Source: Clostridia bacterium (lineage in GTDB: Bacteria > Bacillota > Clostridia > Oscillospirales > Acutalibacteraceae). Taken from it: a stretch of 64,000 bases of DNA. Both the position numbers and the translations under genes were made by a program. The stretch lies in NCBI GenBank assembly GCA_017452785.1, contig JAFTLT010000021.1, positions 1 through 64,000 on the forward strand. The letters are read 5' to 3'. The notes under the pieces are model-generated. The model was not told the DNA's origin. It did not search any database and worked only from the letters and a program-made list of their open reading frames with translations. Positions 1 to 64,000 of the stretch are shown in pieces; within the stretch, counting starts at the first letter, position 1, and every line of letters begins with the position of its first letter.

Positions 1-9
1 CTACGAGCA

Positions 10-1830
10 TCATAAACCTAAATCAACAAAAGGTGCGTCATAATGCAGATTACCGCAATCGCAGTATTGCTGAATGCCGAAGAGCCTCTGAAGGAATGTG
101 ATTACCTGCCAGATATAGCTGAGGAAGCCGTCTTTGTGGCAGAGGTGGTCGCAGTTTGCTGCGGCTTCTTCACGTTCAAGCTGTGCATTTGTCTTGAAGC
201 TGATTTTTACATCATGGTCGGGCATTGTAAATGTGATTTCTCTTGCGGTGAGGTCAACACATTCAAGGGTTACTGCATTGCCATTGCTGTCAGTAACCAC
301 CCAGTGCGCAAAATCTTCGTATGCTGTTTTTACAGCAATCATATCATTTGCTCTGGCTTCTTTTGCGTATGCATCACCGTTTACCGTGTAGGTTACAGCT
401 GAAGCAACAGTAAGGTTTCTCTTTGCATATACTGTCGTTGCCCATTGAGCATCGCTGATGATGAAATAATCATTTTCTGTGGGGTTGTATTTTGCTGTTA
501 TTGCGTATGTGCCACCGTTATCTGTCCACACTTCACAAGCAAAGGGTTCGCCTGCTTTTGCTGTTGCCACTTCTTCACCGTTGCAAGTAATTGTGAATGA
601 GCCAGCAGGCTTGTAATCACCGCAATCAACCTTGAAGCTGTTAAGACCGACAGCCTTAATTGTGGGGGCAACTTCAACATCCTTGAACTTAACTGTGAAA
701 TAAAGCTCGTTGCCAGTGTAATTTGTGTTTTCATCATAGATAACAGTGAGCTTATATGTTCTGCCGTTCTCTGCATAGTTGTTGCTGTCTTCAACACTTG
801 TGAGAGCGTTTGCGGGAACACGAAGAACAGCATTAAGCAATGCTTTTACATCACCCATTTTTGTGCCGGGGTCAACTTCAAATTCAAAGCCGTCAACAAC
901 TGCGTTGCCTTCGCCGTCAACAAATGAAATATGTGCAGGGTTAACCTTAACAGGAATTGTGAATTCATAAGGAAGTGCTGCTTCAGGGTCATCGGGTGTG
1001 AAAACAATTTCAATTTCTGTAAAGTTGGGGTTAGGTGTTGCGGCTAAACGAGTATCTTTAATGGCAAATGTGCCTGCAACCTCTGTGTCTGTGCCTTTAA
1101 CAACTGCCTTACCGCCGGTAAGTTCGATATCAGCCCAAGTTACATCAGGGTTATATGTTAATTCGGGAATTGTGGGATATTCTGCGATTGTGGTTTCAGG
1201 TGTTTCGCCAGCAATTTTTACATATATTTCTCTTGAAATAATTTCATATCCGACTGCTACAAATTCAGCTTCATAATATCCGCTTTCACTTATAATTGTT
1301 CTTCTATTAGTCCATTCCCAAACGCCTTCTGCAATATTAGGTTCGTTTTCAACATACGGATTTTTCATTGCACCGCCCGAAATGGTTGATGTTGAAAGTT
1401 TTGCCCCCGCTTCAACTTCACTTGCAACCGGTGGATTGTTTTCATCAACTAAAACTGGAGTAACAGCTTTTACAGGGAAAGTAACATTTCTGCTTCTTGA
1501 AATTGAAAAGCCCGAATAAGTTGACTCATCATTAGGGATAAATTTTATACTAGCTCTTTCGGCATCTTTTGCATCACTAGGTATATATTTGGCATCAACA
1601 AACTCAAAATGACCTGAAACAACTGCACCGTCATACTGTACTTCGCCGCCAGTGAGAGTAATTCCATCACTGACTTTTTGTCCAAACCATATTTCACCAT
1701 TTGCCGTGGGATATGTAGTTATATTAGCTTCTGTTAACGCAATCGGGTCAGCCGCACTTGCATAAAAGGGCACAACTGATAACATCATCATAAGTGCTAA
1801 TAATAAAGATAAAATTTTCTTGCTTTTCAT
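10..1830 (-). CDS. Secreted multidomain surface protein with Cys-rich C-terminal tail
   Basis: A 606-residue exported protein of unknown function. The start at 1830 is chosen because it opens a signal peptide (basic MKSKK, then a Leu/Met-rich core ending ASAA) and follows a GGAGAA ribosome binding site; the open frame extends further upstream but that part is not signal-like. The body has repeated beta-sandwich-like segments: an LTGG...V.G.F pattern occurs near residues 40 and 235, suggesting Ig-like repeats. Near the end is an FTMPDHDVKI stretch, typical of InlB-type B-repeats. The last 45 residues hold paired cysteine motifs (CDHLCHKDG and YCDCGNLHY) around an aromatic amphipathic helix; from memory, similar tails recur in secreted proteins of gut Clostridia. 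It is divergent from an XRE regulator. Substrate or partner cannot be inferred. Confidence 0.8.
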   Translation of the reverse strand: MKSKKILSLLLALMMMLSVVPFYASAADPIALTEANITTYPTANGEIWFGQKVSDGITLTGGEVQYDGAVVSGHFEFVDAKYIPSDAKDAERASIKFIPNDESTYSGFSISRSRNVTFPVKAVTPVLVDENNPPVASEVEAGAKLSTSTISGGAMKNPYVENEPNIAEGVWEWTNRRTIISESGYYEAEFVAVGYEIISREIYVKIAGETPETTIAEYPTIPELTYNPDVTWADIELTGGKAVVKGTDTEVAGTFAIKDTRLAATPNPNFTEIEIVFTPDDPEAALPYEFTIPVKVNPAHISFVDGEGNAVVDGFEFEVDPGTKMGDVKALLNAVLRVPANALTSVEDSNNYAENGRTYKLTVIYDENTNYTGNELYFTVKFKDVEVAPTIKAVGLNSFKVDCGDYKPAGSFTITCNGEEVATAKAGEPFACEVWTDNGGTYAITAKYNPTENDYFIISDAQWATTVYAKRNLTVASAVTYTVNGDAYAKEARANDMIAVKTAYEDFAHWVVTDSNGNAVTLECVDLTAREITFTMPDHDVKISFKTNAQLEREEAAANCDHLCHKDGFLSYIWQVITFLQRLFGIQQYCDCGNLHYDAPFVDLGL

Positions 1831-1903
1831 AAATACTTTTTCTCCATTTCTTTTTGTATTTTTTATGGTTAGATTAGTTTTGTGCACTAACAAATCTGCC
1901 AAC

Positions 1904-1932
1904 AGTATACAACAATAGTTGCGTTTTGTCAA
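1904..1932 (-). promoter_or_regulatory. Sigma-A promoter of the surface-protein gene
   Basis: On the minus strand TTGACA (1932-1927) is followed after exactly 17 bases by TATACT (1909-1904), predicting a leader of roughly 65 nt before the start at 1830. The spacer contains one arm of the inverted repeat described separately. Confidence 0.75.
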
Positions 1933-1944
1933 TAACTATTGTTG
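1910..1944. promoter_or_regulatory. Perfect 11-bp inverted repeat, candidate operator
   Basis: CAACAATAGTT (1910-1920) is mirrored perfectly by AACTATTGTTG (1934-1944), and the left arm lies inside the surface-protein promoter spacer. A related AACTAT...TTGTTGTATACT sequence lies at 1998-2018, just upstream of the divergent XRE gene. The placement fits a binding site for that regulator; this is inference. Confidence 0.5.
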
Positions 1945-2040
1945 ATATTTTATCATCTATAGTTTATTTGTTATTACATCTAATGATGATTTTTGCAAAC
2001 TATAATTTGTTGTATACTACATCTAAAGGAGTGTTTTACG

Positions 2041-2358
2041 GTGAATTATGAAAATCAGGTACACGGCAAGCGTATAAGAGAAATAAGAGAGCAACAAAAG
2101 CTATCTCGTGAAGCACTTGCAGAAAAAGCAGATATTTCAACCCAGTTCCTTGCTGACATTGAAGGCGGTAAAAAGGGTATGTCTGTTGTAACTTTAAAAA
2201 AGATTTGTAACGCTCTGCACATTTCTGCTGACAGTATAGTTTTCGGAAATGAAAGTACCGCTAAAAACCTCACATTGGATGCTATGCTTGCTTCAATTTC
2301 CGAAGAAAAGCAAGAGGAAATATCAAAGATTATGCAAATGATTATTAAGCTCACATAA
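2041..2358 (+). CDS. XRE-family helix-turn-helix regulator
   Basis: A 105-residue DNA-binding protein. A Cro/C1-type HTH covers about residues 9-63, with REIREQQKLSREALAEKA as the first helices and STQFLADIEGGKKG as the recognition region. A GTG start at 2041 is preferred over an upstream ATG because AAAGGAG lies nine bases before it and the domain begins cleanly there. The C-terminal 40 residues are probably helical and may dimerise. It is divergent from the secreted protein, and the shared intergenic repeats suggest autoregulation plus control of its neighbour. It ends before a strong terminator hairpin. Ligand unknown. Confidence 0.85.
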   Translation: MNYENQVHGKRIREIREQQKLSREALAEKADISTQFLADIEGGKKGMSVVTLKKICNALHISADSIVFGNESTAKNLTLDAMLASISEEKQEEISKIMQMIIKLT

Positions 2359-2410
2359 AAAATAACTTAGCACTTATTGCAAGAAAAGCTAAGTTTGATA
2401 TTGTAAATAA

Positions 2411-2446
2411 AACAGCGTAGGATTTTTGTTCCTACGCTGTTTTTTG
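2411..2446 (+). terminator. Rho-independent terminator overlapping the convergent MFS gene end
   Basis: A perfect 12-bp stem, AACAGCGTAGGA (2411-2422) with TCCTACGCTGTT (2430-2441), is followed by a T run. It ends the XRE transcript. The stop codon of the convergent MFS gene (2432-2434) lies within the right arm. Confidence 0.85.
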
Positions 2447-3613
2447 TCTTTGCATCCTTGCTGTGCACACAATCATCACTACAGGAAAAACTACCGCAAA
2501 TAGCAGCCCTTTTCCTAAATCCTCACCTAAAAGCGTGGTCATTCTGCCTACTATCGCAGGCCCGCTTGCACAGCCCGTGTCACCGAAAAGGGCAAGCAGA
2601 GCAAACATTGCCGTGCCGCCGGCAGGTATCTTTTCAGCCGCAAGTGAAAAAGTACCCGGCCACATAACACCAACGGAAAAACCGCAGACTGCACATGCGA
2701 GCAGAGAGATAATCGGTACTGGTGAAAGACCCGCCACAAGATAGCTGACAGCGCAAAGAAAAGCACTGCCTATCATAACCTTACTCAGAGATATTTTATC
2801 TGAAAACTTTGAATAAAGCACCCTCGCACTGCCCATAAGTACGGCAAAAAGGCAGGGGCCTAAAAGGTCGCCGACGGTTTTAGACACACCGAGTCCCGAC
2901 TCAGCAAAGGCAGATGCCCACTGGCTCATTGCAAGCTCACTTGCACCTGAGCAGAGCATAATGATTGCAAGAATATAAAACAGCTTTGTTCTGAAAAGAT
3001 TTTTCATACCCATACCCTTGTTTTCGCTTAGTACCTTCGGAATGGGTACAAGACAGAAATATATGCCGTTTACGAGGGGTACACATGCCCACAAAAGTGA
3101 AAGGGTACGCCAGTTTTCTATGCCGACAAAAGTGAAAAAGAGGGTGGAAAGCAGCACAACACTCATCTGTCCCCAACAGTAAAATGAGTGAAGCAGACTC
3201 ATGGCACCTGCCTTGCTGTCACTGGGGCAGGCCTCAACAAGAGGGCTGACAATGACCTCAATAAGTCCGCTGCCGATTGCATATATTATAATCGAAAAAA
3301 TTATTCCGATATAAGGCTCCATAATAAAAGGAAAAATACTCAGACCTGCAAGTCCGAGGCAGGCAAAAACATGAGCCATTATAATGCTGGCTCTGTATCC
3401 GATTTTATCAATAAACGATGCCGAGAGAAAATCCACAAAAAGCTGCACACCGAAATTTATAACGATGAGCAGTGAAATTTTGTCATAGCTCAGACTGAAG
3501 CTGCTTTGAAAAGTGAGAAACAGCAGGGGAATGAAGTTGTTTATAATAGCCTGCACAAAATATCCTGCATAGGAAGCAAAAAATGTATGCTTATAGTTGT
3601 TCCTTATATTCAT
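2432..3613 (-). CDS. MFS permease
   Basis: A 393-residue integral membrane protein with about twelve hydrophobic segments, as expected for a single-domain major facilitator superfamily transporter. The loop after helix 2 carries SASFIDKIGYRAS, in the position of the MFS A-motif, and a central charged loop near residue 195 separates the two six-helix halves. The start is preceded by AGAGGT on the minus strand. Substrate cannot be assigned; weak resemblance to sugar (fucose-permease-like) MFS proteins is only an impression. It is monocistronic, lying between convergent XRE and divergent alkaline phosphatase genes. Confidence 0.85.
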   Translation of the reverse strand: MNIRNNYKHTFFASYAGYFVQAIINNFIPLLFLTFQSSFSLSYDKISLLIVINFGVQLFVDFLSASFIDKIGYRASIIMAHVFACLGLAGLSIFPFIMEPYIGIIFSIIIYAIGSGLIEVIVSPLVEACPSDSKAGAMSLLHSFYCWGQMSVVLLSTLFFTFVGIENWRTLSLLWACVPLVNGIYFCLVPIPKVLSENKGMGMKNLFRTKLFYILAIIMLCSGASELAMSQWASAFAESGLGVSKTVGDLLGPCLFAVLMGSARVLYSKFSDKISLSKVMIGSAFLCAVSYLVAGLSPVPIISLLACAVCGFSVGVMWPGTFSLAAEKIPAGGTAMFALLALFGDTGCASGPAIVGRMTTLLGEDLGKGLLFAVVFPVVMIVCTARMQRQKTA

Positions 3614-3709
3614 TGAGATACCTCTTTAACGTTATTTCACGGTGAATATATTAACACAGTCACACATAACTTTCAAGCAATTAAAAAATTAAAATAATAT
3701 ATCTTTTTA

Positions 3710-3738
3710 TTGAAAAAAGCGTTAATGTGATATATAAT
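3710..3738 (+). promoter_or_regulatory. Sigma-A promoter of the alkaline phosphatase gene
   Basis: TTGAAA (3710-3715), a 17-base spacer and a perfect TATAAT (3733-3738) lie 34 bases before the chosen start, with AAAGGAG in between. Confidence 0.75.
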
Positions 3739-3771
3739 CAAAATATCTTAAACCCGAAAGGAGAAAATATT

Positions 3772-4899
3772 ATGTCAGGTATTATCAAAAAACTTATTTC
3801 AGGCGCATTGGTTGTGATCATGGCTCTCTACGGCTTTGTGGGCATGTCAAGCAATGTCAGCAACGACTATGCAGAAGGTAAGTACAAAAATGTTATTCTT
3901 ATGATCGGTGATGGTATGGGAGACAATACTCTTGAGGCGACAAAGGCTCAGAGAAATGTTGAGCTCACAATGGAAACCATGCCCGTGAGAGGACACAGCG
4001 ATATTGACTCATTCCTCATTCCTGCTACAGACTCGGCAGCAGGTGCCACTGCTTTATCCTGCGGTATTCGTGCGTGGACTAACTCTGTTGCAGTTTATCC
4101 CTTTGTTCCGATAAATGTTGATGACACACCGGTGCCTATCACACTTGCTGAGCTTGCTAAGGCTAACGGCAAGGCTGCCGGCGTTGTTACAACAGATGAG
4201 ACCTCAGGTGCCACACCTTCCGCATTCTCAGCTCATGTTTATGACAGAAAGATGGAAGAAGAAATTTCAGCAGATCAGCTTGTTTCAGGTCTTGATCTTA
4301 TCTGGGGTGGTGATTCACCCAGCATTACCGCAGAAAACACCGCAGCTAACGGCTTCACTTATATTGACAGTGAAACAAAGCTCAATGCACTTACTGCAGG
4401 CAGCAGATCCTTTGCGCAGTTTAACTTTGATGACCTTAAGTATGTTAAGAATGAGCATGACACACCTACATTAGAAGAAATGACAAAGAAGGCTATCGAA
4501 ATTCTCAGCGCTGACGAAGACGGCTTCTTCCTTATGGTTGAGGGTGCTTGCATTGACAAGTTCTCACACTCAAATATTATGGACGGCTGCACACTCAGCA
4601 CAGTGGAGTTTGATAAGGCTGTTGCTGCTGCTCTTGATTTTGCAAAGGCAGATGGTGAGACTCTCGTTGTTGTTACTGCCGACCATGAAACAGGTGGCAT
4701 CAAGCTTAACAAAGAAACAGGCGAATATTACTACACAAGTGATACACATACACTCGTTGATGTTCCTTTGTTTGTTTCGGCAACAGATGCAGGTTTTGCC
4801 GACGGTGAAGAAGTAAAGAACCGTGAAATCTCTGTTCAGATTGCACGAGTTATGGGCTATGGCAAGGATCAGTTCCCTGCACAGAAAATAGTTGACTGA
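3772..4899 (+). CDS. Exported alkaline phosphatase
   Basis: A 375-residue phosphomonoesterase of the PhoA-type alkaline phosphatase superfamily, releasing phosphate from organic phosphoesters outside the membrane. The start at 3772 follows AAAGGAG and opens a signal or anchor segment (MSGIIKKLISGALVV...). Visible motifs: ILMIGDGMGDN near the mature N-terminus (metal aspartate), TDSAAGATAL around the catalytic serine, and TADHETGG (metal Asp/His) late in the protein, followed by a histidine in SDTHTL. At 375 residues it is short for the family. It has its own promoter and terminator, so it is monocistronic. Control by phosphate is plausible but no Pho box was recognised. Confidence 0.88.
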   Translation: MSGIIKKLISGALVVIMALYGFVGMSSNVSNDYAEGKYKNVILMIGDGMGDNTLEATKAQRNVELTMETMPVRGHSDIDSFLIPATDSAAGATALSCGIRAWTNSVAVYPFVPINVDDTPVPITLAELAKANGKAAGVVTTDETSGATPSAFSAHVYDRKMEEEISADQLVSGLDLIWGGDSPSITAENTAANGFTYIDSETKLNALTAGSRSFAQFNFDDLKYVKNEHDTPTLEEMTKKAIEILSADEDGFFLMVEGACIDKFSHSNIMDGCTLSTVEFDKAVAAALDFAKADGETLVVVTADHETGGIKLNKETGEYYYTSDTHTLVDVPLFVSATDAGFADGEEVKNREISVQIARVMGYGKDQFPAQKIVD

Positions 4900-4909
4900 G
4901 ATTGTTCAT

Positions 4910-4942
4910 AAGGCGGCTCACAGAAGTCGCCTTATTTTTTTG
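4910..4942 (+). terminator. Terminator after the alkaline phosphatase gene
   Basis: AAGGCGGCT (4910-4918) pairs with AGTCGCCTT (4925-4933), one G-T wobble, followed by ATTTTTTT. Confidence 0.85.
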
Positions 4943-4951
4943 CCAAACTAC

Positions 4952-4980
4952 TTGATTTTCTTATTTATTTATATTATAAT
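4952..4980 (+). promoter_or_regulatory. Promoter of the SRP RNA gene
   Basis: TTGATT (4952-4957), a 17-base spacer and TATAAT (4975-4980) stand about 32 bases before the SRP RNA 5' end. Confidence 0.7.
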
Positions 4981-5011
4981 AACTAAGCTAAAGAGTAAGA
5001 TACTTTATTTT

Positions 5012-5130
5012 GGTCATGCGGTGGTGGGTCCTGTGCGACAGTACGCCGCGAACCATGTCAGGTGGGGAACCAAGCAGCATTAAGTGGAATGTCTGTGCGA
5101 CACAGTTAACGCCTGCCACCGTGTGACCAA
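5012..5130 (+). ncRNA. ffs: Signal recognition particle RNA (small bacterial type)
   Basis: The region folds as a long hairpin: 5013-5025 (GGTCATGCGGTGG) pairs with 5116-5128 (CCACCGTGTGACC). The tip carries the SRP Alu-less domain IV signature: a GTCAGG internal-loop strand, a GGGGAACC tetraloop region and AAGCAGCA on the return strand. This RNA binds Ffh and targets membrane and secreted proteins. The position directly upstream of dnaX is classical in Firmicutes. Ends are approximate to a few bases. Confidence 0.9.
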
Positions 5131-5193
5131 GGGAATGTGTCTTACTCATTTTTGATAAAAGGCATAAAGTTTTTTTAAGAAAGGTGTGAGATT

Positions 5194-6822
5194 ATGTATC
5201 AGGTGCTTTACAGAAAATACAGACCCAAGGTTTTTTCAGATGTTGTGGGTCAGGAGCATATCACGTCAACTCTGTCAAAGGAAATTGAAACAGGGAAAAT
5301 TTCTCACGCCTATTTATTCACAGGCTCAAGAGGTACGGGTAAGACCACCTGTGCAAAGATTCTTTCAAAAGCAGTCAACTGCCTTCACCCCGTTGACGGC
5401 AACCCCTGTAACGAATGTGAAATCTGTAAGGGTCTTGATTCAGGGGCAATTCTTGATGTTGTGGAAATTGACGCAGCCAGTAACAACGGCGTTGACAGCA
5501 TCAGAGATATAAGAGATGAAATCAATTTTACCCCGGCTTCATGCAAATACAGAGTTTATATTATAGACGAGGTTCACATGCTTTCAATAGGTGCTTTTAA
5601 TGCCCTGCTGAAAACTCTTGAGGAACCTCCTGCACATGTTAAGTTTATTCTTGCCACAACAGAGGTTCATAAGCTGCCTGTTACCATAGTTTCACGCTGT
5701 CAGAGATTTGATTTCAAGCGTGTCAGCCCTGAAGCTATGAAGGGCAGAATGGAATATATTGCAGCAAGTGAAGGCTTTACTGCAGATGAAGAGGCACTTT
5801 CACTCATAGCAAGAATTGCTGACGGCGGTATGCGAGATGCGCTGTCACTGCTTGATCAGTGCACGGGTCACGGCAAGCATATAACTGCAGAAACAGTCTG
5901 TCAGGTTGCCGGAATGACGGGTAAGGATCATCTGTTTTCTCTTGCAGGCGCAGCTTGTGAAAAAAATTCAGGCAAGGCTCTTGAGCTCATAAACGAGCTT
6001 CATGGCAATTCCTGTGATATGGAAAGGCTTTGCAGCGACCTGATAAACCATTTCAGAAATCTGATGATTGTTAAAACCGTCAGAAGCTCATGTGACATTC
6101 TTGTGTGCACTGCCGACGAAGCAAAGCAATATAAAGAGCAAAGCGCAAAGTTTACTCTCGAAAATATACTTTACTGCATTTCACTTTTGCAGGAGAGCAT
6201 GGCAAATATCAAAAAAGGTGTTAACCGCCGCATTGAAATGGAAATGGCAATGATAAAAATCTGTTCGCCTGCTCTTTCAAGTGACAATGAGGCACTGCTC
6301 AGACGCATAAGTGATCTGGAGCACAAAATTAAAACAGGCGCCATCAGTGTTGGTACCCCTGCCGAAGCTGTGAGGGAGGACAAGAAAGAAACTCCCGATA
6401 TAAAAACAGCGCCTGCGGTGAAAGAGGAAAGTGCGGCTTCTTCACAAAGTGAAGCAGTACCGCCACCTGATGATGAAAATTTGGAAGGCTCTATTGATTG
6501 GGCAGAGGTGCTCAGTGAGCTGACAAAGACTAATATGCCATTATGGGGCGTGCTCACAGGGTCAGGTGCATTTATCAGAGGCGACCATGTGATTATTGTC
6601 AGTGACAATCCGACTCTTTCGGCATTTATCAGAACAGGCACTAATGCAAGAGATGTCAAAGAGGCTGTTTACAGAGTTACAGGCAGGAAGTACCGTCTGG
6701 GACTGCAGGGCTCAAATGCGCCCTCTGAAGCATCAGAAGCACCTCAGGCAAAAAAAGACCCCCTTGCTGACCTTATAGGCAGAGCAAAGGATATGGGCAT
6801 AAACATTGATGTGAACAACTGA
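5194..6822 (+). CDS. dnaX: DNA polymerase III subunit gamma/tau
   Basis: A 542-residue clamp-loader ATPase that loads the sliding clamp and organises the replisome. The N-terminus MYQVLYRKYRPK is diagnostic. It has Walker A GSRGTGKTT near residue 50, a four-cysteine zinc module (C...CNECEIC) near 65-80, Walker B IIDEVHML near 125 and sensor SRCQRFDF near 170. Domain III follows, then a low-complexity acidic linker (about 385-430) and a tau-like C-terminal domain. AAGGTGTGAG precedes the start. It heads the dnaX-ebfC-recR cluster behind the SRP RNA. No slippery frameshift signal producing a short gamma was looked for in detail. Confidence 0.97.
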   Translation: MYQVLYRKYRPKVFSDVVGQEHITSTLSKEIETGKISHAYLFTGSRGTGKTTCAKILSKAVNCLHPVDGNPCNECEICKGLDSGAILDVVEIDAASNNGVDSIRDIRDEINFTPASCKYRVYIIDEVHMLSIGAFNALLKTLEEPPAHVKFILATTEVHKLPVTIVSRCQRFDFKRVSPEAMKGRMEYIAASEGFTADEEALSLIARIADGGMRDALSLLDQCTGHGKHITAETVCQVAGMTGKDHLFSLAGAACEKNSGKALELINELHGNSCDMERLCSDLINHFRNLMIVKTVRSSCDILVCTADEAKQYKEQSAKFTLENILYCISLLQESMANIKKGVNRRIEMEMAMIKICSPALSSDNEALLRRISDLEHKIKTGAISVGTPAEAVREDKKETPDIKTAPAVKEESAASSQSEAVPPPDDENLEGSIDWAEVLSELTKTNMPLWGVLTGSGAFIRGDHVIIVSDNPTLSAFIRTGTNARDVKEAVYRVTGRKYRLGLQGSNAPSEASEAPQAKKDPLADLIGRAKDMGINIDVNN

Positions 6823-6867
6823 TTATAAACTAAATCAGCAGAATATAATTTAAAGGAGACTACTAAA

Positions 6868-7212
6868 ATGAAAGCAAGAATTCCCGGTCAGGCTGCAGGC
6901 GGCGGCCAGATGGCTATGATGAAAAAAATTCAGGAAATGCAGGCTCAGCTTGAAGAAAAGCAGGCTGAAATCGAAGCAAGCGATTTCACTGCATCATCAG
7001 GCGGCGGAGCTGTTGAAGTAACAGTTTCAGGCGCACATGAGGTTAAAGAAATCAAGATGCAGCCCGACGTTGTTGACCCCGACGATATCGATATGCTCTC
7101 AGACCTTATTATTGCTGCAACAAACGAAGCAATGAGAAAAGCTGATGACGCTATGGAGCAGGCAATGAATGCCGCTAAGGGCGGACTCGGCGGACTCGGT
7201 CTTCCTTTCTGA
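6868..7212 (+). CDS. ebfC: YbaB/EbfC nucleoid-associated protein
   Basis: A 114-residue small DNA-binding protein of the YbaB/EbfC family, dimeric and nucleoid-associated. The Gly/Met-rich N-terminus, a coiled segment ([19 protein letters not shown]) and the core [27 protein letters not shown] match the family and its usual length. The start follows AAAGGAGACT. Its stop overlaps the recR start by one base, so the two are translationally coupled; this dnaX-ybaB-recR order is conserved in many bacteria and links it to replication and repair. Confidence 0.95.
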
Positions 7213-7814
7213 TGGCAGGATATAATGTAGCGACTCTGTCAAAACTTATAGAGCAGTTTGAGCGTATGCCCGGCATAGGCAGAAAAACGGCTCAGAGACT
7301 TGCATTTTATGTGCTGAATCTTTCAAAAGAGCAAGCCACAGAGTTTTCCGAAGTGATACTTTCGGCTCACGAAAAGATAAAGCAATGCTCACGCTGCTGC
7401 AATTTAGCAGAGGATGAGCTTTGTCCCATATGCAAAAATGAAGACAGAGACAAAACCACTGTCTGTGTTGTTGAGGATCCCCGTGATGTTTTCGCTTTTG
7501 AGCGTACTCACGAGTTTGAGGGAACATATCATGTGCTTCACGGTGTTATTTCACCTATGAACGGTGTTGGCCCTGAGGATATCACAATAAAAGAACTTCT
7601 GGCACGCCTTTCAGACGGCAAGGTGCAGGAAGTCATTATGGCTACCAATCCCACCGTTGAGGGCGAAGCTACAGCTATGTATATTTCCCGCCTTCTCAAG
7701 CCTATGGGCATCACGGTGTCAAGGCTTGCTTACGGTGTACCCGTAGGTGCTGACCTTGAATATGCTGACGAGGTGACTTTGTCGAAGGCATTAGAAGGCA
7801 GAAGGACTCTATAA
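7212..7814 (+). CDS. recR: Recombination mediator RecR
   Basis: A 200-residue RecR, acting with RecO (and RecF) to load RecA onto SSB-coated single-stranded DNA. It shows the helix-hairpin-helix [16 protein letters not shown] at residues 17-35, a zinc finger CSRCCN...CPIC near 57-75, and a Toprim domain from [12 protein letters not shown] onward, ending in the Walker-B-like [12 protein letters not shown]-type region (here [13 protein letters not shown]). Length matches the family. The ATG overlaps the ebfC stop. A dispersed hairpin module begins six bases after the stop. Confidence 0.97.
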
Positions 7815-7820
7815 TTTCGC

Positions 7821-7891
7821 CAGAATGAGCAAAGTTCTTTTGATTACTTTTCTTACAAGAAAAGTAATGCCTGTCCGGCGAGGACAATAAA
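7821..7891 (+). repeat. 3'-end hairpin module, copy A (after recR)
   Basis: The first hairpin is built on ATTACTTTTCTT and AGAAAAGTAAT, then comes a GC-rich segment ending CCGGCGAGGACAATAAA. It closely resembles copy D (53224-53289, opposite strand) and shares the core of copies B and C. Unlike those three it has no terminator stem behind it. Confidence 0.7.
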
Positions 7892-7908
7892 ATTCAAGGA
7901 TTAAAACA

Positions 7909-8295
7909 ATGAAGTTTGACGATTATTGGAAAATTCCAAAAAATGTTGAAGATTACTTTTCCCCTAAAAGCGAAAAACAGCTAAAAGAAAAATACGGAAA
8001 ACTATATATTTTACACATTGTTTTTTCTATTGTAATTCTTTTAATTCCATTTTTCGTATTTATACTTTTAATACCTACGAGTGCATTTGAAGCAACGACA
8101 AAACTTGGTGAATTATTAAGCTTTTTAGGCTTTGTTCTTGGGCTTATAGGTTCTTTTGCAATAGGCATTGGTTTTGTGAATATTTTTGCGACCATTATAA
8201 AGCAGTATCTTGGTCATTTTGTGACTTTGATTGCTATAGGCATTGGTATAGTGCTTGACATGTTAGGACTATTCCTATGTTCAGTGGTTAAATAA
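7909..8295 (+). CDS. Small membrane protein, unknown
   Basis: A 128-residue protein with three predicted membrane segments (about residues 30-53, 68-92 and 98-126) after a charged N-terminal 28 residues containing FSPKSEKQLKEKYGKLY. No family was recognised. Codon use is more AT-rich than in recR, as in the next two genes, which suggests a small accessory insertion between recR and smpB. No strong ribosome binding site was seen before the start (AAGGAT at about 7896), but the reading frame and membrane pattern look genuine. Confidence 0.65.
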   Translation: MKFDDYWKIPKNVEDYFSPKSEKQLKEKYGKLYILHIVFSIVILLIPFFVFILLIPTSAFEATTKLGELLSFLGFVLGLIGSFAIGIGFVNIFATIIKQYLGHFVTLIAIGIGIVLDMLGLFLCSVVK

Positions 8296-8335
8296 CACCC
8301 CCTCGGCAAGCGTGATAAAAATGGGAGCTGATAAA

Positions 8336-8518
8336 ATGGCTAAAAATGACAGATTTGAAAAAGTTTATACACAAGGTGCATTAAATGTAATTGAAATATG
8401 GGTTGATAAGGAAACAGGCGTGAATTATATTTTCCGTCAGAGTGGCTATGCAGGTGGCATGACCCCTCTTTTAGACAGAGACGGCAAGCCCGTTGTTACT
8501 CCTGTTGTGAACAGATAA
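8336..8518 (+). CDS. DUF6440-like small protein
   Basis: A 60-residue protein resembling the DUF6440 family: IWVDKETGVNYIF, then QSGYAGGMTPLLDRDGKPV is the typical C-terminal signature as I recall it. Function unknown. The start at 8336 is chosen because GGGAGC lies upstream at suitable distance and the family begins near there; an in-frame start 24 bases earlier lacks that. It lies between a membrane protein and a SUKH-like gene, all on the same strand with short gaps. Confidence 0.75.
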   Translation: MAKNDRFEKVYTQGALNVIEIWVDKETGVNYIFRQSGYAGGMTPLLDRDGKPVVTPVVNR

Positions 8519-8527
8519 GGCTGACAA

Positions 8528-8947
8528 ATGTACAAAGAACTGATTTTGGAGTGTTCCAAAGATATAAAATGGACAAGAATACAGTCTCCTGCCACAATAG
8601 CAGAAATTCAGAAAGCAGAAAACATAGTCGGATACACTTTCCCCGACGAATTAAGAGAACTGTTGTCGGAGCTGAACGGTGATTCCTATTTGATTTTATC
8701 TACCGACCAAATCAAGGAAAACTGTCTGCTTAACAGAGAATATCTGAAAGAATGTTATGAAGATATTGACTGTCATATATTCTTTGCAGGAAACGGCTGC
8801 GGTGATTATTATTGCTATAATGTTACCGATAACGGCAAGGCTGACACTTCTGCCATTTATATATGGGAGCATGAAACCAATGAAACACATTTTGTTGCAA
8901 CGAGCATAAAAGAACTTATTATCAGATACTATAATTCGGAAATATGA
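8528..8947 (+). CDS. SMI1/KNR4 (SUKH)-family protein
   Basis: A 139-residue protein with a SUKH-type fold signature: a helical N-terminal part (ATIAEIQKAENIVGYTFPDELRELLSELNG), then beta-rich IFFAGNGCGDYYCYNVT and a final IYIWEHETN...SIKELI. In bacteria many SUKH proteins are immunity proteins against contact-dependent or polymorphic toxins, but no toxin gene is adjacent, so it may be an orphan immunity gene or have another regulatory role. It starts nine bases after the DUF6440-like gene. No strong Shine-Dalgarno was seen. Confidence 0.75.
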   Translation: MYKELILECSKDIKWTRIQSPATIAEIQKAENIVGYTFPDELRELLSELNGDSYLILSTDQIKENCLLNREYLKECYEDIDCHIFFAGNGCGDYYCYNVTDNGKADTSAIYIWEHETNETHFVATSIKELIIRYYNSEI

Positions 8948-9038
8948 TATTTTCGGCGGGATAAATCTTCCCGTCGGTACAAAGTACAACACGTACAACA
9001 ATTCATAATTCATAATTTACAAGAAGGGAGTGCTTTGT

Positions 9039-9506
9039 ATGGCACAGGTACAGCAAGACGAAAAACAGATAGTTGCCCAGAATAAAAAAGCAAGGCACGA
9101 CTATTTTGTGCTCGAAACCTATGAAGCAGGAATCGAGCTTTTCGGTACCGAAGTAAAATCAATAAGAAAAGGCAGAGTCAACCTCAAGGATAGCTGGTGC
9201 AGCATAGACGGCGGCGAAATTTTCGTCAACGGTATGCATGTGAGCCCCTATGAGCAGGGTAACATCTTTAACCGTGACCCGATGAGAGTGAAACGCCTTC
9301 TTATGCATAAGCGTGAAATCAACCGCCTTTACGGCACTATAAAACAGCAGGGTCTTACATTGGTACCCCTGAGTGTCTACTTTCTTAAAGGCAGAGCAAA
9401 GCTTGAGATAGGCCTTTGCAAGGGTAAAAAGATTTACGATAAGCGTGAAACAATGGCTCAGCGTGATGCAAAACGTGATATGGAAAGAGCCATGAAAAAT
9501 AGTTAA
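9039..9506 (+). CDS. smpB: tmRNA-binding protein SmpB
   Basis: A 155-residue partner of tmRNA in trans-translation; it brings alanyl-tmRNA to stalled ribosomes. Family motifs are clear: [27 protein letters not shown], then [25 protein letters not shown] and the basic tail [18 protein letters not shown]. The ATG at 9039 follows AGAAGGGAG at good distance; a GTG nine bases earlier overlaps that site and is rejected. The tmRNA gene follows about 160 bases downstream, a common pairing, with a hairpin array between them. Confidence 0.97.
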
Positions 9507-9554
9507 ATATACCTGTTGATTTTTTGATTAAAAGGTATATAATAAAAAAGCAAT

Positions 9555-9659
9555 GTTTGCAAAGCAAACGCTTCACATTGCATCAGCAATACTTCACTTG
9601 ACGAAGTCATACTTCACTCACGCTCAGCGTGAACTTCACTGCGATACGGAAAGTATCGC
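9555..9659 (+). repeat. Array of five small hairpins with constant 7-nt linker (ACTTCAC)
   Basis: Hairpins: GTTTGC-AAA-GCAAAC (9555-9569), ATTGC-ATCA-GCAAT (9577-9590), TGAC-GAA-GTCA (9599-9609), TCACGC-TCA-GCGTGA (9618-9632), GCGATAC-GGAAA-GTATCGC (9641-9659). Between consecutive stems stands ACTTCAC (GCTTCAC in the first gap). The stems differ in sequence yet each is self-complementary. The array sits in the smpB-ssrA gap and ends five bases before tmRNA. See the similar array at 51310-51401. Confidence 0.85.
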
Positions 9660-9664
9660 CATAT

Positions 9665-10013
9665 GGGGACGAAAGGATTTCGACGGGGATTTTGAAGCAT
9701 GATAAGCGGGTAGCGCTGTGGCAATCGCTTTAAAAGGTCACAAACTTAAAATAACTGACAACAATACAGTTTTAAAGGCTGCGTAACGCAGTCCGTCTGA
9801 CCTGAGAGTACTGCGGCTCAGACTCAGGCGTCGACTTAGCAGTGAACGTGAACGGCAGAGCATTCTCGTATGCCGTCACGCATTAGAGAATACTGAGCAG
9901 ATAAGCCTGTCATTCGGCGTGCCTGTGAGGGAATGTTAAAAGACTGACTGCACCCGGAGAAAGTTATGTGGACGAGTTTTCGGACGCGGTTTCGATTACC
10001 GCCGTCTCCACCA
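9665..10013 (+). ncRNA. ssrA: Transfer-messenger RNA (one-piece)
   Basis: The 5' end GGGGACGAAAGGATTTCGAC and the 3' end, with a T-arm-like GGTTTCGATTACC and CCGTCTCCACCA with encoded CCA, are diagnostic; GGGGAC pairs with GTCTCC. The most likely tag frame starts at GAC (9757) after ATAACT and reads D-N-N-T-V-L-K-A-A before TAA (9784-9786), giving a tag of Ala plus DNNTVLKAA. Ending in KAA rather than the usual LAA is unusual. It works with SmpB to rescue stalled ribosomes and mark products for ClpXP. It is followed by a terminator. Confidence 0.95.
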
Positions 10014-10017
10014 AAAA

Positions 10018-10053
10018 AGACCTGTGTTTTTTATCGAAGCACGGGTCTTTTTC
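10018..10053 (+). terminator. tmRNA terminator
   Basis: AGACCTGTG (10018-10026) pairs with CACGGGTCT (10040-10048), one wobble, followed by TTTTTC. The rest of the gap to 10250 shows no recognisable feature. Confidence 0.8.
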
Positions 10054-10250
10054 AATGAAATAAATTACTGCTTGGATTTGCGAAATACATTTTGCGTGTG
10101 AAACCTTCCGTTACTTTTGCCCAAAATCTGCACTTATACTTACAAACGGCTCACCTGCCAAAAAAGAGATAACCTGCAAACACTTGATTTTAGCAGTGTT
10201 TCGTAGTAATATTTCTTTAACAGATAAAACTGACAGGAGAAATTTGAATT

Positions 10251-10451
10251 ATGAATATACATAAGTCGGTGGAGATACTTAAACCTATAGCTGTTTTTAA
10301 GCTGGATAATGATGTGACCTTACTTGTTTTTGACGGTTATGCACTGGGCTCAGACGGCAAAACTTATTATCATATCGGCAAAGAAGATGAAGACGGTGAT
10401 CTCATTACCTTAGGCTGGAGCTGCGAAGTTGATAAGGCAACTGTAATTTAA
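10251..10451 (+). CDS. Small hypothetical protein
   Basis: A 66-residue soluble acidic protein, not recognised. It reads as a compact beta-rich unit (IAVFKLDNDVTLLVFDGYALGSDGKTYYHIGKEDEDGD) with no signal peptide or membrane segment. A good GACAGGAGAAA ribosome binding site lies upstream of the ATG. It stands alone between the tmRNA terminator and the MFS gene promoter. Confidence 0.6.
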   Translation: MNIHKSVEILKPIAVFKLDNDVTLLVFDGYALGSDGKTYYHIGKEDEDGDLITLGWSCEVDKATVI

Positions 10452-10570
10452 TAAGCATTTTGGCTGTCAATTACGCTGATACTCCATAAGACAGTCTGAT
10501 TTTATTTGTACCATTATTCTTTGGTTATTTCAAAAGGCTTTGATAAATGCCTGATTTAACGGTTTCTTTC

Positions 10571-10599
10571 TTGACTTTGAATGTGTTCTTTGATACTAT
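10571..10599 (+). promoter_or_regulatory. Promoter of the second MFS gene
   Basis: TTGACT (10571-10576), a 17-base spacer, TACTAT (10594-10599), 45 bases before the start. Confidence 0.55.
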
Positions 10600-10643
10600 A
10601 GCCTGAGTCAGTAAGCAAATAATATAGTTTAAGAGGTGCAGTT

Positions 10644-11804
10644 ATGATTTTGCTCTTGGGAGTTATTTATATCGTTTTTATATCATTGGGTCTTCCCGAT
10701 TCACTTTTTGGTGTGGCATGGCCTGTAGTGCATGAGGAGTTTGGCATAGACGAAAACTTTGCATCGTTTTACAGCATTATTACAGGTGTGTGCACCGGCG
10801 GCGTCAGCTTTATTTCAGGCAGACTTATCAGAAAATTCGGCACGTCAAAGGTGACCTTCGTGTCAATCCTTGTCACTGCATTAGGGCTTTTAGGCATGAG
10901 CTTATCGCCTAATATTGTTGTTATGATGATTTTTTCTGTTATCCTCGGTTACGGTGCAGGTGCAATTGATACGGGACTTAATAACTTTGTCTCACTTCAC
11001 TATAAGGCACAGCATATGAATTGGCTGCATTGCTTCTGGGGTATAGGCGTAACTGTAAGCCCCATGATTATGTCTCAGTTCCTCACAGGTGAAGAGGGTG
11101 CATGGCGAGGCGGTTACAGAGTGGTGGCTTTGCTGCAGCTGATAATTGCATTTATTGTTTTGTGTACTCTGCCGAAATGGAAAGGTCTTGAAACTCAGAC
11201 AGAAAGTGAAGACGAAGGTAAAGGCGACAAAGGCTTAATAGATATTCTTAAAATAAAGGGTGTGCTCACAGGCATACTTTCACTTGGTCTTTATTGCTCA
11301 ATGGAGTTTCTTCTCGGCACATGGGGAGCAACCTATATAGTCAACACACTCGCCCTGTCTCCCGACACAGCTGCTATGTGGGTGTCACTTTATTACGGCG
11401 GCATTATGCTTGGCCGAATGATTTCAGGCTTTGTTTCAATGAAGCTCTCTGACAATCAGCTTATACGCTGCGGTATTGCAGTGGCTTTTGTGGGCATAGT
11501 TATATTGGCATTGCCTATAGGCAGTGCATCTCTTGTGGGGCTTTTGCTCATAGGTGTGGGCTTCGGGCCAATCTTCCCCAGTGTGCTGCACTCTGTGCCC
11601 GGCCGCTTCGGAAAAACATACAGCGCAGACATAACCGGGTACCATATGGGCGGTGCCTATGGCATAGGCTTTGGTGTGCAGCTTATTTATGGCTTCGTGG
11701 CTTCTGCAACAACCTTCAGGATAACCCCGTTTTTGCTCGTTGCGCTTTGTCTCGGTGTCTTTTTGGCAAATGAAAAAACAATCAGCACAGTCAAAAATAA
11801 ATAA
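10644..11804 (+). CDS. MFS permease
   Basis: A 386-residue transporter with about twelve membrane helices. The N-terminus (LGLPDSLFGVAWPVVHEEFG) and the SGRLIRKFGTSKV motif after helix 2 fit the major facilitator superfamily; DTGLNNFVSLHY after helix 4 and NWLHCFWGIGVTVSP resemble the fucose/sugar-permease-like branch. A hydrophilic loop (about residues 180-205, ETQTESEDEGKGDKG) separates the halves. GAGGTG precedes the ATG. Substrate is not determinable. The downstream membrane protein may be co-transcribed. Confidence 0.87.
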   Translation: MILLLGVIYIVFISLGLPDSLFGVAWPVVHEEFGIDENFASFYSIITGVCTGGVSFISGRLIRKFGTSKVTFVSILVTALGLLGMSLSPNIVVMMIFSVILGYGAGAIDTGLNNFVSLHYKAQHMNWLHCFWGIGVTVSPMIMSQFLTGEEGAWRGGYRVVALLQLIIAFIVLCTLPKWKGLETQTESEDEGKGDKGLIDILKIKGVLTGILSLGLYCSMEFLLGTWGATYIVNTLALSPDTAAMWVSLYYGGIMLGRMISGFVSMKLSDNQLIRCGIAVAFVGIVILALPIGSASLVGLLLIGVGFGPIFPSVLHSVPGRFGKTYSADITGYHMGGAYGIGFGVQLIYGFVASATTFRITPFLLVALCLGVFLANEKTISTVKNK

Positions 11805-11864
11805 AAGGCTTTACCCTGCAGCTGTTTTGTGATAGAATAAAGAAAAAACAAAGGAGAGCGCAAA

Positions 11865-12275
11865 ATGAAAGAAATTCTCATGTCAAACATTCCTGCGGCA
11901 GTTGCCGTAATATGCCTTGCCTGCTACTTTTTCGGCATGGCAATCGTTTTTATCATAAGCCCTATAAAGAATGCTGAAAGTTTTTCTGTTAAACCCGTTG
12001 ATAATGCAGGCAAAACAGAAATCCGTGTTTATTACGGTGGCATATCATTTGCCCTGGGTGCATTCCTTCTTTATCTTACCTATGCAACTAAAACTCCCGT
12101 TCACTCACTTGTTGGCGGCCTTTTCTTTGCCACAACAGTTTTTGTAACAAGAACGATTTTCCTCTTTGTTGATAAGGGCTGGAAATGCCCCTACACAAAG
12201 CTTGCAATTCCCGCTGAAGGCTTCTTTGTGGTTGCACTGTGGACATGCTTTATACTTTCAAAAACACTTTATTGA
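11865..12275 (+). CDS. Four-helix membrane protein (DUF4345-like)
   Basis: A 136-residue protein with four hydrophobic segments (about 10-32, 52-72, 80-102, 112-132). The pattern, including an arginine-containing IRVYYGGISFALGAFLL and a later TVFVTRTIFLFVDKG, resembles the DUF4345 family, whose function is unknown; this is a memory-based impression. AAAGGAGAGCG precedes the ATG. The gap to the MFS gene is 60 bases with a TAGAAT-like -10, so it may have its own promoter. Confidence 0.7.
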   Translation: MKEILMSNIPAAVAVICLACYFFGMAIVFIISPIKNAESFSVKPVDNAGKTEIRVYYGGISFALGAFLLYLTYATKTPVHSLVGGLFFATTVFVTRTIFLFVDKGWKCPYTKLAIPAEGFFVVALWTCFILSKTLY

Positions 12276-12316
12276 GTGCAGAACGCAGAGCTGTGTGAAA
12301 TTTTATTAATTAAACA

Positions 12317-12352
12317 GAAACAGGGGTGTCCGTTCGGATACCCCTGTCCCTC
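12317..12352 (+). terminator. Hairpin downstream of the membrane-protein gene
   Basis: A 12-bp stem built on ACAGGGGTGTCC and GGATACCCCTGT (one wobble) with a GTTC loop, 40 bases after the stop. No clear T run follows, so termination is uncertain. Nothing else was recognised between 12353 and 12553. Confidence 0.5.
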
Positions 12353-12553
12353 TGTCTGCAGACTTCGGTTTCTGTTTTTCTACGGCAAAAGTGTATCTTG
12401 CAAAACAATGTGGTGGTTGTTTTGCTGTTGCAACGATCATAATTATAGCACAGAATGTATATAAGAGTGAAATTTAGACTGATATTGACTAAAAATTTTT
12501 TATTTGTGAGTATGGTTATAATTACGATGAGCTCTTCATTTTCATTATTTTGA

Positions 12554-12865
12554 CTATTGAATAATGTTTTTATGGTCTCTTCTTCCATAAATGACACGCA
12601 TGACAGTTACGGTTTTATCTTTCTCGTTGACTATGTAAAAAATCATATAGTTTTTCACTGAAACTTTTCTGTATCCCTTATCGGCTAAAACCTTATCGGG
12701 ATACAGTTCATACATATTAGGGTTCTCAGCTATTCGTTTGTATTTTTTTATGATTTCAGTTGCAAGGTTTGCAGCTGCCTCGGAATTGCAGAGTGTATTG
12801 GTTATATAGTTCAGTATAATATCAATATCCTTCTCGGCATCGGCAGTTATTAGAATTTTATACAT
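12554..12865 (-). CDS. RelE/ParE-family toxin
   Basis: A 103-residue protein with the RelE/ParE toxin layout: MYKILITADAEKDIDIILNYI, a helical hairpin (SEAAANLATEIIKKYKRIAENP), then YRKVSVKNYMIFYIVNEKDKTVTVMRVIYGRRDH. Members cleave ribosome-bound mRNA or poison gyrase; which applies here is not resolved. It overlaps the upstream antitoxin gene by eight bases, the usual coupled arrangement. Ribosome binding lies within the antitoxin end. Confidence 0.88.
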   Translation of the reverse strand: MYKILITADAEKDIDIILNYITNTLCNSEAAANLATEIIKKYKRIAENPNMYELYPDKVLADKGYRKVSVKNYMIFYIVNEKDKTVTVMRVIYGRRDHKNIIQ

Positions 12866-13118
12866 TATACTTTTTCCTTAACTTATTCATAGATTCAAAA
12901 GCATCGTAAGCCTTTCCATCTTCAAGGGATTTTTCAGCCTCGGCGAGCTTTCTGTGCAAGGTCTCGTTGAACATTCTTTCTTCATAAGCTGCCATGCTCA
13001 TTATAACCATATCTCCGTATCCGTTTTTTGTTATATAAATCGGCTCGTTTGTTCTATGGCAAAGCTCGGATATTTCAGCAGTGTTCTTTAAATCTCTTAT
13101 AGGAATAATTTGTGGCAT
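12858..13118 (-). CDS. Phd/YefM-family antitoxin
   Basis: An 86-residue antitoxin. The N-terminal half (IPIRDLKNTAEISELCHRTNEPIYITKNGYGDMVIMSMAAYE) is the Phd/YefM DNA-binding fold; the charged C-terminal half should wrap the toxin. TAAAGGAGCTG precedes the ATG. It is first in a two-gene operon with the RelE/ParE toxin and probably represses the operon through the tandem repeats at 13151-13172. Confidence 0.9.
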   Translation of the reverse strand: MPQIIPIRDLKNTAEISELCHRTNEPIYITKNGYGDMVIMSMAAYEERMFNETLHRKLAEAEKSLEDGKAYDAFESMNKLRKKYNV

Positions 13119-13150
13119 AATGTCAGCTCCTTTAGGTTTATTATGTGATT

Positions 13151-13179
13151 ATTATACCATAATTATACCATAGTGTCAA
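13151..13179 (-). promoter_or_regulatory. Toxin-antitoxin promoter with tandem operator repeats
   Basis: On the minus strand TTGACA (13179-13174), a 17-base spacer and TATAAT (13156-13151) form a perfect consensus. Two adjacent identical 11-mers, ATTATACCATA on the plus strand at 13151-13161 and 13162-13172, cover the -10 and the spacer, so a protein bound there would block the promoter. Confidence 0.8.
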
Positions 13180-13261
13180 ATGCTTTTGCAATTAAATTCC
13201 TCTTGTAAAAATTATCCTGTCAATGTATAATAAAAACAGATTTTTAAACGGAGGACTGTCT

Positions 13262-14845
13262 ATGAACTACAGCATAATTCCCGAACCTATGGAAATGCAC
13301 ACAGGCACCGAAGATGTTTTCGCACTCACAAGACTTTGCAATATTAAAGTCGGTCGGGGCTGTGAAAAAGCTGCAGCGTGCCTTAAGAAGTTTCTCAGGG
13401 ATTCATTTTCACTTGAAGTGTTCGGTTCAGGCAAAGAAAGCATAATATTAAAAACAGACAGCAATATGAAAAAAGCTGAAAGCTATACACTGATAGTGAA
13501 AGAAAATGAAGTGGAAATTATCGGCAGTGATGAAGCAGGCATTTTCTACGGTGTGCAGTCTCTCCGTCAGCTTCTGTTTCAGGGTGATCTGACACTGCCT
13601 GAGGTTTATATTAATGACAGCCCCCGTTTTTCCTACAGAGGCTTTATGCTTGACTGCGGCAGATACTTCTTTACCAAAGAGGCAGTTTTTGTCTTCCTTG
13701 AAATGATGGCACTTCATAAGCTCAACACCTTTCATTGGCATTTGAGTGACGATCAGGGTTTCAGAGCTCAGATTATGTCAAAGCTTCTTTTAACTGAAAT
13801 CGGCTCTTACAGAAGTCACACAAACTTCAATAAAAGAAAACATGAAGGCTACTACACAGTGGAGGATATGAAAGAGATTGTTGAGTACGCCCATAATCTG
13901 TGCATTAAGGTTATCCCCGAAATTGACACACCGGGGCATACTGTTGCTATGCTTGCTGCGTACCCTGAGCTTTCCTGCTTTGACCGAGATCTCACTGTTG
14001 CAACTCATTGGGGAATCAAATATGATGTGCTGTGTGTTGGCAAGGAAAGCACCTATGAGTTTATGAAAGAGATTTTCGATGAACTGCTTGAAACCTTCAC
14101 CGACGGAATCTTTCATCTGGGCGGTGACGAGGTACCCACCGAAAGGTGGAAGCTTTGCCCTCACTGCCAAAAGAGAATAAAGGCTCAAGGGCTCAAGGAC
14201 GAAAGCGAGCTTCATACATACTACCTTGACAGAATAGCTTCTTACCTTAAATCAAAGGGTGTAAAAACCGTTATGTGGAATGATAAGGTCAAGGACTATA
14301 TGGTTAGTGAGGATATTGCATGGCAGCTCTGGAACGATGAAATGAGCAAGACAGATGTGGTGGGTGAAATTAATTCAGGCAGACCCTTTATTATGGCAAA
14401 CAGCAGTGCATATTATCTTGACCTGCCATATGCAGTTACACCACTTAAAAAGACCTATGACTTTGAGCCTTTATATGACGGTATAAAAGAAGAAAACAAG
14501 CATCTTGTAAGGGGTGTTGAAACTTGTCTGTGGACAGAGTTTGTGCCCACAATGCAAAAGGCAAACTACTGCACTTATCCGAGACTCGGAGCTTTCTGTG
14601 AAACGGCATGGTCAGCAAAAGAAAATAAAAACTATGATAAATTTATAAAAAAGCTGCCTTCGTATATGAATTTGCTTGAGGGTTACGGAATAGATTCGGC
14701 AACCGTCAGACAGGCAGAGCCGGGGATAATAAGAAAAACGGGCAATCTTATCTGGTGGGAAAGAAGAAAGTTCTGCTGGGCAGGACTGTCAAACGTAATT
14801 GACAATGCTTATGTCAGAAAAACCTATGGCAAAAAGGAGAATTAG
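13262..14845 (+). CDS. Glycoside hydrolase family 20 (beta-N-acetylhexosaminidase), first copy
   Basis: A 527-residue enzyme that should remove terminal beta-linked GlcNAc or GalNAc. After an alpha/beta N-terminal domain (to about 120) the catalytic barrel begins at FSYRGFMLDCGRYFF, with LNTFHWHLSDDQGFR and the catalytic pair in HLGGDEVPTERW (Asp289-Glu290; the Glu is the general acid, the Asp orients the acetamido group). The ATG at 13262 follows GGAGGAC; upstream in-frame codons are not used. There is no signal peptide, so the enzyme is probably cytoplasmic and acts on imported oligosaccharides or recycled wall or mucin fragments. A second GH20 gene follows after one base. Confidence 0.93.
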   Translation: MNYSIIPEPMEMHTGTEDVFALTRLCNIKVGRGCEKAAACLKKFLRDSFSLEVFGSGKESIILKTDSNMKKAESYTLIVKENEVEIIGSDEAGIFYGVQSLRQLLFQGDLTLPEVYINDSPRFSYRGFMLDCGRYFFTKEAVFVFLEMMALHKLNTFHWHLSDDQGFRAQIMSKLLLTEIGSYRSHTNFNKRKHEGYYTVEDMKEIVEYAHNLCIKVIPEIDTPGHTVAMLAAYPELSCFDRDLTVATHWGIKYDVLCVGKESTYEFMKEIFDELLETFTDGIFHLGGDEVPTERWKLCPHCQKRIKAQGLKDESELHTYYLDRIASYLKSKGVKTVMWNDKVKDYMVSEDIAWQLWNDEMSKTDVVGEINSGRPFIMANSSAYYLDLPYAVTPLKKTYDFEPLYDGIKEENKHLVRGVETCLWTEFVPTMQKANYCTYPRLGAFCETAWSAKENKNYDKFIKKLPSYMNLLEGYGIDSATVRQAEPGIIRKTGNLIWWERRKFCWAGLSNVIDNAYVRKTYGKKEN

Positions 14846-14846
14846 A

Positions 14847-16454
14847 ATGATTAATATTATACCTATGCCCGAAAATATAACCGAGAAAAAAGGCAAGCTC
14901 AGCCTTGACAGAAATAAAATCACTGTCAGTGTGGGTAAAGAGCTCACTGCAATTTTGCCGATGATAAATCAGGTGCTGAAATCTGATTTCACAAAAGCAG
15001 AGGGCGCAGCAGAGCTTAGCTTTATTTATGATGCTTCACTGAAAAAAGAGCACTATTCTCTCAGTACCGATGAAAAAGGGATAAGGGTTTGGGCTTCAGG
15101 CTATGAGGGTGCTTTTTATGCACTGACAACGCTCAGACAGCTTATGGGCAGTGATATAGCTTCAGATAAACTGATATGTCCTTTTGTTGAAATCAAAAAC
15201 GACGGTCCTGCTTATTCGTGGCGAGGATTACAGCTTGACGAAAGCAGACACTTTTTCGGCAAAGAGACAGTGAAAAAATATCTTGACTTTATGTCTCTTT
15301 ATAAGCTGAATCGTTTTCACTGGCATCTGACAGACGATAACGGCTGGCGAATTGAAATTAAAAAATATCCCCTGCTCACTGAAATAGGCAGCAAGAGAAA
15401 AGGCTCACAGCTGCACCACTGGCAATGCAAGGAAATGGATGAAAGTGAACATTCAGGCTTTTACACTCAGGAGGATATCAGAGAAATTATCAGCTATGCT
15501 AAAGAAAGATGTATTGAGATTGTGCCTGAAATTGACTTTCCTGCTCACTCTGCGGCTGCAATTGCTGCTTACGGCAATCTTGCCTGCCGTGAAATTCACT
15601 CAGAGGTGTTTCCTTTTTTCGGCGGTGTTATTCCTGCAAGTAAGGGTATAACCGACTGGAACAGAACTTTGTGCCTTGGCAAAGATGAAGTGCTTGAGTT
15701 TGTTTATGATGTTATAGATGAAGTTGCTGAGCTTTTCCCGTTTAAATATTTCCATGTTGGCGGAGATGAAGCTCCCTTGGGTGAATGGAAGAAGTGTGCT
15801 GCCTGTCAGCAGCGCATAAAAATAGAGGGACTCAAAGACGAAGTGGCTCTTCAGGGCTGGTTTACCAACAAAGTCAACAGCTACCTTAAAGAGAAGGACA
15901 AGATAATGATGGGTTGGAACGAAATATTGGCAAGCAGACTTATTGACCGTGACATCATTGTGCAGTACTGGACAGCAAAGCGTGACAGAAATGTCAACAA
16001 CCACCTGAAAAACGGCGGAGAAACAGTGCTTTCCTGTCATAAGTATTTTTATTTTGATATGCTTCATTCCTATTGCAGTGTCAAGGGTACATATAAATTC
16101 AAGCCGTCAACTGCAAAGGTGCCCAAATGCCTCAAGGGCAGTGTTATAGGCTATGAGGGCGAAGCGTGGACAGAGTTTATAAGAGAAGAAAATCAGCTTT
16201 TCTTTATGGTGTTTAACCGTGCTCTTGCCCTTAGTGAGGCTGTCTGGTCAAAGGATAAGGTGAAGGATTATTCTTCGTTTAAAAACAGATTGTCTGAGCA
16301 TAAAAAAATAATGGATGCTCTTTCGATAAATTACGGCCCCGACTTTTTAACGATGAAGAGAAACTATGTTAAAAAATATCGCCTTTCAAAGAAAAACGGC
16401 ATTGACCCCAAGCATTTTGACAGCGAATACAGACTAAGCAAAATCCTTAAATAA
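14847..16454 (+). CDS. Glycoside hydrolase family 20 (beta-N-acetylhexosaminidase), second copy
   Basis: A 535-residue paralogue of the preceding gene, sharing the order but differing at most positions. It has the barrel start YSWRGLQLDESRHFFG, LNRFHWHLTDDNGWR, VPEIDFPAHSAAA and the catalytic pair in HVGGDEAPLGEW (Asp307-Glu308). AAAAGGAGA overlaps the end of the upstream gene and places the ATG at 14847; an upstream frame extension inside the first gene is not used. No signal peptide. Tandem GH20 genes in one operon suggest division of labour between linkages or sugars; specificity cannot be read from sequence. Confidence 0.93.
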   Translation: MINIIPMPENITEKKGKLSLDRNKITVSVGKELTAILPMINQVLKSDFTKAEGAAELSFIYDASLKKEHYSLSTDEKGIRVWASGYEGAFYALTTLRQLMGSDIASDKLICPFVEIKNDGPAYSWRGLQLDESRHFFGKETVKKYLDFMSLYKLNRFHWHLTDDNGWRIEIKKYPLLTEIGSKRKGSQLHHWQCKEMDESEHSGFYTQEDIREIISYAKERCIEIVPEIDFPAHSAAAIAAYGNLACREIHSEVFPFFGGVIPASKGITDWNRTLCLGKDEVLEFVYDVIDEVAELFPFKYFHVGGDEAPLGEWKKCAACQQRIKIEGLKDEVALQGWFTNKVNSYLKEKDKIMMGWNEILASRLIDRDIIVQYWTAKRDRNVNNHLKNGGETVLSCHKYFYFDMLHSYCSVKGTYKFKPSTAKVPKCLKGSVIGYEGEAWTEFIREENQLFFMVFNRALALSEAVWSKDKVKDYSSFKNRLSEHKKIMDALSINYGPDFLTMKRNYVKKYRLSKKNGIDPKHFDSEYRLSKILK

Positions 16455-16462
16455 AAAAACTG

Positions 16463-16498
16463 AACCATCCGAAGACGCTGAGTTTCGGATGGTTTTAT
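16463..16498. terminator. Bidirectional terminator between convergent genes
   Basis: AACCATCCGAA (16463-16473) pairs with TTCGGATGGTT (16484-16494); T-rich on both sides, serving the GH20 operon and the exonuclease gene. Confidence 0.8.
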
Positions 16499-17757
16499 CT
16501 TGTCATACTACTGAGAAGCTCTCTCTTTTCCTGACTAAGGCTTTCATTTCTGAGCGCAAGCTCAATAGCCTTATTGTGTGTTTCGGCATTGAGACGGTTT
16601 TCCTTAAAAATATCTGCAATGCGTTCAGGGCAGCTGATGAGAGCTCTTGATAGCACAGAGGCTTTTTTTCGACTTAAGTAGGTTTCTTCACTTTCTTCAC
16701 AAAGTGCCTGCTTCCAATGCTTTATATATTCTTCACTCACAAAAAATCTCTCTATGATTTCGAGTGCAAAAAACTTTGTGTAAGGCTCACTGCTGCTGAG
16801 CCATAGGTTTATTTTCGGCAGCAACTCCTTTTGTCTCTTTTTAAAAGCATACGGCACAAGAAGTCTGCAGGTAGCTGTATCGGTTACATAGGGCAGAAAC
16901 TCATCAATGCGCTCAAAGGCAGTTCCGAGCTTTTTAGTTTTTGACACGAGAATAGCATGAAGATTGTTTTCTTCATAATAATAGTGGGGGAGGAGCTTAA
17001 TATAATCGGAGGCTCTGTTTGTTTCAAGCAATTTTTCAGCATATTGTCTGAGGGCTCCCTCTTTAACGCCGATAACTCTGTCAGGCTCAAGATGCGGGTG
17101 CGCACCGACAAAAACTTCACGGAGCTTTTTATTCTGCATTCTGAAAAGATGCCCTGTGACCTTTTCACGGTAGGTACGCTTTTTCTGTGGCTTTCTCTTT
17201 TTATTTGCGTTGCAGCATCTTATAACATCAAATTCCTGAATGTAAGAGTCTATATCTACCTCTTTATCAATATAGTCAAGCATAAGCCTTGCACAGCCCT
17301 CACTGTCGCTGAGCGCATAGTGATGCATAAGGGGAAAGCCGATTTTCTGACACATATAGTCAAGACTGTGATGCTCATATTCAGGGTACTTTTCAAGTCC
17401 CACACGGCAGGTGCAGATATACTGCGCCTTTTCTTTCCACTCAATGCCGTAGCTTTTAAGACAGCCGCAAAGAGCTTTCATATCTCCGGGGGCACCGTGA
17501 GCCACCAATACACCGCTTGACATAACATCCTTTATCTTTTCCCATATTTCGGGAAATGTGGGCTCATTTGCAACCATTTCGGGAGTAATGCCGATAAGCT
17601 CTATGACATAGGGGTCAAACTTGACCTCCGGATTTACGAGGTAATAGGCCTTTTCTGTTATTACTCCGTTTTCAACAGCCGTTATGCCTATAGCACTTAT
17701 GCGTGGCTTGTGCTGTGAGGGCATTTCAATATCAAAGGCAACAAATCTGTTTATCAT
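16495..17757 (-). CDS. DEDDh 3'-5' exonuclease fused to an AlkD-like HEAT domain
   Basis: A 420-residue two-domain protein. Residues 1-165 are a DnaQ-type exonuclease with all DEDDh positions visible: FDIEMP (Asp9, Glu11), PGDMKAL (Asp92) and HHYALSD (His146, Asp151). After a basic linker (NKKRKPQKKRTYR) residues 200-420 resemble the AlkD/DNA alkylation repair HEAT fold, including LLPHYYYEENNLHA. In AlkD the stretch around Trp109-Asp113 reads WATCD; here it is TATCR (294-298), so the catalytic Asp and stacking Trp are replaced, and base excision by the AlkD mechanism is unlikely. It could bind damaged DNA and position the nuclease. This is inference. It is monocistronic. Confidence 0.8.
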   Translation of the reverse strand: MINRFVAFDIEMPSQHKPRISAIGITAVENGVITEKAYYLVNPEVKFDPYVIELIGITPEMVANEPTFPEIWEKIKDVMSSGVLVAHGAPGDMKALCGCLKSYGIEWKEKAQYICTCRVGLEKYPEYEHHSLDYMCQKIGFPLMHHYALSDSEGCARLMLDYIDKEVDIDSYIQEFDVIRCCNANKKRKPQKKRTYREKVTGHLFRMQNKKLREVFVGAHPHLEPDRVIGVKEGALRQYAEKLLETNRASDYIKLLPHYYYEENNLHAILVSKTKKLGTAFERIDEFLPYVTDTATCRLLVPYAFKKRQKELLPKINLWLSSSEPYTKFFALEIIERFFVSEEYIKHWKQALCEESEETYLSRKKASVLSRALISCPERIADIFKENRLNAETHNKAIELALRNESLSQEKRELLSSMTR

Positions 17758-17855
17758 TTTAATTTTCCTATAGCTTTATTGTGAAAGTTTTTATAAGTAT
17801 AGCACAAAGAGCCGATTATTACAAATAATTTTAATAATTTAATTCTATATATGCC

Positions 17856-17885
17856 TTGAAAAACAGCAGGTAAAAGGTTTATAAT
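17856..17885 (+). promoter_or_regulatory. Promoter of the phosphoesterase gene
   Basis: TTGAAA (17856-17861), an 18-base spacer, TATAAT (17880-17885), then AAAGGAGGAA before the ATG at 17915. Confidence 0.7.
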
Positions 17886-17914
17886 GGTCTTGCTCAAAAA
17901 AAGGAGGAATATTT

Positions 17915-19075
17915 ATGAAAAAATTATTCAGCTTGTTATTGTCTGCAATTATGGTTATGAGCTTCGCTTTGTGTACTCATGCCGAGGAAACCGCTGACAA
18001 AACCCTTCAGTTCAGTGAAGACGGCAAATTCAAAATAATGCAGATTAATGACACTCAGGACACCCACAATCTTAATAAGCGAACAGCCAAGTTCATTAAA
18101 AAGGCTATCGAAACAGAAAAGCCCGATTTGGTTGTTATTGTTGGTGATATGCTTTATGATGCTTATCTTTGCGCAAATGAAAAAACTGTTCCTCAGGCAC
18201 TGAGATGTCTCGGTGATGTTATAAACGAGACAAAAACACCCTTTGCAGTGACCTTCGGTAACCACGACCACGACCTTGAGAATATTGTCAGCATTAAAGA
18301 AATGGCTGATGTTTTCCTTGAGTACGAATACAGTGTAAACGCTGCAGACGGCTGCGACCCCGGTACATACAATATCCCTGTTCTCAGCAGTGACGGCACA
18401 AACTATGCACTGAATGTTTATATGATGGATACTAACAACAAAAATCCTGACGTCGGCGGTTATCAGGGTGTTTATCCTTATCAGGTTGAATGGTACAAAG
18501 CAAAGAGCGACGAGCTTAAAGCAGAAAACGGCGGCAAGGTTGTTCCCTCAATTCTTTTCCAGCACATTCCCACAAAAGAAATATATCAGCTTCTTACGGT
18601 TGCCGATAAAACTGAAGCAGCAACTGCTGTTTACAGCACAGACGCAGGCAATTGGTATAAGCTCAATGAAGATAAAGTCATTGACAGAGCAACCGGTTTA
18701 GGCGAAGCTCCCTGCCCGGAAAACCTTGATGTTGTTACAGGCCAGTATGAAGCATGGCTTGAAAAAGGCGATATTATCGGTGCATTCTTCGGCCACGATC
18801 ATGTCAATAATTTTGTGGGCAAAACCGATGAGGGCATCATTATGGGCTATAACGGCGGCACCGGCTTTAAGACCTATGGCAGCGGCAACAGCAGAAGTGT
18901 GAGAATTTTCTCATTTGACGAAAATGATGTTGCAAACTACGATACATACAGCGTCTGCTATGATGATCTTTTCGATGACGGTCTCAAGGCCTATATAAAT
19001 GACCTGTTTTCACCCGTTCTTTTAAACTGGATTCTCAGAGCTCTTTACAAGATGCTGTTTATAATTCCTTGGTAA
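17915..19075 (+). CDS. Secreted calcineurin-like metallophosphoesterase
   Basis: A 386-residue exported phosphoesterase. The signal peptide is residues 1-23 (MKKLFSLLLSAIMVMSFALCTHA). Metal-ligand motifs appear in order: IMQINDTQD (with Gln where many members have His), VVIVGDMLYD, TFGNHDHD, LFQHIPTKE and FGHDHVNNF. The C-terminus is hydrophobic and amphipathic (LFSPVLLNWILRALYKMLF), possibly a membrane-associating helix. AAAGGAGG precedes the ATG and a perfect 13-bp terminator follows. The substrate may be a nucleotide, phospholipid head group or other phosphoester; the sequence does not decide. Confidence 0.87.
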   Translation: MKKLFSLLLSAIMVMSFALCTHAEETADKTLQFSEDGKFKIMQINDTQDTHNLNKRTAKFIKKAIETEKPDLVVIVGDMLYDAYLCANEKTVPQALRCLGDVINETKTPFAVTFGNHDHDLENIVSIKEMADVFLEYEYSVNAADGCDPGTYNIPVLSSDGTNYALNVYMMDTNNKNPDVGGYQGVYPYQVEWYKAKSDELKAENGGKVVPSILFQHIPTKEIYQLLTVADKTEAATAVYSTDAGNWYKLNEDKVIDRATGLGEAPCPENLDVVTGQYEAWLEKGDIIGAFFGHDHVNNFVGKTDEGIIMGYNGGTGFKTYGSGNSRSVRIFSFDENDVANYDTYSVCYDDLFDDGLKAYINDLFSPVLLNWILRALYKMLFIIPW

Positions 19076-19085
19076 AATAAATATT

Positions 19086-19114
19086 TAAGGCGGACAGTCA
19101 AACTGTCCGCCTTA
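19086..19114. terminator. Terminator after the phosphoesterase gene
   Basis: A perfect 13-bp stem, TAAGGCGGACAGT with ACTGTCCGCCTTA, and a 3-base loop. The downstream T run is poor, so efficiency is uncertain; it also sits 18 bases from the end of the convergent XRE gene. Confidence 0.7.
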
Positions 19115-19131
19115 TGTGTGTTAGGAAATAA

Positions 19132-19380
19132 TCAGTCTTCTCTGCCAACCAGCCAGTTAAGAGAAACACCGAGCACATCAGCTATAGCAACAAGCTCGTA
19201 GTCGTTTACACTTCTTATCTGACCTTCAAGCTTAGAAAGACCTGAAGCTGTAAGCTCAACGCCCTTGATCTGGAGCTGAGTAAGTAAATCTATCTGTTTG
19301 ATTCCTAATTCTTTTCTTTTAGCCTCAATCTTAGCACCGACAATGTTACGGTCACCGAGAGGCTGCTTTCTGATACGCAT
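19132..19380 (-). CDS. Small XRE-family HTH protein
   Basis: An 82-residue protein that is nearly all helix-turn-helix: GDRNIVGAKIEAKRKELGIKQIDLLTQLQIKG, then TASGLSKLEGQIRSVNDYELVAIADVLGVSLNWL. GAAGGTGAGAA precedes the ATG. Short stand-alone proteins of this pattern are common in Clostridia. No divergent partner is close: the pncB start is 300 bases away. The targets are unknown. Confidence 0.85.
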   Translation of the reverse strand: MRIRKQPLGDRNIVGAKIEAKRKELGIKQIDLLTQLQIKGVELTASGLSKLEGQIRSVNDYELVAIADVLGVSLNWLVGRED

Positions 19381-19679
19381 ATTCTTCTCACCTTCAATAT
19401 AATTAAGAACCCTATATTACAAAGGTTCTCACTGCTAATAATTCTAACATAATGGGTGAATTTTGTCAAGCGAGATAACTGTCAGCAATATACAATTATA
19501 ATGCGAAAAACGAATAGTTTTGGTTAATATTATATATTTTTGATGAAAGTTAGCATCTTTTGAAGGCACAGTGTGAAAAAATATCAAAAATATCTTTTAA
19601 AAATTAAATAATAGTAGTATAATGTAGTTTATACTGTAATTCAGCTGATTATCAGCTGCTTATGAAAGGTTGGTTAACA
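19381..19679. other. Intergenic region before pncB
   Basis: This region holds a short hairpin (AGAACC and GGTTCT near 19405-19430), AT-rich sequence and a TATAAT at 19618-19623 that probably serves pncB; its -35 is poor. No riboswitch was recognised. Confidence 0.4.
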
Positions 19680-21140
19680 ATGAGCAACACAATGCAGGAA
19701 AGAAATCTGACAATGCTTGTTGACTATTATGAGCTGTCAATGGCAAACGGCTATTTTGTCAACGGCATGGGTGACACAATTACCTACTTTGACATGTTTT
19801 TCAGAAAAGTGCCTGACAACGGAGGCTTTGCAATTATGGCAGGTCTTCGTCAGCTTGTGGACTATCTTAAAAACCTCAGCTTCACCGAAAAAGATATTGA
19901 GTTTCTCAGAAAAAAAGGTCTTGATGAGGGCTTTATCGATTATCTTAAAAACTTCGAGTTCAAGTGTGATGTGTGGGCAATTCCCGAAGGTACACCTATT
20001 TTCCCCGGTGAACCGATAATTACTGTTAAGGGACCTGTTATTCAGGCTCAGCTTATTGAAACAATGGTGCTGCTGACTGTTAACCACCAGAGTCTCATAG
20101 CCACAAAGGCAAACAGACTCAGACGGGCAGCAGGTGACAGAGTGCTTATGGAATTCGGCTCAAGACGTGCTCAGGGCTATGACGGAGCTGTTTACGGTGC
20201 AAGAGCAGCCTATATCGGCGGCTGTGATGCAACTGCCTGTGCAATTGATGAGAGAGATTTCGGCATCCCTGCTGTGGGTACAATGGCACACTCATGGATT
20301 CAGCTTTTCGGTGATGAGCTTGAGGCATTCAGAGCCTATGCAAGACAGTATCCCGATAACTGCACTTTGCTCGTTGACACATATAATGTGCTCAGGTCAG
20401 GCATTCCCAATGCAATTAAGGTCTTTAATGAAGAGGTTGTTTCAAGAGGCTTCAGACCCAAGGGTATAAGAATTGACAGCGGTGATATAACCTATCTGTC
20501 AAAAAAGGCAAGAAAGATGCTCGACGAGACAGGCTTCTCTGACTGCAAGATTGTTGCAAGCAACTCTCTTGATGAAATTATAATAAAGGATATGATTTTG
20601 CAGGGTGCTCAGGTGGATTCCTTCGGTGTTGGTGAAAGACTCATAACAGCAGCCTCCACACCTGTTTTCGGCGGTGTATATAAGATAGTTGCCGTTGAAG
20701 AAAACGGTGTACCCGTACCCCGCATAAAGCTCAGTGAAAATGTGCAAAAAATCACAACTCCCTGTGCAAAGAAGGTTTACAGACTTTTCGATAACGAAAG
20801 CGGCAAGGCTATTGCCGATGTTATTACACTTCTTGATGAGGAAATTGACAGCAGTAAGCCTTATGAGCTTTTCGACCCGAATTACACATGGAAAAAGAAA
20901 ACTGTTGAAAACTATACTGCAAAGCCCTTGCTTGTCAAGATTTTTGACGGCGGCAAGTGCTGCTATGAATGTCCTGATATAAAAGAAATCAAGGCATATT
21001 GCACACAGCAGGTCAACGAAACCTTGTGGGATGAGGTTAAGCGTTTTGAAAATCCCCACAACTATTATGTTGACCTTTCGCAGAAGCTTTGGGATGAAAA
21101 GCAGAGACTTCTCAGCGAATATTCAAACAAAACACATTGA
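19680..21140 (+). CDS. pncB: Nicotinate phosphoribosyltransferase
   Basis: A 486-residue enzyme of NAD salvage, joining nicotinate and PRPP to give nicotinate mononucleotide with ATP hydrolysis. Motifs: NLTMLVDYYELSMANGYF at the start, VNHQSLIATKANR, MEFGSRRAQGYDGA and the PRPP/phosphate-binding LVDTYNVLRSGIPNAI, then IRIDSGDI. The start at 19680 is preceded by GAAAGGTTGG; an ATG six codons upstream overlaps that site. The last bases overlap or abut the pseudouridine synthase gene, so the two are likely co-transcribed. Length is normal. Confidence 0.95.
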   Translation: MSNTMQERNLTMLVDYYELSMANGYFVNGMGDTITYFDMFFRKVPDNGGFAIMAGLRQLVDYLKNLSFTEKDIEFLRKKGLDEGFIDYLKNFEFKCDVWAIPEGTPIFPGEPIITVKGPVIQAQLIETMVLLTVNHQSLIATKANRLRRAAGDRVLMEFGSRRAQGYDGAVYGARAAYIGGCDATACAIDERDFGIPAVGTMAHSWIQLFGDELEAFRAYARQYPDNCTLLVDTYNVLRSGIPNAIKVFNEEVVSRGFRPKGIRIDSGDITYLSKKARKMLDETGFSDCKIVASNSLDEIIIKDMILQGAQVDSFGVGERLITAASTPVFGGVYKIVAVEENGVPVPRIKLSENVQKITTPCAKKVYRLFDNESGKAIADVITLLDEEIDSSKPYELFDPNYTWKKKTVENYTAKPLLVKIFDGGKCCYECPDIKEIKAYCTQQVNETLWDEVKRFENPHNYYVDLSQKLWDEKQRLLSEYSNKTH

Positions 21141-21151
21141 GGGAAAGTGCT

Positions 21152-22024
21152 TTGAGAGTAATTGAGTACACTGTACCCGAAGAATTTGACGGCAAAAAAG
21201 TCTATAACTTTTTAAGAGGCTATATTAAAATTTCCACAAGGCTTATGCGCACCCTCAAGCGTATTCCTGACGGAATAATGCTGGGTGAAAAGCAGGGCAG
21301 GACTATAGATATTATTCATACAGGTGACAAAATCACCCTGAATATTCCTGAGGATGAAACTGCACCAATACCCATAGAGTACCCCTTAGATATAGTTTAT
21401 GAGGATGAAGATTTGCTCATAATAAATAAGCCGCCTATGCTGGCAATGCATGAGAGCCATAACCATCAGGGTGACACGCTGGCTAATGCTGTGTCATACT
21501 ATCTCAGCTCCAAAGGCAAAAGTGCCTCGTTCCGTGCTGTGGGCAGACTGGATAAGGGCACATCAGGGCTTGTTGTGTGTGCACTCAATGCTCACTGTGC
21601 TGCAAGACTTTCGGGCAAAATTAAAAAGCAGTACCTTGCCATTGCAACGGGCAGATATGAAAAGGACGGCATAATCGAAAAACCGATTTACCGCCCTGAC
21701 CCCATAAAAACCTATCGCACAGCTGATGACAGAGGGGATTATGCTCTGACTATGTATCATGTGGAGGAAGCAGGAGAAAACTATTCACTTTTGCGTGTGG
21801 ACCTTGCCACGGGAAGAACTCACCAGATAAGAGTGCATTTTGCATATCTCGGCACACCTCTTTACGGTGACACAATGTACGGTGAACCCCATGAGCTTAT
21901 ATGCCATCAGGCACTTCACTGTGAAAATCTCACTTTCACTCATCCTATCAGCGGTGAGGAAATAAAGCTTCAGGCTCAAATGCCTGAGGACATGAAAAAT
22001 CTTTTAGCAAGCTTAAGAAAATAG
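21152..22024 (+). CDS. RluA-family pseudouridine synthase
   Basis: A 290-residue RNA-modifying enzyme that isomerises uridine to pseudouridine in rRNA or tRNA. It has an S4-like N-terminal part (DGKKVYNFLRGYIKISTRLMRTLKR), the catalytic GRLDKGTSGLVVCAL with the essential Asp, LLRVDLATGRTHQIRVHF and a final ICHQALHCENLTF. A TTG at 21152 with GAGGGAA upstream is preferred over a TTG at 21137 that overlaps the pncB stop without a ribosome binding site. The target site in RNA cannot be assigned; the paralogues RluC, RluD and RluB-like cannot be distinguished here. Confidence 0.92.
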   Translation: MRVIEYTVPEEFDGKKVYNFLRGYIKISTRLMRTLKRIPDGIMLGEKQGRTIDIIHTGDKITLNIPEDETAPIPIEYPLDIVYEDEDLLIINKPPMLAMHESHNHQGDTLANAVSYYLSSKGKSASFRAVGRLDKGTSGLVVCALNAHCAARLSGKIKKQYLAIATGRYEKDGIIEKPIYRPDPIKTYRTADDRGDYALTMYHVEEAGENYSLLRVDLATGRTHQIRVHFAYLGTPLYGDTMYGEPHELICHQALHCENLTFTHPISGEEIKLQAQMPEDMKNLLASLRK

Positions 22025-22029
22025 AATAC

Positions 22030-23169
22030 TTACAACACTATCTTTTCGGTATCCGGATTGCCCAATAAATCAATTATCTCTTTAAATTCGGGCATTTCTC
22101 TGAATTCGGAGCTGAGAGGGTAGTGTTGTTTCATAAGAAGAGCAAGGCGTGTGCACATATTCATATCTCGAAATATTTCTTCTCGCTCATAAAAACGGGC
22201 AGCCTTCTCTGCTGTGTCGGAATCGGAATCGCATTTTACCGCATATTCAGCGGCAATTCTCAGATACTTCAGTGCTTTTTCTATATCTCCGAGTTCAAAA
22301 TAAAAATGACCTAAGTGACCGTAATTATAAATAATATGCATCCAGCAGTTTTCAAAATTATCCTGCTCATAAAACATACTGAAAAGAGCATTCATATGAT
22401 GGATTATTTCAATTTTATATTCAAGCAAAAAACCGTCGTCATAATAACAATAACCGATTATGGTGTTCTGGAGCATATACAGCATTTCTTTAATTGCATC
22501 AAGATGAGTACTTAAATGGGTTTCCCGGTCAAAGCCCAGTGCCATTGATATTATTTCTTTTGAATCCGTTATTGCAGGCAATTCATTTATTATGCTTTTT
22601 GCCTGATTGTAATACTCTTTATAAGAGCAATATTTTCCTTCTTCATTACACAGACACTGATATTTTCTCATCAGATGCTCACACATAAGACGCTTAGACC
22701 ATATTCTTATGCTGTCATCGGTGCAGTGCTTTTGAATATTTTCATAAATTGACATGAGCTCTTTTGATGTTTTGTTATAATCAGGGTCACGGGTGTGATC
22801 CTTTTCTTCCATAAGTAATTCCATATATCTTATCATAACAGAGAAGTTGCCGGGGAAAGCTCTGACGGCTTTTTTAAATTCCTCAAAGACAGATGAAATG
22901 TCTTTCAAGTGCATATTGTCATACATATCAAGATATTCCTGAATTTTAGCTTGGCTCTGCATTTTGTCTGCACCAAGCAGCATATCAATCGACACACCGA
23001 AGTAAGCTGCTATTGCCGGCAGCAAAGCAATATCAGGATAATTTTCGCCTCTTTCCCACTTGCTTATTGCTTGAAAAGAAACGCCCAATATATCGGCAAG
23101 TGACTCCTGAGTGAGACCTTTTTCTTTCCGGAGCCTCTTGAGATTTTCTGCGAAGTATATTTTTGTCAT
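22030..23169 (-). CDS. XRE regulator with long helical (TPR-like) C-terminus
   Basis: A 379-residue regulator. Residues 8-65 form an HTH (LKRLRKEKGLTQESLADILGVSFQAISKWERG), and the remainder is an all-helical sensory region. It includes a TPR-like repeat near 300 (YNYGHLGHFYFELGDIEKALKYLRIAAEYA), as in peptide-responsive RRNPP-type or general stress XRE proteins of Firmicutes. AAAAGGTGATT precedes the ATG. No small signalling-peptide gene was seen next to it. It is convergent with rluA, with no clear terminator in the five-base gap. Confidence 0.85.
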   Translation of the reverse strand: MTKIYFAENLKRLRKEKGLTQESLADILGVSFQAISKWERGENYPDIALLPAIAAYFGVSIDMLLGADKMQSQAKIQEYLDMYDNMHLKDISSVFEEFKKAVRAFPGNFSVMIRYMELLMEEKDHTRDPDYNKTSKELMSIYENIQKHCTDDSIRIWSKRLMCEHLMRKYQCLCNEEGKYCSYKEYYNQAKSIINELPAITDSKEIISMALGFDRETHLSTHLDAIKEMLYMLQNTIIGYCYYDDGFLLEYKIEIIHHMNALFSMFYEQDNFENCWMHIIYNYGHLGHFYFELGDIEKALKYLRIAAEYAVKCDSDSDTAEKAARFYEREEIFRDMNMCTRLALLMKQHYPLSSEFREMPEFKEIIDLLGNPDTEKIVL

Positions 23170-23302
23170 TGAAAATCACCTTTTAATTTTATTGGTCAGC
23201 GCTGATATAAGCTTATAATAGCTGTTATTGCCTTAATTTGCAATAACTTTATGCTCGAATTAAATTCAATTTAAAATAGAAAATTTCAACTTAAAATGAT
23301 AT

Positions 23303-23341
23303 TAATAAAAAATTAACACCGCACAAGATGTACGGTGTTAA
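23303..23341 (-). terminator. Terminator of the GPH symporter gene
   Basis: TTAACACCG (23313-23321) pairs with CGGTGTTAA (23333-23341); on the minus strand the stem is followed by a TTTTTTATT run. Confidence 0.8.
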
Positions 23342-23346
23342 CAGGC

Positions 23347-25830
23347 TTATCTGTTTTTCTTAGCTGCTTTCTCAGCCTTGGCTGCAAGCTTTGCCGCTGC
23401 CTTTTCTTCTTCAAGGCGTTTCTGCTCTTCGAGCTTTGCCTGCTGCTCAGCTTCATTTGCTGCTTTGGCTTCTTCATATCTTGCAGCGATTTCACTGAAA
23501 TGCTCATGGTTTTCTTTTTCCTTTATGAGCTTTTTGGCATCAAGATAAGGCTTTGCTGCACGTGAAAATTCGGCATGCTTATCCATTTCAGCCTTTTCTT
23601 CAGTGCGAAGATCTTTCTTTTCGCCTCTCAGCTTTTTAATCTCAGCAGAAATTTCACCGAGAGCAGCTGTATCTTTAGCTTTTTTAGCTTCACCCTTGTC
23701 AAGATAGAGCTGTTTTAGTCTTTCATCGAGAGCATCTTCCTTTGCAAAAATATCTTCAAGATGACTGAAATCCGGCTGCACAAAGTCACTAAGGCTCTTA
23801 TAATATTTGTCTATTGCCTTGCGTGATGAGAGCTTGCTCTTTGCAATCTCAATGGCAAATTTGCGAAGTTCTTTTTCTTCTTTAGTGCTTTTGGGCATTG
23901 ACTTAGCCTCGGAAAGCTCAGAACGGATATCGGCTTTATTCATATCATAAAGACCTTTGAGCCCTGCATTATAAACAGCGGTGTTTGCATCGAGTTTTGT
24001 TTTGTAATATTCGGTCGAGAACTTGTCAAGCTCATCGCAGACAAATTTTGATATTTCAATTTCTTCGTTATAGCTAAGGGCGGCTTTATAAGCTTTTTTA
24101 TCCTTTTTCTTATCCTGCTTTGTGACTGAAGCAGGCTCTTTTTCTGCCATTTCTCTTGCATTTCTTATGATGTCTATAGCTTCAACAAGAGTTTTGTCGT
24201 TTCTTACGCCGTTGCCGTAATCCTCAAACATGGCACGGATTTTAAGCACACGAACGACAGATTTCTGTTTCTTCTCATTGAAATCGTACCAAAAGAAGGG
24301 GATAACATTCATCAGTGCACCCACAGCCGCAACAATGATAAGCACGCGCAGCAGACTCAGAAGTATATCCGGATCATAAAGAGCGGAGTAGGCATTGTTA
24401 TAGTTATCCTGACCGTTGGCAAGCTGTTCAGCAAGGAGCTGACCTACAGTTTTGCCGTCACCGAGCATCCTATTGAGGATATCGGGGTTAGAGGTAACTA
24501 CAGCCGCATTTGTTTTGGTGATGCCGCCTTTTTCATAAACTATAGGCAGAACACCGGATGTGACGAGAGCAATAACGGTACCTATTGTTCCAACAGCTGA
24601 GAACATGCCGTCAATTCTTTCGCCTGTTTTATACTGCTGATAATCTCTGATGTCAGCCTGAATGGCGGGGTTAAGAATGTGAGCGAAGGAGCCCATAAAC
24701 GCGTTCAGATAAAGACAGAGCAGAAGCATCCATATAGTCATATTATCAATTTCGTTTGTGAACGGAAGCATCATGAGTATAAAGATAATGTTGAAGATGT
24801 TAGTAACAACAAGCACGGCTTTCTTACCCCATTTGCGAATGCAGAAAGGAGCAAGAAGCATACCCCACAGTGCAGCGTTACCGTAAATGGTGTTTATAAG
24901 ACCAAACTGGTTACCGGAACATGCACCACCGTAGTTGTAGACCCAATAAAGAATATTTGCATAGGCAATTTCAAGGAAGCCTATCCATGAAGCAAGTGAA
25001 ATTATCCAAAAATATTTATTTTTTGCAACTTCCTTAAGAGCATCAAAAAATCTTATTGAAACAACATGTGTTCTTGCCTGAACGATTTTCTCTTCGGTGT
25101 ATTTGTAAACGATAATGCAAAGCAATATTCCAAGCACACCGAGAATGGGATATAAGAGTCTGTAAACACGGATATCTGTTGTATTTGTTTTGAAAATGCT
25201 CTGTGCGATAAGGGGAGTTATGAGGTTAACAACAGTGGGTGCAAAGGAATAAACAACTGCTTTTATTGATGAAACATCAGTACGCTCCTGAGTATTTGGG
25301 GAAAGCACGTGGATAAGGTTTTCATAAGCATCATAAAAGAAGTAATAAAAGAAGTGAAGTGCCAAATTGAAAATCATTACCAACGCACATTTTACAATAT
25401 AAGCAGTGCTTTCACCCAAAATTACAGCATTTCCGAAAAGCTTGCTGAAAGCGTCGTAAGGGAACCAGACCATAAGCACACATATTACAGCTGTAGGAAT
25501 TGCCATGGTAACTATGTAAGGCCGATATTTACCTGCCTTATTTCTTGTGTTGTCAATAATGTTTGCTCTTATGCCTGTCAGGGGTATGTTGGCAAGAACT
25601 GCAATGACATACATAATATACATATCTGTAGGGTCAATGCCCAGGGTACTTGACAGAAGGGTGTTGGTGCTTGAGAGCAGGCAGGCGGTACCAAGGGTGA
25701 TAATCATATATGCGCCTATACCGCCGCCGGAATAAGCCGCAATTTCCTTAAAGGTCATATAGCGTCCCGGCATAGGGAGATTCCAGTAAGTTCTGAAATC
25801 TGAGAGTAGAGATTTGATTTTTTGTGTCAA
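23347..25830 (-). CDS. GPH-family sugar:cation symporter with long cytoplasmic coiled-coil tail
   Basis: An 827-residue membrane protein. Residues about 1-520 look like a glycoside-pentoside-hexuronide:cation symporter (MelB type): FKEIAAYSGGGIGAYMI, ANIIDNTRNKAGKYRPYI and the late PAIQADIRDYQQYKTGERIDGMFSAVG. About 300 extra residues, rich in Lys, Glu and Ala, follow; they are strongly predicted to be helical or coiled coil, ending in an alanine-lysine stretch. Typical family members are about 450-500 residues, so the tail is unusual. A TTG at 25830 is chosen because AAAGGAGGAAC lies just upstream. Substrate unknown; the tail may be a regulatory or scaffold domain (inference). Confidence 0.85.
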   Translation of the reverse strand: MTQKIKSLLSDFRTYWNLPMPGRYMTFKEIAAYSGGGIGAYMIITLGTACLLSSTNTLLSSTLGIDPTDMYIMYVIAVLANIPLTGIRANIIDNTRNKAGKYRPYIVTMAIPTAVICVLMVWFPYDAFSKLFGNAVILGESTAYIVKCALVMIFNLALHFFYYFFYDAYENLIHVLSPNTQERTDVSSIKAVVYSFAPTVVNLITPLIAQSIFKTNTTDIRVYRLLYPILGVLGILLCIIVYKYTEEKIVQARTHVVSIRFFDALKEVAKNKYFWIISLASWIGFLEIAYANILYWVYNYGGACSGNQFGLINTIYGNAALWGMLLAPFCIRKWGKKAVLVVTNIFNIIFILMMLPFTNEIDNMTIWMLLLCLYLNAFMGSFAHILNPAIQADIRDYQQYKTGERIDGMFSAVGTIGTVIALVTSGVLPIVYEKGGITKTNAAVVTSNPDILNRMLGDGKTVGQLLAEQLANGQDNYNNAYSALYDPDILLSLLRVLIIVAAVGALMNVIPFFWYDFNEKKQKSVVRVLKIRAMFEDYGNGVRNDKTLVEAIDIIRNAREMAEKEPASVTKQDKKKDKKAYKAALSYNEEIEISKFVCDELDKFSTEYYKTKLDANTAVYNAGLKGLYDMNKADIRSELSEAKSMPKSTKEEKELRKFAIEIAKSKLSSRKAIDKYYKSLSDFVQPDFSHLEDIFAKEDALDERLKQLYLDKGEAKKAKDTAALGEISAEIKKLRGEKKDLRTEEKAEMDKHAEFSRAAKPYLDAKKLIKEKENHEHFSEIAARYEEAKAANEAEQQAKLEEQKRLEEEKAAAKLAAKAEKAAKKNR

Positions 25831-26025
25831 ATTTGTTCCTCCTTTGTTTTGTGTCATATAGACGAAACACAGTTTTATCATTTTTACATTATAACATAAA
25901 GTCTGATTTAATGCCACAATTTATGAATATTCAATAAAATTTGGGTAATTTACACATATGGCAGGCTCTCAATTTGGAAAATATGACAAAGCAACTGGAT
26001 TGCCCTTAAGATAGTTCCCTGTATA

Positions 26026-27261
26026 TTATACCTTTGAGCCTTTTGCACCCTTAGCTCCGCTACCGAGATTTACGCCCTGAAGCACGTTTGAGTCGAAGGT
26101 GTAGGTGATATTTTCGTTTTCACGCTCTCTCTTGAGGGCAAGAGAAATCATTCTATCAAGAAGCTCAGGGTACTTCACACCGATAGGCTCCCAAAGGTAG
26201 AATGAAAGTGAGCCGGGGATGGTGTTTATCTCATTGAGCCAGATGTTGCCTGTCTTGGTGTCCATCATAAAGTCTATTCTTGAAACACCGCCGCAGCCGA
26301 GGCACTTGAATGCCTTAACAGCAAGTGTGCGGATAGTGTCTCTCTGCTCGTTTGTTATGTCAGCAGGAATTTTTCTTTTGAGAGTTGCCATGCCCTTGCT
26401 GCCGCCTGAGGATTTCACGCCGCCTTTAGTGCCCTTTGCACCTTTGGCACTGCCGTCACCGATATATTTTTCAGCGAAGGTGAGTATTTTGTCACTTGAT
26501 ACGGGTTCTTCACATTCTGAAGCCTCAGCGTTTTCATAGTCACCGAGAACGGAGCAGTTGATTTCCTTAAGGTTCTGCACAGCTGTTTCAATGAGCACTT
26601 TTGTTGCATATTGAAATGCAGTTTCAAGTGAATCATAAAGCTCTGTGCGGTTTTCTGCCTTTGAAATGCCGATTGATGAGCCAAGGTTAACAGGCTTTAC
26701 AATAACGGGATATCCGATAGCACTTTCAATTTCGTCAACTATAGCATCTTCGTTTTCATCATACTGATTTGCAGTGTAGCACTTACAATCGAGCACGGGG
26801 ATGCCGTTATCCTTGAGCACGGTTTTCATTACATACTTATCCATGCCCACAGCAGAGGAGAGCACGTCACAGCCAACATAGGGGATATTCATCATCTGCA
26901 GATAGCCCTGAAGAGAGCCGTCTTCAACATTTGTGCCGTGAACTACGGGGAAGGCAACATCAATATAATCCACATATCCCTTTGAGAGCATTTTCTGGGG
27001 GTACTTGATAAGTTTAACCTTATTCTCATCGGGTACTAAAATGATGCGCTGAGAGGCTTTAATAAGAGTGTTAATATCTGTGTAGGATTTGATATTGCCC
27101 ACGTTCTCACCCACATAAAACTCGTTGCTTTTGGTTATGTAGATGGGAATTACATCATACTTTTCTTTGTTTAATGAACCTATAGCCTGAATGGCTGAAA
27201 TAACAGAGATTTCGTGCTCAACGCTTTTGCCGCCGAAAAGCACACCGACTTTGATTTTCAT
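26026..27261 (-). CDS. ddl: D-alanine--D-alanine ligase with Gly/Lys-rich insert
   Basis: A 411-residue ATP-grasp ligase joining two D-alanines for peptidoglycan. Clear motifs: VGVLFGGKSVEHEISVISA, FPVVHGTNVEDGSLQG, IPYVGCDVLSSAVGMDKYVMK, YPVIVKPVNLGSSIGI and LNEINTIPGS (metal site). Two low-complexity Gly-Ala-Lys segments are unusual: one inserted after EKYIGDGS (about residues 270-292), another at the very C-terminus (SGAKGAKGSKV). They lengthen the protein by roughly 35-45 residues. It is third in a hydrolase-murF-ddl operon, 22 bases after murF, so wall-precursor synthesis is the clear role. Confidence 0.93.
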   Translation of the reverse strand: MKIKVGVLFGGKSVEHEISVISAIQAIGSLNKEKYDVIPIYITKSNEFYVGENVGNIKSYTDINTLIKASQRIILVPDENKVKLIKYPQKMLSKGYVDYIDVAFPVVHGTNVEDGSLQGYLQMMNIPYVGCDVLSSAVGMDKYVMKTVLKDNGIPVLDCKCYTANQYDENEDAIVDEIESAIGYPVIVKPVNLGSSIGISKAENRTELYDSLETAFQYATKVLIETAVQNLKEINCSVLGDYENAEASECEEPVSSDKILTFAEKYIGDGSAKGAKGTKGGVKSSGGSKGMATLKRKIPADITNEQRDTIRTLAVKAFKCLGCGGVSRIDFMMDTKTGNIWLNEINTIPGSLSFYLWEPIGVKYPELLDRMISLALKRERENENITYTFDSNVLQGVNLGSGAKGAKGSKV

Positions 27262-27283
27262 AATATATCACACCTTTTTAAGA

Positions 27284-28852
27284 TTAATAGTTATCGGGAA
27301 GGTCATTTTCAAGAAGGACAATCTTCTTTTTGCCTTGTGAATTCAGGGCGTAAACATGACCCAGAGCCTCGTTAATATCAGAAGCTATATATATTTTACT
27401 CTCATCATAGCTTTTGTCAATAAGGCCTGCTTTTATAGGCACTGCCTGCTTGTGACCGACAAGAACAACATAGTCGCAGACATCGGCAGCGTTCTGACCG
27501 AACTCACGGTTAAGTTCATCCTGCTTACTGCCGAGCTCAACCATACCGGGAGTGACGAGAATTTTATAGCCCTCAAAGAGTGAGAGAGCTTCAAGTGCTG
27601 CCTTGGTACCGCTGGGATTTGAGTTGTAAGCATCGTCAATAATTGTCATATTGCCCTTATCGCTGAGCTGAAGTCTGTGAGGTACGCCTTCGAGCTTTCT
27701 TACAGCTGAGCGAAGTTCTTTAAGTTCAATGCCCATTTTATGGCTGACGGCAATAGCACCGACGATGTTGAGCACATTGTGTCTGCCGATAAGCTTGGTT
27801 GAAAATTCCTGAGTTTCGCCATTGGGAGCTTTAACAGTGAAGGTCGTGCCTCTTTCTGAAACGGAAATGTCATAAGCGGAGTAGTCGCCGTTTTCAAGGC
27901 TGTATGAGATATGCTTTCTGTCACCTTTGCAGGAGGCAATGTTTTCATCGTCGCCGTTGAGGAAAAGCATACCGCCCACGGGCAGTGCATCGGCAAGCTC
28001 AAACTTGGTGCCCTTGATTGCATCGAGAGTCTTGAAGGATTCAAGGTGCTGAGGGCCGATTGAGGTGATAATGCCGTGGTGAGGATGAACAATATCGCAA
28101 AGCTCTTTTATATCGCCGACCCACTTTGCACCCATTTCACACACAAAGATTTCGTGGGTAGCTTTGAGTGAGCCTCGGATAGTTTTAACAACGCCCATAG
28201 GGGTGTTATAGCTTTCGGGAGTCATAAGCACATTATATTTTGACTTGAGAAGTGTTGTCAGATAATATTTTACACTTGTTTTGCCGTAAGAGCCTGTAAT
28301 GCCGATGATTTTAAGGTCGGGGCAAGCCTTCAGCATTTTCTTTGCATCGTTGGTGTAATACTGATTTATGCTCAGCTCTACAGGCTTATTGATAAGGTTT
28401 GCAAGAAGAATAACCACGGGAGTGAGAGTATAAATCACTGCCATTGTGAAAAGAGGATAAGTCTCGTGTGAAGATGTGAGCCCCTTTACTGTGGTTGGTA
28501 TGAGAGCAATAAGTGTGAGAAGTATGCAGGTGAAAAGCATACGCTTTACTCTGGGCGTATAAACAAGAGGTTTTTTTGCTTTTTTGGGCTTCTCAACGGG
28601 CAGTGAAATAAGGAAAAGCACGCACAGTGCCACTGCCTTAAACATAGGTGTTGCCGAAATAATAACAGCAATAAGCATCAGCACTGAAATAATAGCGTGA
28701 GGCATATACTTAGCTATATTCTGTCCTATCCATTTTGTGTGAGTGTCAAAACGGTAGGAGTTGAGCTGAAAGAAATGTACTGAATCGATAACTGACATTG
28801 CAGATGAAACAAAGAACAGTGCCATACAAACAAAAACTAAAATCGTTGCCAT
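27284..28852 (-). CDS. murF: MurF-type ligase with N-terminal membrane domain
   Basis: A 522-residue Mur ligase, most likely UDP-MurNAc-tripeptide:D-Ala-D-Ala ligase. Residues about 1-160 contain four to five membrane helices, absent from standard MurF. The ligase part follows with ATP-binding ITGSYGKTSVKYY, CEMGAKWVGDIKELCDIV, FLNGDDENIAS and DAYNSNPSGTKAAL. Being next to ddl, which makes its D-Ala-D-Ala substrate, supports MurF. The membrane domain would hold the enzyme at the inner face of the membrane; similar membrane-anchored MurF proteins exist in Clostridia as far as I recall. It lies between the hydrolase and ddl with gaps of 18 and 22 bases. Confidence 0.88.
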   Translation of the reverse strand: MATILVFVCMALFFVSSAMSVIDSVHFFQLNSYRFDTHTKWIGQNIAKYMPHAIISVLMLIAVIISATPMFKAVALCVLFLISLPVEKPKKAKKPLVYTPRVKRMLFTCILLTLIALIPTTVKGLTSSHETYPLFTMAVIYTLTPVVILLANLINKPVELSINQYYTNDAKKMLKACPDLKIIGITGSYGKTSVKYYLTTLLKSKYNVLMTPESYNTPMGVVKTIRGSLKATHEIFVCEMGAKWVGDIKELCDIVHPHHGIITSIGPQHLESFKTLDAIKGTKFELADALPVGGMLFLNGDDENIASCKGDRKHISYSLENGDYSAYDISVSERGTTFTVKAPNGETQEFSTKLIGRHNVLNIVGAIAVSHKMGIELKELRSAVRKLEGVPHRLQLSDKGNMTIIDDAYNSNPSGTKAALEALSLFEGYKILVTPGMVELGSKQDELNREFGQNAADVCDYVVLVGHKQAVPIKAGLIDKSYDESKIYIASDINEALGHVYALNSQGKKKIVLLENDLPDNY

Positions 28853-28870
28853 ATATATAATCCTTTCAAA

Positions 28871-29641
28871 TTATAAATTGATATTCATAAAGCTTGCCAG
28901 TACCCTGCCGTATTGAGCCTGACATTCAAGAAAGCTGTAGTGACCTGCACCCTCAAACTTAACAAGACCTGCTTCGGGCATAAGTTTTTCCATAATGAGG
29001 GCATCTGAAAGGGGAGTAGCATCGTCAGCAGTACCCCATATAAGCAGTGTGGGAGCCTTGACATTCGGCATAAGCTCAGTTAAATCTTCATTGACAACCT
29101 TAACGAGGGTCTGACGCATTATGGGTGACGCTGCGTTATAGTCTGCCGAGCCGTTTCTTTTGCGAAGGTTTTCCAATGCTTCGGGGAACATCTTCTGCAC
29201 TGCCGCAGAGGAATAAATGCTCTTTGTGGCTTTATAGATGCTCTGCTTTGTTTTTTGCTTGAAGGTCTTTTTCGGCTTGACACCTGCCGAGTCAACGAGG
29301 ATAACTTTGTCAATTTCAAAAGGCAACTCTCTTGAGCACATTTTGATGATAACTCTGCCACCGAAGCTGTGACCTAAAAGAGTAACCTTTTCAGGCTTAT
29401 AGCTCTCTAAAAACTTCAGCACGAAGTCAACATAATCGTCAACGCACCAAGGCTCTGAGGGCTCATCGCTCTGACCGAAGCCGGGCATATCCATAGCCAC
29501 AACCTTATACTTTTTTTCGAGTACGCTTATGGTGTGCTCAAAAAGGGTTATGTTACTTCCCCAACCGTGCAGAAGCACCACAAGGTTGCCTTCGCCACGC
29601 TCAGTGTAGTTTATATTAAGTGAGTCAATTGTCTTAAACAA
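28871..29641 (-). CDS. Alpha/beta hydrolase
   Basis: A 256-residue soluble hydrolase: oxyanion region VVLLHGWGSN, nucleophile elbow LLGHSFGGRV (Ser), acid around IWGTADDATP and catalytic His in GAGHYSFLE. The start is TTG at 29641 with AAAGGAAG upstream. First gene of the operon with murF and ddl; the arrangement suggests a link to wall metabolism, but ester, amide or lactone substrates cannot be told apart. An extended -10 (TGCTATAAT, minus strand, 29740-29732) probably drives the operon. Confidence 0.88.
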   Translation of the reverse strand: MFKTIDSLNINYTERGEGNLVVLLHGWGSNITLFEHTISVLEKKYKVVAMDMPGFGQSDEPSEPWCVDDYVDFVLKFLESYKPEKVTLLGHSFGGRVIIKMCSRELPFEIDKVILVDSAGVKPKKTFKQKTKQSIYKATKSIYSSAAVQKMFPEALENLRKRNGSADYNAASPIMRQTLVKVVNEDLTELMPNVKAPTLLIWGTADDATPLSDALIMEKLMPEAGLVKFEGAGHYSFLECQAQYGRVLASFMNINL

Positions 29642-29860
29642 AGAAGCCTACTTCCTTTCATAAGAAATATATCTTTTAAAAATGAGCATAATTACACATT
29701 ATAAATTATACATACTAAATCATTATAGCATAACGGGAAAAGAATTTCTATATAAAATCTCTATTTCTTTGTCTTTTTATAAAAATTTTATATAGCCTAT
29801 ATTATTTTGCTTCGCCTTGTGTTAAAATAAAAGAGTAAAAACAAAAAGAAGGTGAAAGTT

Positions 29861-30760
29861 GTGACAGATATTATTATAATCGGCGGTGGAATTGCAGGCC
29901 TCACATCAGCAGTATATGCTTTGAGAACGGGAAAAAGTGTAATCTTATTTGAACGCAAGGCTTACGGCGGACAGATAAGTCAGAGCCATGCCGTTGAAAA
30001 TTATCCCGGCTTTGAAAAAATAAGCGGTGCAGAGTTGTCAATGAATCTTCATGCTCAGGCTAAGGCTTTCGGCTGTGAGTTTAAAAATGAAACCATAGCA
30101 AAGGTCGTTGACGGAAAAACTAAAAGGGTTATAACCAATAAAGGCGAATACGAAGCTAAGGGAGTTATCTTCGCTCTTGGTGCCGAAGCGAGAAAATCTG
30201 GTCTTGAAAATGAAAAAGACCTCATAGGCAGAGGACTTTCCTATTGTGCCGTTTGTGACGGAAACTTTTTCCGTGGCCGTGATGTTATGGTTGTTGGCGG
30301 CGGCAACACTGCGGTGCAGGATGCACTTTATCTTGCCGAGATATGCAAAAAGGTTTATCTCACACACAGACGCAGCACCTTCAGAGCTGAGGATAAGTTA
30401 GTGGAAAAGCTCAGAGAAAAAGAAAATGTTGAGCTTGTAACAGACTGCGTGCTTGTGTCGGCTGTAGCTGCGCCGATTCTTAAGAGTGTAACGGTGAAAA
30501 ATATAAAGACTGATGAGGAAAGAGAAATAGCGGTAAACGGTCTGTTTCTTGCCATCGGTCAGGTGCCTGCCACAAAGGATTTCGCAGACATACTGCCCCT
30601 TGATGAATACGGCTATGTTATAGCTGACGAAACCTGCAAGGTCAGTGACGGAATATATGTTGCAGGTGACTGCCGCAAGAAGCTTGTAAGACAGCTGACA
30701 ACGGCGGCGGCAGACGGCACTGTGGCGGCAACGCTACTCTGCGAGGAACTAGGAGAATAA
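29861..30760 (+). CDS. trxB: Thioredoxin-reductase-like flavoprotein
   Basis: A 299-residue FAD/NAD(P)H disulfide oxidoreductase. FAD-binding IIIIGGGIAGLTSAVYALR begins at residue 4, the redox-active CAVCDG lies near 130, MVVGGGNTAVQDALYLAE forms the nicotinamide site, and GIYVAGDCR is the C-terminal FAD motif. This is the two-domain thioredoxin reductase layout and length. GTG at 29861 is preferred over GTG at 29852 because AGAAGG then sits at proper spacing. Electron donor (NADPH, or ferredoxin in some clostridial relatives) is not certain. A 3'-end module and terminator follow immediately. Confidence 0.88.
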   Translation: MTDIIIIGGGIAGLTSAVYALRTGKSVILFERKAYGGQISQSHAVENYPGFEKISGAELSMNLHAQAKAFGCEFKNETIAKVVDGKTKRVITNKGEYEAKGVIFALGAEARKSGLENEKDLIGRGLSYCAVCDGNFFRGRDVMVVGGGNTAVQDALYLAEICKKVYLTHRRSTFRAEDKLVEKLREKENVELVTDCVLVSAVAAPILKSVTVKNIKTDEEREIAVNGLFLAIGQVPATKDFADILPLDEYGYVIADETCKVSDGIYVAGDCRKKLVRQLTTAAADGTVAATLLCEELGE

Positions 30761-30820
30761 ACGCGTTTTTGGTTGCTTTTTGGGCGGCAGCAAAAAGTAA
30801 CGCCTCGCGGCGAGCGTAAA
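30761..30820 (+). repeat. 3'-end hairpin module, copy B (after trxB)
   Basis: Begins at the base after the trxB stop. Contains TTTTTGGTTGCTTTTT ... AAAAAGTAACGCC followed by TCGCGGCGAGCGTAAAA. Matches copies A, C and D in order and core sequence. A terminator follows at 30822. Confidence 0.75.
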
Positions 30821-30821
30821 A

Positions 30822-30857
30822 AAGCAGGTAACCGGTTTGGTTGCCTGCTTAGTTTTT
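30822..30857 (+). terminator. Terminator joined to 3'-end module B
   Basis: AAGCAGGTAACC (30822-30833) pairs with GGTTGCCTGCTT (30839-30850), one wobble, then AGTTTTTAG. The same AGCAGGT stem appears after modules C and D. Confidence 0.8.
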
Positions 30858-31656
30858 AGTCGTTGTAGATAATATTTGCCCATGTGTAGTCATCATTGAC
30901 ATCAATAAGCACATCCATAAAATACTCATCTTCGATAGGCTTGGTAGATTTCACGCCACGGTAATAATAGCTGTATTCGGTATCAGTCATGCCGTATCCG
31001 AAAAAGATGTTGAATGTCATATAGTTTTGTCCGCACCCGTGTAAACCAACCTCGTTAGGCTCTGAAACACTTGTGCCACCACAAAAAGATATCCTGTTTT
31101 CATAGAGAGGATCTTTTTCGCAATGAGCCATATATGCTTTTTCTCCGTCTGTAAATAGATAAAAGTAAAACTTGGCTTTCTTTTCTGCTTTAACGATTTT
31201 GAAATCGTGATAATCTTTTCCTTCTCTCTCAGCCCAGGACTTGCTTATCTCTTTCAGAACGGCTTCTTCATTGTCGAGTGATGCGCTTGTAAAATAGTGA
31301 TAAGCAGGATAAGAAAGCAGTGCTACAAAAATAAGGGAAAGTATTGCTGTTACGGCAATTACAACTGCCCGTATGAGCTTGTTTTTATCTTTCTTCATAG
31401 TCTTCACTACAACCTCGTCTGACACAGCAGTGAAGTTCTCTTCTTCAACTTTTTCGCCTTGTAATATTTCTACAACGCTGACGCCTAAAACTTCTGACAA
31501 GGGTACGAGAAGTGAAATATCAGGTGCACTTCTGCCTGTTTCCCATTTTGAAACGGCTTTGTCCGTCACACCGAGTTTATCAGCAAGCTGTTTCTGATTG
31601 AGAGACAGCTCTTTTCGTCTCTGACATATGAAAGCTCCTGTGGTTTTGTTATTCAT
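30856..31656 (-). CDS. Membrane-anchored XRE regulator
   Basis: A 266-residue protein. HTH at about residues 8-62 (ICQRRKELSLNQKQLADKLGVTDKAVSKWETGRSAPD), a linker, one membrane helix at about 92-115 (AVVIAVTAILSLIFVALLSY), and an extracytoplasmic domain of about 150 residues with several Tyr and Cys. The ATG at 31656 with AAAGGTGATG upstream is preferred. This one-component layout suggests sensing outside the membrane and regulation inside; the signal is unknown. It is convergent with trxB, ending within the shared terminator. Confidence 0.85.
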   Translation of the reverse strand: MNNKTTGAFICQRRKELSLNQKQLADKLGVTDKAVSKWETGRSAPDISLLVPLSEVLGVSVVEILQGEKVEEENFTAVSDEVVVKTMKKDKNKLIRAVVIAVTAILSLIFVALLSYPAYHYFTSASLDNEEAVLKEISKSWAEREGKDYHDFKIVKAEKKAKFYFYLFTDGEKAYMAHCEKDPLYENRISFCGGTSVSEPNEVGLHGCGQNYMTFNIFFGYGMTDTEYSYYYRGVKSTKPIEDEYFMDVLIDVNDDYTWANIIYND

Positions 31657-31771
31657 TGTATCATCACCTTTCACCAAAAATATATCACATCAAGGGTGAA
31701 AAGTCACCCTACCAATGGTAGAAATGCGGGGATTCTACCGCAAAAAACAACCGTTAGCCCATGGTATAAAC

Positions 31772-31803
31772 AAAAAGCAGATAACCACTTGAGTTACCTG
31801 CTT
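31772..31803 (-). terminator. Terminator joined to 3'-end module C
   Basis: On the minus strand AAGCAGGTAAC (31803-31793) pairs with GTTATCTGCTT (31785-31775) and a TTTTTG run follows. It ends the alcohol dehydrogenase transcript. Confidence 0.8.
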
Positions 31804-31808
31804 GATTT

Positions 31809-31869
31809 TTATTAGCGCTCGCCGCGAGGCATTACTTTTGCAGGCGCGCAAAAGTAATCAAAACGCGCT
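31809..31869 (-). repeat. 3'-end hairpin module, copy C (after alcohol dehydrogenase)
   Basis: In the orientation of the dehydrogenase gene: GCGTTTTGATTACTTTTG, a variable loop, CAAAAGTAATGCC, then TCGCGGCGAGCGCTAATAAA. It begins two bases after the stop codon. The terminator stem follows. Confidence 0.75.
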
Positions 31870-31870
31870 G

Positions 31871-32989
31871 TTATTTGCAAAACTTATCACAAAACGCCTT
31901 TATCGCATCCTCTTTAGTAAATCCGCCCGGTGAGAAGGTAAAGTTTGCCGGTACAGTATTATAACGCTCACAGAAGCCTTCAATTTCTTCCTTAGTCATA
32001 GTTAGATGCACATTTGTCAGCTCATCGATAATGGCTTTGAAGGTGTCAATATCAGTGCCCATAACCTTCATAATACGCTGAGTCTTTTCACTGCAGTGCT
32101 CAGCTGCTCTGTCAATGAAATCACCCATGAAGGTGGTGCAAGCCTTGCCGTGAGGGATGCCGAAGTTTTCAGTGAGAATATAGCCTAAAGGGTGGGGGAA
32201 GGCTGTGCCGCAATATGAGAGAGTTATACCCGCGTACAGAGAGCCGTAATAGAGCTTTTCACGAAGAGACGAGTCGGGGAGTGCCTTCGTTTCGTGAAGA
32301 TATTTAAGGCCTTCCCATATAAGAGCAATTGCCTTTTCGCCAAACATGGTCGGTATGTCGCCGCACTTGACTGACATATAGCCTTCAATAGCATGTGCAA
32401 GTGCATCAAGAGCTGTTGACACAGTGACATCATAGGGCATAGACTCTGTATAGGTGCTGTCGGCAAATGAAAGAGCGGGATAGGTGTCGTCAGGAGCAAT
32501 GCTTCTTTTTCTGCCGGTTACGGGGTTTGTCAGCACACTGACTCTGCCAACCTCACTGCCTGTGCCTGAGGTTGTGCCTACAAGCACAAGGGGGAGAGCT
32601 CTGTTTCTTTCATTTTCACCGTAATTGAAGATATCTTCCATAGCAAAATCGGGGTTAGCGGTGTAAACTGCAACTGCCTTAGCTGCGTCAAGAGGTGAGC
32701 CGCCACCGATACCCACGATAAAATCTGCACCGAAATCACGGGCGATTTTGCCTGCCTCATGGCAGTGGTCAATTTTGGGGTTAGGGCCGATTTTATCATA
32801 AAGCACATATTTAATGTTTTCTTTCTTTAGAACTTCCTCCATATCGCCAAGAGCTCCTGACAGATGTGCACTTTTACCGCCTGTGACGATAACACATTTT
32901 TTGCCGTACTTTCTTAGTATTGCGGAATTATTGAGCAAACAGCCTTTACCGCTGATTACATTAACGGGAATTTTAATATTGAAATCCAT
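31871..32989 (-). CDS. Iron-containing alcohol dehydrogenase
   Basis: A 372-residue family III (iron-type) NAD(P)-dependent alcohol dehydrogenase. GIGGGSPLDAAKAVAVY is the dinucleotide site and TTSGTGSEV the family signature; DALAHAIEGYMS and FPHPLGYILTENFGIPHGKAC supply metal-binding histidines. Length is normal. ATG at 32989 follows TAGGTGAT. Likely reduces an aldehyde in fermentation or oxidises an alcohol; the substrate (butanol, propanediol, other) is not readable. Monocistronic, with the module-C terminator. Confidence 0.92.
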   Translation of the reverse strand: MDFNIKIPVNVISGKGCLLNNSAILRKYGKKCVIVTGGKSAHLSGALGDMEEVLKKENIKYVLYDKIGPNPKIDHCHEAGKIARDFGADFIVGIGGGSPLDAAKAVAVYTANPDFAMEDIFNYGENERNRALPLVLVGTTSGTGSEVGRVSVLTNPVTGRKRSIAPDDTYPALSFADSTYTESMPYDVTVSTALDALAHAIEGYMSVKCGDIPTMFGEKAIALIWEGLKYLHETKALPDSSLREKLYYGSLYAGITLSYCGTAFPHPLGYILTENFGIPHGKACTTFMGDFIDRAAEHCSEKTQRIMKVMGTDIDTFKAIIDELTNVHLTMTKEEIEGFCERYNTVPANFTFSPGGFTKEDAIKAFCDKFCK

Positions 32990-33170
32990 TTTTATCACCT
33001 ACTAAAATTTATTGTCGTATTTTGTTCAATTATAACAAATTTATGGTAATACTGCAAGTTTTATTTCAATACTCTTGAAAAATTCGCCGATATAGTATAA
33101 AATATAAAAGTTAAAGGTGATATTCGCTATATTATAGTATATATATTATATAATTATGGGAGATTTGCCG

Positions 33171-34166
33171 ATGAATAACAAAAAGAAAATTGCTTTGACG
33201 GTTGTGGCAGTTATTTGTGTAGCTCTGCTGGCAACTCTTTATTTTTGGAATTATGACAGAGAAAAGAGATATTCTTTCAGCGAAAAAAACACTGTTGCAA
33301 TGGGTACTATCGTCTCTCAGAAGGTCTACGGTGATTATTCTGCAAAGCATATAGAAAAAATCACAGCTTTAATAAATGCACTCGATGATGAAATATCATG
33401 GCGTGAAGAGGAGTCGGCAGTGGCAAAGCTTAACAGAGGGCAGACAGTCGTTTCCCCGGATGTGGGCTCTATTGTGAGTCAGTGCAGAAAAGTCAGCGAA
33501 GACTGCGGCGGAGTTTTTGACATAACTGTCGGCGGTCTGACAAAGCTATGGAATATTGGCGAAGAAAATGCGAGAGTACCTTCTGAGGAAGAAATAAAAA
33601 AAGAACTTCAGGATGTGGACTATAATAAAGTTTATGTCGGTGGCAACACTGTTACACTTAACAGAGGCATTGAGCTTGATCTCGGTGCTGTGGGCAAGGG
33701 CGCAGCCTGCGACAATGTTATGCTTTATCTTAAAGCAAGCGGTATAAAAGGCGCTGTTGTCAGTGTCGGCGGCAGCATTGTAGCCTACGGTGATTACAAT
33801 AAAAAGGGCGATAAATGGCAGATTGCCGTCAAGCACCCCAGAAGTGACAGTGAATATTTAGGCATACTCTCTCTCGATGAGGGTTTCGTTTCCACTTCAG
33901 GGGACTATGAAAGATATTTTGAGCAGAACGGCAAGCGTTATCACCATATTATAGATGCCACTACAGGGTACCCTGCCGAAAGCGGACTTATCAGTGTTAC
34001 GGTTGTCTGTGACAGCGGACTGCTTTCTGATGCACTTTCAACAGCCTGCTTTATTCTAGGCAGAGAAAAAAGTGAAGCATTGCTCGAAAAGCACGGTGCA
34101 TCGGCAATATTTGTTGACAGTGATATGAATATTTCCACAGTGGGAGACATTGATTTTGACTATTGA
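33171..34166 (+). CDS. apbE: FAD:protein FMN transferase (ApbE)
   Basis: A 331-residue exported flavin transferase that attaches FMN to threonine of RnfG and RnfD. An N-terminal signal anchor (residues 4-24) is followed by the ApbE core: AMGTIVSQKVYG, DDEISWREEESAVAKLN, GVFDITVGGLTKLWNIG, ELDLGAVGKGAACDNV, VVSVGGSIVAYG, HHIIDATTGYPAESGLISVTVV and a final DALSTACFILG. ATG at 33171 with GGGAGA upstream is chosen. It heads the operon that contains its rnf targets, which gives functional support. Confidence 0.95.
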   Translation: MNNKKKIALTVVAVICVALLATLYFWNYDREKRYSFSEKNTVAMGTIVSQKVYGDYSAKHIEKITALINALDDEISWREEESAVAKLNRGQTVVSPDVGSIVSQCRKVSEDCGGVFDITVGGLTKLWNIGEENARVPSEEEIKKELQDVDYNKVYVGGNTVTLNRGIELDLGAVGKGAACDNVMLYLKASGIKGAVVSVGGSIVAYGDYNKKGDKWQIAVKHPRSDSEYLGILSLDEGFVSTSGDYERYFEQNGKRYHHIIDATTGYPAESGLISVTVVCDSGLLSDALSTACFILGREKSEALLEKHGASAIFVDSDMNISTVGDIDFDY

Positions 34167-34545
34167 TAAAGAGATAAAAAAAGGCATAACGAGAGGCGAC
34201 GTAATTCTTGTGGCAGCTGTTTTGCTGCTTAGTGCAATTCTTTTTATTATGTCTTTTTCAGGTGAAAGAGAGACTCTTAGGGCTGAAATTTATCTCAGTG
34301 GTGAAAAGGTTCAGGAAATTTTACTTTCCGATATAACCGAAAGCTACACAATAAAAATCGGTGAGTGTGAGCTGCTTATCGAAAAAAACGGAGTAACCTT
34401 TATTTCGTCGGAATGCAGCGATAAGCTCTGCATAAAAAAGGGCAAGCTCACCCGAAAGGGCGATGCTATGGCGTGTGTTCCCGAAAAAGTGGTTGTCAAC
34501 ATAAAAAGCATTAAGGGAAAAACTCCCGACAGTGTCACTTATTAA
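34156..34545 (+). CDS. NusG domain II-containing membrane protein
   Basis: A 129-residue protein with one N-terminal membrane helix (about 15-35) and an external beta domain, with VTFISSECSDKLCIKKGKLT carrying two cysteines near 93-100, matching stand-alone NusG domain II proteins. The start is probably TTG at 34156, nine bases after GGGAG, overlapping the apbE end by 11 bases; TTG at 34150 is an alternative. Such proteins regularly lie between apbE and rnfC in Clostridia; their job in Rnf assembly is not established. Confidence 0.82.
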   Translation: MTIDKEIKKGITRGDVILVAAVLLLSAILFIMSFSGERETLRAEIYLSGEKVQEILLSDITESYTIKIGECELLIEKNGVTFISSECSDKLCIKKGKLTRKGDAMACVPEKVVVNIKSIKGKTPDSVTY

Positions 34546-34558
34546 GGGGGCGCTTAGT

Positions 34559-35065
34559 TTGAAATCAAAAAAAGTTGCCACTCTCGGCATTATGGGAGCA
34601 TTGGCATTGGTTCTGGGCTTTATGGAAAATATGCTGGTGCCCGATATACCATTTTTGCCTGTGGGTGCAAAGCCCGGCCTTTCAAATATAGTCACTATGT
34701 ATGCTGCCACGGCGATGGGTTTGCCGGGAGCTGTATATATAACATTCATCAAGGTTATTTTTGCGCTTATAACAAGAGGGGTAACAGCCTCATTTATGAG
34801 CCTTTGCGGAGGATTGCTCAGTGCTCTTGCAGTGAGCATTCTGATAAAATATGAGGGAAAGATTTTTTCTTTTCTCGGCATAGGAATAACAGGTGCCCTC
34901 ATGCATAATATGGGGCAGCTGTTCGGTGCCTCGGTTATATCGGGCACATTTACAATTTTTAATTACGCTAAGTATCTGCTGATTTTTTCACTTATAACAG
35001 GTGCGGTAACAGGAAGTATGCTCATGCTTCTTATGCCAAGGCTCAATAAGCTTCAGCAGACTTAA
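34559..35065 (+). CDS. Gx transporter family membrane protein (HepS1-like annotation)
   Basis: A 168-residue protein with five to six membrane helices and the characteristic LGFMENMLVPDIPFLPVGAKPGLSNIVTMYA region; databases label the family Gx transporter or heptaprenyl diphosphate synthase component I. It resembles small S components of ECF-type transporters. TTG at 34559 is chosen, with AAGGGGG upstream. In Rnf clusters this gene commonly precedes rnfC; riboflavin or flavin-related transport would fit but is unproven. Confidence 0.82.
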   Translation: MKSKKVATLGIMGALALVLGFMENMLVPDIPFLPVGAKPGLSNIVTMYAATAMGLPGAVYITFIKVIFALITRGVTASFMSLCGGLLSALAVSILIKYEGKIFSFLGIGITGALMHNMGQLFGASVISGTFTIFNYAKYLLIFSLITGAVTGSMLMLLMPRLNKLQQT

Positions 35066-35115
35066 ATAAAAAATCAGCGACCGTGACGGTCAGCTAAAAT
35101 AAAGGGGTTGAAAAT

Positions 35116-36462
35116 ATGAGCAAAAGAGTTGGAGATGTGCTCACAGCTGTCAGACGGGGTCGTGGCGGTGTAAGTGTATCACACAACAAAAACACTGCTG
35201 AAATGCCCGTTGAGAGAATGCCCGTACCTGAAAAGGTAGTTCTTTCAATGCAACAGCATATCGGTGTACCGTGTACTCCGCTTGTAAAGGTGGGTGACAC
35301 TGTTGCCGTAGGACAAAAAATAGGTGACAGTGATAAATATGTGTCTGCGCCTATTCATGCCACAATATCCGGTAAGGTTACTGCAGTGGGTGACATAAAG
35401 CTTGCTAACGGTATAATTACAAAGGGTGTCACAATTGAAAGTGACGGTGAGATGAGAGAATATGAGGGCATAAAGCCGCCTGTTATCACTAATAAGCAGG
35501 AGCTTTGTGCAGCAGTGAGAGAATCAGGTCTTGTAGGTCTTGGCGGTGCAGGCTTCCCCTCACATGTCAAGCTCAATATTCCTGAGGATAAAGAAATTGA
35601 CACACTTATTGTCAATGCCGCTGAATGTGAGCCTTATATTACTGTTGACTATCGTGAATGCATAGAAAATGCAGAGAATGTGCTCAAGGGTGTTGAGCTT
35701 TTGCGTGATATTCTCGGCTTTAAGCAGGTTATTATTGCAATTGAAGACAATAAGCCCAAGGTTTTTGAAATAATGAAAGAAATTGCTGACAGAGACAATG
35801 AAGCAGGTGACACCATAAAGCTTATGACTCTTCGCTCAAGATATCCTCAGGGTGCTGAAAAGATGATGGTGCTTTCTGCTACGGGCAGAAAGGTGCCCCC
35901 CGGAAAGCTCCCCGCAGATGTAGGCTGTGTTGTTATCAATGTTGCCTCCGTTGCTTTTATTGCAAGATATGCAGAAACAGGCAAGCCTCTTGTCAGCCGT
36001 TCAATAACTGTTGACGGCTCAGCAATCAGAGAGCCCAAAAACCTTCGTGTACCTATCGGTACCAACATCGGTGATATTATTGACTATTGCGGCGGCTTTA
36101 AGTCAGAGCCCAGAAAGATTATTTCAGGCGGCCCGATGATGGGCATTGCAATCTGTGACACTGATGCACCTATCTGTAAGCAGAATAATGCGCTTCTTGC
36201 CTTTGAGGATAAAAAAGACCTTGTCAAAAAAGAGAGAGACTGCATCCGCTGCGGAAGATGCGTTGATGTTTGCCCCATGAGTCTTATGCCTACTCTTATT
36301 GAGCGCTTTGCAAGAGTGAAGGATGCGGACAGATTAAAGTCAATTGGAGTGAATGTCTGCATGGAATGCGGCAGCTGCTCATATGCCTGCCCCTCAGGCA
36401 GACCACTTGTTCAGTATATGAGACTTGCCAAGCAGGTGCTCAGAGAGGAGAGTGCAAAATAA
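35116..36462 (+). CDS. rnfC: Rnf complex subunit C
   Basis: A 448-residue peripheral subunit carrying the NADH/FMN site and two [4Fe-4S] clusters. The N-terminus contains PVPEKVVLSMQQHIG; the nucleotide loop is GLVGLGGAGFPSHVKL (about residue 137) and SRYPQGAEKMM follows near 240. Cluster motifs are CIRCGRCVDVCP and CMECGSCSYACP near the C-terminus. GGGGTTG precedes the ATG. Its stop overlaps rnfD by one base. It exchanges electrons between NAD and the membrane part of Rnf. Confidence 0.96.
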   Translation: MSKRVGDVLTAVRRGRGGVSVSHNKNTAEMPVERMPVPEKVVLSMQQHIGVPCTPLVKVGDTVAVGQKIGDSDKYVSAPIHATISGKVTAVGDIKLANGIITKGVTIESDGEMREYEGIKPPVITNKQELCAAVRESGLVGLGGAGFPSHVKLNIPEDKEIDTLIVNAAECEPYITVDYRECIENAENVLKGVELLRDILGFKQVIIAIEDNKPKVFEIMKEIADRDNEAGDTIKLMTLRSRYPQGAEKMMVLSATGRKVPPGKLPADVGCVVINVASVAFIARYAETGKPLVSRSITVDGSAIREPKNLRVPIGTNIGDIIDYCGGFKSEPRKIISGGPMMGIAICDTDAPICKQNNALLAFEDKKDLVKKERDCIRCGRCVDVCPMSLMPTLIERFARVKDADRLKSIGVNVCMECGSCSYACPSGRPLVQYMRLAKQVLREESAK

Positions 36463-37466
36463 TGGCAAAAAAATTAACCGTAAGCGCATCGCCTCATGTG
36501 CGCTCAAATGAAACAACAACAGGCATTATGCTTGATGTTATAATTGCTCTTATGCCGGCTCTTGTGATGAGCGTTGTCTATTTCGGTCTGAGAGCACTGA
36601 CACTGACGGTGGTTTGTGTCTGCTCAAGTGTTATATTCGAGGCTCTTTCAAGAAAAATTATGAAACGCCCCAACACAGTCGGCGACCTGAGTGCGGTGGT
36701 AACAGGCATTATTCTTGCCTTTAACCTTCCTGCTTCAATGCCTTTGTGGATGGCAGCTATAGGCTCACTCGTTGCAATTGTTGTGGTTAAGCAGATGTTC
36801 GGCGGTATCGGACAGAATTTCGTTAACCCTGCAATGACAGCAAGAATCATTCTTATGACATCATTCCCGACAGCTATGGCAAAATGGATTGTGCCCTTCC
36901 AGAGCGCATGGCACCCCGATGCTGTTACGGCTGCAACTCCCATGGCAGTGCTTTCCTCTGTGCAGGGTGGCGATGTTGCTGCAGTGGGTGATGCACTTCC
37001 TTCACTTACTCAGATGCTTCTGGGTGCTCACGGCGGTTCAATGGGCGAAGTGTGCTCGCTTGCTCTTATCTGCGGCGGACTCTATCTCATGCTCAGAAAG
37101 GTTATTTCACCTGTTATTCCCTTCACCTTTATCGGTACTGTTGCAGTTATAATGCTCTTTGCAGGCTCCTTTAACCTTGAGTTTGTTGCTTATCAGCTTT
37201 TAGGCGGCGGTCTTATGCTCGGTGCATTCTTTATGGCAACTGACTATTCAACATCACCGATTAATAAAAAGGGCAAGATTATCTTCGGCATCGGCTGCGG
37301 ACTTATTACTTCTGTTATCCGTCTGTTCGGCTCACTTCCCGAAGGTGTATCCTTCTCAATTATCCTTATGAATATCCTTGTTCCTCATATTGAGAATATG
37401 ACAACTCCCAGACCTTTTGGTGAGGTTAAGGAGAAAAAGGCAAAGAAGGAGGTTTCCAAGGCATGA
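36462..37466 (+). CDS. rnfD: Rnf complex subunit D
   Basis: A 334-residue membrane subunit with eight to nine helices, related to NqrB. SASPHVRSNETTTGIMLDVI opens the family; the flavinylation site is the Thr in DAVTAATPMA (about residue 155), matching the ApbE target pattern. MATDYSTSPINKKGK is conserved near the end. The ATG at 36462 overlaps the rnfC stop and has AGAGAGGAGAG upstream; earlier in-frame starts lie inside rnfC. Part of the ion-translocating module. Confidence 0.96.
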   Translation: MAKKLTVSASPHVRSNETTTGIMLDVIIALMPALVMSVVYFGLRALTLTVVCVCSSVIFEALSRKIMKRPNTVGDLSAVVTGIILAFNLPASMPLWMAAIGSLVAIVVVKQMFGGIGQNFVNPAMTARIILMTSFPTAMAKWIVPFQSAWHPDAVTAATPMAVLSSVQGGDVAAVGDALPSLTQMLLGAHGGSMGEVCSLALICGGLYLMLRKVISPVIPFTFIGTVAVIMLFAGSFNLEFVAYQLLGGGLMLGAFFMATDYSTSPINKKGKIIFGIGCGLITSVIRLFGSLPEGVSFSIILMNILVPHIENMTTPRPFGEVKEKKAKKEVSKA

Positions 37467-38032
37467 AAAAGTTAAATCCGAAGGAAGTCCTTATTCCTAC
37501 AGTTGCACTTCTTCTTATCTGTCTTATATCAACCACACTTCTTGCTGTAACAAACAGCATTACACAGGAAAAGATTGCTCTTAATGCGGTTGAAACTGAA
37601 AAAGCAAGCCGTATGCTCGTTCTTCCTCAGGGTACACAATACGACGAAGTTACTACTCTTGAAAACGGCATCACTTATTGCATAGGCTATAATGATATCG
37701 GTGAAGAGGTGGGCTTAGTGTTTACCTCCGATGCTAAGGGCTATGGCGGCACGGTATCGGTAATGGTAGGTATCGACAGTGATGATGGCACAATCACCGG
37801 TGTTGAAATTCTCTCTCACAGTGAAACTCCCGGTCTTGGAGCAAACGCTGTCAAGCCCGATTTCAAGGCTCGCTTTATTGGCAAAGCAGGAGCACTCACC
37901 GTTGATAAAAACTCGAATGACGGTCAGAACGTTCAGGCAATCACTGCCGCAACAATAACATCAAAGGCTGTTACATCAGCAGTCAATGCAGTCACAGCGG
38001 CATATGCAGAAATTACAGGAGGTGCGAAATAA
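37463..38032 (+). CDS. rnfG: Rnf complex subunit G
   Basis: A 189-residue flavoprotein anchored by one N-terminal helix (about 10-32). The covalent FMN site is the threonine in ITAATITSKAV near residue 168, in the ApbE-recognised pattern. HSETPGLGANA is another family hallmark. Starts with an ATGA overlap with rnfD; AAGGAGG is just upstream. Electron carrier on the outer face of the membrane. Confidence 0.95.
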   Translation: MKKLNPKEVLIPTVALLLICLISTTLLAVTNSITQEKIALNAVETEKASRMLVLPQGTQYDEVTTLENGITYCIGYNDIGEEVGLVFTSDAKGYGGTVSVMVGIDSDDGTITGVEILSHSETPGLGANAVKPDFKARFIGKAGALTVDKNSNDGQNVQAITAATITSKAVTSAVNAVTAAYAEITGGAK

Positions 38033-38724
38033 TGGCTGAAAAGAAATCCTTAGGCAAAGAGCTGACAAAAGGCATTATAGCCGAAAACCCTGTTCTTCGT
38101 CTTGTGCTTGGCACCTGTCCCACCCTTGCAACCACAACATCAGTTGAAAGTGCAATCGGTATGGGTCTTGCCGCTTCGGTAGTTCTTATTTGTTCAAATA
38201 TGGCTATTTCCGCCCTTCGTAAGGTTATTCCCGACAAGGTCAGAATTCCTGCCTACATTGTTATCATCGCTTCTTTTGTTACAATAGTGCAGATGGTTGT
38301 CAAAGCCTTCCTGCCTTCACTCGATGAGCAGCTTGGCGTTTATCTTCCCCTTATAGTTGTTAACTGCATTATCCTAGGCAGAGCTGAGGCATTTGCAAGC
38401 AAAAATCCCGTTCTTGCTTCGGCAGTTGACGGTCTTGGAATGGGTATAGGCTTCACTGCAGCACTTTTCCTTATGGGCAGTGTGCGTGAAATATTCGGTG
38501 CAGGAACCTTCCTTGGCAACAGTGTGCCCTTCCTTTCAGAAAACCCCATGCTTATATTTATTCTTCCTCCCGGTGGTTTCTTTGTTTTCGGTGTGCTTAT
38601 GGCCGCTGTTAACAGACTTGCCGAAAGCAAAGGTAAGAAAAAAGCTGAGCTTCGTGGCTGTGAGGCTTGTCCCATGGCTAAGAGCTGTGCTCTCAACAAA
38701 AAAGAGGAGGTGGCTCAGTCATGA
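38032..38724 (+). CDS. rnfE: Rnf complex subunit E
   Basis: A 230-residue membrane protein with six helices. KGIIAENPVLRLVLGTCPTLATTTSVE is diagnostic of RnfE/NqrD; IVVNCIILGRAEAFASKNPV follows near 110. A cysteine-rich tail (GCEACPMAKSC) is present. It pairs with RnfA to form the membrane core, which binds a [2Fe-2S] cluster in characterised complexes. The start overlaps the rnfG stop by one base. Confidence 0.96.
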   Translation: MAEKKSLGKELTKGIIAENPVLRLVLGTCPTLATTTSVESAIGMGLAASVVLICSNMAISALRKVIPDKVRIPAYIVIIASFVTIVQMVVKAFLPSLDEQLGVYLPLIVVNCIILGRAEAFASKNPVLASAVDGLGMGIGFTAALFLMGSVREIFGAGTFLGNSVPFLSENPMLIFILPPGGFFVFGVLMAAVNRLAESKGKKKAELRGCEACPMAKSCALNKKEEVAQS

Positions 38725-39314
38725 CAAAAGAACTCATTTCAATTCTTTTAACGGCTATCCTCACTCAGAACTTCGTGCTTGCTAAGTTCCTTGGCATTTG
38801 TCCCTTCCTCGGTGTTTCTAAAAAGCTTAACACTGCCGTTGGTATGAGTGCTGCAGTTATATTTGTTATGGCTCTTTCAACAGCTGTAACTTATCCCATC
38901 AACAAGTTCTTGCTTGTAAAGTTTGACCTGGAATATCTGCAGACTATCGTCTTTATTCTCGTTATCGCTGCACTTGTTCAGCTGGTTGAAATTATCCTTA
39001 AGAAGTATATACCTGCTCTTTATAATGCGCTCGGTATTTATCTTCCACTTATCACAACAAACTGTGCTGTTCTCGGTGTTGTTATTCTTAATGTTGATAA
39101 CGGCTACAATTTCGCTCAGTCAATGTTCAGCTCTGTTGGCGGCGGTCTCGGCTTTATGCTTGCAATGGTTATGTTTGCAGGTGTCAGAGAGAGACTTGAC
39201 AGCTGTGAGGTGCCTAAATTTATGCAGGGTCTTCCCATTACCCTTGTGGCAGCATCTCTCGTTTCCGTATCCTTCCTGGGCTTTACAGGCATTGTTGAAA
39301 ACATATTCGGTTAA
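38721..39314 (+). CDS. rnfA: Rnf complex subunit A
   Basis: A 197-residue membrane protein with six helices and the RnfA/NqrE hallmark FVLAKFLGICPFLGVSKKL near residue 20 plus LITTNCAVLGVVIL near 110. The cysteines in these helices coordinate the core iron-sulfur cluster with RnfE in known complexes. ATGA overlap with rnfE. Normal length. Confidence 0.97.
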   Translation: MTKELISILLTAILTQNFVLAKFLGICPFLGVSKKLNTAVGMSAAVIFVMALSTAVTYPINKFLLVKFDLEYLQTIVFILVIAALVQLVEIILKKYIPALYNALGIYLPLITTNCAVLGVVILNVDNGYNFAQSMFSSVGGGLGFMLAMVMFAGVRERLDSCEVPKFMQGLPITLVAASLVSVSFLGFTGIVENIFG

Positions 39315-39326
39315 GGAGGCAATAAG

Positions 39327-40139
39327 ATGAGTTCAATTATTATAGCAGTAGTTATCGTTGCGGCTATCGGTCTTATCGCAGGCTTAGGTCTCGCAGTTGC
39401 TTCAATCTTTTTCGCAGTACCTGTAGACGAAACTGAGGTTGCAGTGCGTGAGTGCCTTCCCGGTGCAAACTGCGGTGCTTGCGGCTACACAGGCTGTGAC
39501 GGCTATGCAGGTGCTCTTGCAAAAGGCGAAACAAAAGAATGTAATCTCTGCATTCCCGGCGGCAATGATACAGCTCAGGCAATTGCAGGCATACTTGGTC
39601 TTTCAGCAGGCGAAATCGTGCCTCAGGTTGCGGCAGTTATGTGTCAGGGCAACAATATGAATGTTGAAGAAAAGCTGGAATACAGCGGTGTTAAATCATG
39701 CAAAATTGCAACACAGCTTTTCGGTGGCCCTAAAAACTGCGTTCACGGCTGCATCGGATTTGGCGATTGCGTTGAGGTTTGCCCCTATGAAGCTATCTTT
39801 ATCTGTGACGGCGTTGCTAGAATTAATCCTGACAAGTGCCGTGCATGTAAGATGTGTATAAAAACCTGTCCGAGACAACTGATTGACCTTTTCCCCTTAG
39901 ATGTGGCAAAAGCAGCAGTTCTGTGTAAAAACCACGATAAAGGTGCTCAGACAAGAAAGCAGTGTAAGGCAGGCTGCATCGGCTGCATGAAGTGCGTAAA
40001 GGCTTGCCCTGCCGAGGCAGTAAAGGTTGAAAACTTCTGTGCAAAGGTTGACTATGATAAGTGCATAGGCTGTGGCGAATGCCATGCTGCTTGCCCCGTA
40101 GGCTGCATAGATATTTTTGAAATAAAAAAGCATTTCTGA
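39327..40139 (+). CDS. rnfB: Rnf complex subunit B (ferredoxin-interacting iron-sulfur protein)
   Basis: A 270-residue subunit. N-terminal membrane helix (about 2-26), then an Fe-S domain CLPGANCGACGYTGCDGYA, then clusters from GCIGFGDCVEVCP, CRACKMCIKTCP, CKAGCIGCMKCVKACP and KCIGCGECHAACP. It receives electrons from reduced ferredoxin and passes them inward. AAGGAGGC precedes the ATG. Last gene of the operon, followed by a terminator. Confidence 0.96.
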   Translation: MSSIIIAVVIVAAIGLIAGLGLAVASIFFAVPVDETEVAVRECLPGANCGACGYTGCDGYAGALAKGETKECNLCIPGGNDTAQAIAGILGLSAGEIVPQVAAVMCQGNNMNVEEKLEYSGVKSCKIATQLFGGPKNCVHGCIGFGDCVEVCPYEAIFICDGVARINPDKCRACKMCIKTCPRQLIDLFPLDVAKAAVLCKNHDKGAQTRKQCKAGCIGCMKCVKACPAEAVKVENFCAKVDYDKCIGCGECHAACPVGCIDIFEIKKHF

Positions 40140-40157
40140 TATATAATATAACAGTTT

Positions 40158-40192
40158 CAGCGGCGTAGCAATGCTATGCCGCTGATTTTTTG
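40158..40192 (+). terminator. Terminator of the rnf operon
   Basis: TCAGCGGCGTAGC pairs with GCTATGCCGCTGA (one wobble), followed by TTTTTTG. Confidence 0.9.
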
Positions 40193-40340
40193 TCAAAATG
40201 CCACTGTAAAGACTTTTTGCTGTTTCGGTGTGTTCTATCTTTATAAAAATATTAAAGGTCAATTATGAGCTTTTTAGGGTTGTTTCTTTAATGTTCGGTT
40301 TGAAGTATATGCTGAAAGCTGTTTATGACAAAAAATAAAA

Positions 40341-40372
40341 CTCCTTCCCGGTTGCCGATGGGAAGGAGTAAT
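40341..40372 (-). terminator. Terminator of the lysozyme-like gene
   Basis: ACTCCTTCCC and GGGAAGGAGT form a perfect 10-bp stem. On the minus strand a TTTTATTTTTT run follows. Confidence 0.85.
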
Positions 40373-40375
40373 TTT

Positions 40376-41914
40376 TTATCTGGCTATTCTGACCAGTCTG
40401 ATGTTTGAGCCTTCGCTGTAAACATTGTGGTCACCTGCATCTAAGTAGGTTGACACTCTGAAAAGATAAATCTTACCTGCTTCAAGACCTGTTACAGTGC
40501 CTTCGCAGACATTGTTGTCCTTAATAACAACACTCTTTTTAAAGGTTTTTCCGCCATTGTCAGAAACATAAATAGCATATCCTGTGGCTGCTTCCTCTTT
40601 TGTCCATGTGAGAGTAGCTGTGCCATCCTCTTTGCCGTCTATTGTTTTAACTGTAACTCTATTAGTCTGTGTTGCTGTTGTATAAGACTTGCTGATGCCT
40701 GACTTATACACTTTATCTTCATGGGTGATGTAAGCCTTGATTGCAAATTTATACTGTGTTGCAGGCTCAAGGTTTATCACTTGACAAACAGTACCCTCAA
40801 GAGTTTTGAGCAGCTTCCATTCGTTGTTGACTCTCATATAGAGATAGTATCCGTCAACACCCTCATAAGCATCCCATTTAAGAGTGATTGAGGTGTTGGT
40901 GCGATCACTGACCTTTAAATTGGTCATAGGGTAATCTGAAAAGTCTTTGTAAGTAATCTTATCAACCTTGCCTGTTGTTTTGTGACCGCAATCCTGACAT
41001 GTGAGTGAGCTTACACCCTCTTTAGTCAGTGTGGGGCTTTCAATTACCTTTTCGCTGTAATTATGAGTCAGACAGTCAATTGTGAAGGTAAGATAGTTAC
41101 TGTTTTTGCTGTTTTGAGTTGCACTGTTTATGGCTTTGACATAGGCACTGTAGAAGCCTGCGCCAAGATAGTCAGTGCTGATTTTTTGCTTAAGTGATGT
41201 GGTTGTGTAAATTTTTGCATTGCTCCAGTCATATTTGCCCGTTTTGGTGTTTTTCTGAGCAACATAAACCTTATAAACATCAGCATTCTTGCCACCTGAA
41301 GTCCACTTGAGAGTCAAGCTGGAGTCAAGGTCATAGGATGCCTTATCCTTTGCAAAGCTGAGTTCAGGCTTTGTGACTGTTTTGTTTCCGTAGGTTTTCC
41401 AATAGGTGTTTGAAGCTGCGCTGCCTCTCTGCTTTGCTCTTGTTGCTCTGTTGGCAGGAACTTCAAAATAATAGCACCAATAATATGCAGCATCATAAGC
41501 ACCGCCGGATGAGTTTGAAACATTTTTCAGATACTTATAAATGTGATTGTAACGGGAGCTTTTAAGCTCATGCTCAAGGAAATTCAGCTGTCCCTTGATT
41601 GAAAGGTAATTATATCCGTTTTTGCTGCAATAGTTTTTAAGGTTTGTAAGGCGAGAACCGTTCCACATGCAAAGTCCACCTGAAAGAAGGCCGTTGCTGT
41701 CACGGATAATGGTGCCTGATTTGAAATTGGATTCTTTTTCGATATTTGCCATAATGCCGCAGGCTGCTGCCGAGTTAAATCCAAGTTCTTTTGTGAGGTA
41801 CGAGAAAACTTCTGTTTTGTTGCTGGTACTTGCGTTAGCTGAGAGTGGAATAACTGTGAGTAGGGTAACAAGAGTCATCATTGTGAGAATAACTTTCATC
41901 ATAGCCTTTTTCAT
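40376..41914 (-). CDS. Secreted phage-tail-type lysozyme with Fn3 domains
   Basis: A 512-residue exported wall hydrolase. Signal peptide at 1-28 (two Lys, a Met/Leu/Thr core, ending ANA). Residues about 30-175 match phage tail lysozyme domains: VFSYLTKELGFNSAAACGIMANIEKESNF, with LCMWNGSRLTNLKNYC and YNHIYKYLKN. Two to three fibronectin-III-like domains follow (TNLKVSDRTNTSITLKWDA; NRVTVKTIDGKEDG), with a CQDCGH motif between. ATG at 41914 is chosen, AGAGGTG upstream. Likely peptidoglycan remodelling or lysis of other cells. The 5' leader is structured (see separate entry). Confidence 0.87.
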   Translation of the reverse strand: MKKAMMKVILTMMTLVTLLTVIPLSANASTSNKTEVFSYLTKELGFNSAAACGIMANIEKESNFKSGTIIRDSNGLLSGGLCMWNGSRLTNLKNYCSKNGYNYLSIKGQLNFLEHELKSSRYNHIYKYLKNVSNSSGGAYDAAYYWCYYFEVPANRATRAKQRGSAASNTYWKTYGNKTVTKPELSFAKDKASYDLDSSLTLKWTSGGKNADVYKVYVAQKNTKTGKYDWSNAKIYTTTSLKQKISTDYLGAGFYSAYVKAINSATQNSKNSNYLTFTIDCLTHNYSEKVIESPTLTKEGVSSLTCQDCGHKTTGKVDKITYKDFSDYPMTNLKVSDRTNTSITLKWDAYEGVDGYYLYMRVNNEWKLLKTLEGTVCQVINLEPATQYKFAIKAYITHEDKVYKSGISKSYTTATQTNRVTVKTIDGKEDGTATLTWTKEEAATGYAIYVSDNGGKTFKKSVVIKDNNVCEGTVTGLEAGKIYLFRVSTYLDAGDHNVYSEGSNIRLVRIAR

Positions 41915-41939
41915 ATTTATCACCTCTGATATTTTCTTT

Positions 41940-42010
41940 GTCGAAAAGCGTGGAAAATTGAATGAGCCGGATTATGAGTGTTTCTCGTGTTACTCATAAT
42001 ACTTTTCGAC
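41940..42010 (-). promoter_or_regulatory. Structured leader upstream of the lysozyme-like gene
   Basis: GTCGAAAAG (41940-41948) pairs perfectly with CTTTTCGAC (42002-42010), and inside it ATTATGAGT (41971-41979) pairs perfectly with ACTCATAAT (41992-42000). This leaves a 22-base strand opposite. It lies 25 bases before the gene's start. It matches no riboswitch I know. Confidence 0.45.
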
Positions 42011-42457
42011 ATCAGCACGTGACAACTTTGATAAAGAAAGAAGGACACACACTTTATATTTGCATAGACCTGTCATCGTAACACAATACTCTTTCTTTCT
42101 TAATTTTTTCTTTTCACAAATAAACGGTTACATGGGTGTTACGTCGGTCTCTGACCTTGCAGATGCATGTCATATCGTCGTCAGCGTTGCTTAAGGCGTT
42201 CTTTTTTTGAATGCCTTATTTACTCATTTCATATCGGCAACATCGGGTATTATATCTATTTATGACAAAATTGTCAAGTTTTATGCATTTTTGAGAGATT
42301 TTTACGGCTTTTTCAAAATGCAAAAAATGAATTTTAGAGTCGTTTTTTAGGTAAATGTTTATAAAATTCATTTTTGCGGCCCTCGTTTTTAGTGAAAAAC
42401 TACAAAAAAGCCAAAAACTACCGATTTTTACAGTTTTTAGGCAGTTTTGCACAAATG
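42011..42457. other. AT-rich intergenic region
   Basis: No gene was recognised. There are short pyrimidine/purine inverted repeats (AAAGAAAGA near 42033 and TCTTTCTTT near 42091), a GTAAC direct repeat near 42125-42142 and a T-rich hairpin near 42190-42220. Promoters for the lysozyme gene are probably here. Confidence 0.4.
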
Positions 42458-42500
42458 AAAGCTCTTAGTATTGTAGATTTTGTACAATACTAAGAGCTTT
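42458..42500 (-). terminator. Terminator of proS
   Basis: A perfect 18-bp inverted repeat (42458-42475 with 42483-42500), bounded by AAA and TTT, 15 bases past the proS stop. Confidence 0.85.
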
Positions 42501-42514
42501 TTAATAAATTCAGC

Positions 42515-43957
42515 TTAATATGCTTTACCCCAGTAAACTAAATGCTCTGCTTTTTCGCCGCAGCAAATGCATTTGTCGGATATTTCTTCCTGATTAAGGG
42601 GGATACAACGTGAGCCTACGCCGGTAATTTCCTTAACTTTGTCCTCACATTCCTCTTTTCCGCACCACATAGCCTTAATGAAGCCGTCACCCTTTTCATT
42701 AAGAGCAGCAGTGATTTCATCAAGAGTTGTGCAGGCATAGGTTCTCTTTTCTCTGTTTTCAAGAGCCTTGTTATAAATGCCGTCTCTTACTTCCTGAAGC
42801 TTAGCTGCAACAGTTTCTGCAAGAGTGTCAAGCTTAGCAACACTCTTTTCTCTGTTGTGACGGGTAACGATAACGCATTCACCGTTTTCAATGTCACGGG
42901 GGCCTACTTCGATACGTACGGGCACACCCTTCATTTCATATTCGGAGTATTTCCAACCTGCTGAGTTGTTGCTGTCGTCAACCTTTACACGGATGCCTGC
43001 CTTTTGAAGCTCTGCCTGAAGCTCTGCAGCCTTTTCGAGTACCCCCGGCTTATGCTGTGCAACGGGAATGATAACTGCCTGAATGGGAGCAACTGCAGGG
43101 GGGAGCACAAGCCCATTATTATCGCCGTGTGTCATAATGATAGCACCGATAAGTCTTGTTGTCATGCCCCATGAGGTCTGATGGGGATATTCGAGCTTGT
43201 TTTCCTTGCTCTGATACTGAATGCCGAAAGCTTTTGCAAAGCCGTCACCGAAATAGTGTGATGTGCCTGCCTGAAGAGCCTTGCCGTCATGCATAAGAGC
43301 TTCGATAGCATAAGTGGAAACTGCACCTGCGAACTTATCACTTTCAGTTTTCTTGCCCTTTACAACGGGAATGGCAAGGTACTGCTCACAGAAATCAGCA
43401 TAGACACCAAGCATCTTTTCTGTTTCGGTGATAGCTTCTTCGGCTGTTGCGTGAATCGTGTGGCCTTCCTGCCAGAGGAATTCTCGTGAGCGAAGGAAGG
43501 GACGGGTTGTCTTTTCCCAACGAACAACACTGACCCACTGGTTATAGAGCTTGGGAAGGTCTCTGTGTGAATGAATGATGTTAGCATAATGCTCACAGAA
43601 AAGAGTTTCTGATGTGGGGCGTACGCAAAGTCTTTCTTCAAGTTTTTCGCTGCCTCCGTGAGTTACCCATGCAACCTCAGGTGCAAAGCCCTCAACATGG
43701 TCTTTTTCCTTCTGAAGAAGTGATTCGGGTATAAACATGGGCATGCAAACATTTTCGTGACCTGTTTCCTTAAACATGCCGTCAAGAATTCTCTGAATGT
43801 TTTCCCATATTGCATAGCCGTAAGGGCGAATAACCATGCAGCCCTTTACGCTTGTATATTCAACGAGTTCGGCCTTTTTACAGATATCGGTGTACCACTT
43901 GGCAAAGTCTTCTTCCATGGAAGTGATATCTTCGACCATTTTTTTATCATTAGCCAT
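42515..43957 (-). CDS. proS: Prolyl-tRNA synthetase (short, archaeal/eukaryal type)
   Basis: A 480-residue class II synthetase charging tRNA-Pro. The length and sequence ([78 protein letters not shown]) match the short ProRS3-like class without the editing insert. GHTIHAT and [20 protein letters not shown] mark the active site. The C-terminus has four zinc-type cysteines (CGKEEC...CICCG). ATG at 43957 follows GAAAGGAC. No T-box was found; a duplicated promoter-like repeat lies upstream. Confidence 0.95.
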
Positions 43958-43990
43958 AGTTCTATGTCCTTTCTTAATGATGCGAAAAAA

Positions 43991-44058
43991 CATATATATA
44001 ATAGTATAGGATTTTCGCTATTTTTGTGATGAAAAAATGCATATATATAATAGTATAG
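43991..44058 (-). promoter_or_regulatory. Duplicated promoter-like repeat before proS
   Basis: The 19-mer CATATATATAATAGTATAG occurs at 43991-44009 and again at 44040-44058, with similar flanks. Read on the minus strand each copy offers TATACT and TATTATA -10 candidates. Confidence 0.5.
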
Positions 44059-44079
44059 CAAATTTCCGCTTTTATCTCA

Positions 44080-44109
44080 TTCAACCCACAGCAGAAACTG
44101 TGGGTTGAA
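44080..44109 (-). terminator. Hairpin after ileS
   Basis: TTCAACCCACAG (44080-44091) and CTGTGGGTTGAA (44098-44109), perfect 12-bp stem 10 bases past the ileS stop; the following T run is weak. Confidence 0.6.
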
Positions 44110-44119
44110 TAGTTGGTTT

Positions 44120-47100
44120 TTATGCTTTCTTAACTGAAAGAGTAATGTCGCTGTCAGCAACTGAGATTGTTTTTGTCAGGTCTGCTTCAATTGCACCGCC
44201 GATGATGATGTCGTCAGCAAGAAGCTCAGACTTCATGTAGTCCTTATTATCCTCAAGGCAGCCGATAATGAAATCGCTGTCACTGCTTATAGCCATAACA
44301 ACTCTCTGCTCAACCTCATAGCCTGCTTCCTTACGGATAAGCTGGCACTGGCGGATGATGTCACGAAGTGCACCTTCCTTAATGAGCTCGTCAGTGAGCA
44401 CAACATCAAGAGCAATAACTGTTTCGCCCTGACATTCAGCTGAAACGATGCCTTCCTTAGTCTTTGACATCACTGAGAAAATTGAAGGATCATATGCTTC
44501 ATCAAAGCCGGCAACAAGCACTGCTTCGCCTGTCTTTGCTTTTGCTGTGTACTCTGCCATTTCAGCAGCTGAAGCGCCTTCAAGAGCCTGCTTCATTTTA
44601 TTTACGTTTTGCTTGAGAACTGCACCTGCAACCTTGAAGTTAACTGTCAGGTAGCTGTCTTCGAGCACACTCTTGTCGCTGATGTATTCGAGAGTCTTGA
44701 TGTTAAGCTCGTCGAGGATGTTCTTTTCATAAATCTTAATCTGTGCGCTCTTTGCTTCATCGCAGCAGACATAGAGCTTTGAAAGAGGCTGACGAACCTT
44801 GATCTGATGCTCGTTACGAAGTCTCATAGCAGTTGCAATGATTTCACGTGCAAAGGCTGTCTGCTCAATAATGCCGTCATCCTCGAAGCCTTCAAGCACT
44901 GTGGGCCAATCGCTGAGATGAACTGAAAGCTCACTTGAGGGCATTACACGGCGGATAAGATTCTGCCAAATGCTCTCTGTCATAAAGGGTATAACGGGAG
45001 CCATAACCTTAACACATGCTGAAAGAGCATTGTAAAGAGTCCAGTAAGCGATCATCTTGTCGCTTTCATCGCCTGTTTTCCAGAAGCGACGACGGTTTGT
45101 TCTGATATACCAGTTGGAAATATCATCAACAAAAATTTCAAATTCTTTGATAACATTATATGCCTTGTAGTCATCCATCTGAGCAGTTGCCTTCTTAATG
45201 AAGTCATTTGTTCTGATAACGAGCCACTTGTCTGTGATTGTCATAGCATTTTTGTCAGGAGTATATCCCTCGAAGTTAGGCTTGTCAATCTTTGCATAGG
45301 TCTCAAAGAAGGTGTAAATATTCCAGAAGGAAAGAAGCTTTCTTCTTGCTTCGTCACCAAGGTTAAAGCCGAAGCGAACATCGTTTGCAACGGGAGCACC
45401 TGCATAGAGGTAACGCACTGTGTCGGCACCGATTTTTTCGGCAGCCTCATCAAAACGGATCATAAAGCCGGTTTTGGAGAACTTCTGACCGTTTTCCTGA
45501 ATAACACTTGAGTGGCAGAGAACTCTTTCATAAGGAGCTCTGTCTTCAAGAACTGTGCTCATAAACAGCATTGAATAGAACCAGAGACGAACCTGCTCAC
45601 GCATTTCAACAACCCATTCAGCAGGATAGTTCTTTCTCCATTCTTCTTTATCGTCAAAATAGCCTGTGGTTGAGAAGGGAACGATACCTGCATCGAGCCA
45701 CACATCACCAACGTCAGTGATACGCTTAACATTCTTGCCGCACTTGGGACATTTGATTTCAACTTCGTCAATCCATGGTCTGTGAAGTTCGGGCAGAGCA
45801 TCAACCTTTGCGGGGTCAACAGCTAATTCCTTGAGTTCATCAATTGAGCCAATAACGTGAACATTGCCGCAATCCTCACAAACATAGAAGGGCAGAGGCA
45901 TGCCGTAATAACGCTTACGTGAAATATTCCAGTTACCCATATTGTTGAGCCAGTCAGCCATTCTCTTGCCGTTTGACTCAGGTTCCCACTTAACGCTTGC
46001 TGCGTTCTTAATAAGGCGGGGCTTGAGCTCCTGTGTGGTGATGAACCACGAGGGTACAAGACGGTAGATAAGCTCTTCCTTACATCTCCAGCATACGGGG
46101 TAGCTGTGCTCGTGAGGTTTAACAAGATAGAGCTTGTTTCTGTTTTTGAGTTCCTCAAAAACTTCGTCAGCAATTGTTTTGCTGTTTTTGCCTGAGAAGA
46201 AGCCGAAGCCCTTGAGGAAGATGCCCATATCGTCAACAGGCATAATTTCGGGAAGACCGAGTCTCTTGCCGAGCTCGTTATCTTCTGCACCGCAACCGGG
46301 AGCAATGTGCACAACGCCGGTACCTTCTTCAGCGTCAACATCTTCCCATGCAACGATTTTGTGTTCAAAGCCCTGCTGTGCTTCAAGTTCGGGGAAGCAG
46401 GTTTCAAATTTTCTGCCAACGAGCTCTTCACCCTTAAACATGCGAAGAACTTCCAGCTTATCGTCGCCAAGATATTTAATAGCATTCTTTGCAAGAATGA
46501 GAGTCTGTTCGTCACTCTTGACCTTAACCTCAACATAGTCAATTTCGGGGTTAACTGCAAGAGCTACGTTTGATGAAAGAGTCCATGGAGTAGTTGTCCA
46601 GACAATGATTTTGCTGTCAAGACCCTCAACGGGGAGCTTGAAGAAAACAGAGTTATGTGTAACTGTCTTATATGAACCTGTCATTTCATGCTCTGAAAGT
46701 GATGTGCCGCAACGGGGACACCAAGGCATGGGCTTATATTCTCTCTGAATCCAGCCGTTGTTGTCGCAGGTCTTAAGGAAGTGCCAGATGCTTGTGATGT
46801 TCTTGTCTGTGTTTGTGAAGTAGGAGTTATCCCACTGCATCCACTGACCGAGTCTCTTTGACTGCTCGGTGATAACACCTGAATACTGCTTAACTCTGTC
46901 AACACACTTTCTTGTGAACTTGTCAATGCCGTAATCTTCAATATCCTTTTTGCTTTCAAAGCCGAGGTCTCTTTCAACTCCGACCTCAACCCAGAGGCCC
47001 TGTGAGTCGAAGCCATTCTGACAGCGGCAGTCATAGCCTCTCATGGATTTGTATCTTATGAAAGTATCTTTAAGGGTACGTCCCCATGCGTGGTGGATAC

Positions 47101-47260
47101 CCATAGGATTGTTGGCGGTAATTGGGCCGTCAATGAAGCGGAAACGCTCCTTACCCTGATTTTTTTCTTTACGCTTTTCATAGCAGCTGTTATCTTCCCA
47201 GAACTTCAGGATGTCATGTTCCATGGCGATAAAACTGTTACTTTTTTCGATTTCTGCCAT
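44120..47260 (-). CDS. ileS: Isoleucyl-tRNA synthetase
   Basis: A 1046-residue class I synthetase charging tRNA-Ile. Rossmann signature region is NNPMGIHHAWGRTLKDTFIRYKS; the usual HxGH appears as G-I-H-H, a variant I recall from one branch of IleRS. The KMSKS loop reads KFSKTGFMIRFDEA. Editing domain motifs VFFKLPVEG and IVWTTTPWTLSSNVALAVNP are present, as are two cysteine pairs (CPRCG; CPKCG) and YISNWYIRTNRRRFWK-type sequence (DISNWYIRTNRRRFW) before the anticodon domain. The size fits the long IleRS2-like class. It has its own promoter and no T-box leader. Confidence 0.95.
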   Translation of the reverse strand: MAEIEKSNSFIAMEHDILKFWEDNSCYEKRKEKNQGKERFRFIDGPITANNPMGIHHAWGRTLKDTFIRYKSMRGYDCRCQNGFDSQGLWVEVGVERDLGFESKKDIEDYGIDKFTRKCVDRVKQYSGVITEQSKRLGQWMQWDNSYFTNTDKNITSIWHFLKTCDNNGWIQREYKPMPWCPRCGTSLSEHEMTGSYKTVTHNSVFFKLPVEGLDSKIIVWTTTPWTLSSNVALAVNPEIDYVEVKVKSDEQTLILAKNAIKYLGDDKLEVLRMFKGEELVGRKFETCFPELEAQQGFEHKIVAWEDVDAEEGTGVVHIAPGCGAEDNELGKRLGLPEIMPVDDMGIFLKGFGFFSGKNSKTIADEVFEELKNRNKLYLVKPHEHSYPVCWRCKEELIYRLVPSWFITTQELKPRLIKNAASVKWEPESNGKRMADWLNNMGNWNISRKRYYGMPLPFYVCEDCGNVHVIGSIDELKELAVDPAKVDALPELHRPWIDEVEIKCPKCGKNVKRITDVGDVWLDAGIVPFSTTGYFDDKEEWRKNYPAEWVVEMREQVRLWFYSMLFMSTVLEDRAPYERVLCHSSVIQENGQKFSKTGFMIRFDEAAEKIGADTVRYLYAGAPVANDVRFGFNLGDEARRKLLSFWNIYTFFETYAKIDKPNFEGYTPDKNAMTITDKWLVIRTNDFIKKATAQMDDYKAYNVIKEFEIFVDDISNWYIRTNRRRFWKTGDESDKMIAYWTLYNALSACVKVMAPVIPFMTESIWQNLIRRVMPSSELSVHLSDWPTVLEGFEDDGIIEQTAFAREIIATAMRLRNEHQIKVRQPLSKLYVCCDEAKSAQIKIYEKNILDELNIKTLEYISDKSVLEDSYLTVNFKVAGAVLKQNVNKMKQALEGASAAEMAEYTAKAKTGEAVLVAGFDEAYDPSIFSVMSKTKEGIVSAECQGETVIALDVVLTDELIKEGALRDIIRQCQLIRKEAGYEVEQRVVMAISSDSDFIIGCLEDNKDYMKSELLADDIIIGGAIEADLTKTISVADSDITLSVKKA

Positions 47261-47324
47261 CGGTGATTCCTCCGTGATTTTCAGATTAAGTGAGAGACTA
47301 CTCCCACTTTACATATACCTAATA

Positions 47325-47353
47325 AGTATACAATAATATTGTTTTTATTGCAA
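47325..47353 (-). promoter_or_regulatory. Promoter of ileS
   Basis: Minus strand TTGCAA (47353-47348), a 17-base spacer, TATACT (47330-47325). Confidence 0.65.
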
Positions 47354-47532
47354 GAGCTTTTTCTTTATTTGTTGGGTACTTTTCTCATATTTTTACAGTT
47401 TTTTTAATAGGATTTACTTTGGAGTACCGCAAAATATTTGCCCTGTGTATAAATTTTCGGTTAACATTGCGGACTCTTTATTGACAGAACATAGAATGAG
47501 TGTATTATTAAAGAAGAAGGGAGGCTCAGGCA

Positions 47533-47634
47533 ATGAGAAGAATATCCAGAATAACAGCAATCATAATTTCAGCTGTTTTGTTTTTCGGCAGTGTATTTGC
47601 TGCGGCGGGCACCGACTCGGTAGTATTTATGTGA
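47533..47634 (+). CDS. Very short ORF with signal-peptide-like sequence (33 aa)
   Basis: It reads MRRISRITAIIISAVLFFGS, then VFAAAGTDSVVFM and stop. A strong GGGAGGCTCAG sequence lies before the ATG. The first 24 residues are a textbook signal peptide with a cleavage site after VFA or FAA, leaving only about ten residues. It may be a secreted peptide, or the stub of an exported protein truncated by a stop codon. No downstream frame clearly continues it. Confidence 0.4.
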   Translation: MRRISRITAIIISAVLFFGSVFAAAGTDSVVFM

Positions 47635-47704
47635 TAAAATAAAATTAATATATATGCAACATCTCTGCTGTAATTTTAATCTAATATGGCAGAGGTGATT
47701 TTTT

Positions 47705-48061
47705 ATGAGAAAGATAATTTCAATTGTTTTAGCTGTAATTTTAACATTTTCTCTTGCCGGCTGTGGAATAAGCAGCGGCAAAGCCGATGTTTCTGTTAAA
47801 CAGGGTGAAATGCTGCTGACAGGCAAGGTGACAAAAGTCAGCGGAAATCTTCTGACTCTTGAAACCGATAAAAGCAATATCAGCGATAAATTCTACATAG
47901 GCTACACTGACGAAATAGTTGTTGTGCAGGAGGATGCCTATGTGGTGGATTACACCGCTGATGTCTTTAAAGGAAAAACAATAAGCGTTATTTGCAGTGA
48001 GCTCGTGGAGGAAACATACCCTGCAGGGCTGACACAAGTGAGAATGATAATAATAAAATGA
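47705..48061 (+). CDS. Small lipoprotein
   Basis: A 118-residue lipoprotein: signal peptide with lipobox SLAGC at residues 16-20 for acylation at the cysteine, then a small beta domain (GEMLLTGKVTKVSGNLLTLETDKSNISDKFYIGYTDEIVV). The fold resembles OB-like DUF3221-type lipoproteins but I do not assign a family. GCAGAGGTGATT precedes the ATG. Function unknown. Confidence 0.75.
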   Translation: MRKIISIVLAVILTFSLAGCGISSGKADVSVKQGEMLLTGKVTKVSGNLLTLETDKSNISDKFYIGYTDEIVVVQEDAYVVDYTADVFKGKTISVICSELVEETYPAGLTQVRMIIIK

Positions 48062-48106
48062 ATAAAAATATATAAAAAATAGTTATAATGCTATCTTGGA
48101 AATATA

Positions 48107-48165
48107 AAACCGTGTAAATGTGTCATTATTATGAAGACGTATTAAACGGTTTTTGTTTTATTTTT
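48107..48165 (+). terminator. Possible terminator after the lipoprotein gene
   Basis: AAACCGT (48107-48113) and ACGGTTT close a long imperfect stem followed by TTGTTTTATTTTT. The long loop lowers confidence. Confidence 0.4.
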
Positions 48166-48202
48166 GATGTAAAAAAGCAAAGCCGCAAGGAGGAAAACAA
48201 CA

Positions 48203-49951
48203 ATGAAAAAGAAAGCTATTGCATTACTCTTATCAATTGTAATGCTTTTCTCAGCAACCGCACTGCCTGCATCGGCAATTGACTTCGAGTCAGCAAGTGA
48301 GCCCGTAACCAAGGTGCTCGGCAAAGCTCTCGGTGCTGTGTTCACAGGATTTGTTTCAGTGCTAAATGCCTTTATGGGTGAAAATGACAAGTTCGTTGAA
48401 GCAGACGAATATGTTTATGACAATTTCTATGAGGGTACCGGTGAGTTTATATCTCAGGCTAAGCCCGGTGCAACATGGTCACTCGGTCAGGCTCAGGCAA
48501 GCCTTGTTCCCGAAGATTGGCAGGATGAAAAGTACGACCTTTACCTCGGTGGTTTTATCAGTGAGCAGAACTTCTTCACCAACGATGTCCGTGAAATTCT
48601 CGATGACATGAAGGTTCGTGTTATTGCTATGGATGACGGTTCAGGCAGAGGTACATCAGTATTTGCAACAATCGACTCAATCGGTATTGCTAACGGTGAT
48701 GCAAGAATTATCAGAGCAATGCTCAGCGATTACGCAAAGGAAAACAACATCAATTCAATCAATATTTTCTCCACACATACCCATTCAGGCATTGACACTC
48801 AGGGTCTGTGGACAGAAATCTTCCGTAAGTGGCCTAAAAACATTATGGCTGCTTTCACACGCATTGGTGAAACCGAGCAGGGAACTGACCCCGAATATAT
48901 GGACTTCCTTTATAATACTGTAACGGCTGCTATTAAAAATGCCGTTGACAATATGGAAGCAGGTATGATGACCTATGCTAAAAAGGATATCGGAGCTGAA
49001 TATTTCAACAATAAAAACAGACCTTCAGCAGACGGCCTTGACACAGAGCTCAGAAAGCTTACATTCTATCCTTCAAATAAATCTTCACGCCCCACAATAA
49101 TTCTCAATATGTCTTCACACCCTGATGTTGTTGGTCTTGCAACAGCTAGCGACCCGGTTAAGGGTCACGGTGTATCAGGTGACTATATCTATTATATCGG
49201 TGAAACACTCAACGGCGCAGGTTATGACTTCATGTTCTTTAACGGTGCAATTGCAGGCATCTATATCGGCAGCGTTGATGTTGACGCTCCCAGACGAGTT
49301 GACACAGCTGACAACTACGGCACAGAGATAGGCAAAATGGTTCTCGGCATGACAATGAGTGAAGAAGAAATCAAGGCTAACGAATACCTTATGAGCCTTA
49401 ATTTCACCGAGGAGCAGACAGCAGGTCACAACTATACTCCTTGGTACGAGGGTTGGGTACCTGCAAAGGAAGAAACTGTAGAGCCTATTCTCAACCTTAA
49501 GCTCAAGACAGTTGAAGTGCCTGTGACAAACCCTGTCATCAAGGCTGCAGGTAAGCTCGGTGTTGTTAACTACACTATCAAATGTTCAGGTCTTATCAAG
49601 AGAGACTATATCGTTACAACAGAAATCGGCTATATGGAAATCGGCAAGAGCATGCAGATTGCTTTTGTACCCGGCGAATTTTGTGCTGACCTCTGGAACG
49701 GCGGCAGCTCACTTACAGCTGAAGGCAGTATCCATGAGACTGCTTTTGAAGGCAAGACAATCACTGAAATTTTCGGTGAAGATACTGTTGTTTTCGGTCT
49801 TGCAAATGATGCAGTCGGTTACATTGTTCCTGATAACGACTATTGCATGTGCCTTGCATTCGGTCACTATCACGAAACACTTTCACTTGGTGAAAAGACA
49901 GCTTCAACTCTTATGAGTGCATATGAGGCTTTAGCTGAAGAAATTAAATAA
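48203..49951 (+). CDS. Exported neutral ceramidase-like hydrolase
   Basis: A 582-residue exported protein. Signal peptide 1-25 (MKKKAIALLLSIVMLFSATALPASA), then an amphipathic stretch (SEPVTKVLGKALGAVFTGFVSVLNAFMG). The core shows the metal-binding pattern of the neutral/alkaline ceramidase family: YDLYLGGFIS, VRVIAMDDGSGRG, NIFSTHTHSGIDTQG (His ligands), and later NMSSHPDVVG. In known relatives a zinc enzyme cleaves the amide of ceramide; in a gut bacterium it could release fatty acids from sphingolipids or another N-acyl lipid. AAGGAGGAAAA precedes the ATG. Substrate is inference. Confidence 0.78.
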   Translation: MKKKAIALLLSIVMLFSATALPASAIDFESASEPVTKVLGKALGAVFTGFVSVLNAFMGENDKFVEADEYVYDNFYEGTGEFISQAKPGATWSLGQAQASLVPEDWQDEKYDLYLGGFISEQNFFTNDVREILDDMKVRVIAMDDGSGRGTSVFATIDSIGIANGDARIIRAMLSDYAKENNINSINIFSTHTHSGIDTQGLWTEIFRKWPKNIMAAFTRIGETEQGTDPEYMDFLYNTVTAAIKNAVDNMEAGMMTYAKKDIGAEYFNNKNRPSADGLDTELRKLTFYPSNKSSRPTIILNMSSHPDVVGLATASDPVKGHGVSGDYIYYIGETLNGAGYDFMFFNGAIAGIYIGSVDVDAPRRVDTADNYGTEIGKMVLGMTMSEEEIKANEYLMSLNFTEEQTAGHNYTPWYEGWVPAKEETVEPILNLKLKTVEVPVTNPVIKAAGKLGVVNYTIKCSGLIKRDYIVTTEIGYMEIGKSMQIAFVPGEFCADLWNGGSSLTAEGSIHETAFEGKTITEIFGEDTVVFGLANDAVGYIVPDNDYCMCLAFGHYHETLSLGEKTASTLMSAYEALAEEIK

Positions 49952-49952
49952 T

Positions 49953-50205
49953 CACAACCACCGGTTCAACCGGTGGTTTGCTCTGCCACTAGAAGTGGCT
50001 ATTACTGGCTTAACCCCTAAAAGGGGCACTGAATCATATCATAGCATTACATGCCCCACCACCCGTGAACGGGTCAAAAGGCTTTTTCATTTAATTGACT
50101 AATATTTTTTTAGATTGCTCTAACTTATTTCGGCTTGCATCAAGCTCGCCGATTTTATTGTAGCACAACTCTTTCGTTGCCCCCAGTAGAACTGGGGGTT
50201 AATTT
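49953..50205 (-). mobile_element. Decayed IS200/IS605-like element (non-autonomous)
   Basis: About 250 bases of phased hairpins with no transposase: AACCACCGG/CCGGTGGTT (49956-49978), GCCACT/AGTGGC (49985-49999), CCCCT/AGGGG (50014-50026), ACCCGT/ACGGGT (50061-50074), GCTTG/CAAGC (near 50140) and CCCCCAGT/ACTGGGGG (50180-50198). On the minus strand a short open frame ends ...LDASRNKLEQSKKILVN at 50091, followed by a second short frame beginning MKKPFDPFTGGGA. Hairpin ends without long inverted terminal repeats suggest an IS605-type relic; a structured RNA is the alternative. Confidence 0.45.
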
Positions 50206-50228
50206 CCACACCTAAAGGCACCAAAACG

Positions 50229-50264
50229 AAAAAGGGAACCGCCGGGTGCGGTTCCCTTTTTTAT
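50229..50264. terminator. Strong bidirectional terminator
   Basis: AAAAAGGGAACCGC pairs with GCGGTTCCCTTTTTT around a short GC loop; poly-A and poly-T flanks allow use on both strands. Confidence 0.8.
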
Positions 50265-50286
50265 GCAGTTACTGCCGGAAACAGCA

Positions 50287-50374
50287 GGCGGCTCCACCGC
50301 CGAAGCTCACGCTTCGGCGCAGCGACACCCGTCGCTTCAAAATCCCTCCAAAGGGGATTTTGAGTGGAGCCGCC
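50287..50374. repeat. Three-arm palindromic element
   Basis: The outer stem GGCGGCTCCAC (50287-50297) pairs perfectly with GTGGAGCCGCC (50364-50374). Inside are three perfect hairpins: GCCGAAGC/GCTTCGGC (50299-50318), AGCGAC/GTCGCT (50321-50336) and AAAATCCC/GGGATTTT (50339-50361). It looks like a mobile MITE- or REP-like unit upstream of the SDR gene. Confidence 0.7.
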
Positions 50375-50495
50375 GAACCTGCCTTTTCATCTGGGTCGAT
50401 TAAAGAAACGGCAGAAAAATCCTTACAATGTGTTGCAAATTCCACGCAAAACCATTATAATCAAAAATATAACTGAATCTAAGGAGAATAAAATT

Positions 50496-51266
50496 ATGAA
50501 TTACCAACTTGATTTTACAGACAAAAACGTGCTTATCACAGGTGCTGCAAGCGGCATTGGTCTTGAAAGTGCCAAGGCTTTTCTTTCCTGCGGTGCCAAG
50601 GTTTATATGGCAGACTATAACAGTGCTGCTCTTGCTGAGCAGGCAAATGAGCTCACCTCTTTGTACCCGGGTAAAATAGTACCGATAACAGCCGATATAA
50701 CCGGCGAAGAAGGCATAATGAAAATGATAGCTGCCGTTAAGGAAAACGGCGGCAGATTGGATATTCTTGTTAACAATGCAGGCATGGCACATTCAGCCTA
50801 CAGCATTAACGAAAAGCCTGAGGATTGGAATAAGGTTATTACCCTTAATCTCACAAGCCATTTCTTTGTCAGTCAGGCAATTGCAAATACATTTATGATT
50901 CCTCAGAAAAGCGGCAGAATTATCAATATGTGTTCACTCGGCGGCATAATGGGCATTCCCGGCGCTGCGGCTTACAGTGCCAGCAAGGGTGCAGTTAAGC
51001 AGATGACAAAGTCACTTGCCTGCGAATGGGCACGCTTCGGCATCACAGTTAACAGTGTTTGCCCCGGCTTTGTTGAAACACCCCTTATTAAAGATAACCT
51101 TGCCAATGAAAAATGGGTGGGTTATATGACTATGCGCACACCAATGCGCCGTCTTGCAAAGCCCGATGATGTTGCAGGCTCCGTTCTTTTCCTTGCAAGT
51201 GAAATGGCACATTATATCACAGGCACTGAAATTGTTGTTGACGGCGGATTTTCTTGTGGTTCGTGA
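50496..51266 (+). CDS. Short-chain dehydrogenase/reductase
   Basis: A 256-residue classical SDR: cofactor motif VLITGAASGIGLESAKAF at residues 10-27, NNAG near 89, catalytic serine in NMCSLGGIMG, YSASKGAVKQ (Tyr-x-x-x-Lys) near 157, and VCPGFVETPL; the C-terminus ends ITGTEIVVDGGFSCGS. An NAD(P)-dependent oxidoreductase of unknown substrate, resembling FabG and sugar/polyol dehydrogenases. ATG at 50496 follows CTAAGGAGAA; an upstream in-frame extension through the palindromic element is rejected. It sits alone between repeat elements. Confidence 0.92.
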   Translation: MNYQLDFTDKNVLITGAASGIGLESAKAFLSCGAKVYMADYNSAALAEQANELTSLYPGKIVPITADITGEEGIMKMIAAVKENGGRLDILVNNAGMAHSAYSINEKPEDWNKVITLNLTSHFFVSQAIANTFMIPQKSGRIINMCSLGGIMGIPGAAAYSASKGAVKQMTKSLACEWARFGITVNSVCPGFVETPLIKDNLANEKWVGYMTMRTPMRRLAKPDDVAGSVLFLASEMAHYITGTEIVVDGGFSCGS

Positions 51267-51281
51267 GAACCTCTCCGTCGG

Positions 51282-51308
51282 GCAATGTCGTTAAGTTAAC
51301 GACATTGC
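51282..51308. repeat. Perfect 13-bp palindrome after the SDR gene
   Basis: GCAATGTCGTTAA, one base, and its exact complement. The right half recurs at 51452-51469 as TTAAGTTAATGACATTGC, so the two copies bracket the hairpin array. Confidence 0.7.
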
Positions 51309-51309
51309 A

Positions 51310-51401
51310 GTGATATATCTGCTTCGCAGATGTGATATTCGCCTACGGTGAGTGATATTTTGCCTGTGGCAAAGTGATATATTTGCCCTTTTAGGGCAAA
51401 T
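51310..51401 (+). repeat. Array of four small hairpins with constant linker GTGATAT
   Basis: Linker GTGATAT at 51310, 51332, 51352 and 51374. Stems: ATCTGC-TTC-GCAGAT (51317-51331), TCGCC-TAC-GGTGA (51339-51351, one wobble), TTTGCC-TGT-GGCAAA (51359-51373), ATTTGCCC-TTTTA-GGGCAAAT (51381-51401). Each stem is different but self-complementary. Reverse-complementing the linker gives ATATCAC, close to ACTTCAC of the array at 9555-9659. Confidence 0.85.
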
Positions 51402-51481
51402 GTTGTGGGTCTGCGACGCTATTATAACAGTTTTTTAGTTAAGTCATTTCCTTAAGTTAATGACATTGCCTTCATGGGATA

Positions 51482-51629
51482 CGAGTTGACGAAGCAGTAA
51501 GTTAGCTTCTGATTTATTAAATTTATATTATATCTTACTGTCATAATTTCGCAGTCTTGCCTTTGCATTCTCGTCGCCCCTGAAAGGGGAGATGTCGCAG
51601 CGGAGCCTGCGTAGCTGTGACAGAGGGGT
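51482..51629 (+). repeat. Direct repeat U1 (left of DUF559 gene)
   Basis: A 148-bp unit. Its last 94 bases (51536-51629) match 52249-52342 with a single mismatch; the first part also matches the right copy but less well. The 3' end, TGACAGAGGGGT, is one arm of the inverted repeat around the gene. Confidence 0.85.
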
Positions 51630-52101
51630 CCGGAAAGGAAACCTATATGGAAGATGAAAAAGATTACAGTTATACGGGTTATAACAATATATTAAAAGAA
51701 AAAGCCAGAAGCCTAAGAAAAAACATGACACCTCAGGAGCGGCGACTTTGGTTTTGCTTTTTGAAAAGCTATCCTGTTAAAATTGTTAGTCAACGCCCAA
51801 TTGGTATATACATAGCGGATTTCTACTGTTCAAAAGCTAAATTAGTCATTGAACTTGACGGCAGTCAGCATTACACCGATGATGGTGTGGATTACGATGA
51901 AAACCGTACCTATGTTATTAAACAATTTGGCGTAGAGGTTATACGGTTTTCTAATTATGATATAGACACAAATTTTGAGGGTGTATGTCTTGAAATAGAC
52001 AGAGTAATCAGTGAGAGAATAGGTCAGCCAAGGCATTTAGTGTGACCCCTCTGTCAGAAACCGCAAGGGTTTCTGACATCTCCCCTTTCAGGGGCGACGA
52101 G
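51570..52101 (+). mobile_element. Candidate DUF559-carrying mobile cassette with inverted ends
   Basis: The left arm 51570-51596 is the exact reverse complement of 52075-52101 (27 bp), and the inner 12-mer TGACAGAGGGGT (51618-51629) is the reverse complement of 52045-52056. Between outer and inner parts each arm has a different small hairpin. The DUF559 gene fills the interior, and the right inner arm begins at the last base of its stop codon. The cassette lies between direct repeats U1 and U3. Mobility is inferred. Confidence 0.55.
51647..52045 (+). CDS. DUF559 (restriction-endonuclease-like fold) protein
   Basis: A 132-residue protein. ARSLRKNMTPQERRLWFCFL is the DUF559 opening; IADFYCSKAKLVIELDGSQHY carries the PD-(D/E)xK-type core (Asp, then Glu-Leu-Asp-Gly), followed by DENRTYVIKQFGVEVIRFSNYDI. 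The family is related to very short patch repair-type nucleases, but cellular roles are not established. ATG at 51647 with GGAAAGGA upstream. Flanked by inverted and direct repeats, suggesting that the protein and the repeats form one mobile unit, comparable in logic to RAYT proteins with REP sequences; this is a hypothesis. Confidence 0.88.
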   Translation: MEDEKDYSYTGYNNILKEKARSLRKNMTPQERRLWFCFLKSYPVKIVSQRPIGIYIADFYCSKAKLVIELDGSQHYTDDGVDYDENRTYVIKQFGVEVIRFSNYDIDTNFEGVCLEIDRVISERIGQPRHLV

Positions 52102-52193
52102 CTGACGAAACGGAAAGTTTGCTTCTGATTTTATTATATCTTGCTGTCACAACTTTTCAGTCTTGCCTCAGCGTTATAGTCGCCACTTAAAGT
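52102..52193 (+). repeat. Degenerate repeat unit U2
   Basis: A diverged copy of the first half of U1/U3 (GCTGACGAAACGGAAAGTTTGCTTCTGATT-type start through a CAGTCTTGCCT match), standing directly between the right inverted arm and U3. Confidence 0.6.
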
Positions 52194-52342
52194 CGAGCTG
52201 ACGAAGCAGAAAGTTAACTTCTGATTTATAAATCTTGATATTATATCCTACTGTCATAATTTCGCAGTCTTGCCTCTGCATTCTCGTCGCCCCTGAAAGG
52301 GGAGATGTCGCAGCGGAGCCTGCGTAGCTGTGACAGAGGGGT
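52194..52342 (+). repeat. Direct repeat U3 (right of DUF559 gene)
   Basis: Second full copy of the U1 unit; 52249-52342 differs from 51536-51629 at one base of 94. Confidence 0.85.
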
Positions 52343-52346
52343 AAAA

Positions 52347-52374
52347 CAAAAACCCACCAATCGGTGGGCTTTTA
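52347..52374 (-). terminator. Terminator of the third mini-gene
   Basis: On the minus strand AAGCCCACC-GATT-GGTGGGTT is followed by TTTGTTTT, 11 bases past the stop of the 40-codon gene. Confidence 0.85.
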
Positions 52375-52384
52375 TTTTGATTAA

Positions 52385-52507
52385 TTATTTGTTGAAGCTG
52401 TCGATTGTCTCTTCGATTGAAGCGATTGTTTCTTCGTCAACACCGAAGAGCTTAAGAAGGTCAACAAAAAGTTCTGCGAACTTGAAAACAAGTGCCTTTA
52501 CGTCCAT
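52385..52507 (-). CDS. Mini-gene C: 40-residue acidic amphipathic peptide
   Basis: Sequence begins MDVKALVFKFAELFVDLLKL, then FGVDEETIASIEETIDSFNK. Net charge is about -5, with hydrophobic residues spaced for an amphipathic helix in the first half. GGAGGTAAT lies before the ATG; a perfect consensus promoter (52563-52591) and a terminator frame the gene. There is no signal peptide. Favoured codons (CTT, CTC, ATC, AAG, GAA) match highly expressed genes. Size and helicity recall PSM-beta-like peptides or small membrane-active or regulatory proteins; no homology is claimed. Confidence 0.75.
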   Translation of the reverse strand: MDVKALVFKFAELFVDLLKLFGVDEETIASIEETIDSFNK

Positions 52508-52562
52508 CGTATATTACCTCCGTTAATATTTTCAGACAAAGCCAATTTAATTGTCTGCTAAA

Positions 52563-52591
52563 ATTATACATTAGTGTACACGATTTGTCAA
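52563..52591 (-). promoter_or_regulatory. Perfect consensus promoter of mini-gene C
   Basis: Minus strand TTGACA (52591-52586), 17-base spacer, TATAAT (52568-52563). A second TTGACA-like hexamer lies just upstream. Predicted leader about 50 nt. Confidence 0.9.
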
Positions 52592-52622
52592 CATTATTGT
52601 CAAACTTCTTTAACATTTTTAA

Positions 52623-52655
52623 TAAAAAAGTGCCGACCCGTAAGGGTCGGCATCT
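52623..52655 (-). terminator. Terminator of mini-gene B
   Basis: Minus strand TGCCGACCC-TTAC-GGGTCGGCA followed by CTTTTTTATT. Confidence 0.9.
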
Positions 52656-52679
52656 TAAGCTATTTGCAAATAACTTAAA

Positions 52680-52814
52680 TTATTCAGCGGGTGTGTAGGG
52701 GAGTTCTTCTTCTTCTGCTACGAAGCCGAAAACCTTAACCATAACATCTTCGATGAGAGCGATGAGTGCTTCCCATGAGAAATCTTCGATGAGTGCCTTG
52801 ATTGCGTCTAACAT
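52680..52814 (-). CDS. Mini-gene B: 44-residue acidic amphipathic peptide
   Basis: Sequence begins MLDAIKALIEDFSWEALIAL, then IEDVMVKVFGFVAEEEELPYTPAE. Net charge about -9, one tryptophan, no signal peptide. The ATG is preceded by AAGGAGGATACT. It lies 52 bases after mini-gene A without an intervening hairpin, so A and B are probably one transcript ending at the terminator at 52623. The VFGF and EEEE stretch parallels LFGV...EE in mini-gene C, suggesting common ancestry. Function unknown. Confidence 0.75.
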   Translation of the reverse strand: MLDAIKALIEDFSWEALIALIEDVMVKVFGFVAEEEELPYTPAE

Positions 52815-52866
52815 TGTTAGTATCCTCCTTCTTCAGTATTTTAAAAAATTGTTTTTTTGCTCGATA

Positions 52867-52980
52867 TTAGAGAATTTCGTCGAGGTCGATTTCAGGAAGT
52901 TCAACCTTGAGAATGCTCTTTACGAATTCGATGATCTCGTTGAAAAGTGATTCGAGAGCAGCCTTGATTTCTTCTGTCAT
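52867..52980 (-). CDS. Mini-gene A: 37-residue acidic amphipathic peptide
   Basis: Sequence begins MTEEIKAALESLFNEIIEFV, then KSILKVELPEIDLDEIL. Net charge about -7, a continuous amphipathic helix to about residue 26. AAGGAGGAC precedes the ATG and a perfect consensus promoter lies 55 bases upstream. First gene of the A-B pair. No signal peptide, no transporter or modification gene nearby. Candidate for a very abundant small protein. Confidence 0.75.
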   Translation of the reverse strand: MTEEIKAALESLFNEIIEFVKSILKVELPEIDLDEIL

Positions 52981-53034
52981 TGTGAAAGTCCTCCTTATTA
53001 GATTTACTTACGAGGTATTCTCTTAAGTACTTAC

Positions 53035-53063
53035 ATTATATATAATAAAAAACATCTTGTCAA
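53035..53063 (-). promoter_or_regulatory. Perfect consensus promoter of mini-genes A and B
   Basis: Minus strand TTGACA (53063-53058), 17-base spacer, TATAAT (53040-53035). Confidence 0.9.
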
Positions 53064-53188
53064 TAGAAAATTCATATTTTTTTAAAAATATTGCATAAAA
53101 TTTCACTATAAGTAATTATTATCAAAAAAACACTGTTAAATTTAATCTTTGGTTTATTTTCTTCCTTGGAATTGTGAAAATACTAACA
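53064..53188. other. AT-rich spacer
   Basis: No feature was recognised between the mini-gene promoter and the purine-operon terminator; the sequence is AT-rich with short A and T runs. Confidence 0.4.
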
Positions 53189-53220
53189 AACAGCAGGTCA
53201 CATTAATGCAACCTGCTGTT
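53189..53220 (-). terminator. Terminator of the purine operon, joined to 3'-end module D
   Basis: AACAGCAGGT (53189-53198) pairs with ACCTGCTGTT (53211-53220). On the minus strand TTTGTT follows. The AGCAGGT stem is shared with the terminators after modules B and C. Confidence 0.75.
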
Positions 53221-53223
53221 TTA

Positions 53224-53289
53224 TTTATCGCTCGCCGCGTGGGCGTTACTTTCTTATAAGAAAGTAACCAAAGAATTTTGCTTATTCTG
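53224..53289 (-). repeat. 3'-end hairpin module, copy D (after purL)
   Basis: In the purL orientation: CAGAATAAGCAAAATTCTTTG, then GTTACTTTCTTATAAGAAAG, TAACGCC and a CGGCGAGCGATAAA end. Nearly the same as copy A after recR, including the leading CAGAAT-AGCAAA. It starts four bases past the purL stop. Confidence 0.75.
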
Positions 53290-53293
53290 ACGA

Positions 53294-56200
53294 TTATTTA
53301 AAGTATTTCACTGCGCTGCCGAACATCTTGATGTCATAATCACCAAGCACATTCTTATAAAGACCGTAGCCGATTCTTTCACTGTGACCCATCTTACCGA
53401 ATACTCGTCCGTCAGGTGAAGTGATACCCTCAATAGCAAACATTGAATCATTGGGGTTAAAGTGAATATCGTTTGTTGCCTTGCCGTCGAAATCAACATA
53501 CTGGGTTGCAATCTGTCCGTTTTTGGCAAGCTCAAGAATTGTCTTTTCATCGCTGAGAAAACGGCCTTCACCGTGTGAAATAGGCACATTGTAGATGTCG
53601 CCAACATTTGTGTCAGCAAGCCAAGGGCTCATATTTGATGCAATTCTTGTTCTCACAATGCGTGACTGGTGGCGTGCAATTGTGTTGAATGTAAGGGTAG
53701 GCATGTTTTCCTCTGAGTCAACTATCTTGCCATAGGGCACAAGACCCAGCTTAATAAGAGCTTGGAAGCCGTTGCAGATACCGCACATAAGACCGTCTCT
53801 CTTTTCAAGAAGGTCTGTTACCTGCTCCTTGATAGCTGCATTGCGGAAGAAGGCTGTGATAAATTTACCGCTGCCGTCGGGCTCGTCACCGCCTGAGAAA
53901 CCGCCGGGAATGAATATCATCTGTGCTGTTTCAAGCTCCTTGGCAAAGGTTTCAACGCTTCTCTGAATGCCGTCAGCACTCAGGTTATTTATAACGATAA
54001 TCTTGCTTTCAGCGCCTGCATCGTCCATGGCCTTAGCTGAGTCAAATTCGCAGTTTGTGCCGGGGAAAACGGGGATAAGCACCTTGGGCTTAGCTGTCTT
54101 GATAGCGGGAGCGACTCTCTTTGCACAGTCATATGAGAAGGTCTCAACCTTTGACTTTGACTGGTCAATATTGCATGAGTAAACGCTTTCGAGCTTGTTT
54201 TCGTACACGCCTAAGAGTGCGCCGAGAGCTACTTCTTCGCCGCCCATCTTAATGGTACCATTATCAGTGATATAACCGATAGTTTCGCCTTCGTTTACAT
54301 CTTCACTAACTTCAAGCAGGAAACTGCCATAAACATATGAGAAAGCATTTTCTACGCTGATGCCGTCTGCATATGTGAAGCCAAGACCGTTACCGAAGCA
54401 CATTTTCATAACTGCCTCTGCCACGCCGCCGAAACCGGGAGTGTAGCAGGAAACTGCCTTACCGCTTCTGAGAAGCTCAGTAACCTTGTCAAACACACCA
54501 AGAAGTGATTCAGTTACGGGCAGGTGGTCACTGTCAAATTCGGGGGTAAGCTTAATAAGCTTGTTGTCTGCCTTTTTGAATTCAGGTGAAACAACATTCT
54601 CGACCTTGTCAGTTGTCACTGCAAATGAAACGAGAGTGGGGGGTACATCAAGATTTTCAAAAGTACCGCTCATTGAGTCCTTGCCGCCGATAGCTGCAAC
54701 CTTAAGGTCTTTCTGAGCCTTGAAAGCACCTAAAAGAGCTGAAAGAGGCTTGCCCCAACGCTTCGGGTCTTTGCCGGGTCTCTCGAAATATTCCTGGAAG
54801 GTGAGATAAACGTCCTCAAATGAAGCACCTGTTGCAATTAGCTTGCAGACTGATTCAATAACAGCCATATATGCGCCGTGGAAAGGTGTCTTTTCTGTAT
54901 AGAAGGGATTGTAACCCCATGACATAAGTGAGCAGTCATTGGTGTGCCCCTTTTCAGTTGAGATAAGCTGAACCATTGCCTGAATGGGAGTGAGCTGATT
55001 TTTACCTCCAAAGGGCATAAGCACTGTGCCTGCGCCGATTGTGGAGTCGAAGCGTTCACTGAGGCCTCTCTTTGAGCAGACATTAAGGTCAGCTGCAAGA
55101 GCGTTCATATTATCTGTGAAATTGCCCTCAATTTTCTTCATGGGGCATTGAGGAGCAGCAGCCTCAATATCAATATGCTTTTCAGCACCGTTTGAGTTAA
55201 GGAAGTCACGGCTGATGTCAACGATAGCCTTACCGTTCCAATACATTGTAAGACGCTTTTCGGCCTTAACATTTGCCACAACAGTAGCGTTAAGGTTTTC
55301 TTTCTTTGCGAGAGCGAGGAAGCCGTCAATGTTTTCTTTTTCGATAACAACAGCCATTCTTTCCTGGCTTTCACTGATTGCAAGCTCTGTGCCGTCAAGA
55401 CCTTCGTACTTCTTGGGCACTGCATTAAGGTCAATTTCGAGACCGTCTGCCAGTTCACCTATAGCAACACTGACGCCGCCTGCACCGAAGTCATTACAGC
55501 GCTTAATCATGCGGCAGGCTTCTTTGTTTCTGAAAAGTCTCTGCAGCTTTCTTTCCTCTGGTGCATTACCCTTCTGAACCTCTGCACCGCAGGTCTCAAG
55601 GCTTTCCATTGTGTGTGACTTTGATGAGCCTGTTGCACCGCCGCAGCCGTCACGACCTGTAGCACCGCCTAAAAGGATAACAACGTCACCGTCTTCGGGG
55701 CATTCTCGTCTTACATTTTCCTGAGGAGCAGCAGCCACAACAGCACCGATTTCCATTCTCTTAGCTGTGTAGCCTTCGTGATAAAGCTCGTCAACAATAC
55801 CAGTTGCAAGGCCAATCTGGTTGCCGTATGAAGAATAACCTGCAGCTGCAGTTGTAACAATCTTTCTCTGAGGCAGCTTGCCGGGAATAGTTTCAGCCAC
55901 GCTCTTTAAGGGGTCACCTGCACCTGTTACACGCATAGCACCGTAAACATAGCTTCTGCCTGAAAGGGGGTCACGTATAGCACCGCCTATGCAGGTTGCA
56001 GCGCCGCCGAAGGGCTCGATTTCAGTGGGGTGGTTATGAGTTTCATTTTTGAAAAGAAGAAGCCAAGGCTCTTTTTTGCCGTCAATTTCAACTTCAATTT
56101 TAACTGTGCAAGCGTTGATTTCTTCGCTTTCATCTAATTTGTCAAGATAGCCCTTAGCTTTAAGATATTTGCCTGCAAGAGTGCCGATATCCATAAGGCA

Positions 56201-56983
56201 TATGGGCTTTGTTCTGCCGAGCTCTTTTCTTGTTTCGATATAATCGTCATAAGCTCTCTGCAAAAGCTCGTCCTCAAACTTGACACTGTCAATGGTTGTC
56301 AGGAATGTGGTATGACGGCAGTGGTCTGACCAGTATGTATCAATCATACGGATTTCAGTGATAGTGGGGTTTCTGCCTTCCTTTTTGAAGTAGTCCTGAC
56401 AGAAAGCTATATCATCGTTATCCATAGCAAGAGCATACTTCTTAACAAAATCTGCAAGTCCGTCACTGTCAAGGTCAATGAAACCTTCGAGAGTTTCAAC
56501 CTCAGTGGGAATGTCATATTTTGTCTTGAGCGTTTCAGCTGCTTCAAGTGAAGCCTCTCTTGACTCAACGGGGTTGATAACATACTTTTTGATTTCAGCA
56601 AGCTCTGCCTCAGTTACATCACCGTAAAGCAGATAAACCTTTGCAGTCTTGACTGTGGGTCTTTCGCCCTGTGAGATAATCTGAATACACTGAGCAGCTG
56701 AGTCAGCTCTCTGGTCAAACTGACCGGGCAGAGGCTCAACTGCAAAAACTGTAGCCCCCTCAGTGCTGAGAGCTTCGCTTGTTATATCAAGCTGAGGCTC
56801 TGAGAAAACATTTTTAACTGCATAATCAAAAAGTGACTTCTCAATATCTTCTGCATCATAGCGGTTGATAACACGAATATCATTTACGCTCTTGATGCCG
56901 AGCAGTGAGTTGATGTCGCCAAGAAGACCTTTTGCTTCGTTAGCGAGTTCCTTTTTCTTTTCAACATATATGCGATATACCAT
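53294..56983 (-). CDS. purL: Phosphoribosylformylglycinamidine synthase (single chain)
   Basis: A 1229-residue enzyme converting FGAR, glutamine and ATP to FGAM, step four of IMP synthesis. It contains both synthetase halves and a C-terminal glutaminase: RMIDTYWSDHCRHTTF near 210, LFKNETHNHPTEIEPFGGAATCIGG near 310, FGAGGVSVAIGELADGLEIDL in the middle, and GTNCEFDSAKAMDDAGAE with the nucleophile in LMCGICNGFQALIKLG. The start codon abuts the purD stop, and AAGGAGGC lies within purD's final codons. Last gene of the operon. Confidence 0.97.
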   Translation of the reverse strand: MVYRIYVEKKKELANEAKGLLGDINSLLGIKSVNDIRVINRYDAEDIEKSLFDYAVKNVFSEPQLDITSEALSTEGATVFAVEPLPGQFDQRADSAAQCIQIISQGERPTVKTAKVYLLYGDVTEAELAEIKKYVINPVESREASLEAAETLKTKYDIPTEVETLEGFIDLDSDGLADFVKKYALAMDNDDIAFCQDYFKKEGRNPTITEIRMIDTYWSDHCRHTTFLTTIDSVKFEDELLQRAYDDYIETRKELGRTKPICLMDIGTLAGKYLKAKGYLDKLDESEEINACTVKIEVEIDGKKEPWLLLFKNETHNHPTEIEPFGGAATCIGGAIRDPLSGRSYVYGAMRVTGAGDPLKSVAETIPGKLPQRKIVTTAAAGYSSYGNQIGLATGIVDELYHEGYTAKRMEIGAVVAAAPQENVRRECPEDGDVVILLGGATGRDGCGGATGSSKSHTMESLETCGAEVQKGNAPEERKLQRLFRNKEACRMIKRCNDFGAGGVSVAIGELADGLEIDLNAVPKKYEGLDGTELAISESQERMAVVIEKENIDGFLALAKKENLNATVVANVKAEKRLTMYWNGKAIVDISRDFLNSNGAEKHIDIEAAAPQCPMKKIEGNFTDNMNALAADLNVCSKRGLSERFDSTIGAGTVLMPFGGKNQLTPIQAMVQLISTEKGHTNDCSLMSWGYNPFYTEKTPFHGAYMAVIESVCKLIATGASFEDVYLTFQEYFERPGKDPKRWGKPLSALLGAFKAQKDLKVAAIGGKDSMSGTFENLDVPPTLVSFAVTTDKVENVVSPEFKKADNKLIKLTPEFDSDHLPVTESLLGVFDKVTELLRSGKAVSCYTPGFGGVAEAVMKMCFGNGLGFTYADGISVENAFSYVYGSFLLEVSEDVNEGETIGYITDNGTIKMGGEEVALGALLGVYENKLESVYSCNIDQSKSKVETFSYDCAKRVAPAIKTAKPKVLIPVFPGTNCEFDSAKAMDDAGAESKIIVINNLSADGIQRSVETFAKELETAQMIFIPGGFSGGDEPDGSGKFITAFFRNAAIKEQVTDLLEKRDGLMCGICNGFQALIKLGLVPYGKIVDSEENMPTLTFNTIARHQSRIVRTRIASNMSPWLADTNVGDIYNVPISHGEGRFLSDEKTILELAKNGQIATQYVDFDGKATNDIHFNPNDSMFAIEGITSPDGRVFGKMGHSERIGYGLYKNVLGDYDIKMFGSAVKYFK

Positions 56984-58246
56984 TTATTTTGCCTCCTTGG
57001 CTTTTTTGCCTATATCGTTTCTATAGAATGCATTGTCAAAGCTGACTTTCTTAACCTTTTCATAAGCGCCGTTGATAGCACAGCAAAGGCAAGCACCTGT
57101 GGCAGTTACACCGAGTACTCTGCCGCCGCTTGTCTTGAGAGTGTCTCCATCGAGCACTGCACCTGCAACATAAACGCTGTCTTTAACATCGTCTGGGATT
57201 GTGATAGCAAACCCCTTGTCATATTTCTGTGGATAACCCTTTGAAGCCATAATAACACAGCAGGCATGCTTATCGGAAAACGTAACCTCTGTTTCTGCAA
57301 GGGTACCGTCGGTGGTAGCCTTCATAACAGTGAGCAGGTCGCTTTCGAGCAAGGGGAGCACTACCTGAGTTTCAGGGTCGCCGAAACGGCAGTTGTACTC
57401 AATAACCTTGGGGCCTTTTTCTGTTATCATAAGACCGAAATAAAGGCAGCCCTTGAAGGTGCGTCCTTCAGCATTCATAGCGTTTATAGTGGGCAGGAAA
57501 ATCTTTTCCATACACTCTTTTGCAACTGCGTCTGTGTAATAGGGGTTGGGAGCAACTGTGCCCATACCGCCTGTGTTAAGGCCTTTGTCATTGTCGAGGG
57601 CTCTCTTGTGGTCCATTGATGAAACCATAGGAACAACAGTCTTGCCGTCTGTGAATGAAAGCACTGAAACTTCAGGGCCGGTGAGGAACTCTTCGATAAC
57701 GATGTTGCTTCCGCTTTCACCAAAGACCTTATCGAGCATCATTGATTTAACTGCATCCTTTGCTTCATCTCTTGTCATAGCTATGATAACACCCTTGCCG
57801 AGAGCCAGACCGTCAGCCTTTATAACTGTGGGAATGGGAGCAGTTTCAAGATAATCGAGAGCCTTTTCCATATCGGAGAATACTTCGTACTCTGCCGTGG
57901 GAATGCCATATTTCTTCATAAGGTTCTTTGAGAAAACCTTGCTGCCCTCGATTATTGCAGCCTTAGCCTCAGGGCCGAAGCAGGGAATGCCCATAGCGGT
58001 GAGTTTGTCAACAGCACCGAGCACAAGCGGGTCATCGGGAGCAACAACTGCATAGTCAACGAGGTTGTTTTTTGCCCATTCGCAGATGCCGTCTATGTCT
58101 GTTGCGCTGATTGCAACACATTCTGCATCGGCAGCAATGCCGCCGTTTCCGGGCAGAGCATAGATTTTTTCAATGTCTTTGTTTTCTTTTAATTTTTTTA
58201 TGATGGCGTGTTCTCTTCCTCCGCCACCTACAACCATAATTTTCAT
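56984..58246 (-). CDS. purD: Phosphoribosylamine--glycine ligase
   Basis: A 420-residue ATP-grasp enzyme making GAR from phosphoribosylamine and glycine. MVVGGGGREHAIIKKL opens it; FGPEAKAAIIEGSKVFSKNLMKKYGIPTAEY, VIKADGLALGKGV and the late GCLYFGLMITEKGPKVIEYNCRFGDPETQ are typical. The ATG at 58246 with GAGGTG upstream is used; GTG at 58255 overlaps that site. The adjacent glyA can supply glycine or one-carbon units. Confidence 0.97.
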   Translation of the reverse strand: MKIMVVGGGGREHAIIKKLKENKDIEKIYALPGNGGIAADAECVAISATDIDGICEWAKNNLVDYAVVAPDDPLVLGAVDKLTAMGIPCFGPEAKAAIIEGSKVFSKNLMKKYGIPTAEYEVFSDMEKALDYLETAPIPTVIKADGLALGKGVIIAMTRDEAKDAVKSMMLDKVFGESGSNIVIEEFLTGPEVSVLSFTDGKTVVPMVSSMDHKRALDNDKGLNTGGMGTVAPNPYYTDAVAKECMEKIFLPTINAMNAEGRTFKGCLYFGLMITEKGPKVIEYNCRFGDPETQVVLPLLESDLLTVMKATTDGTLAETEVTFSDKHACCVIMASKGYPQKYDKGFAITIPDDVKDSVYVAGAVLDGDTLKTSGGRVLGVTATGACLCCAINGAYEKVKKVSFDNAFYRNDIGKKAKEAK

Positions 58247-58258
58247 AATCTGCACCTC

Positions 58259-59503
58259 TTAGTCAGCGTAGATAGGATATTTTTCGCAAAGAGCAAGCAC
58301 ACCCTTTGTGATTTCTTCTTTTGAAGACTCAAAGTCTGTTATTGCAAGCTTAATCCACTTTGCAATAAGCACCATATCTTCCTCTTTGAAGCCTCTTGAT
58401 GTTACGGCAGCAGTACCGACACGAAGACCGCTTGTAACAAAAGGACTTTTCGGGTCATTGGGGATTGTATTTTTGTTTGCCGTGATATGCACCTCGTCAA
58501 GCCTTGCCTCAAGCTCCTTGCCTGAAATCTCATAGCGTCTCAGGTCGAGAAGCATAAGGTGATTATCAGTGCCCTTTGACACAATGTCGATTTCCTCAGC
58601 CTTGAGTGCCTCACAGAAAGCAGCAGCGTTTTTGTGAAGCTGAGTCTGATAAGCCTTGAATTCGTCAGTGAGAGCCTCACCGAAAGCAACAGCCTTAGCG
58701 GCAATAATGTGCATCAGGGGGCCGCCCTGAGTGCCGGGGAAAACGGCTTTGTCAATTTTCTGAGCAAGCTCAGCCCTGCAAAGGATAAGTCCGCCACGGG
58801 GTCCACGCAGTGTTTTGTGAGTTGTTGAGGTAACAACATCTGCATAGGGCACGGGTGAGGGATGTATACCTGCTGCAACAAGGCCTGCAATGTGAGCCAT
58901 ATCAACCATAAGATATGCACCCACTTCGTCTGCAATTTCTCTGCAGCGGGGGAAGTCGATAACTCTTGAATAAGCACTTGCACCCACAACAATGAGCTTA
59001 GGCTTACATTCGAGGGCAATTTCTCTCATTTTATCATAGTCAATCATTTCAGTTTCATCGTCAACACCATACTGAACAATGTTCCAGTATTTGCCCGAAA
59101 TGTTAACAGGCGAACCGTGAGAAAGATGACCGCCCTGTGAAAGATTCATACCCATAACAGTGTCGCCTGTTTCTAAAAGAGCGAAGAATGCCGCAAGATT
59201 TGCGTTAGCTCCTGAGTGGGGCTGCACATTAGCGTGCTCAGCACCGAAGAGCTTTTTGGCTCTTTCTCTTGCAATATTTTCGACCTCGTCAACACAGTGG
59301 CAGCCGCCATAGTAGCGCTTGCCGGGGTAGCCCTCTGCGTACTTATTGGTCAGCACACTGCCTGCAGCTAAAAGCACAGCCTTTGAAACGATGTTTTCTG
59401 AAGCAATAAGCTCAATAAAGGTTTCCTGTCTTGTAAGCTCCTTATCGCAAGCTGCAAAGACCTCTGGGTCATACTTTTGGAGTTCGTTAAAATAATTAAG
59501 CAT
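58259..59503 (-). CDS. glyA: Serine hydroxymethyltransferase
   Basis: A 414-residue PLP enzyme interconverting serine and glycine with tetrahydrofolate. Motifs: [61 protein letters not shown] and the PLP lysine in [15 protein letters not shown] (about residue 230). Located inside the purine operon, where its glycine feeds PurD and its one-carbon product feeds the two transformylases. AGGAGAAACC precedes the ATG. Confidence 0.97.
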
Positions 59504-59529
59504 CGGTTTCTCCTTTTAGGGGAATTTTA

Positions 59530-60714
59530 TCAGTGATGGAAAAGTCTCATCTTGGTGAACGCCATTACCATATTATATTTATCGGCACATTCGATAACGG
59601 CATCGTCTCTGATTGAGCCGCCGGGCTCTGCGATATAGCTTACGCCGCTGCGATATGCTCTTTCAATGTTATCTGAGAAGGGGAAGAATGCATCTGAGCC
59701 AAGAGCAATGCCTGAGAAGGTCCCCAGGTGTGCTTCCATTTCTTCCTTTGTGAAGGGTTCGGGCTGAGTGGTGAAATATTTCTGCCAGTTGCCGTCAGCG
59801 CAAACATCCTCTTCATTTTTGTTGATGTAACCATCGATGACATTGTCTCTGTCAGCTCTGCCGAGTGTGGGCAGAAAGGGGAGATTCAGCACCTTGTCAG
59901 CCTGACGAAGAAGCCATGTGTCAGCCTTTGTGCCTGCAAGACGTGTGCAGTGAATTCTTGACTGCTGACCTGCACCAACACCGATAGCCTGTCCGTCATA
60001 AGCGTAGCAGACTGAGTTTGACTGTGTATATTTAAGTGTGATGAGAGCAATGATAAGGTCTCTCTTTGCACTTTCGGGAAGCTCCTTATTTTTAGTAACA
60101 ATGTCACTGAGAAGAGCTTCATTAATTTCAAAGTTGTTTCTGCCCTGCTGGAAGGTGATGCCGTAAACCTGCTTTGTTTCAATTTCAGCGGGTACATAGT
60201 CGGGGTCAATTTTAACAACATTATAGTTGCCGTTTCTCTTTTGTTTTAAGAGAGCAAGTGCTTCGTCTGTGTAGCCGGGAGCGATAACGCCGTCGGAAAT
60301 TTCACGCTTGATAAGTCTTGCTGTTGTTTCGTCACAAACATCTGACAGAGCAACCCAGTCACCGAAGGAGCACATTCTGTCTGTGCCTCTTGCTCTTGCA
60401 TAAGCGCAGGCAAGGGGGCTTTCGTCAAGACCGGGAACATCGTCAACAAAACAAGCTTTCTTTAATTTTTCGGGAAGGATTGTGCCTACTGCCGCTGATG
60501 TTGGGCTTACGTGCTTGAAGGATGCTGCACAGGGAAGACCTGTTGCCTCTTTTACTTCCTTAACAAGCTGCCATGAGTTGAAAGCATCAAGAAAATTGAT
60601 ATAGCCGGGTCTGCCTGAAAGGATTTCGATAGGCAGCTCTGAGCCGTCATGCATATAAATCTTAGAAGGCTTCTGGTTAGGGTTACAGCCGTATTTAAGT
60701 TCAAACTCTTTCAT
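59530..60714 (-). CDS. AICAR transformylase (PurH C-terminal domain only)
   Basis: A 394-residue stand-alone formyltransferase making FAICAR from AICAR and 10-formyl-THF. It carries the catalytic Lys-His in ASFKHVSPTSAAVG near 68, LIALITLKYTQSNSVCYA and VGAGQQSRIHCTRLAG near 250, and GIALGSDAFFPFSDNIERA and the C-terminal PGGSIRDDAVIECADKYNM. The usual N-terminal IMP cyclohydrolase domain of PurH (about 200 residues) is absent; the neighbouring PurO-type gene supplies that step. AGGAGGATAAC precedes the ATG. Confidence 0.93.
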   Translation of the reverse strand: MKEFELKYGCNPNQKPSKIYMHDGSELPIEILSGRPGYINFLDAFNSWQLVKEVKEATGLPCAASFKHVSPTSAAVGTILPEKLKKACFVDDVPGLDESPLACAYARARGTDRMCSFGDWVALSDVCDETTARLIKREISDGVIAPGYTDEALALLKQKRNGNYNVVKIDPDYVPAEIETKQVYGITFQQGRNNFEINEALLSDIVTKNKELPESAKRDLIIALITLKYTQSNSVCYAYDGQAIGVGAGQQSRIHCTRLAGTKADTWLLRQADKVLNLPFLPTLGRADRDNVIDGYINKNEEDVCADGNWQKYFTTQPEPFTKEEMEAHLGTFSGIALGSDAFFPFSDNIERAYRSGVSYIAEPGGSIRDDAVIECADKYNMVMAFTKMRLFHH

Positions 60715-60727
60715 TGTTATCCTCCTG

Positions 60728-61444
60728 TTATTTGTTTTTATTTACTACTCTTGTTTCGCTTTCGCCACTTTCGATGTCGATGTATCTGACGAAAAGTGAA
60801 ACCTTATTGTCTTCGTTAAGGTTAGTCCAGATAAGGTCTGTGAGCTCGTCGATAGAAACATCGGGAAGCTCAAGAGTCTTGGGTTCACCTTCAAATGAGG
60901 GCAGGGGATTGCCGTCACAGTTATAGGTGTGAATGAACTTTGCCTTGCCGCAAAGGGGATTTGAGTAAGCATAGGTAAATCTCTCGCATGAAGAGTCATC
61001 ACCCTCTGCACTCTTGAGAATTGACATAGCGTAGTTCATGCCTTCCTTGTCAAGGCGGATAATACCTGAAATTCTCGGTGTGAAGTTGGGCTTATCGTCT
61101 TCAAATTCTCTTGTGCGAAGAGCCTGCTCAAAGGTCATCTGCTTATCCATAAGCTCATAGATAGTGTCGGTTTGGTCACCGTTTGTCACAATAGTCTTGT
61201 TGCCGAGCACTCTTACGGGATAGTAGATAATAAGATGAGGGTCTGTCATTTTGCTTTCGTCAAAGGCCTTAGTGCGCATAGCGTCACCCTCAAGGACGAA
61301 AACACGGTTACGGCTGTTTTCACTTCTGCCCATAATGAAATAAGCAGTTACAGCCTTTTTGCCGTCAGCACTTTTGCCGATGATGATGCCTCTGCCGTGA
61401 TAAGCAAGAGAATTCAGTTCGTCTTTGATTGTTGAAACTTTCAT
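60728..61444 (-). CDS. PurO-type IMP cyclohydrolase
   Basis: A 238-residue protein like the IMP cyclohydrolase family first known from archaea (PurO), closing FAICAR to IMP. Visible features: LAYHGRGIIIGKSADGKKAVTAYFIMGRSENSRNRVF at residues 13-50, a YYPVRVLG segment and PNFTPRISGII. Assignment is supported by operon position beside an AICAR transformylase that lacks its cyclohydrolase domain. It lies 13 bases upstream of that gene in the transcript. Displacement of the bacterial PurH domain by PurO is notable. Confidence 0.88.
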   Translation of the reverse strand: MKVSTIKDELNSLAYHGRGIIIGKSADGKKAVTAYFIMGRSENSRNRVFVLEGDAMRTKAFDESKMTDPHLIIYYPVRVLGNKTIVTNGDQTDTIYELMDKQMTFEQALRTREFEDDKPNFTPRISGIIRLDKEGMNYAMSILKSAEGDDSSCERFTYAYSNPLCGKAKFIHTYNCDGNPLPSFEGEPKTLELPDVSIDELTDLIWTNLNEDNKVSLFVRYIDIESGESETRVVNKNK

Positions 61445-61447
61445 AGC

Positions 61448-62077
61448 TTACTCTCCTATATATACTTTATTATTTTTGACAGTTAATTTGTCTTCGCAGA
61501 AAAGCTTTACTGCTTCGGGAAGAATTTTCCACTCAGCTTCTTTCATAATTCTTTCCTGCAAGGTTTCGGGTGTGTCGTTTTGCTGTACTGCTACAGCCTT
61601 CTGCAGAATGATAGGCCCTGCATCACATTCGGGTGTTACGAAGTGTACCGTTGCACCTGAAACCTTAACGCCCTTTGCAAGGGCAGCCTCGTGCACGTGA
61701 AGACCGTAGTAGCCTTTGCCGCAAAAGGAGGGTATAAGTGCAGGGTGAATATTTATAATAGCGTTGGGATATGCTTCATAAACCTGCTCGTCAATAATTG
61801 TCAGGAAACCTGCCAGTACCACAAGGTCAATGTTGTTTGCTTTGAGAGTGTCTGTCAGAGTCTTTGAGTAGGCAGCTATGTCAGCGTAGTCTTTCCTGCA
61901 AAGCACCGCCGAAGCAATATCTGCATTTTTTGCTCTTTCAAGGGCGTACACACCGGGCTTTGAAGCAATAACAAGAGTGATTTTGCTGTCTGAAAACATA
62001 CCCTCATTCTGTGCATCTATAAGTGCCTGAAGGTTTGTTCCGCCACCTGAAACAAGAACTGCAATTCTCTTACCCAT
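61448..62077 (-). CDS. purN: Phosphoribosylglycinamide formyltransferase
   Basis: A 209-residue enzyme making FGAR from GAR with 10-formyl-THF. IAVLVSGGGTNLQALIDA opens the Rossmann-like fold; VVLAGFLTII, NIHPALIPSFCGKGYYG (Asn and His of the active site) and VSGATVHFVTPECDAGPII follow. Its start overlaps the purM stop by one base. Length normal. Confidence 0.96.
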   Translation of the reverse strand: MGKRIAVLVSGGGTNLQALIDAQNEGMFSDSKITLVIASKPGVYALERAKNADIASAVLCRKDYADIAAYSKTLTDTLKANNIDLVVLAGFLTIIDEQVYEAYPNAIINIHPALIPSFCGKGYYGLHVHEAALAKGVKVSGATVHFVTPECDAGPIILQKAVAVQQNDTPETLQERIMKEAEWKILPEAVKLFCEDKLTVKNNKVYIGE

Positions 62078-63129
62078 TACAGAATCACCTTCTCGTCACC
62101 TTCAATAATTTCACCGATAACATAGGCATCAATGCCGTTTTCTTTAAGAATTGAGATTGAAAGCTCGACTTCGTCCTTGGGAACAACGATGCTCATACCA
62201 ACACCCATATTGTATGTGTTATACATATCACGCTCAGGGATATTGCCCCACTTAGCGATAACATCAAAGATAGGAAGTACCTTAACGGCAGACTTGTCAA
62301 TTTTTGCGCAAAGTCCGTCCGGAATTGAACGGGGAATATTTTCATAGAAGCCGCCGCCGGTAATATGAGAAATACCCTTTATGTTGACTTTTTCAAGAAG
62401 AGCGAGAACCGGTCTCACATAAATCTTTGTGGGAACAAGCAGTGCTTCTGCAATACTCTTGCCGTCTAATTCTTCACGCTGAACATACAGTTCGGGGTTA
62501 TTGTTATCGATATCAAAAACCTTACGGCATAAGCTGAAGCCGTTGGAGTGGATGCCTGTAGAGGGAAGGGCGATAACTACATCACCTGCAGCCATTTTGC
62601 TGTTGTCAATCATCTTAGGCTTATCTACTACACCTACTGCAAAACCTGCAAGGTCATAATCCTCTTCGGGCATAAGACCGGGATGCTCTGCAGTTTCACC
62701 GCCGATAAGAGCAGCACCTGACTGTACACAGCCTTCGGCAACACCGCTTACGATTTCTGCAATCTTTTCGGGAACATTTTTTCCGCAGGCAATATAGTCA
62801 AGGAAATATAAAGGCTTTGCACCAACACAGATTATGTCGTTAACACACATAGCAACTGCATCAATGCCGATTGTGTCGTGCTTGTCCATAAGAATAGCAA
62901 GCTTAACCTTTGTTCCGCAACCGTCGGTACCTGAAACCAAAATCGGATGCTCCATACCTGCAATCATGCCAAGGTCAAAGCAGCCACCGAAGCCGCCCAC
63001 GTCATCCACTGAGCCTTCGTTGCGGGTTCTTGCAACGTGTTTTTTCATAAGCTCTACTGATTTATAACCGGCGGTAATATCAACGCCGGCAGCTGCATAG
63101 CTGGCAGAAAAAGAATTTTTATGATCCAT
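62077..63129 (-). CDS. purM: Phosphoribosylformylglycinamidine cyclo-ligase
   Basis: A 350-residue AIR synthetase, step five of the pathway. SYAAAGVDITAGYKSVELMK, GGFGGCFDLGMIAGMEHPILVSGTDGCGTK, VGAKPLYFLDYIACG, ALIGGETAEHPGLM and ISHITGGGFYENIPRSIP are hallmark motifs. AGGAGAGTTT precedes the ATG. Between purF and purN. Confidence 0.97.
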   Translation of the reverse strand: MDHKNSFSASYAAAGVDITAGYKSVELMKKHVARTRNEGSVDDVGGFGGCFDLGMIAGMEHPILVSGTDGCGTKVKLAILMDKHDTIGIDAVAMCVNDIICVGAKPLYFLDYIACGKNVPEKIAEIVSGVAEGCVQSGAALIGGETAEHPGLMPEEDYDLAGFAVGVVDKPKMIDNSKMAAGDVVIALPSTGIHSNGFSLCRKVFDIDNNNPELYVQREELDGKSIAEALLVPTKIYVRPVLALLEKVNIKGISHITGGGFYENIPRSIPDGLCAKIDKSAVKVLPIFDVIAKWGNIPERDMYNTYNMGVGMSIVVPKDEVELSISILKENGIDAYVIGEIIEGDEKVIL

Positions 63130-63155
63130 ATTAAACTCTCCTGTATTTTTTTATT

Positions 63156-64000
63156 TTATTCTTTGCCGTTCCAACAATATGTGCAAACACATTCTTCGGG
63201 AAGGCCGATAGCCTCAATAAGACCTGAAAGGCTCTGATAACCGAGGGAGGCAAAGCCAAGCTTTTTGCATATTGCATTAAGAAGGGCCTGACCTCTTTCT
63301 GTTGAGGCATCACTGTATTCATCAATATATTTGTCGCCCTCTTCACCTTCGAGCTCGTGAATGGTGCGTCTGGCAATAAGGTCGTTATCAGACGTATTTC
63401 TTGAGAAGTTGAGATACTTGCAGCCATACATTATAGGCGGGCATGCACTTCTCATATGTACCTCTTTAGCACCGTGGCTGTAAAGGAATTCTATGGTTTC
63501 CTTAAGCTGAGTGCCTCTTACAATACTGTCATCAACAAAGAGAAGACTCTTGCCCTGAATAAGCTCGTGCACGGGGATCATCTTCATTTTTGCAACTCTG
63601 CTGCGCTCACTCTGGTTCTGAGGCATAAAGCTTCTTGGCCATGTGGGGGTGTATTTGATGAAGGGTCTTGCAAAGGGAATATCGCTTTCGTTTGCATAGC
63701 CGATAGCGTGGGGGGTGCCTGAATCAGGAACACCGCTGACATAATCTATGCCGTCACATTTGCCGCATGCTTTGTCATCTCTTGCCATAATGGCACCGTT
63801 GCGTGTGCGCATAACTTCAACATTGAGTCCCTCATATCTTGAGTTGGGATAGCCGTAATATGTCCAGAGGAAGGAGCATATGCGCATTTTTTTACGGGGC
63901 TCTGAGAGTACCGCAACCTTATCGGGTGAAACCTCAACAATTTCACCGGGACCAAGCTCTCTTACAAATTCATAATCCAGCTTTTCAAAAGCGAAGCTCT
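63156..64000 (-). CDS. purF: Amidophosphoribosyltransferase, C-terminal part (runs off the window)
   Basis: About 280 C-terminal residues of PurF, which makes phosphoribosylamine from PRPP and glutamine, the first committed step. The frame is open to the window edge (…FAFEKLDYEFVRELGPGEIV before the first internal Met at 63887), so the N-terminal glutaminase domain lies outside. Visible: DYVSGVPDSGTPHAIGYA, the PRPP loop LLFVDDSIVRGTQLKETI and cysteines in RSACPP and CTYCW that may bind a cluster as in Bacillus-type PurF. First of the purine genes seen in the operon. Confidence 0.95.
   Translation of the reverse strand, partial: SFAFEKLDYEFVRELGPGEIVEVSPDKVAVLSEPRKKMRICSFLWTYYGYPNSRYEGLNVEVMRTRNGAIMARDDKACGKCDGIDYVSGVPDSGTPHAIGYANESDIPFARPFIKYTPTWPRSFMPQNQSERSRVAKMKMIPVHELIQGKSLLFVDDSIVRGTQLKETIEFLYSHGAKEVHMRSACPPIMYGCKYLNFSRNTSDNDLIARRTIHELEGEEGDKYIDEYSDASTERGQALLNAICKKLGFASLGYQSLSGLIEAIGLPEECVCTYCWNGKE

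Follow-up and report, generated by a model that had tools for sequence, protein, structure and literature searches.

Three short genes lying in a row on the minus strand of a 64,000-nucleotide stretch of DNA from a Clostridia bacterium of the Acutalibacteraceae (assembly GCA_017452785.1, contig JAFTLT010000021.1; the whole stretch is referred to here as the window) are real coding genes under purifying selection. Their products, P1, P2 and P3, are leaderless acidic mini-proteins (minis) belonging to a family that, in the genomes sampled of the order, is confined to one apparently uncultured genus of Oscillospirales from the gut. Codon bias and promoters suggest that the mini-genes rank with the most highly expressed genes there. 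From sequence features and analogy with known peptides, the minis may be exported surface-active peptides of the PSM type that act at membranes or lipid surfaces and perhaps hold tailed hydrolases there, a reading that is preferred here but held tentatively.

An earlier note on this DNA had described three leaderless acidic frames of 37, 44 and 40 codons with charges near -7, -9 and -5, strong Shine-Dalgarno sequences, and two transcription units that each carry a consensus promoter and a strong terminator. These elements were all found again on the minus strand, and the locus is laid out as follows:

53294-56983, purL (named from its sequence), the upstream flank of the trio
53035..53063, minus strand, promoter of P1-P2, TTGACA-17-TATAAT, an exact 12/12 match to the sigma-A consensus
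53006..53028, minus strand, 5' UTR hairpin of P1-P2 (-5.8 kcal/mol; 3/100 shuffles as stable)
52990..52995, minus strand, Shine-Dalgarno AGGAGG of P1, nine bases from the ATG
52867..52980, minus strand, P1, a 37-aa acidic amphipathic mini-protein of charge -7, first gene of the two-gene unit P1-P2
52824..52829, minus strand, Shine-Dalgarno AGGAGG of P2, nine bases from the ATG
52680..52814, minus strand, P2, a 44-aa acidic mini-protein of charge -9, second gene of the unit
52655..52678, minus strand, imperfect palindrome TTAAGTTATTTGCAAATAGCTTAA after P2, read directly in the sequence
52631..52652, minus strand, intrinsic terminator of P1-P2, a 9-bp stem followed by a T run
52563..52591, minus strand, promoter of P3, TTGACA-17-TATAAT, an exact 12/12 match to the sigma-A consensus
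52534..52556, minus strand, possible 5' UTR hairpin of P3, weak (-4.5 kcal/mol; 9/100 shuffles as stable)
52517..52521, minus strand, Shine-Dalgarno GGAGG of P3, nine bases from the ATG
52385..52507, minus strand, P3, a 40-aa acidic mini-protein of charge -5, in its own transcription unit
52353..52368, minus strand, terminator of P3, a 6-bp stem followed by a T run
51617-52045, plus strand, DUF559 frame, the other flank of the trio

The purL-P1-P2-P3 locus is old. Genome G005, with a PurL fragment 77% identical to the PurL of the window, shares the gene order purL, P1-type, P2-type, P3-type, SDR gene, small lipoprotein-like gene and ileS, the window differing by two extra frames in between (the DUF559 frame and 48203-49951). 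Eight mini-genes lie immediately downstream of purL in G032. The sequence TGAATTTTCTA stands directly before the P1-P2 promoter, with similar sequences in several relatives, and, by eye, G022 and G018 carry a near-copy of the palindrome after their P2-type gene and its counterpart, respectively. A repeat (CCCCTCTGTCACAGCTACGCAGGCTCCGCTGCGACATCTCCCCTTTCAGGGG...) was seen by eye, in direct and in part inverted copies, at about 51540-51625, 52040-52160 and 52250-52345 of the window; these repeats around the DUF559 frame possibly mark a small mobile element adjoining the mini-genes. A Gut-1 RNA (Rfam RF01706) also occurs in the window, at 51308-51385 on the plus strand (59.8 bits, with a gathering score of 50).

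The earlier note had proposed a comparison of relatives for coding constraint, and the constraint is evident. Eighteen pairs of related mini-genes, 718 codons in all, give a pooled dN of 0.177 and dS of 0.766, a ratio of 0.23; the pairs are clear relatives picked by eye, some share a sequence and one has a saturated dS. In six pairs made up of an own gene and one of G008, dN/dS is 0.21. The search of related Clostridia suggested at the same time yielded relatives of P1 and P2 in congeners: P1 has relatives in G022, G018, G032, G005 and G011, and the G022 counterparts of P1 (E 1.4e-4) and P2 (E 2.7e-8) lie in the same order on one contig. P3 alone as query gave zero matches at E 0.01 among 34 congeners and one match inside a 258-aa frame of G050, a genome of another genus. 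When P3 is compared with the 115 minis described below, the closest is a gene of G002C33, with the G005C13 gene at the corresponding position and another G002C33 gene tied behind it. Frames as short as these can arise by chance, but the idea of chance open frames with no coding function is contradicted by the dN/dS of 0.23, by the codon bias of the mini-genes and by 1.08 Mb of control sequence in which the detector gave 20 frames, of which a single one was acidic and amphipathic, and it can be given practically no credence. An RNA element in place of genes was likewise rejected, as Rfam models gave only sub-threshold matches over the minis.

The resemblance among the three peptides remarked on in the earlier note proved to extend much further, the trio being part of a genus-wide family. 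Mini-genes led by a Shine-Dalgarno sequence were read directly in 21/35 genomes of the genus, in rows of 1-12. From loci fetched for their matches, 115 distinct minis were drawn with a filter that called for AGGAGG, GGAGG or AGGAG 3-11 nt 5' of the ATG, a length of 24-70 aa, a net charge of at most +1, fewer than 3 Cys, and a position not mostly within a frame of at least 120 aa. These minis are 26-57 aa long (mean 39.5 aa) with a mean charge of -4.55 and very little Cys, His or Arg; a few of them are probably false (e.g., L251 5052-5147). Their acidity is not a product of the charge filter, because only 1/104 Shine-Dalgarno-led frames of the array regions exceeds +1 with that filter off. Most minis have a near-consensus sigma-A promoter and a strong Shine-Dalgarno sequence, and many units end in a terminator. 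The own genome encodes at least ten mini-genes: three in the window, three on contig C10, two on C12 and one each on C44 and C9.

The family profile A3, built from 47 members, finds matches in 35/35 genomes of the genus at E 0.1, some of them inside large frames, and at E 0.01 in 4/295 genomes of the order, namely the own genome and three others. Three matches of this profile outside the genus all fall within large frames of 485-1147 aa. The named records whose purL comes close, at up to 88% identity, are MAGs, many from ruminant gut. The 1.08 Mb of control sequence came from around purL of 80 such named records, and its single acidic amphipathic frame indicates that the named records with the closest purL have no array near that gene. 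As the earlier note had surmised, the peptides belong to no recognized family: matches of P1-P3 in Pfam, NCBIfam and PHROGs are all far below the curated cut-offs, and the minis as a group have no convincing match in Pfam, NCBIfam, PHROGs or PADLOC. Nor did literature searches on small amphipathic proteins in Clostridia, rumen microproteins and similar subjects, covering open-licence PMC papers, turn up a description of the family.

Very high expression had been predicted from the promoters, Shine-Dalgarno sequences and terminators, and codon usage now points the same way. Perfect TTGACA-17-TATAAT sites number 4 in the window, where shuffles lead to an expectation of 0.05. The two sites other than those of the trio are at 13151-13179 and 42249-42277, both on the minus strand. 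The promoters before P1-P2 and P3 are exact, as claimed, but they are not unique, since the own genome holds 73 such sites; 22 congeners hold 49-85 each, with 0-2 for reversed-pattern controls. The notion that a perfect promoter is exceptional is ruled out by these 73 copies, and the perfect promoter here marks a strong, common class. Across 36 loci, a promoter matching at least 10/12 positions within 115 nt precedes 77/103 mini-genes as compared with 38/2060 base-shuffled upstream stretches, and the mini-genes without one include second genes of two-gene units.

The codon adaptation values of P1, P2 and P3 are 0.902, 0.874 and 0.829, exceeding those of all 31 other window genes chosen for comparison (mean 0.617, highest 0.768). 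The reference consisted of eight ribosomal-protein frames of two congeners, recognized by eye (L116, L119), whose own values are 0.62 to 0.86. When codons for the trio proteins were drawn at background frequencies, the observed adaptation was reached in 0 to 2 of 2000 draws; the same test was without significance for 2/10 mini-genes of the own genome (contigs C9 and C10). Leaders of the family show structure as well. Folding was possible for 67 of the 77 leaders, the others being too short; about 42 of the folded ones (a count taken from the fold table) are at least as stable as all but at most 5/100 shuffles, mostly due to one short hairpin upstream of the Shine-Dalgarno sequence. Several first mini-genes have TGAATT or a near form immediately 5' of CTATTGACA, and the motif TGAATTNNCTATTGACA was seen upstream of several first genes.

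The minis are predicted to be helical. AlphaFold models P1 as a helix at residues 2-27 with a short one at 33-36 (mean pLDDT 88.8; 9-row alignment) and P2 as helices at 2-10 and 14-36 (mean pLDDT 81; 5-row alignment). The helical hydrophobic spacing reported earlier stands for P1, which is clearly amphipathic against shuffles (p 0.003), whereas P2 (p 0.063) and P3 (p 0.103) are weakly so. Over the family, the hydrophobic moment is above that of shuffles at p<0.05 in 107/115 minis. Judged by eye, neither the trio nor the other minis carry a signal peptide, in keeping with the leaderless state first noted.

The comparison with PSM-beta made in the earlier note holds for the pattern but not for membership. 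In a search of all PDB sequences with the family profile, PSM-alpha-3 chains rank first (best E 0.0042), a match which may reflect shared amphipathic periodicity alone and not descent. The PSM-beta (staph_haemo) domain of Pfam is absent from P1-P3 at E 10 and from 47 family members at E 0.1; the minis are therefore not PSM family members by domain. They share with staphylococcal PSM-alpha and PSM-beta a short leaderless amphipathic helix and an arrangement in several tandem genes. One study states that PSM-beta clusters usually comprise two to six genes, that some of the peptides are negative and that they have no signal peptide (PMC5585272). The minis differ in belonging to another bacterial class, in forming many dissimilar subfamilies within one genus, in their near-uniform acidity and in their separate consensus promoters. 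The kind of peptide is already known from staphylococci, and the minis are a separate, larger, acidic and genus-wide version of it.

A further feature concerns the second residue, which is Asp or Glu in 63/115 minis and in 10/135 larger Shine-Dalgarno-led frames, while a small residue occupies this position in 15/115 and 49/135, respectively. The identity of residue 2 predicts whether the initiator methionine stays, and from this bias the minis are predicted to keep theirs.

Candidate partners for the minis are exported lipase-like hydrolases. The 35 genomes of the genus encode 533 LCAT/abhydrolase-like proteins, whose start resembles a signal peptide and which match LCAT/abhydrolase families weakly, 8-23 per genome (L413-L442; L245 5463-8938; L114 9483-11156). 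In the best match from each of 30 genomes, out of the 533, the C-terminal tail is amphipathic at p<0.05 in 29/30 (p 0.055 in the remaining one), with a mean moment of 0.632 as against 0.402 for internal stretches. The best 18-mer has a mean charge of +2.07 in the tails and of -0.77 in the minis. The mini profile matches 4/30 of the tails at E 0.0025-0.019 in a search of the 30 proteins, and at other loci it matches esterases at the N-terminus and proteins that look exported at the C-terminus. The tails, sampled from the genus only, may be unrelated to the minis. Several esterase-like and other proteins begin with an FFxKIIAFFMxIIAFF-like hydrophobic or amphipathic segment which is not a classic signal peptide (L276 1044-1946, with a BD-FAE match; L267 2068-3027; L278 356-1321; L282 1232-2128; L280 1382-1963).

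Lipase-like genes are enriched near minis by count, with 9 in 340 kb and about 2.2 expected, but they represent about five independent sites, so that the proximity is not convincing. A precedent for such a partnership is found in Staphylococcus aureus LspU, which a published study describes as a PSM-like protein encoded on the mRNA of the lipase SAL1, exported by PSM transporters and, when expressed, trapping lipases at the cell surface (PMC12607899). LspU, a small PSM-like protein tied to a secreted lipase, is one of the closest known systems. It differs from the minis in its place on the lipase mRNA; the mini-genes carry promoters of their own, with lipase-like genes close by at some loci only.

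The PDB match, the residue-2 bias, the tailed hydrolases and the LspU precedent are four hints that point to a PSM-like, surface-active mode of action. If so, the mini-proteins would be produced abundantly, retain their initiator methionine and leave the cell without a signal peptide through a putative exporter. Their amphipathic helix would then lie on membranes or lipid-water interfaces, as with PSM-type peptides, and, by analogy with LspU, the minis could hold exported lipase-like hydrolases, which have similar but cationic tails, near cell or lipid surfaces. Results that count against this proposal include the weak amphipathicity of P2 and P3 relative to shuffles and the absence of a recurrent ABC exporter beside the mini-genes. 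Mini loci lie beside varied chromosomal genes or a capsid cassette, and their neighbors vary by locus. In 275 neighboring proteins, most without a name, there is no recurring ABC transporter or immunity-like family. A MATE-type efflux gene, adjoining one mini subfamily in four genomes, is the sole transporter gene that recurs as a neighbor, and MATE-type transporters are not known to export peptides. That gene adjoins a mini of the FFxFVETYxxDIxAFF subfamily in G000, G015, G018 and G025 (L244 3253-4653, with Pfam MatE; L256 5056-6426; L260 1864-3231; L117 6496-7878). Another subfamily (EPDWSLLMFWEDITDLIQKLFNFIKSLF) is found beside a response regulator/histidine kinase pair and lipase-like genes in G000 and G008 (L245 2678-4982, where the pair is assigned by Pfam; L263 1251-3600).

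The main rival is that the minis are membrane-binding microproteins which are never exported. Cytosolic or bound to the inner membrane, these abundant amphipathic helices would cover that membrane, modulate one of its proteins, or mask the sticky cationic tails of the hydrolases before export, for which their opposite charge would suit them. The lack of a signal peptide and of a recurrent ABC exporter fits this reading, as do the purifying selection on subfamilies across species, which is typical of housekeeping parts, and the MATE-type membrane transporter gene adjoining one subfamily. However, no single membrane system travels with the family. This alternative is a real possibility and is itself somewhat improbable; the exporter gap, the small number of independent lipase sites (about five) and the sampling of tails within one genus are what keep the preference for exported PSM-type peptides tentative beside it.

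A more elaborate form of the exported reading is a two-part sticky-helix system, specific to the genus, in which many free acidic minis would form an abundant coat at the surface or outside the cell and capture, through pairing of oppositely charged helices, the cationic amphipathic tails of a large set of exported hydrolases, lipase-like and other. This form is rather unlikely.

Leaderless bacteriocins or other antagonistic peptides are an improbable identity for the minis. Multi-peptide leaderless (class II) bacteriocins are likewise small, with several peptides encoded side by side, and the mini-genes are tandem, small and leaderless, include two-gene units and reach up to 12 different minis per row. 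However, most leaderless bacteriocins are cationic, and dedicated genes for transport and immunity accompany them, whereas the minis have a mean charge of -4.55 and a charge above 0 in 1/115 (collected with the filter of at most +1), and neither an ABC transporter nor an immunity-like family recurs nearby. Because of this acidity and these neighborhoods, the minis are not typical leaderless bacteriocins. For the PSM-beta peptides of S. capitis, lower antibacterial activity was reported for negatively charged members than for neutral members (PMC5585272).

A tail-less phage capsid cassette is present in nearly every genome of the genus, and the minis might be helpers of this domesticated element. 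The cassette consists of terS, terL, portal, an unnamed gene in the protease position, a virion protein, the major capsid gene and three small genes, and it sits among housekeeping-like genes (own C12, L244 5874-12304, minus strand; G032, L444 4806-11640; G301, L446 8078-14143; terL loci L284-L332). No tail, lysis or integrase genes were recognized by eye around it in the stretches read. terL occurs in 34/35 genomes of the genus, as a single match in all but two of them, and related terL genes, some only distant, occur in 58/294 other genomes of the order. Identity ranks of terL and purL correlate with a rho of 0.49 (n 30). The cassette may represent a gene-transfer-agent-like or capsid-forming element maintained by vertical inheritance.

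At 18/30 loci of the genus, terL has a mini of one subfamily no more than 1.5 kb away, by a profile built from those same loci, and P1-type genes adjoin the cassette in G022 and G018. Against a role in the cassette, that mini is missing from the other 12/30 loci, 0/19 terL loci of other genera have a type-B mini, and the window trio and several other minis are on contigs or in places away from it. The association is real in part of the genus but absent at 12/30 genus loci and 19/19 loci of other genera, and the capsid-helper reading is very improbable. A phage origin is also disfavored for subfamilies A6 and A7, which have no confirmed relative in viral contigs.

Frames as short as these mini-genes are usually discarded by gene finders. 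If the minis are PSM-like, as is tentatively preferred, leaderless amphipathic peptides would have arisen outside staphylococci, in an anaerobic gut lineage, and then grown into a large family. Should they keep tailed hydrolases at the cell, they would represent a new means of retaining secreted enzymes. The sticky-helix system, if true, would amount to a cell-bound lipid-processing assembly and a protein-only alternative to cohesin-dockerin or sortase anchoring.
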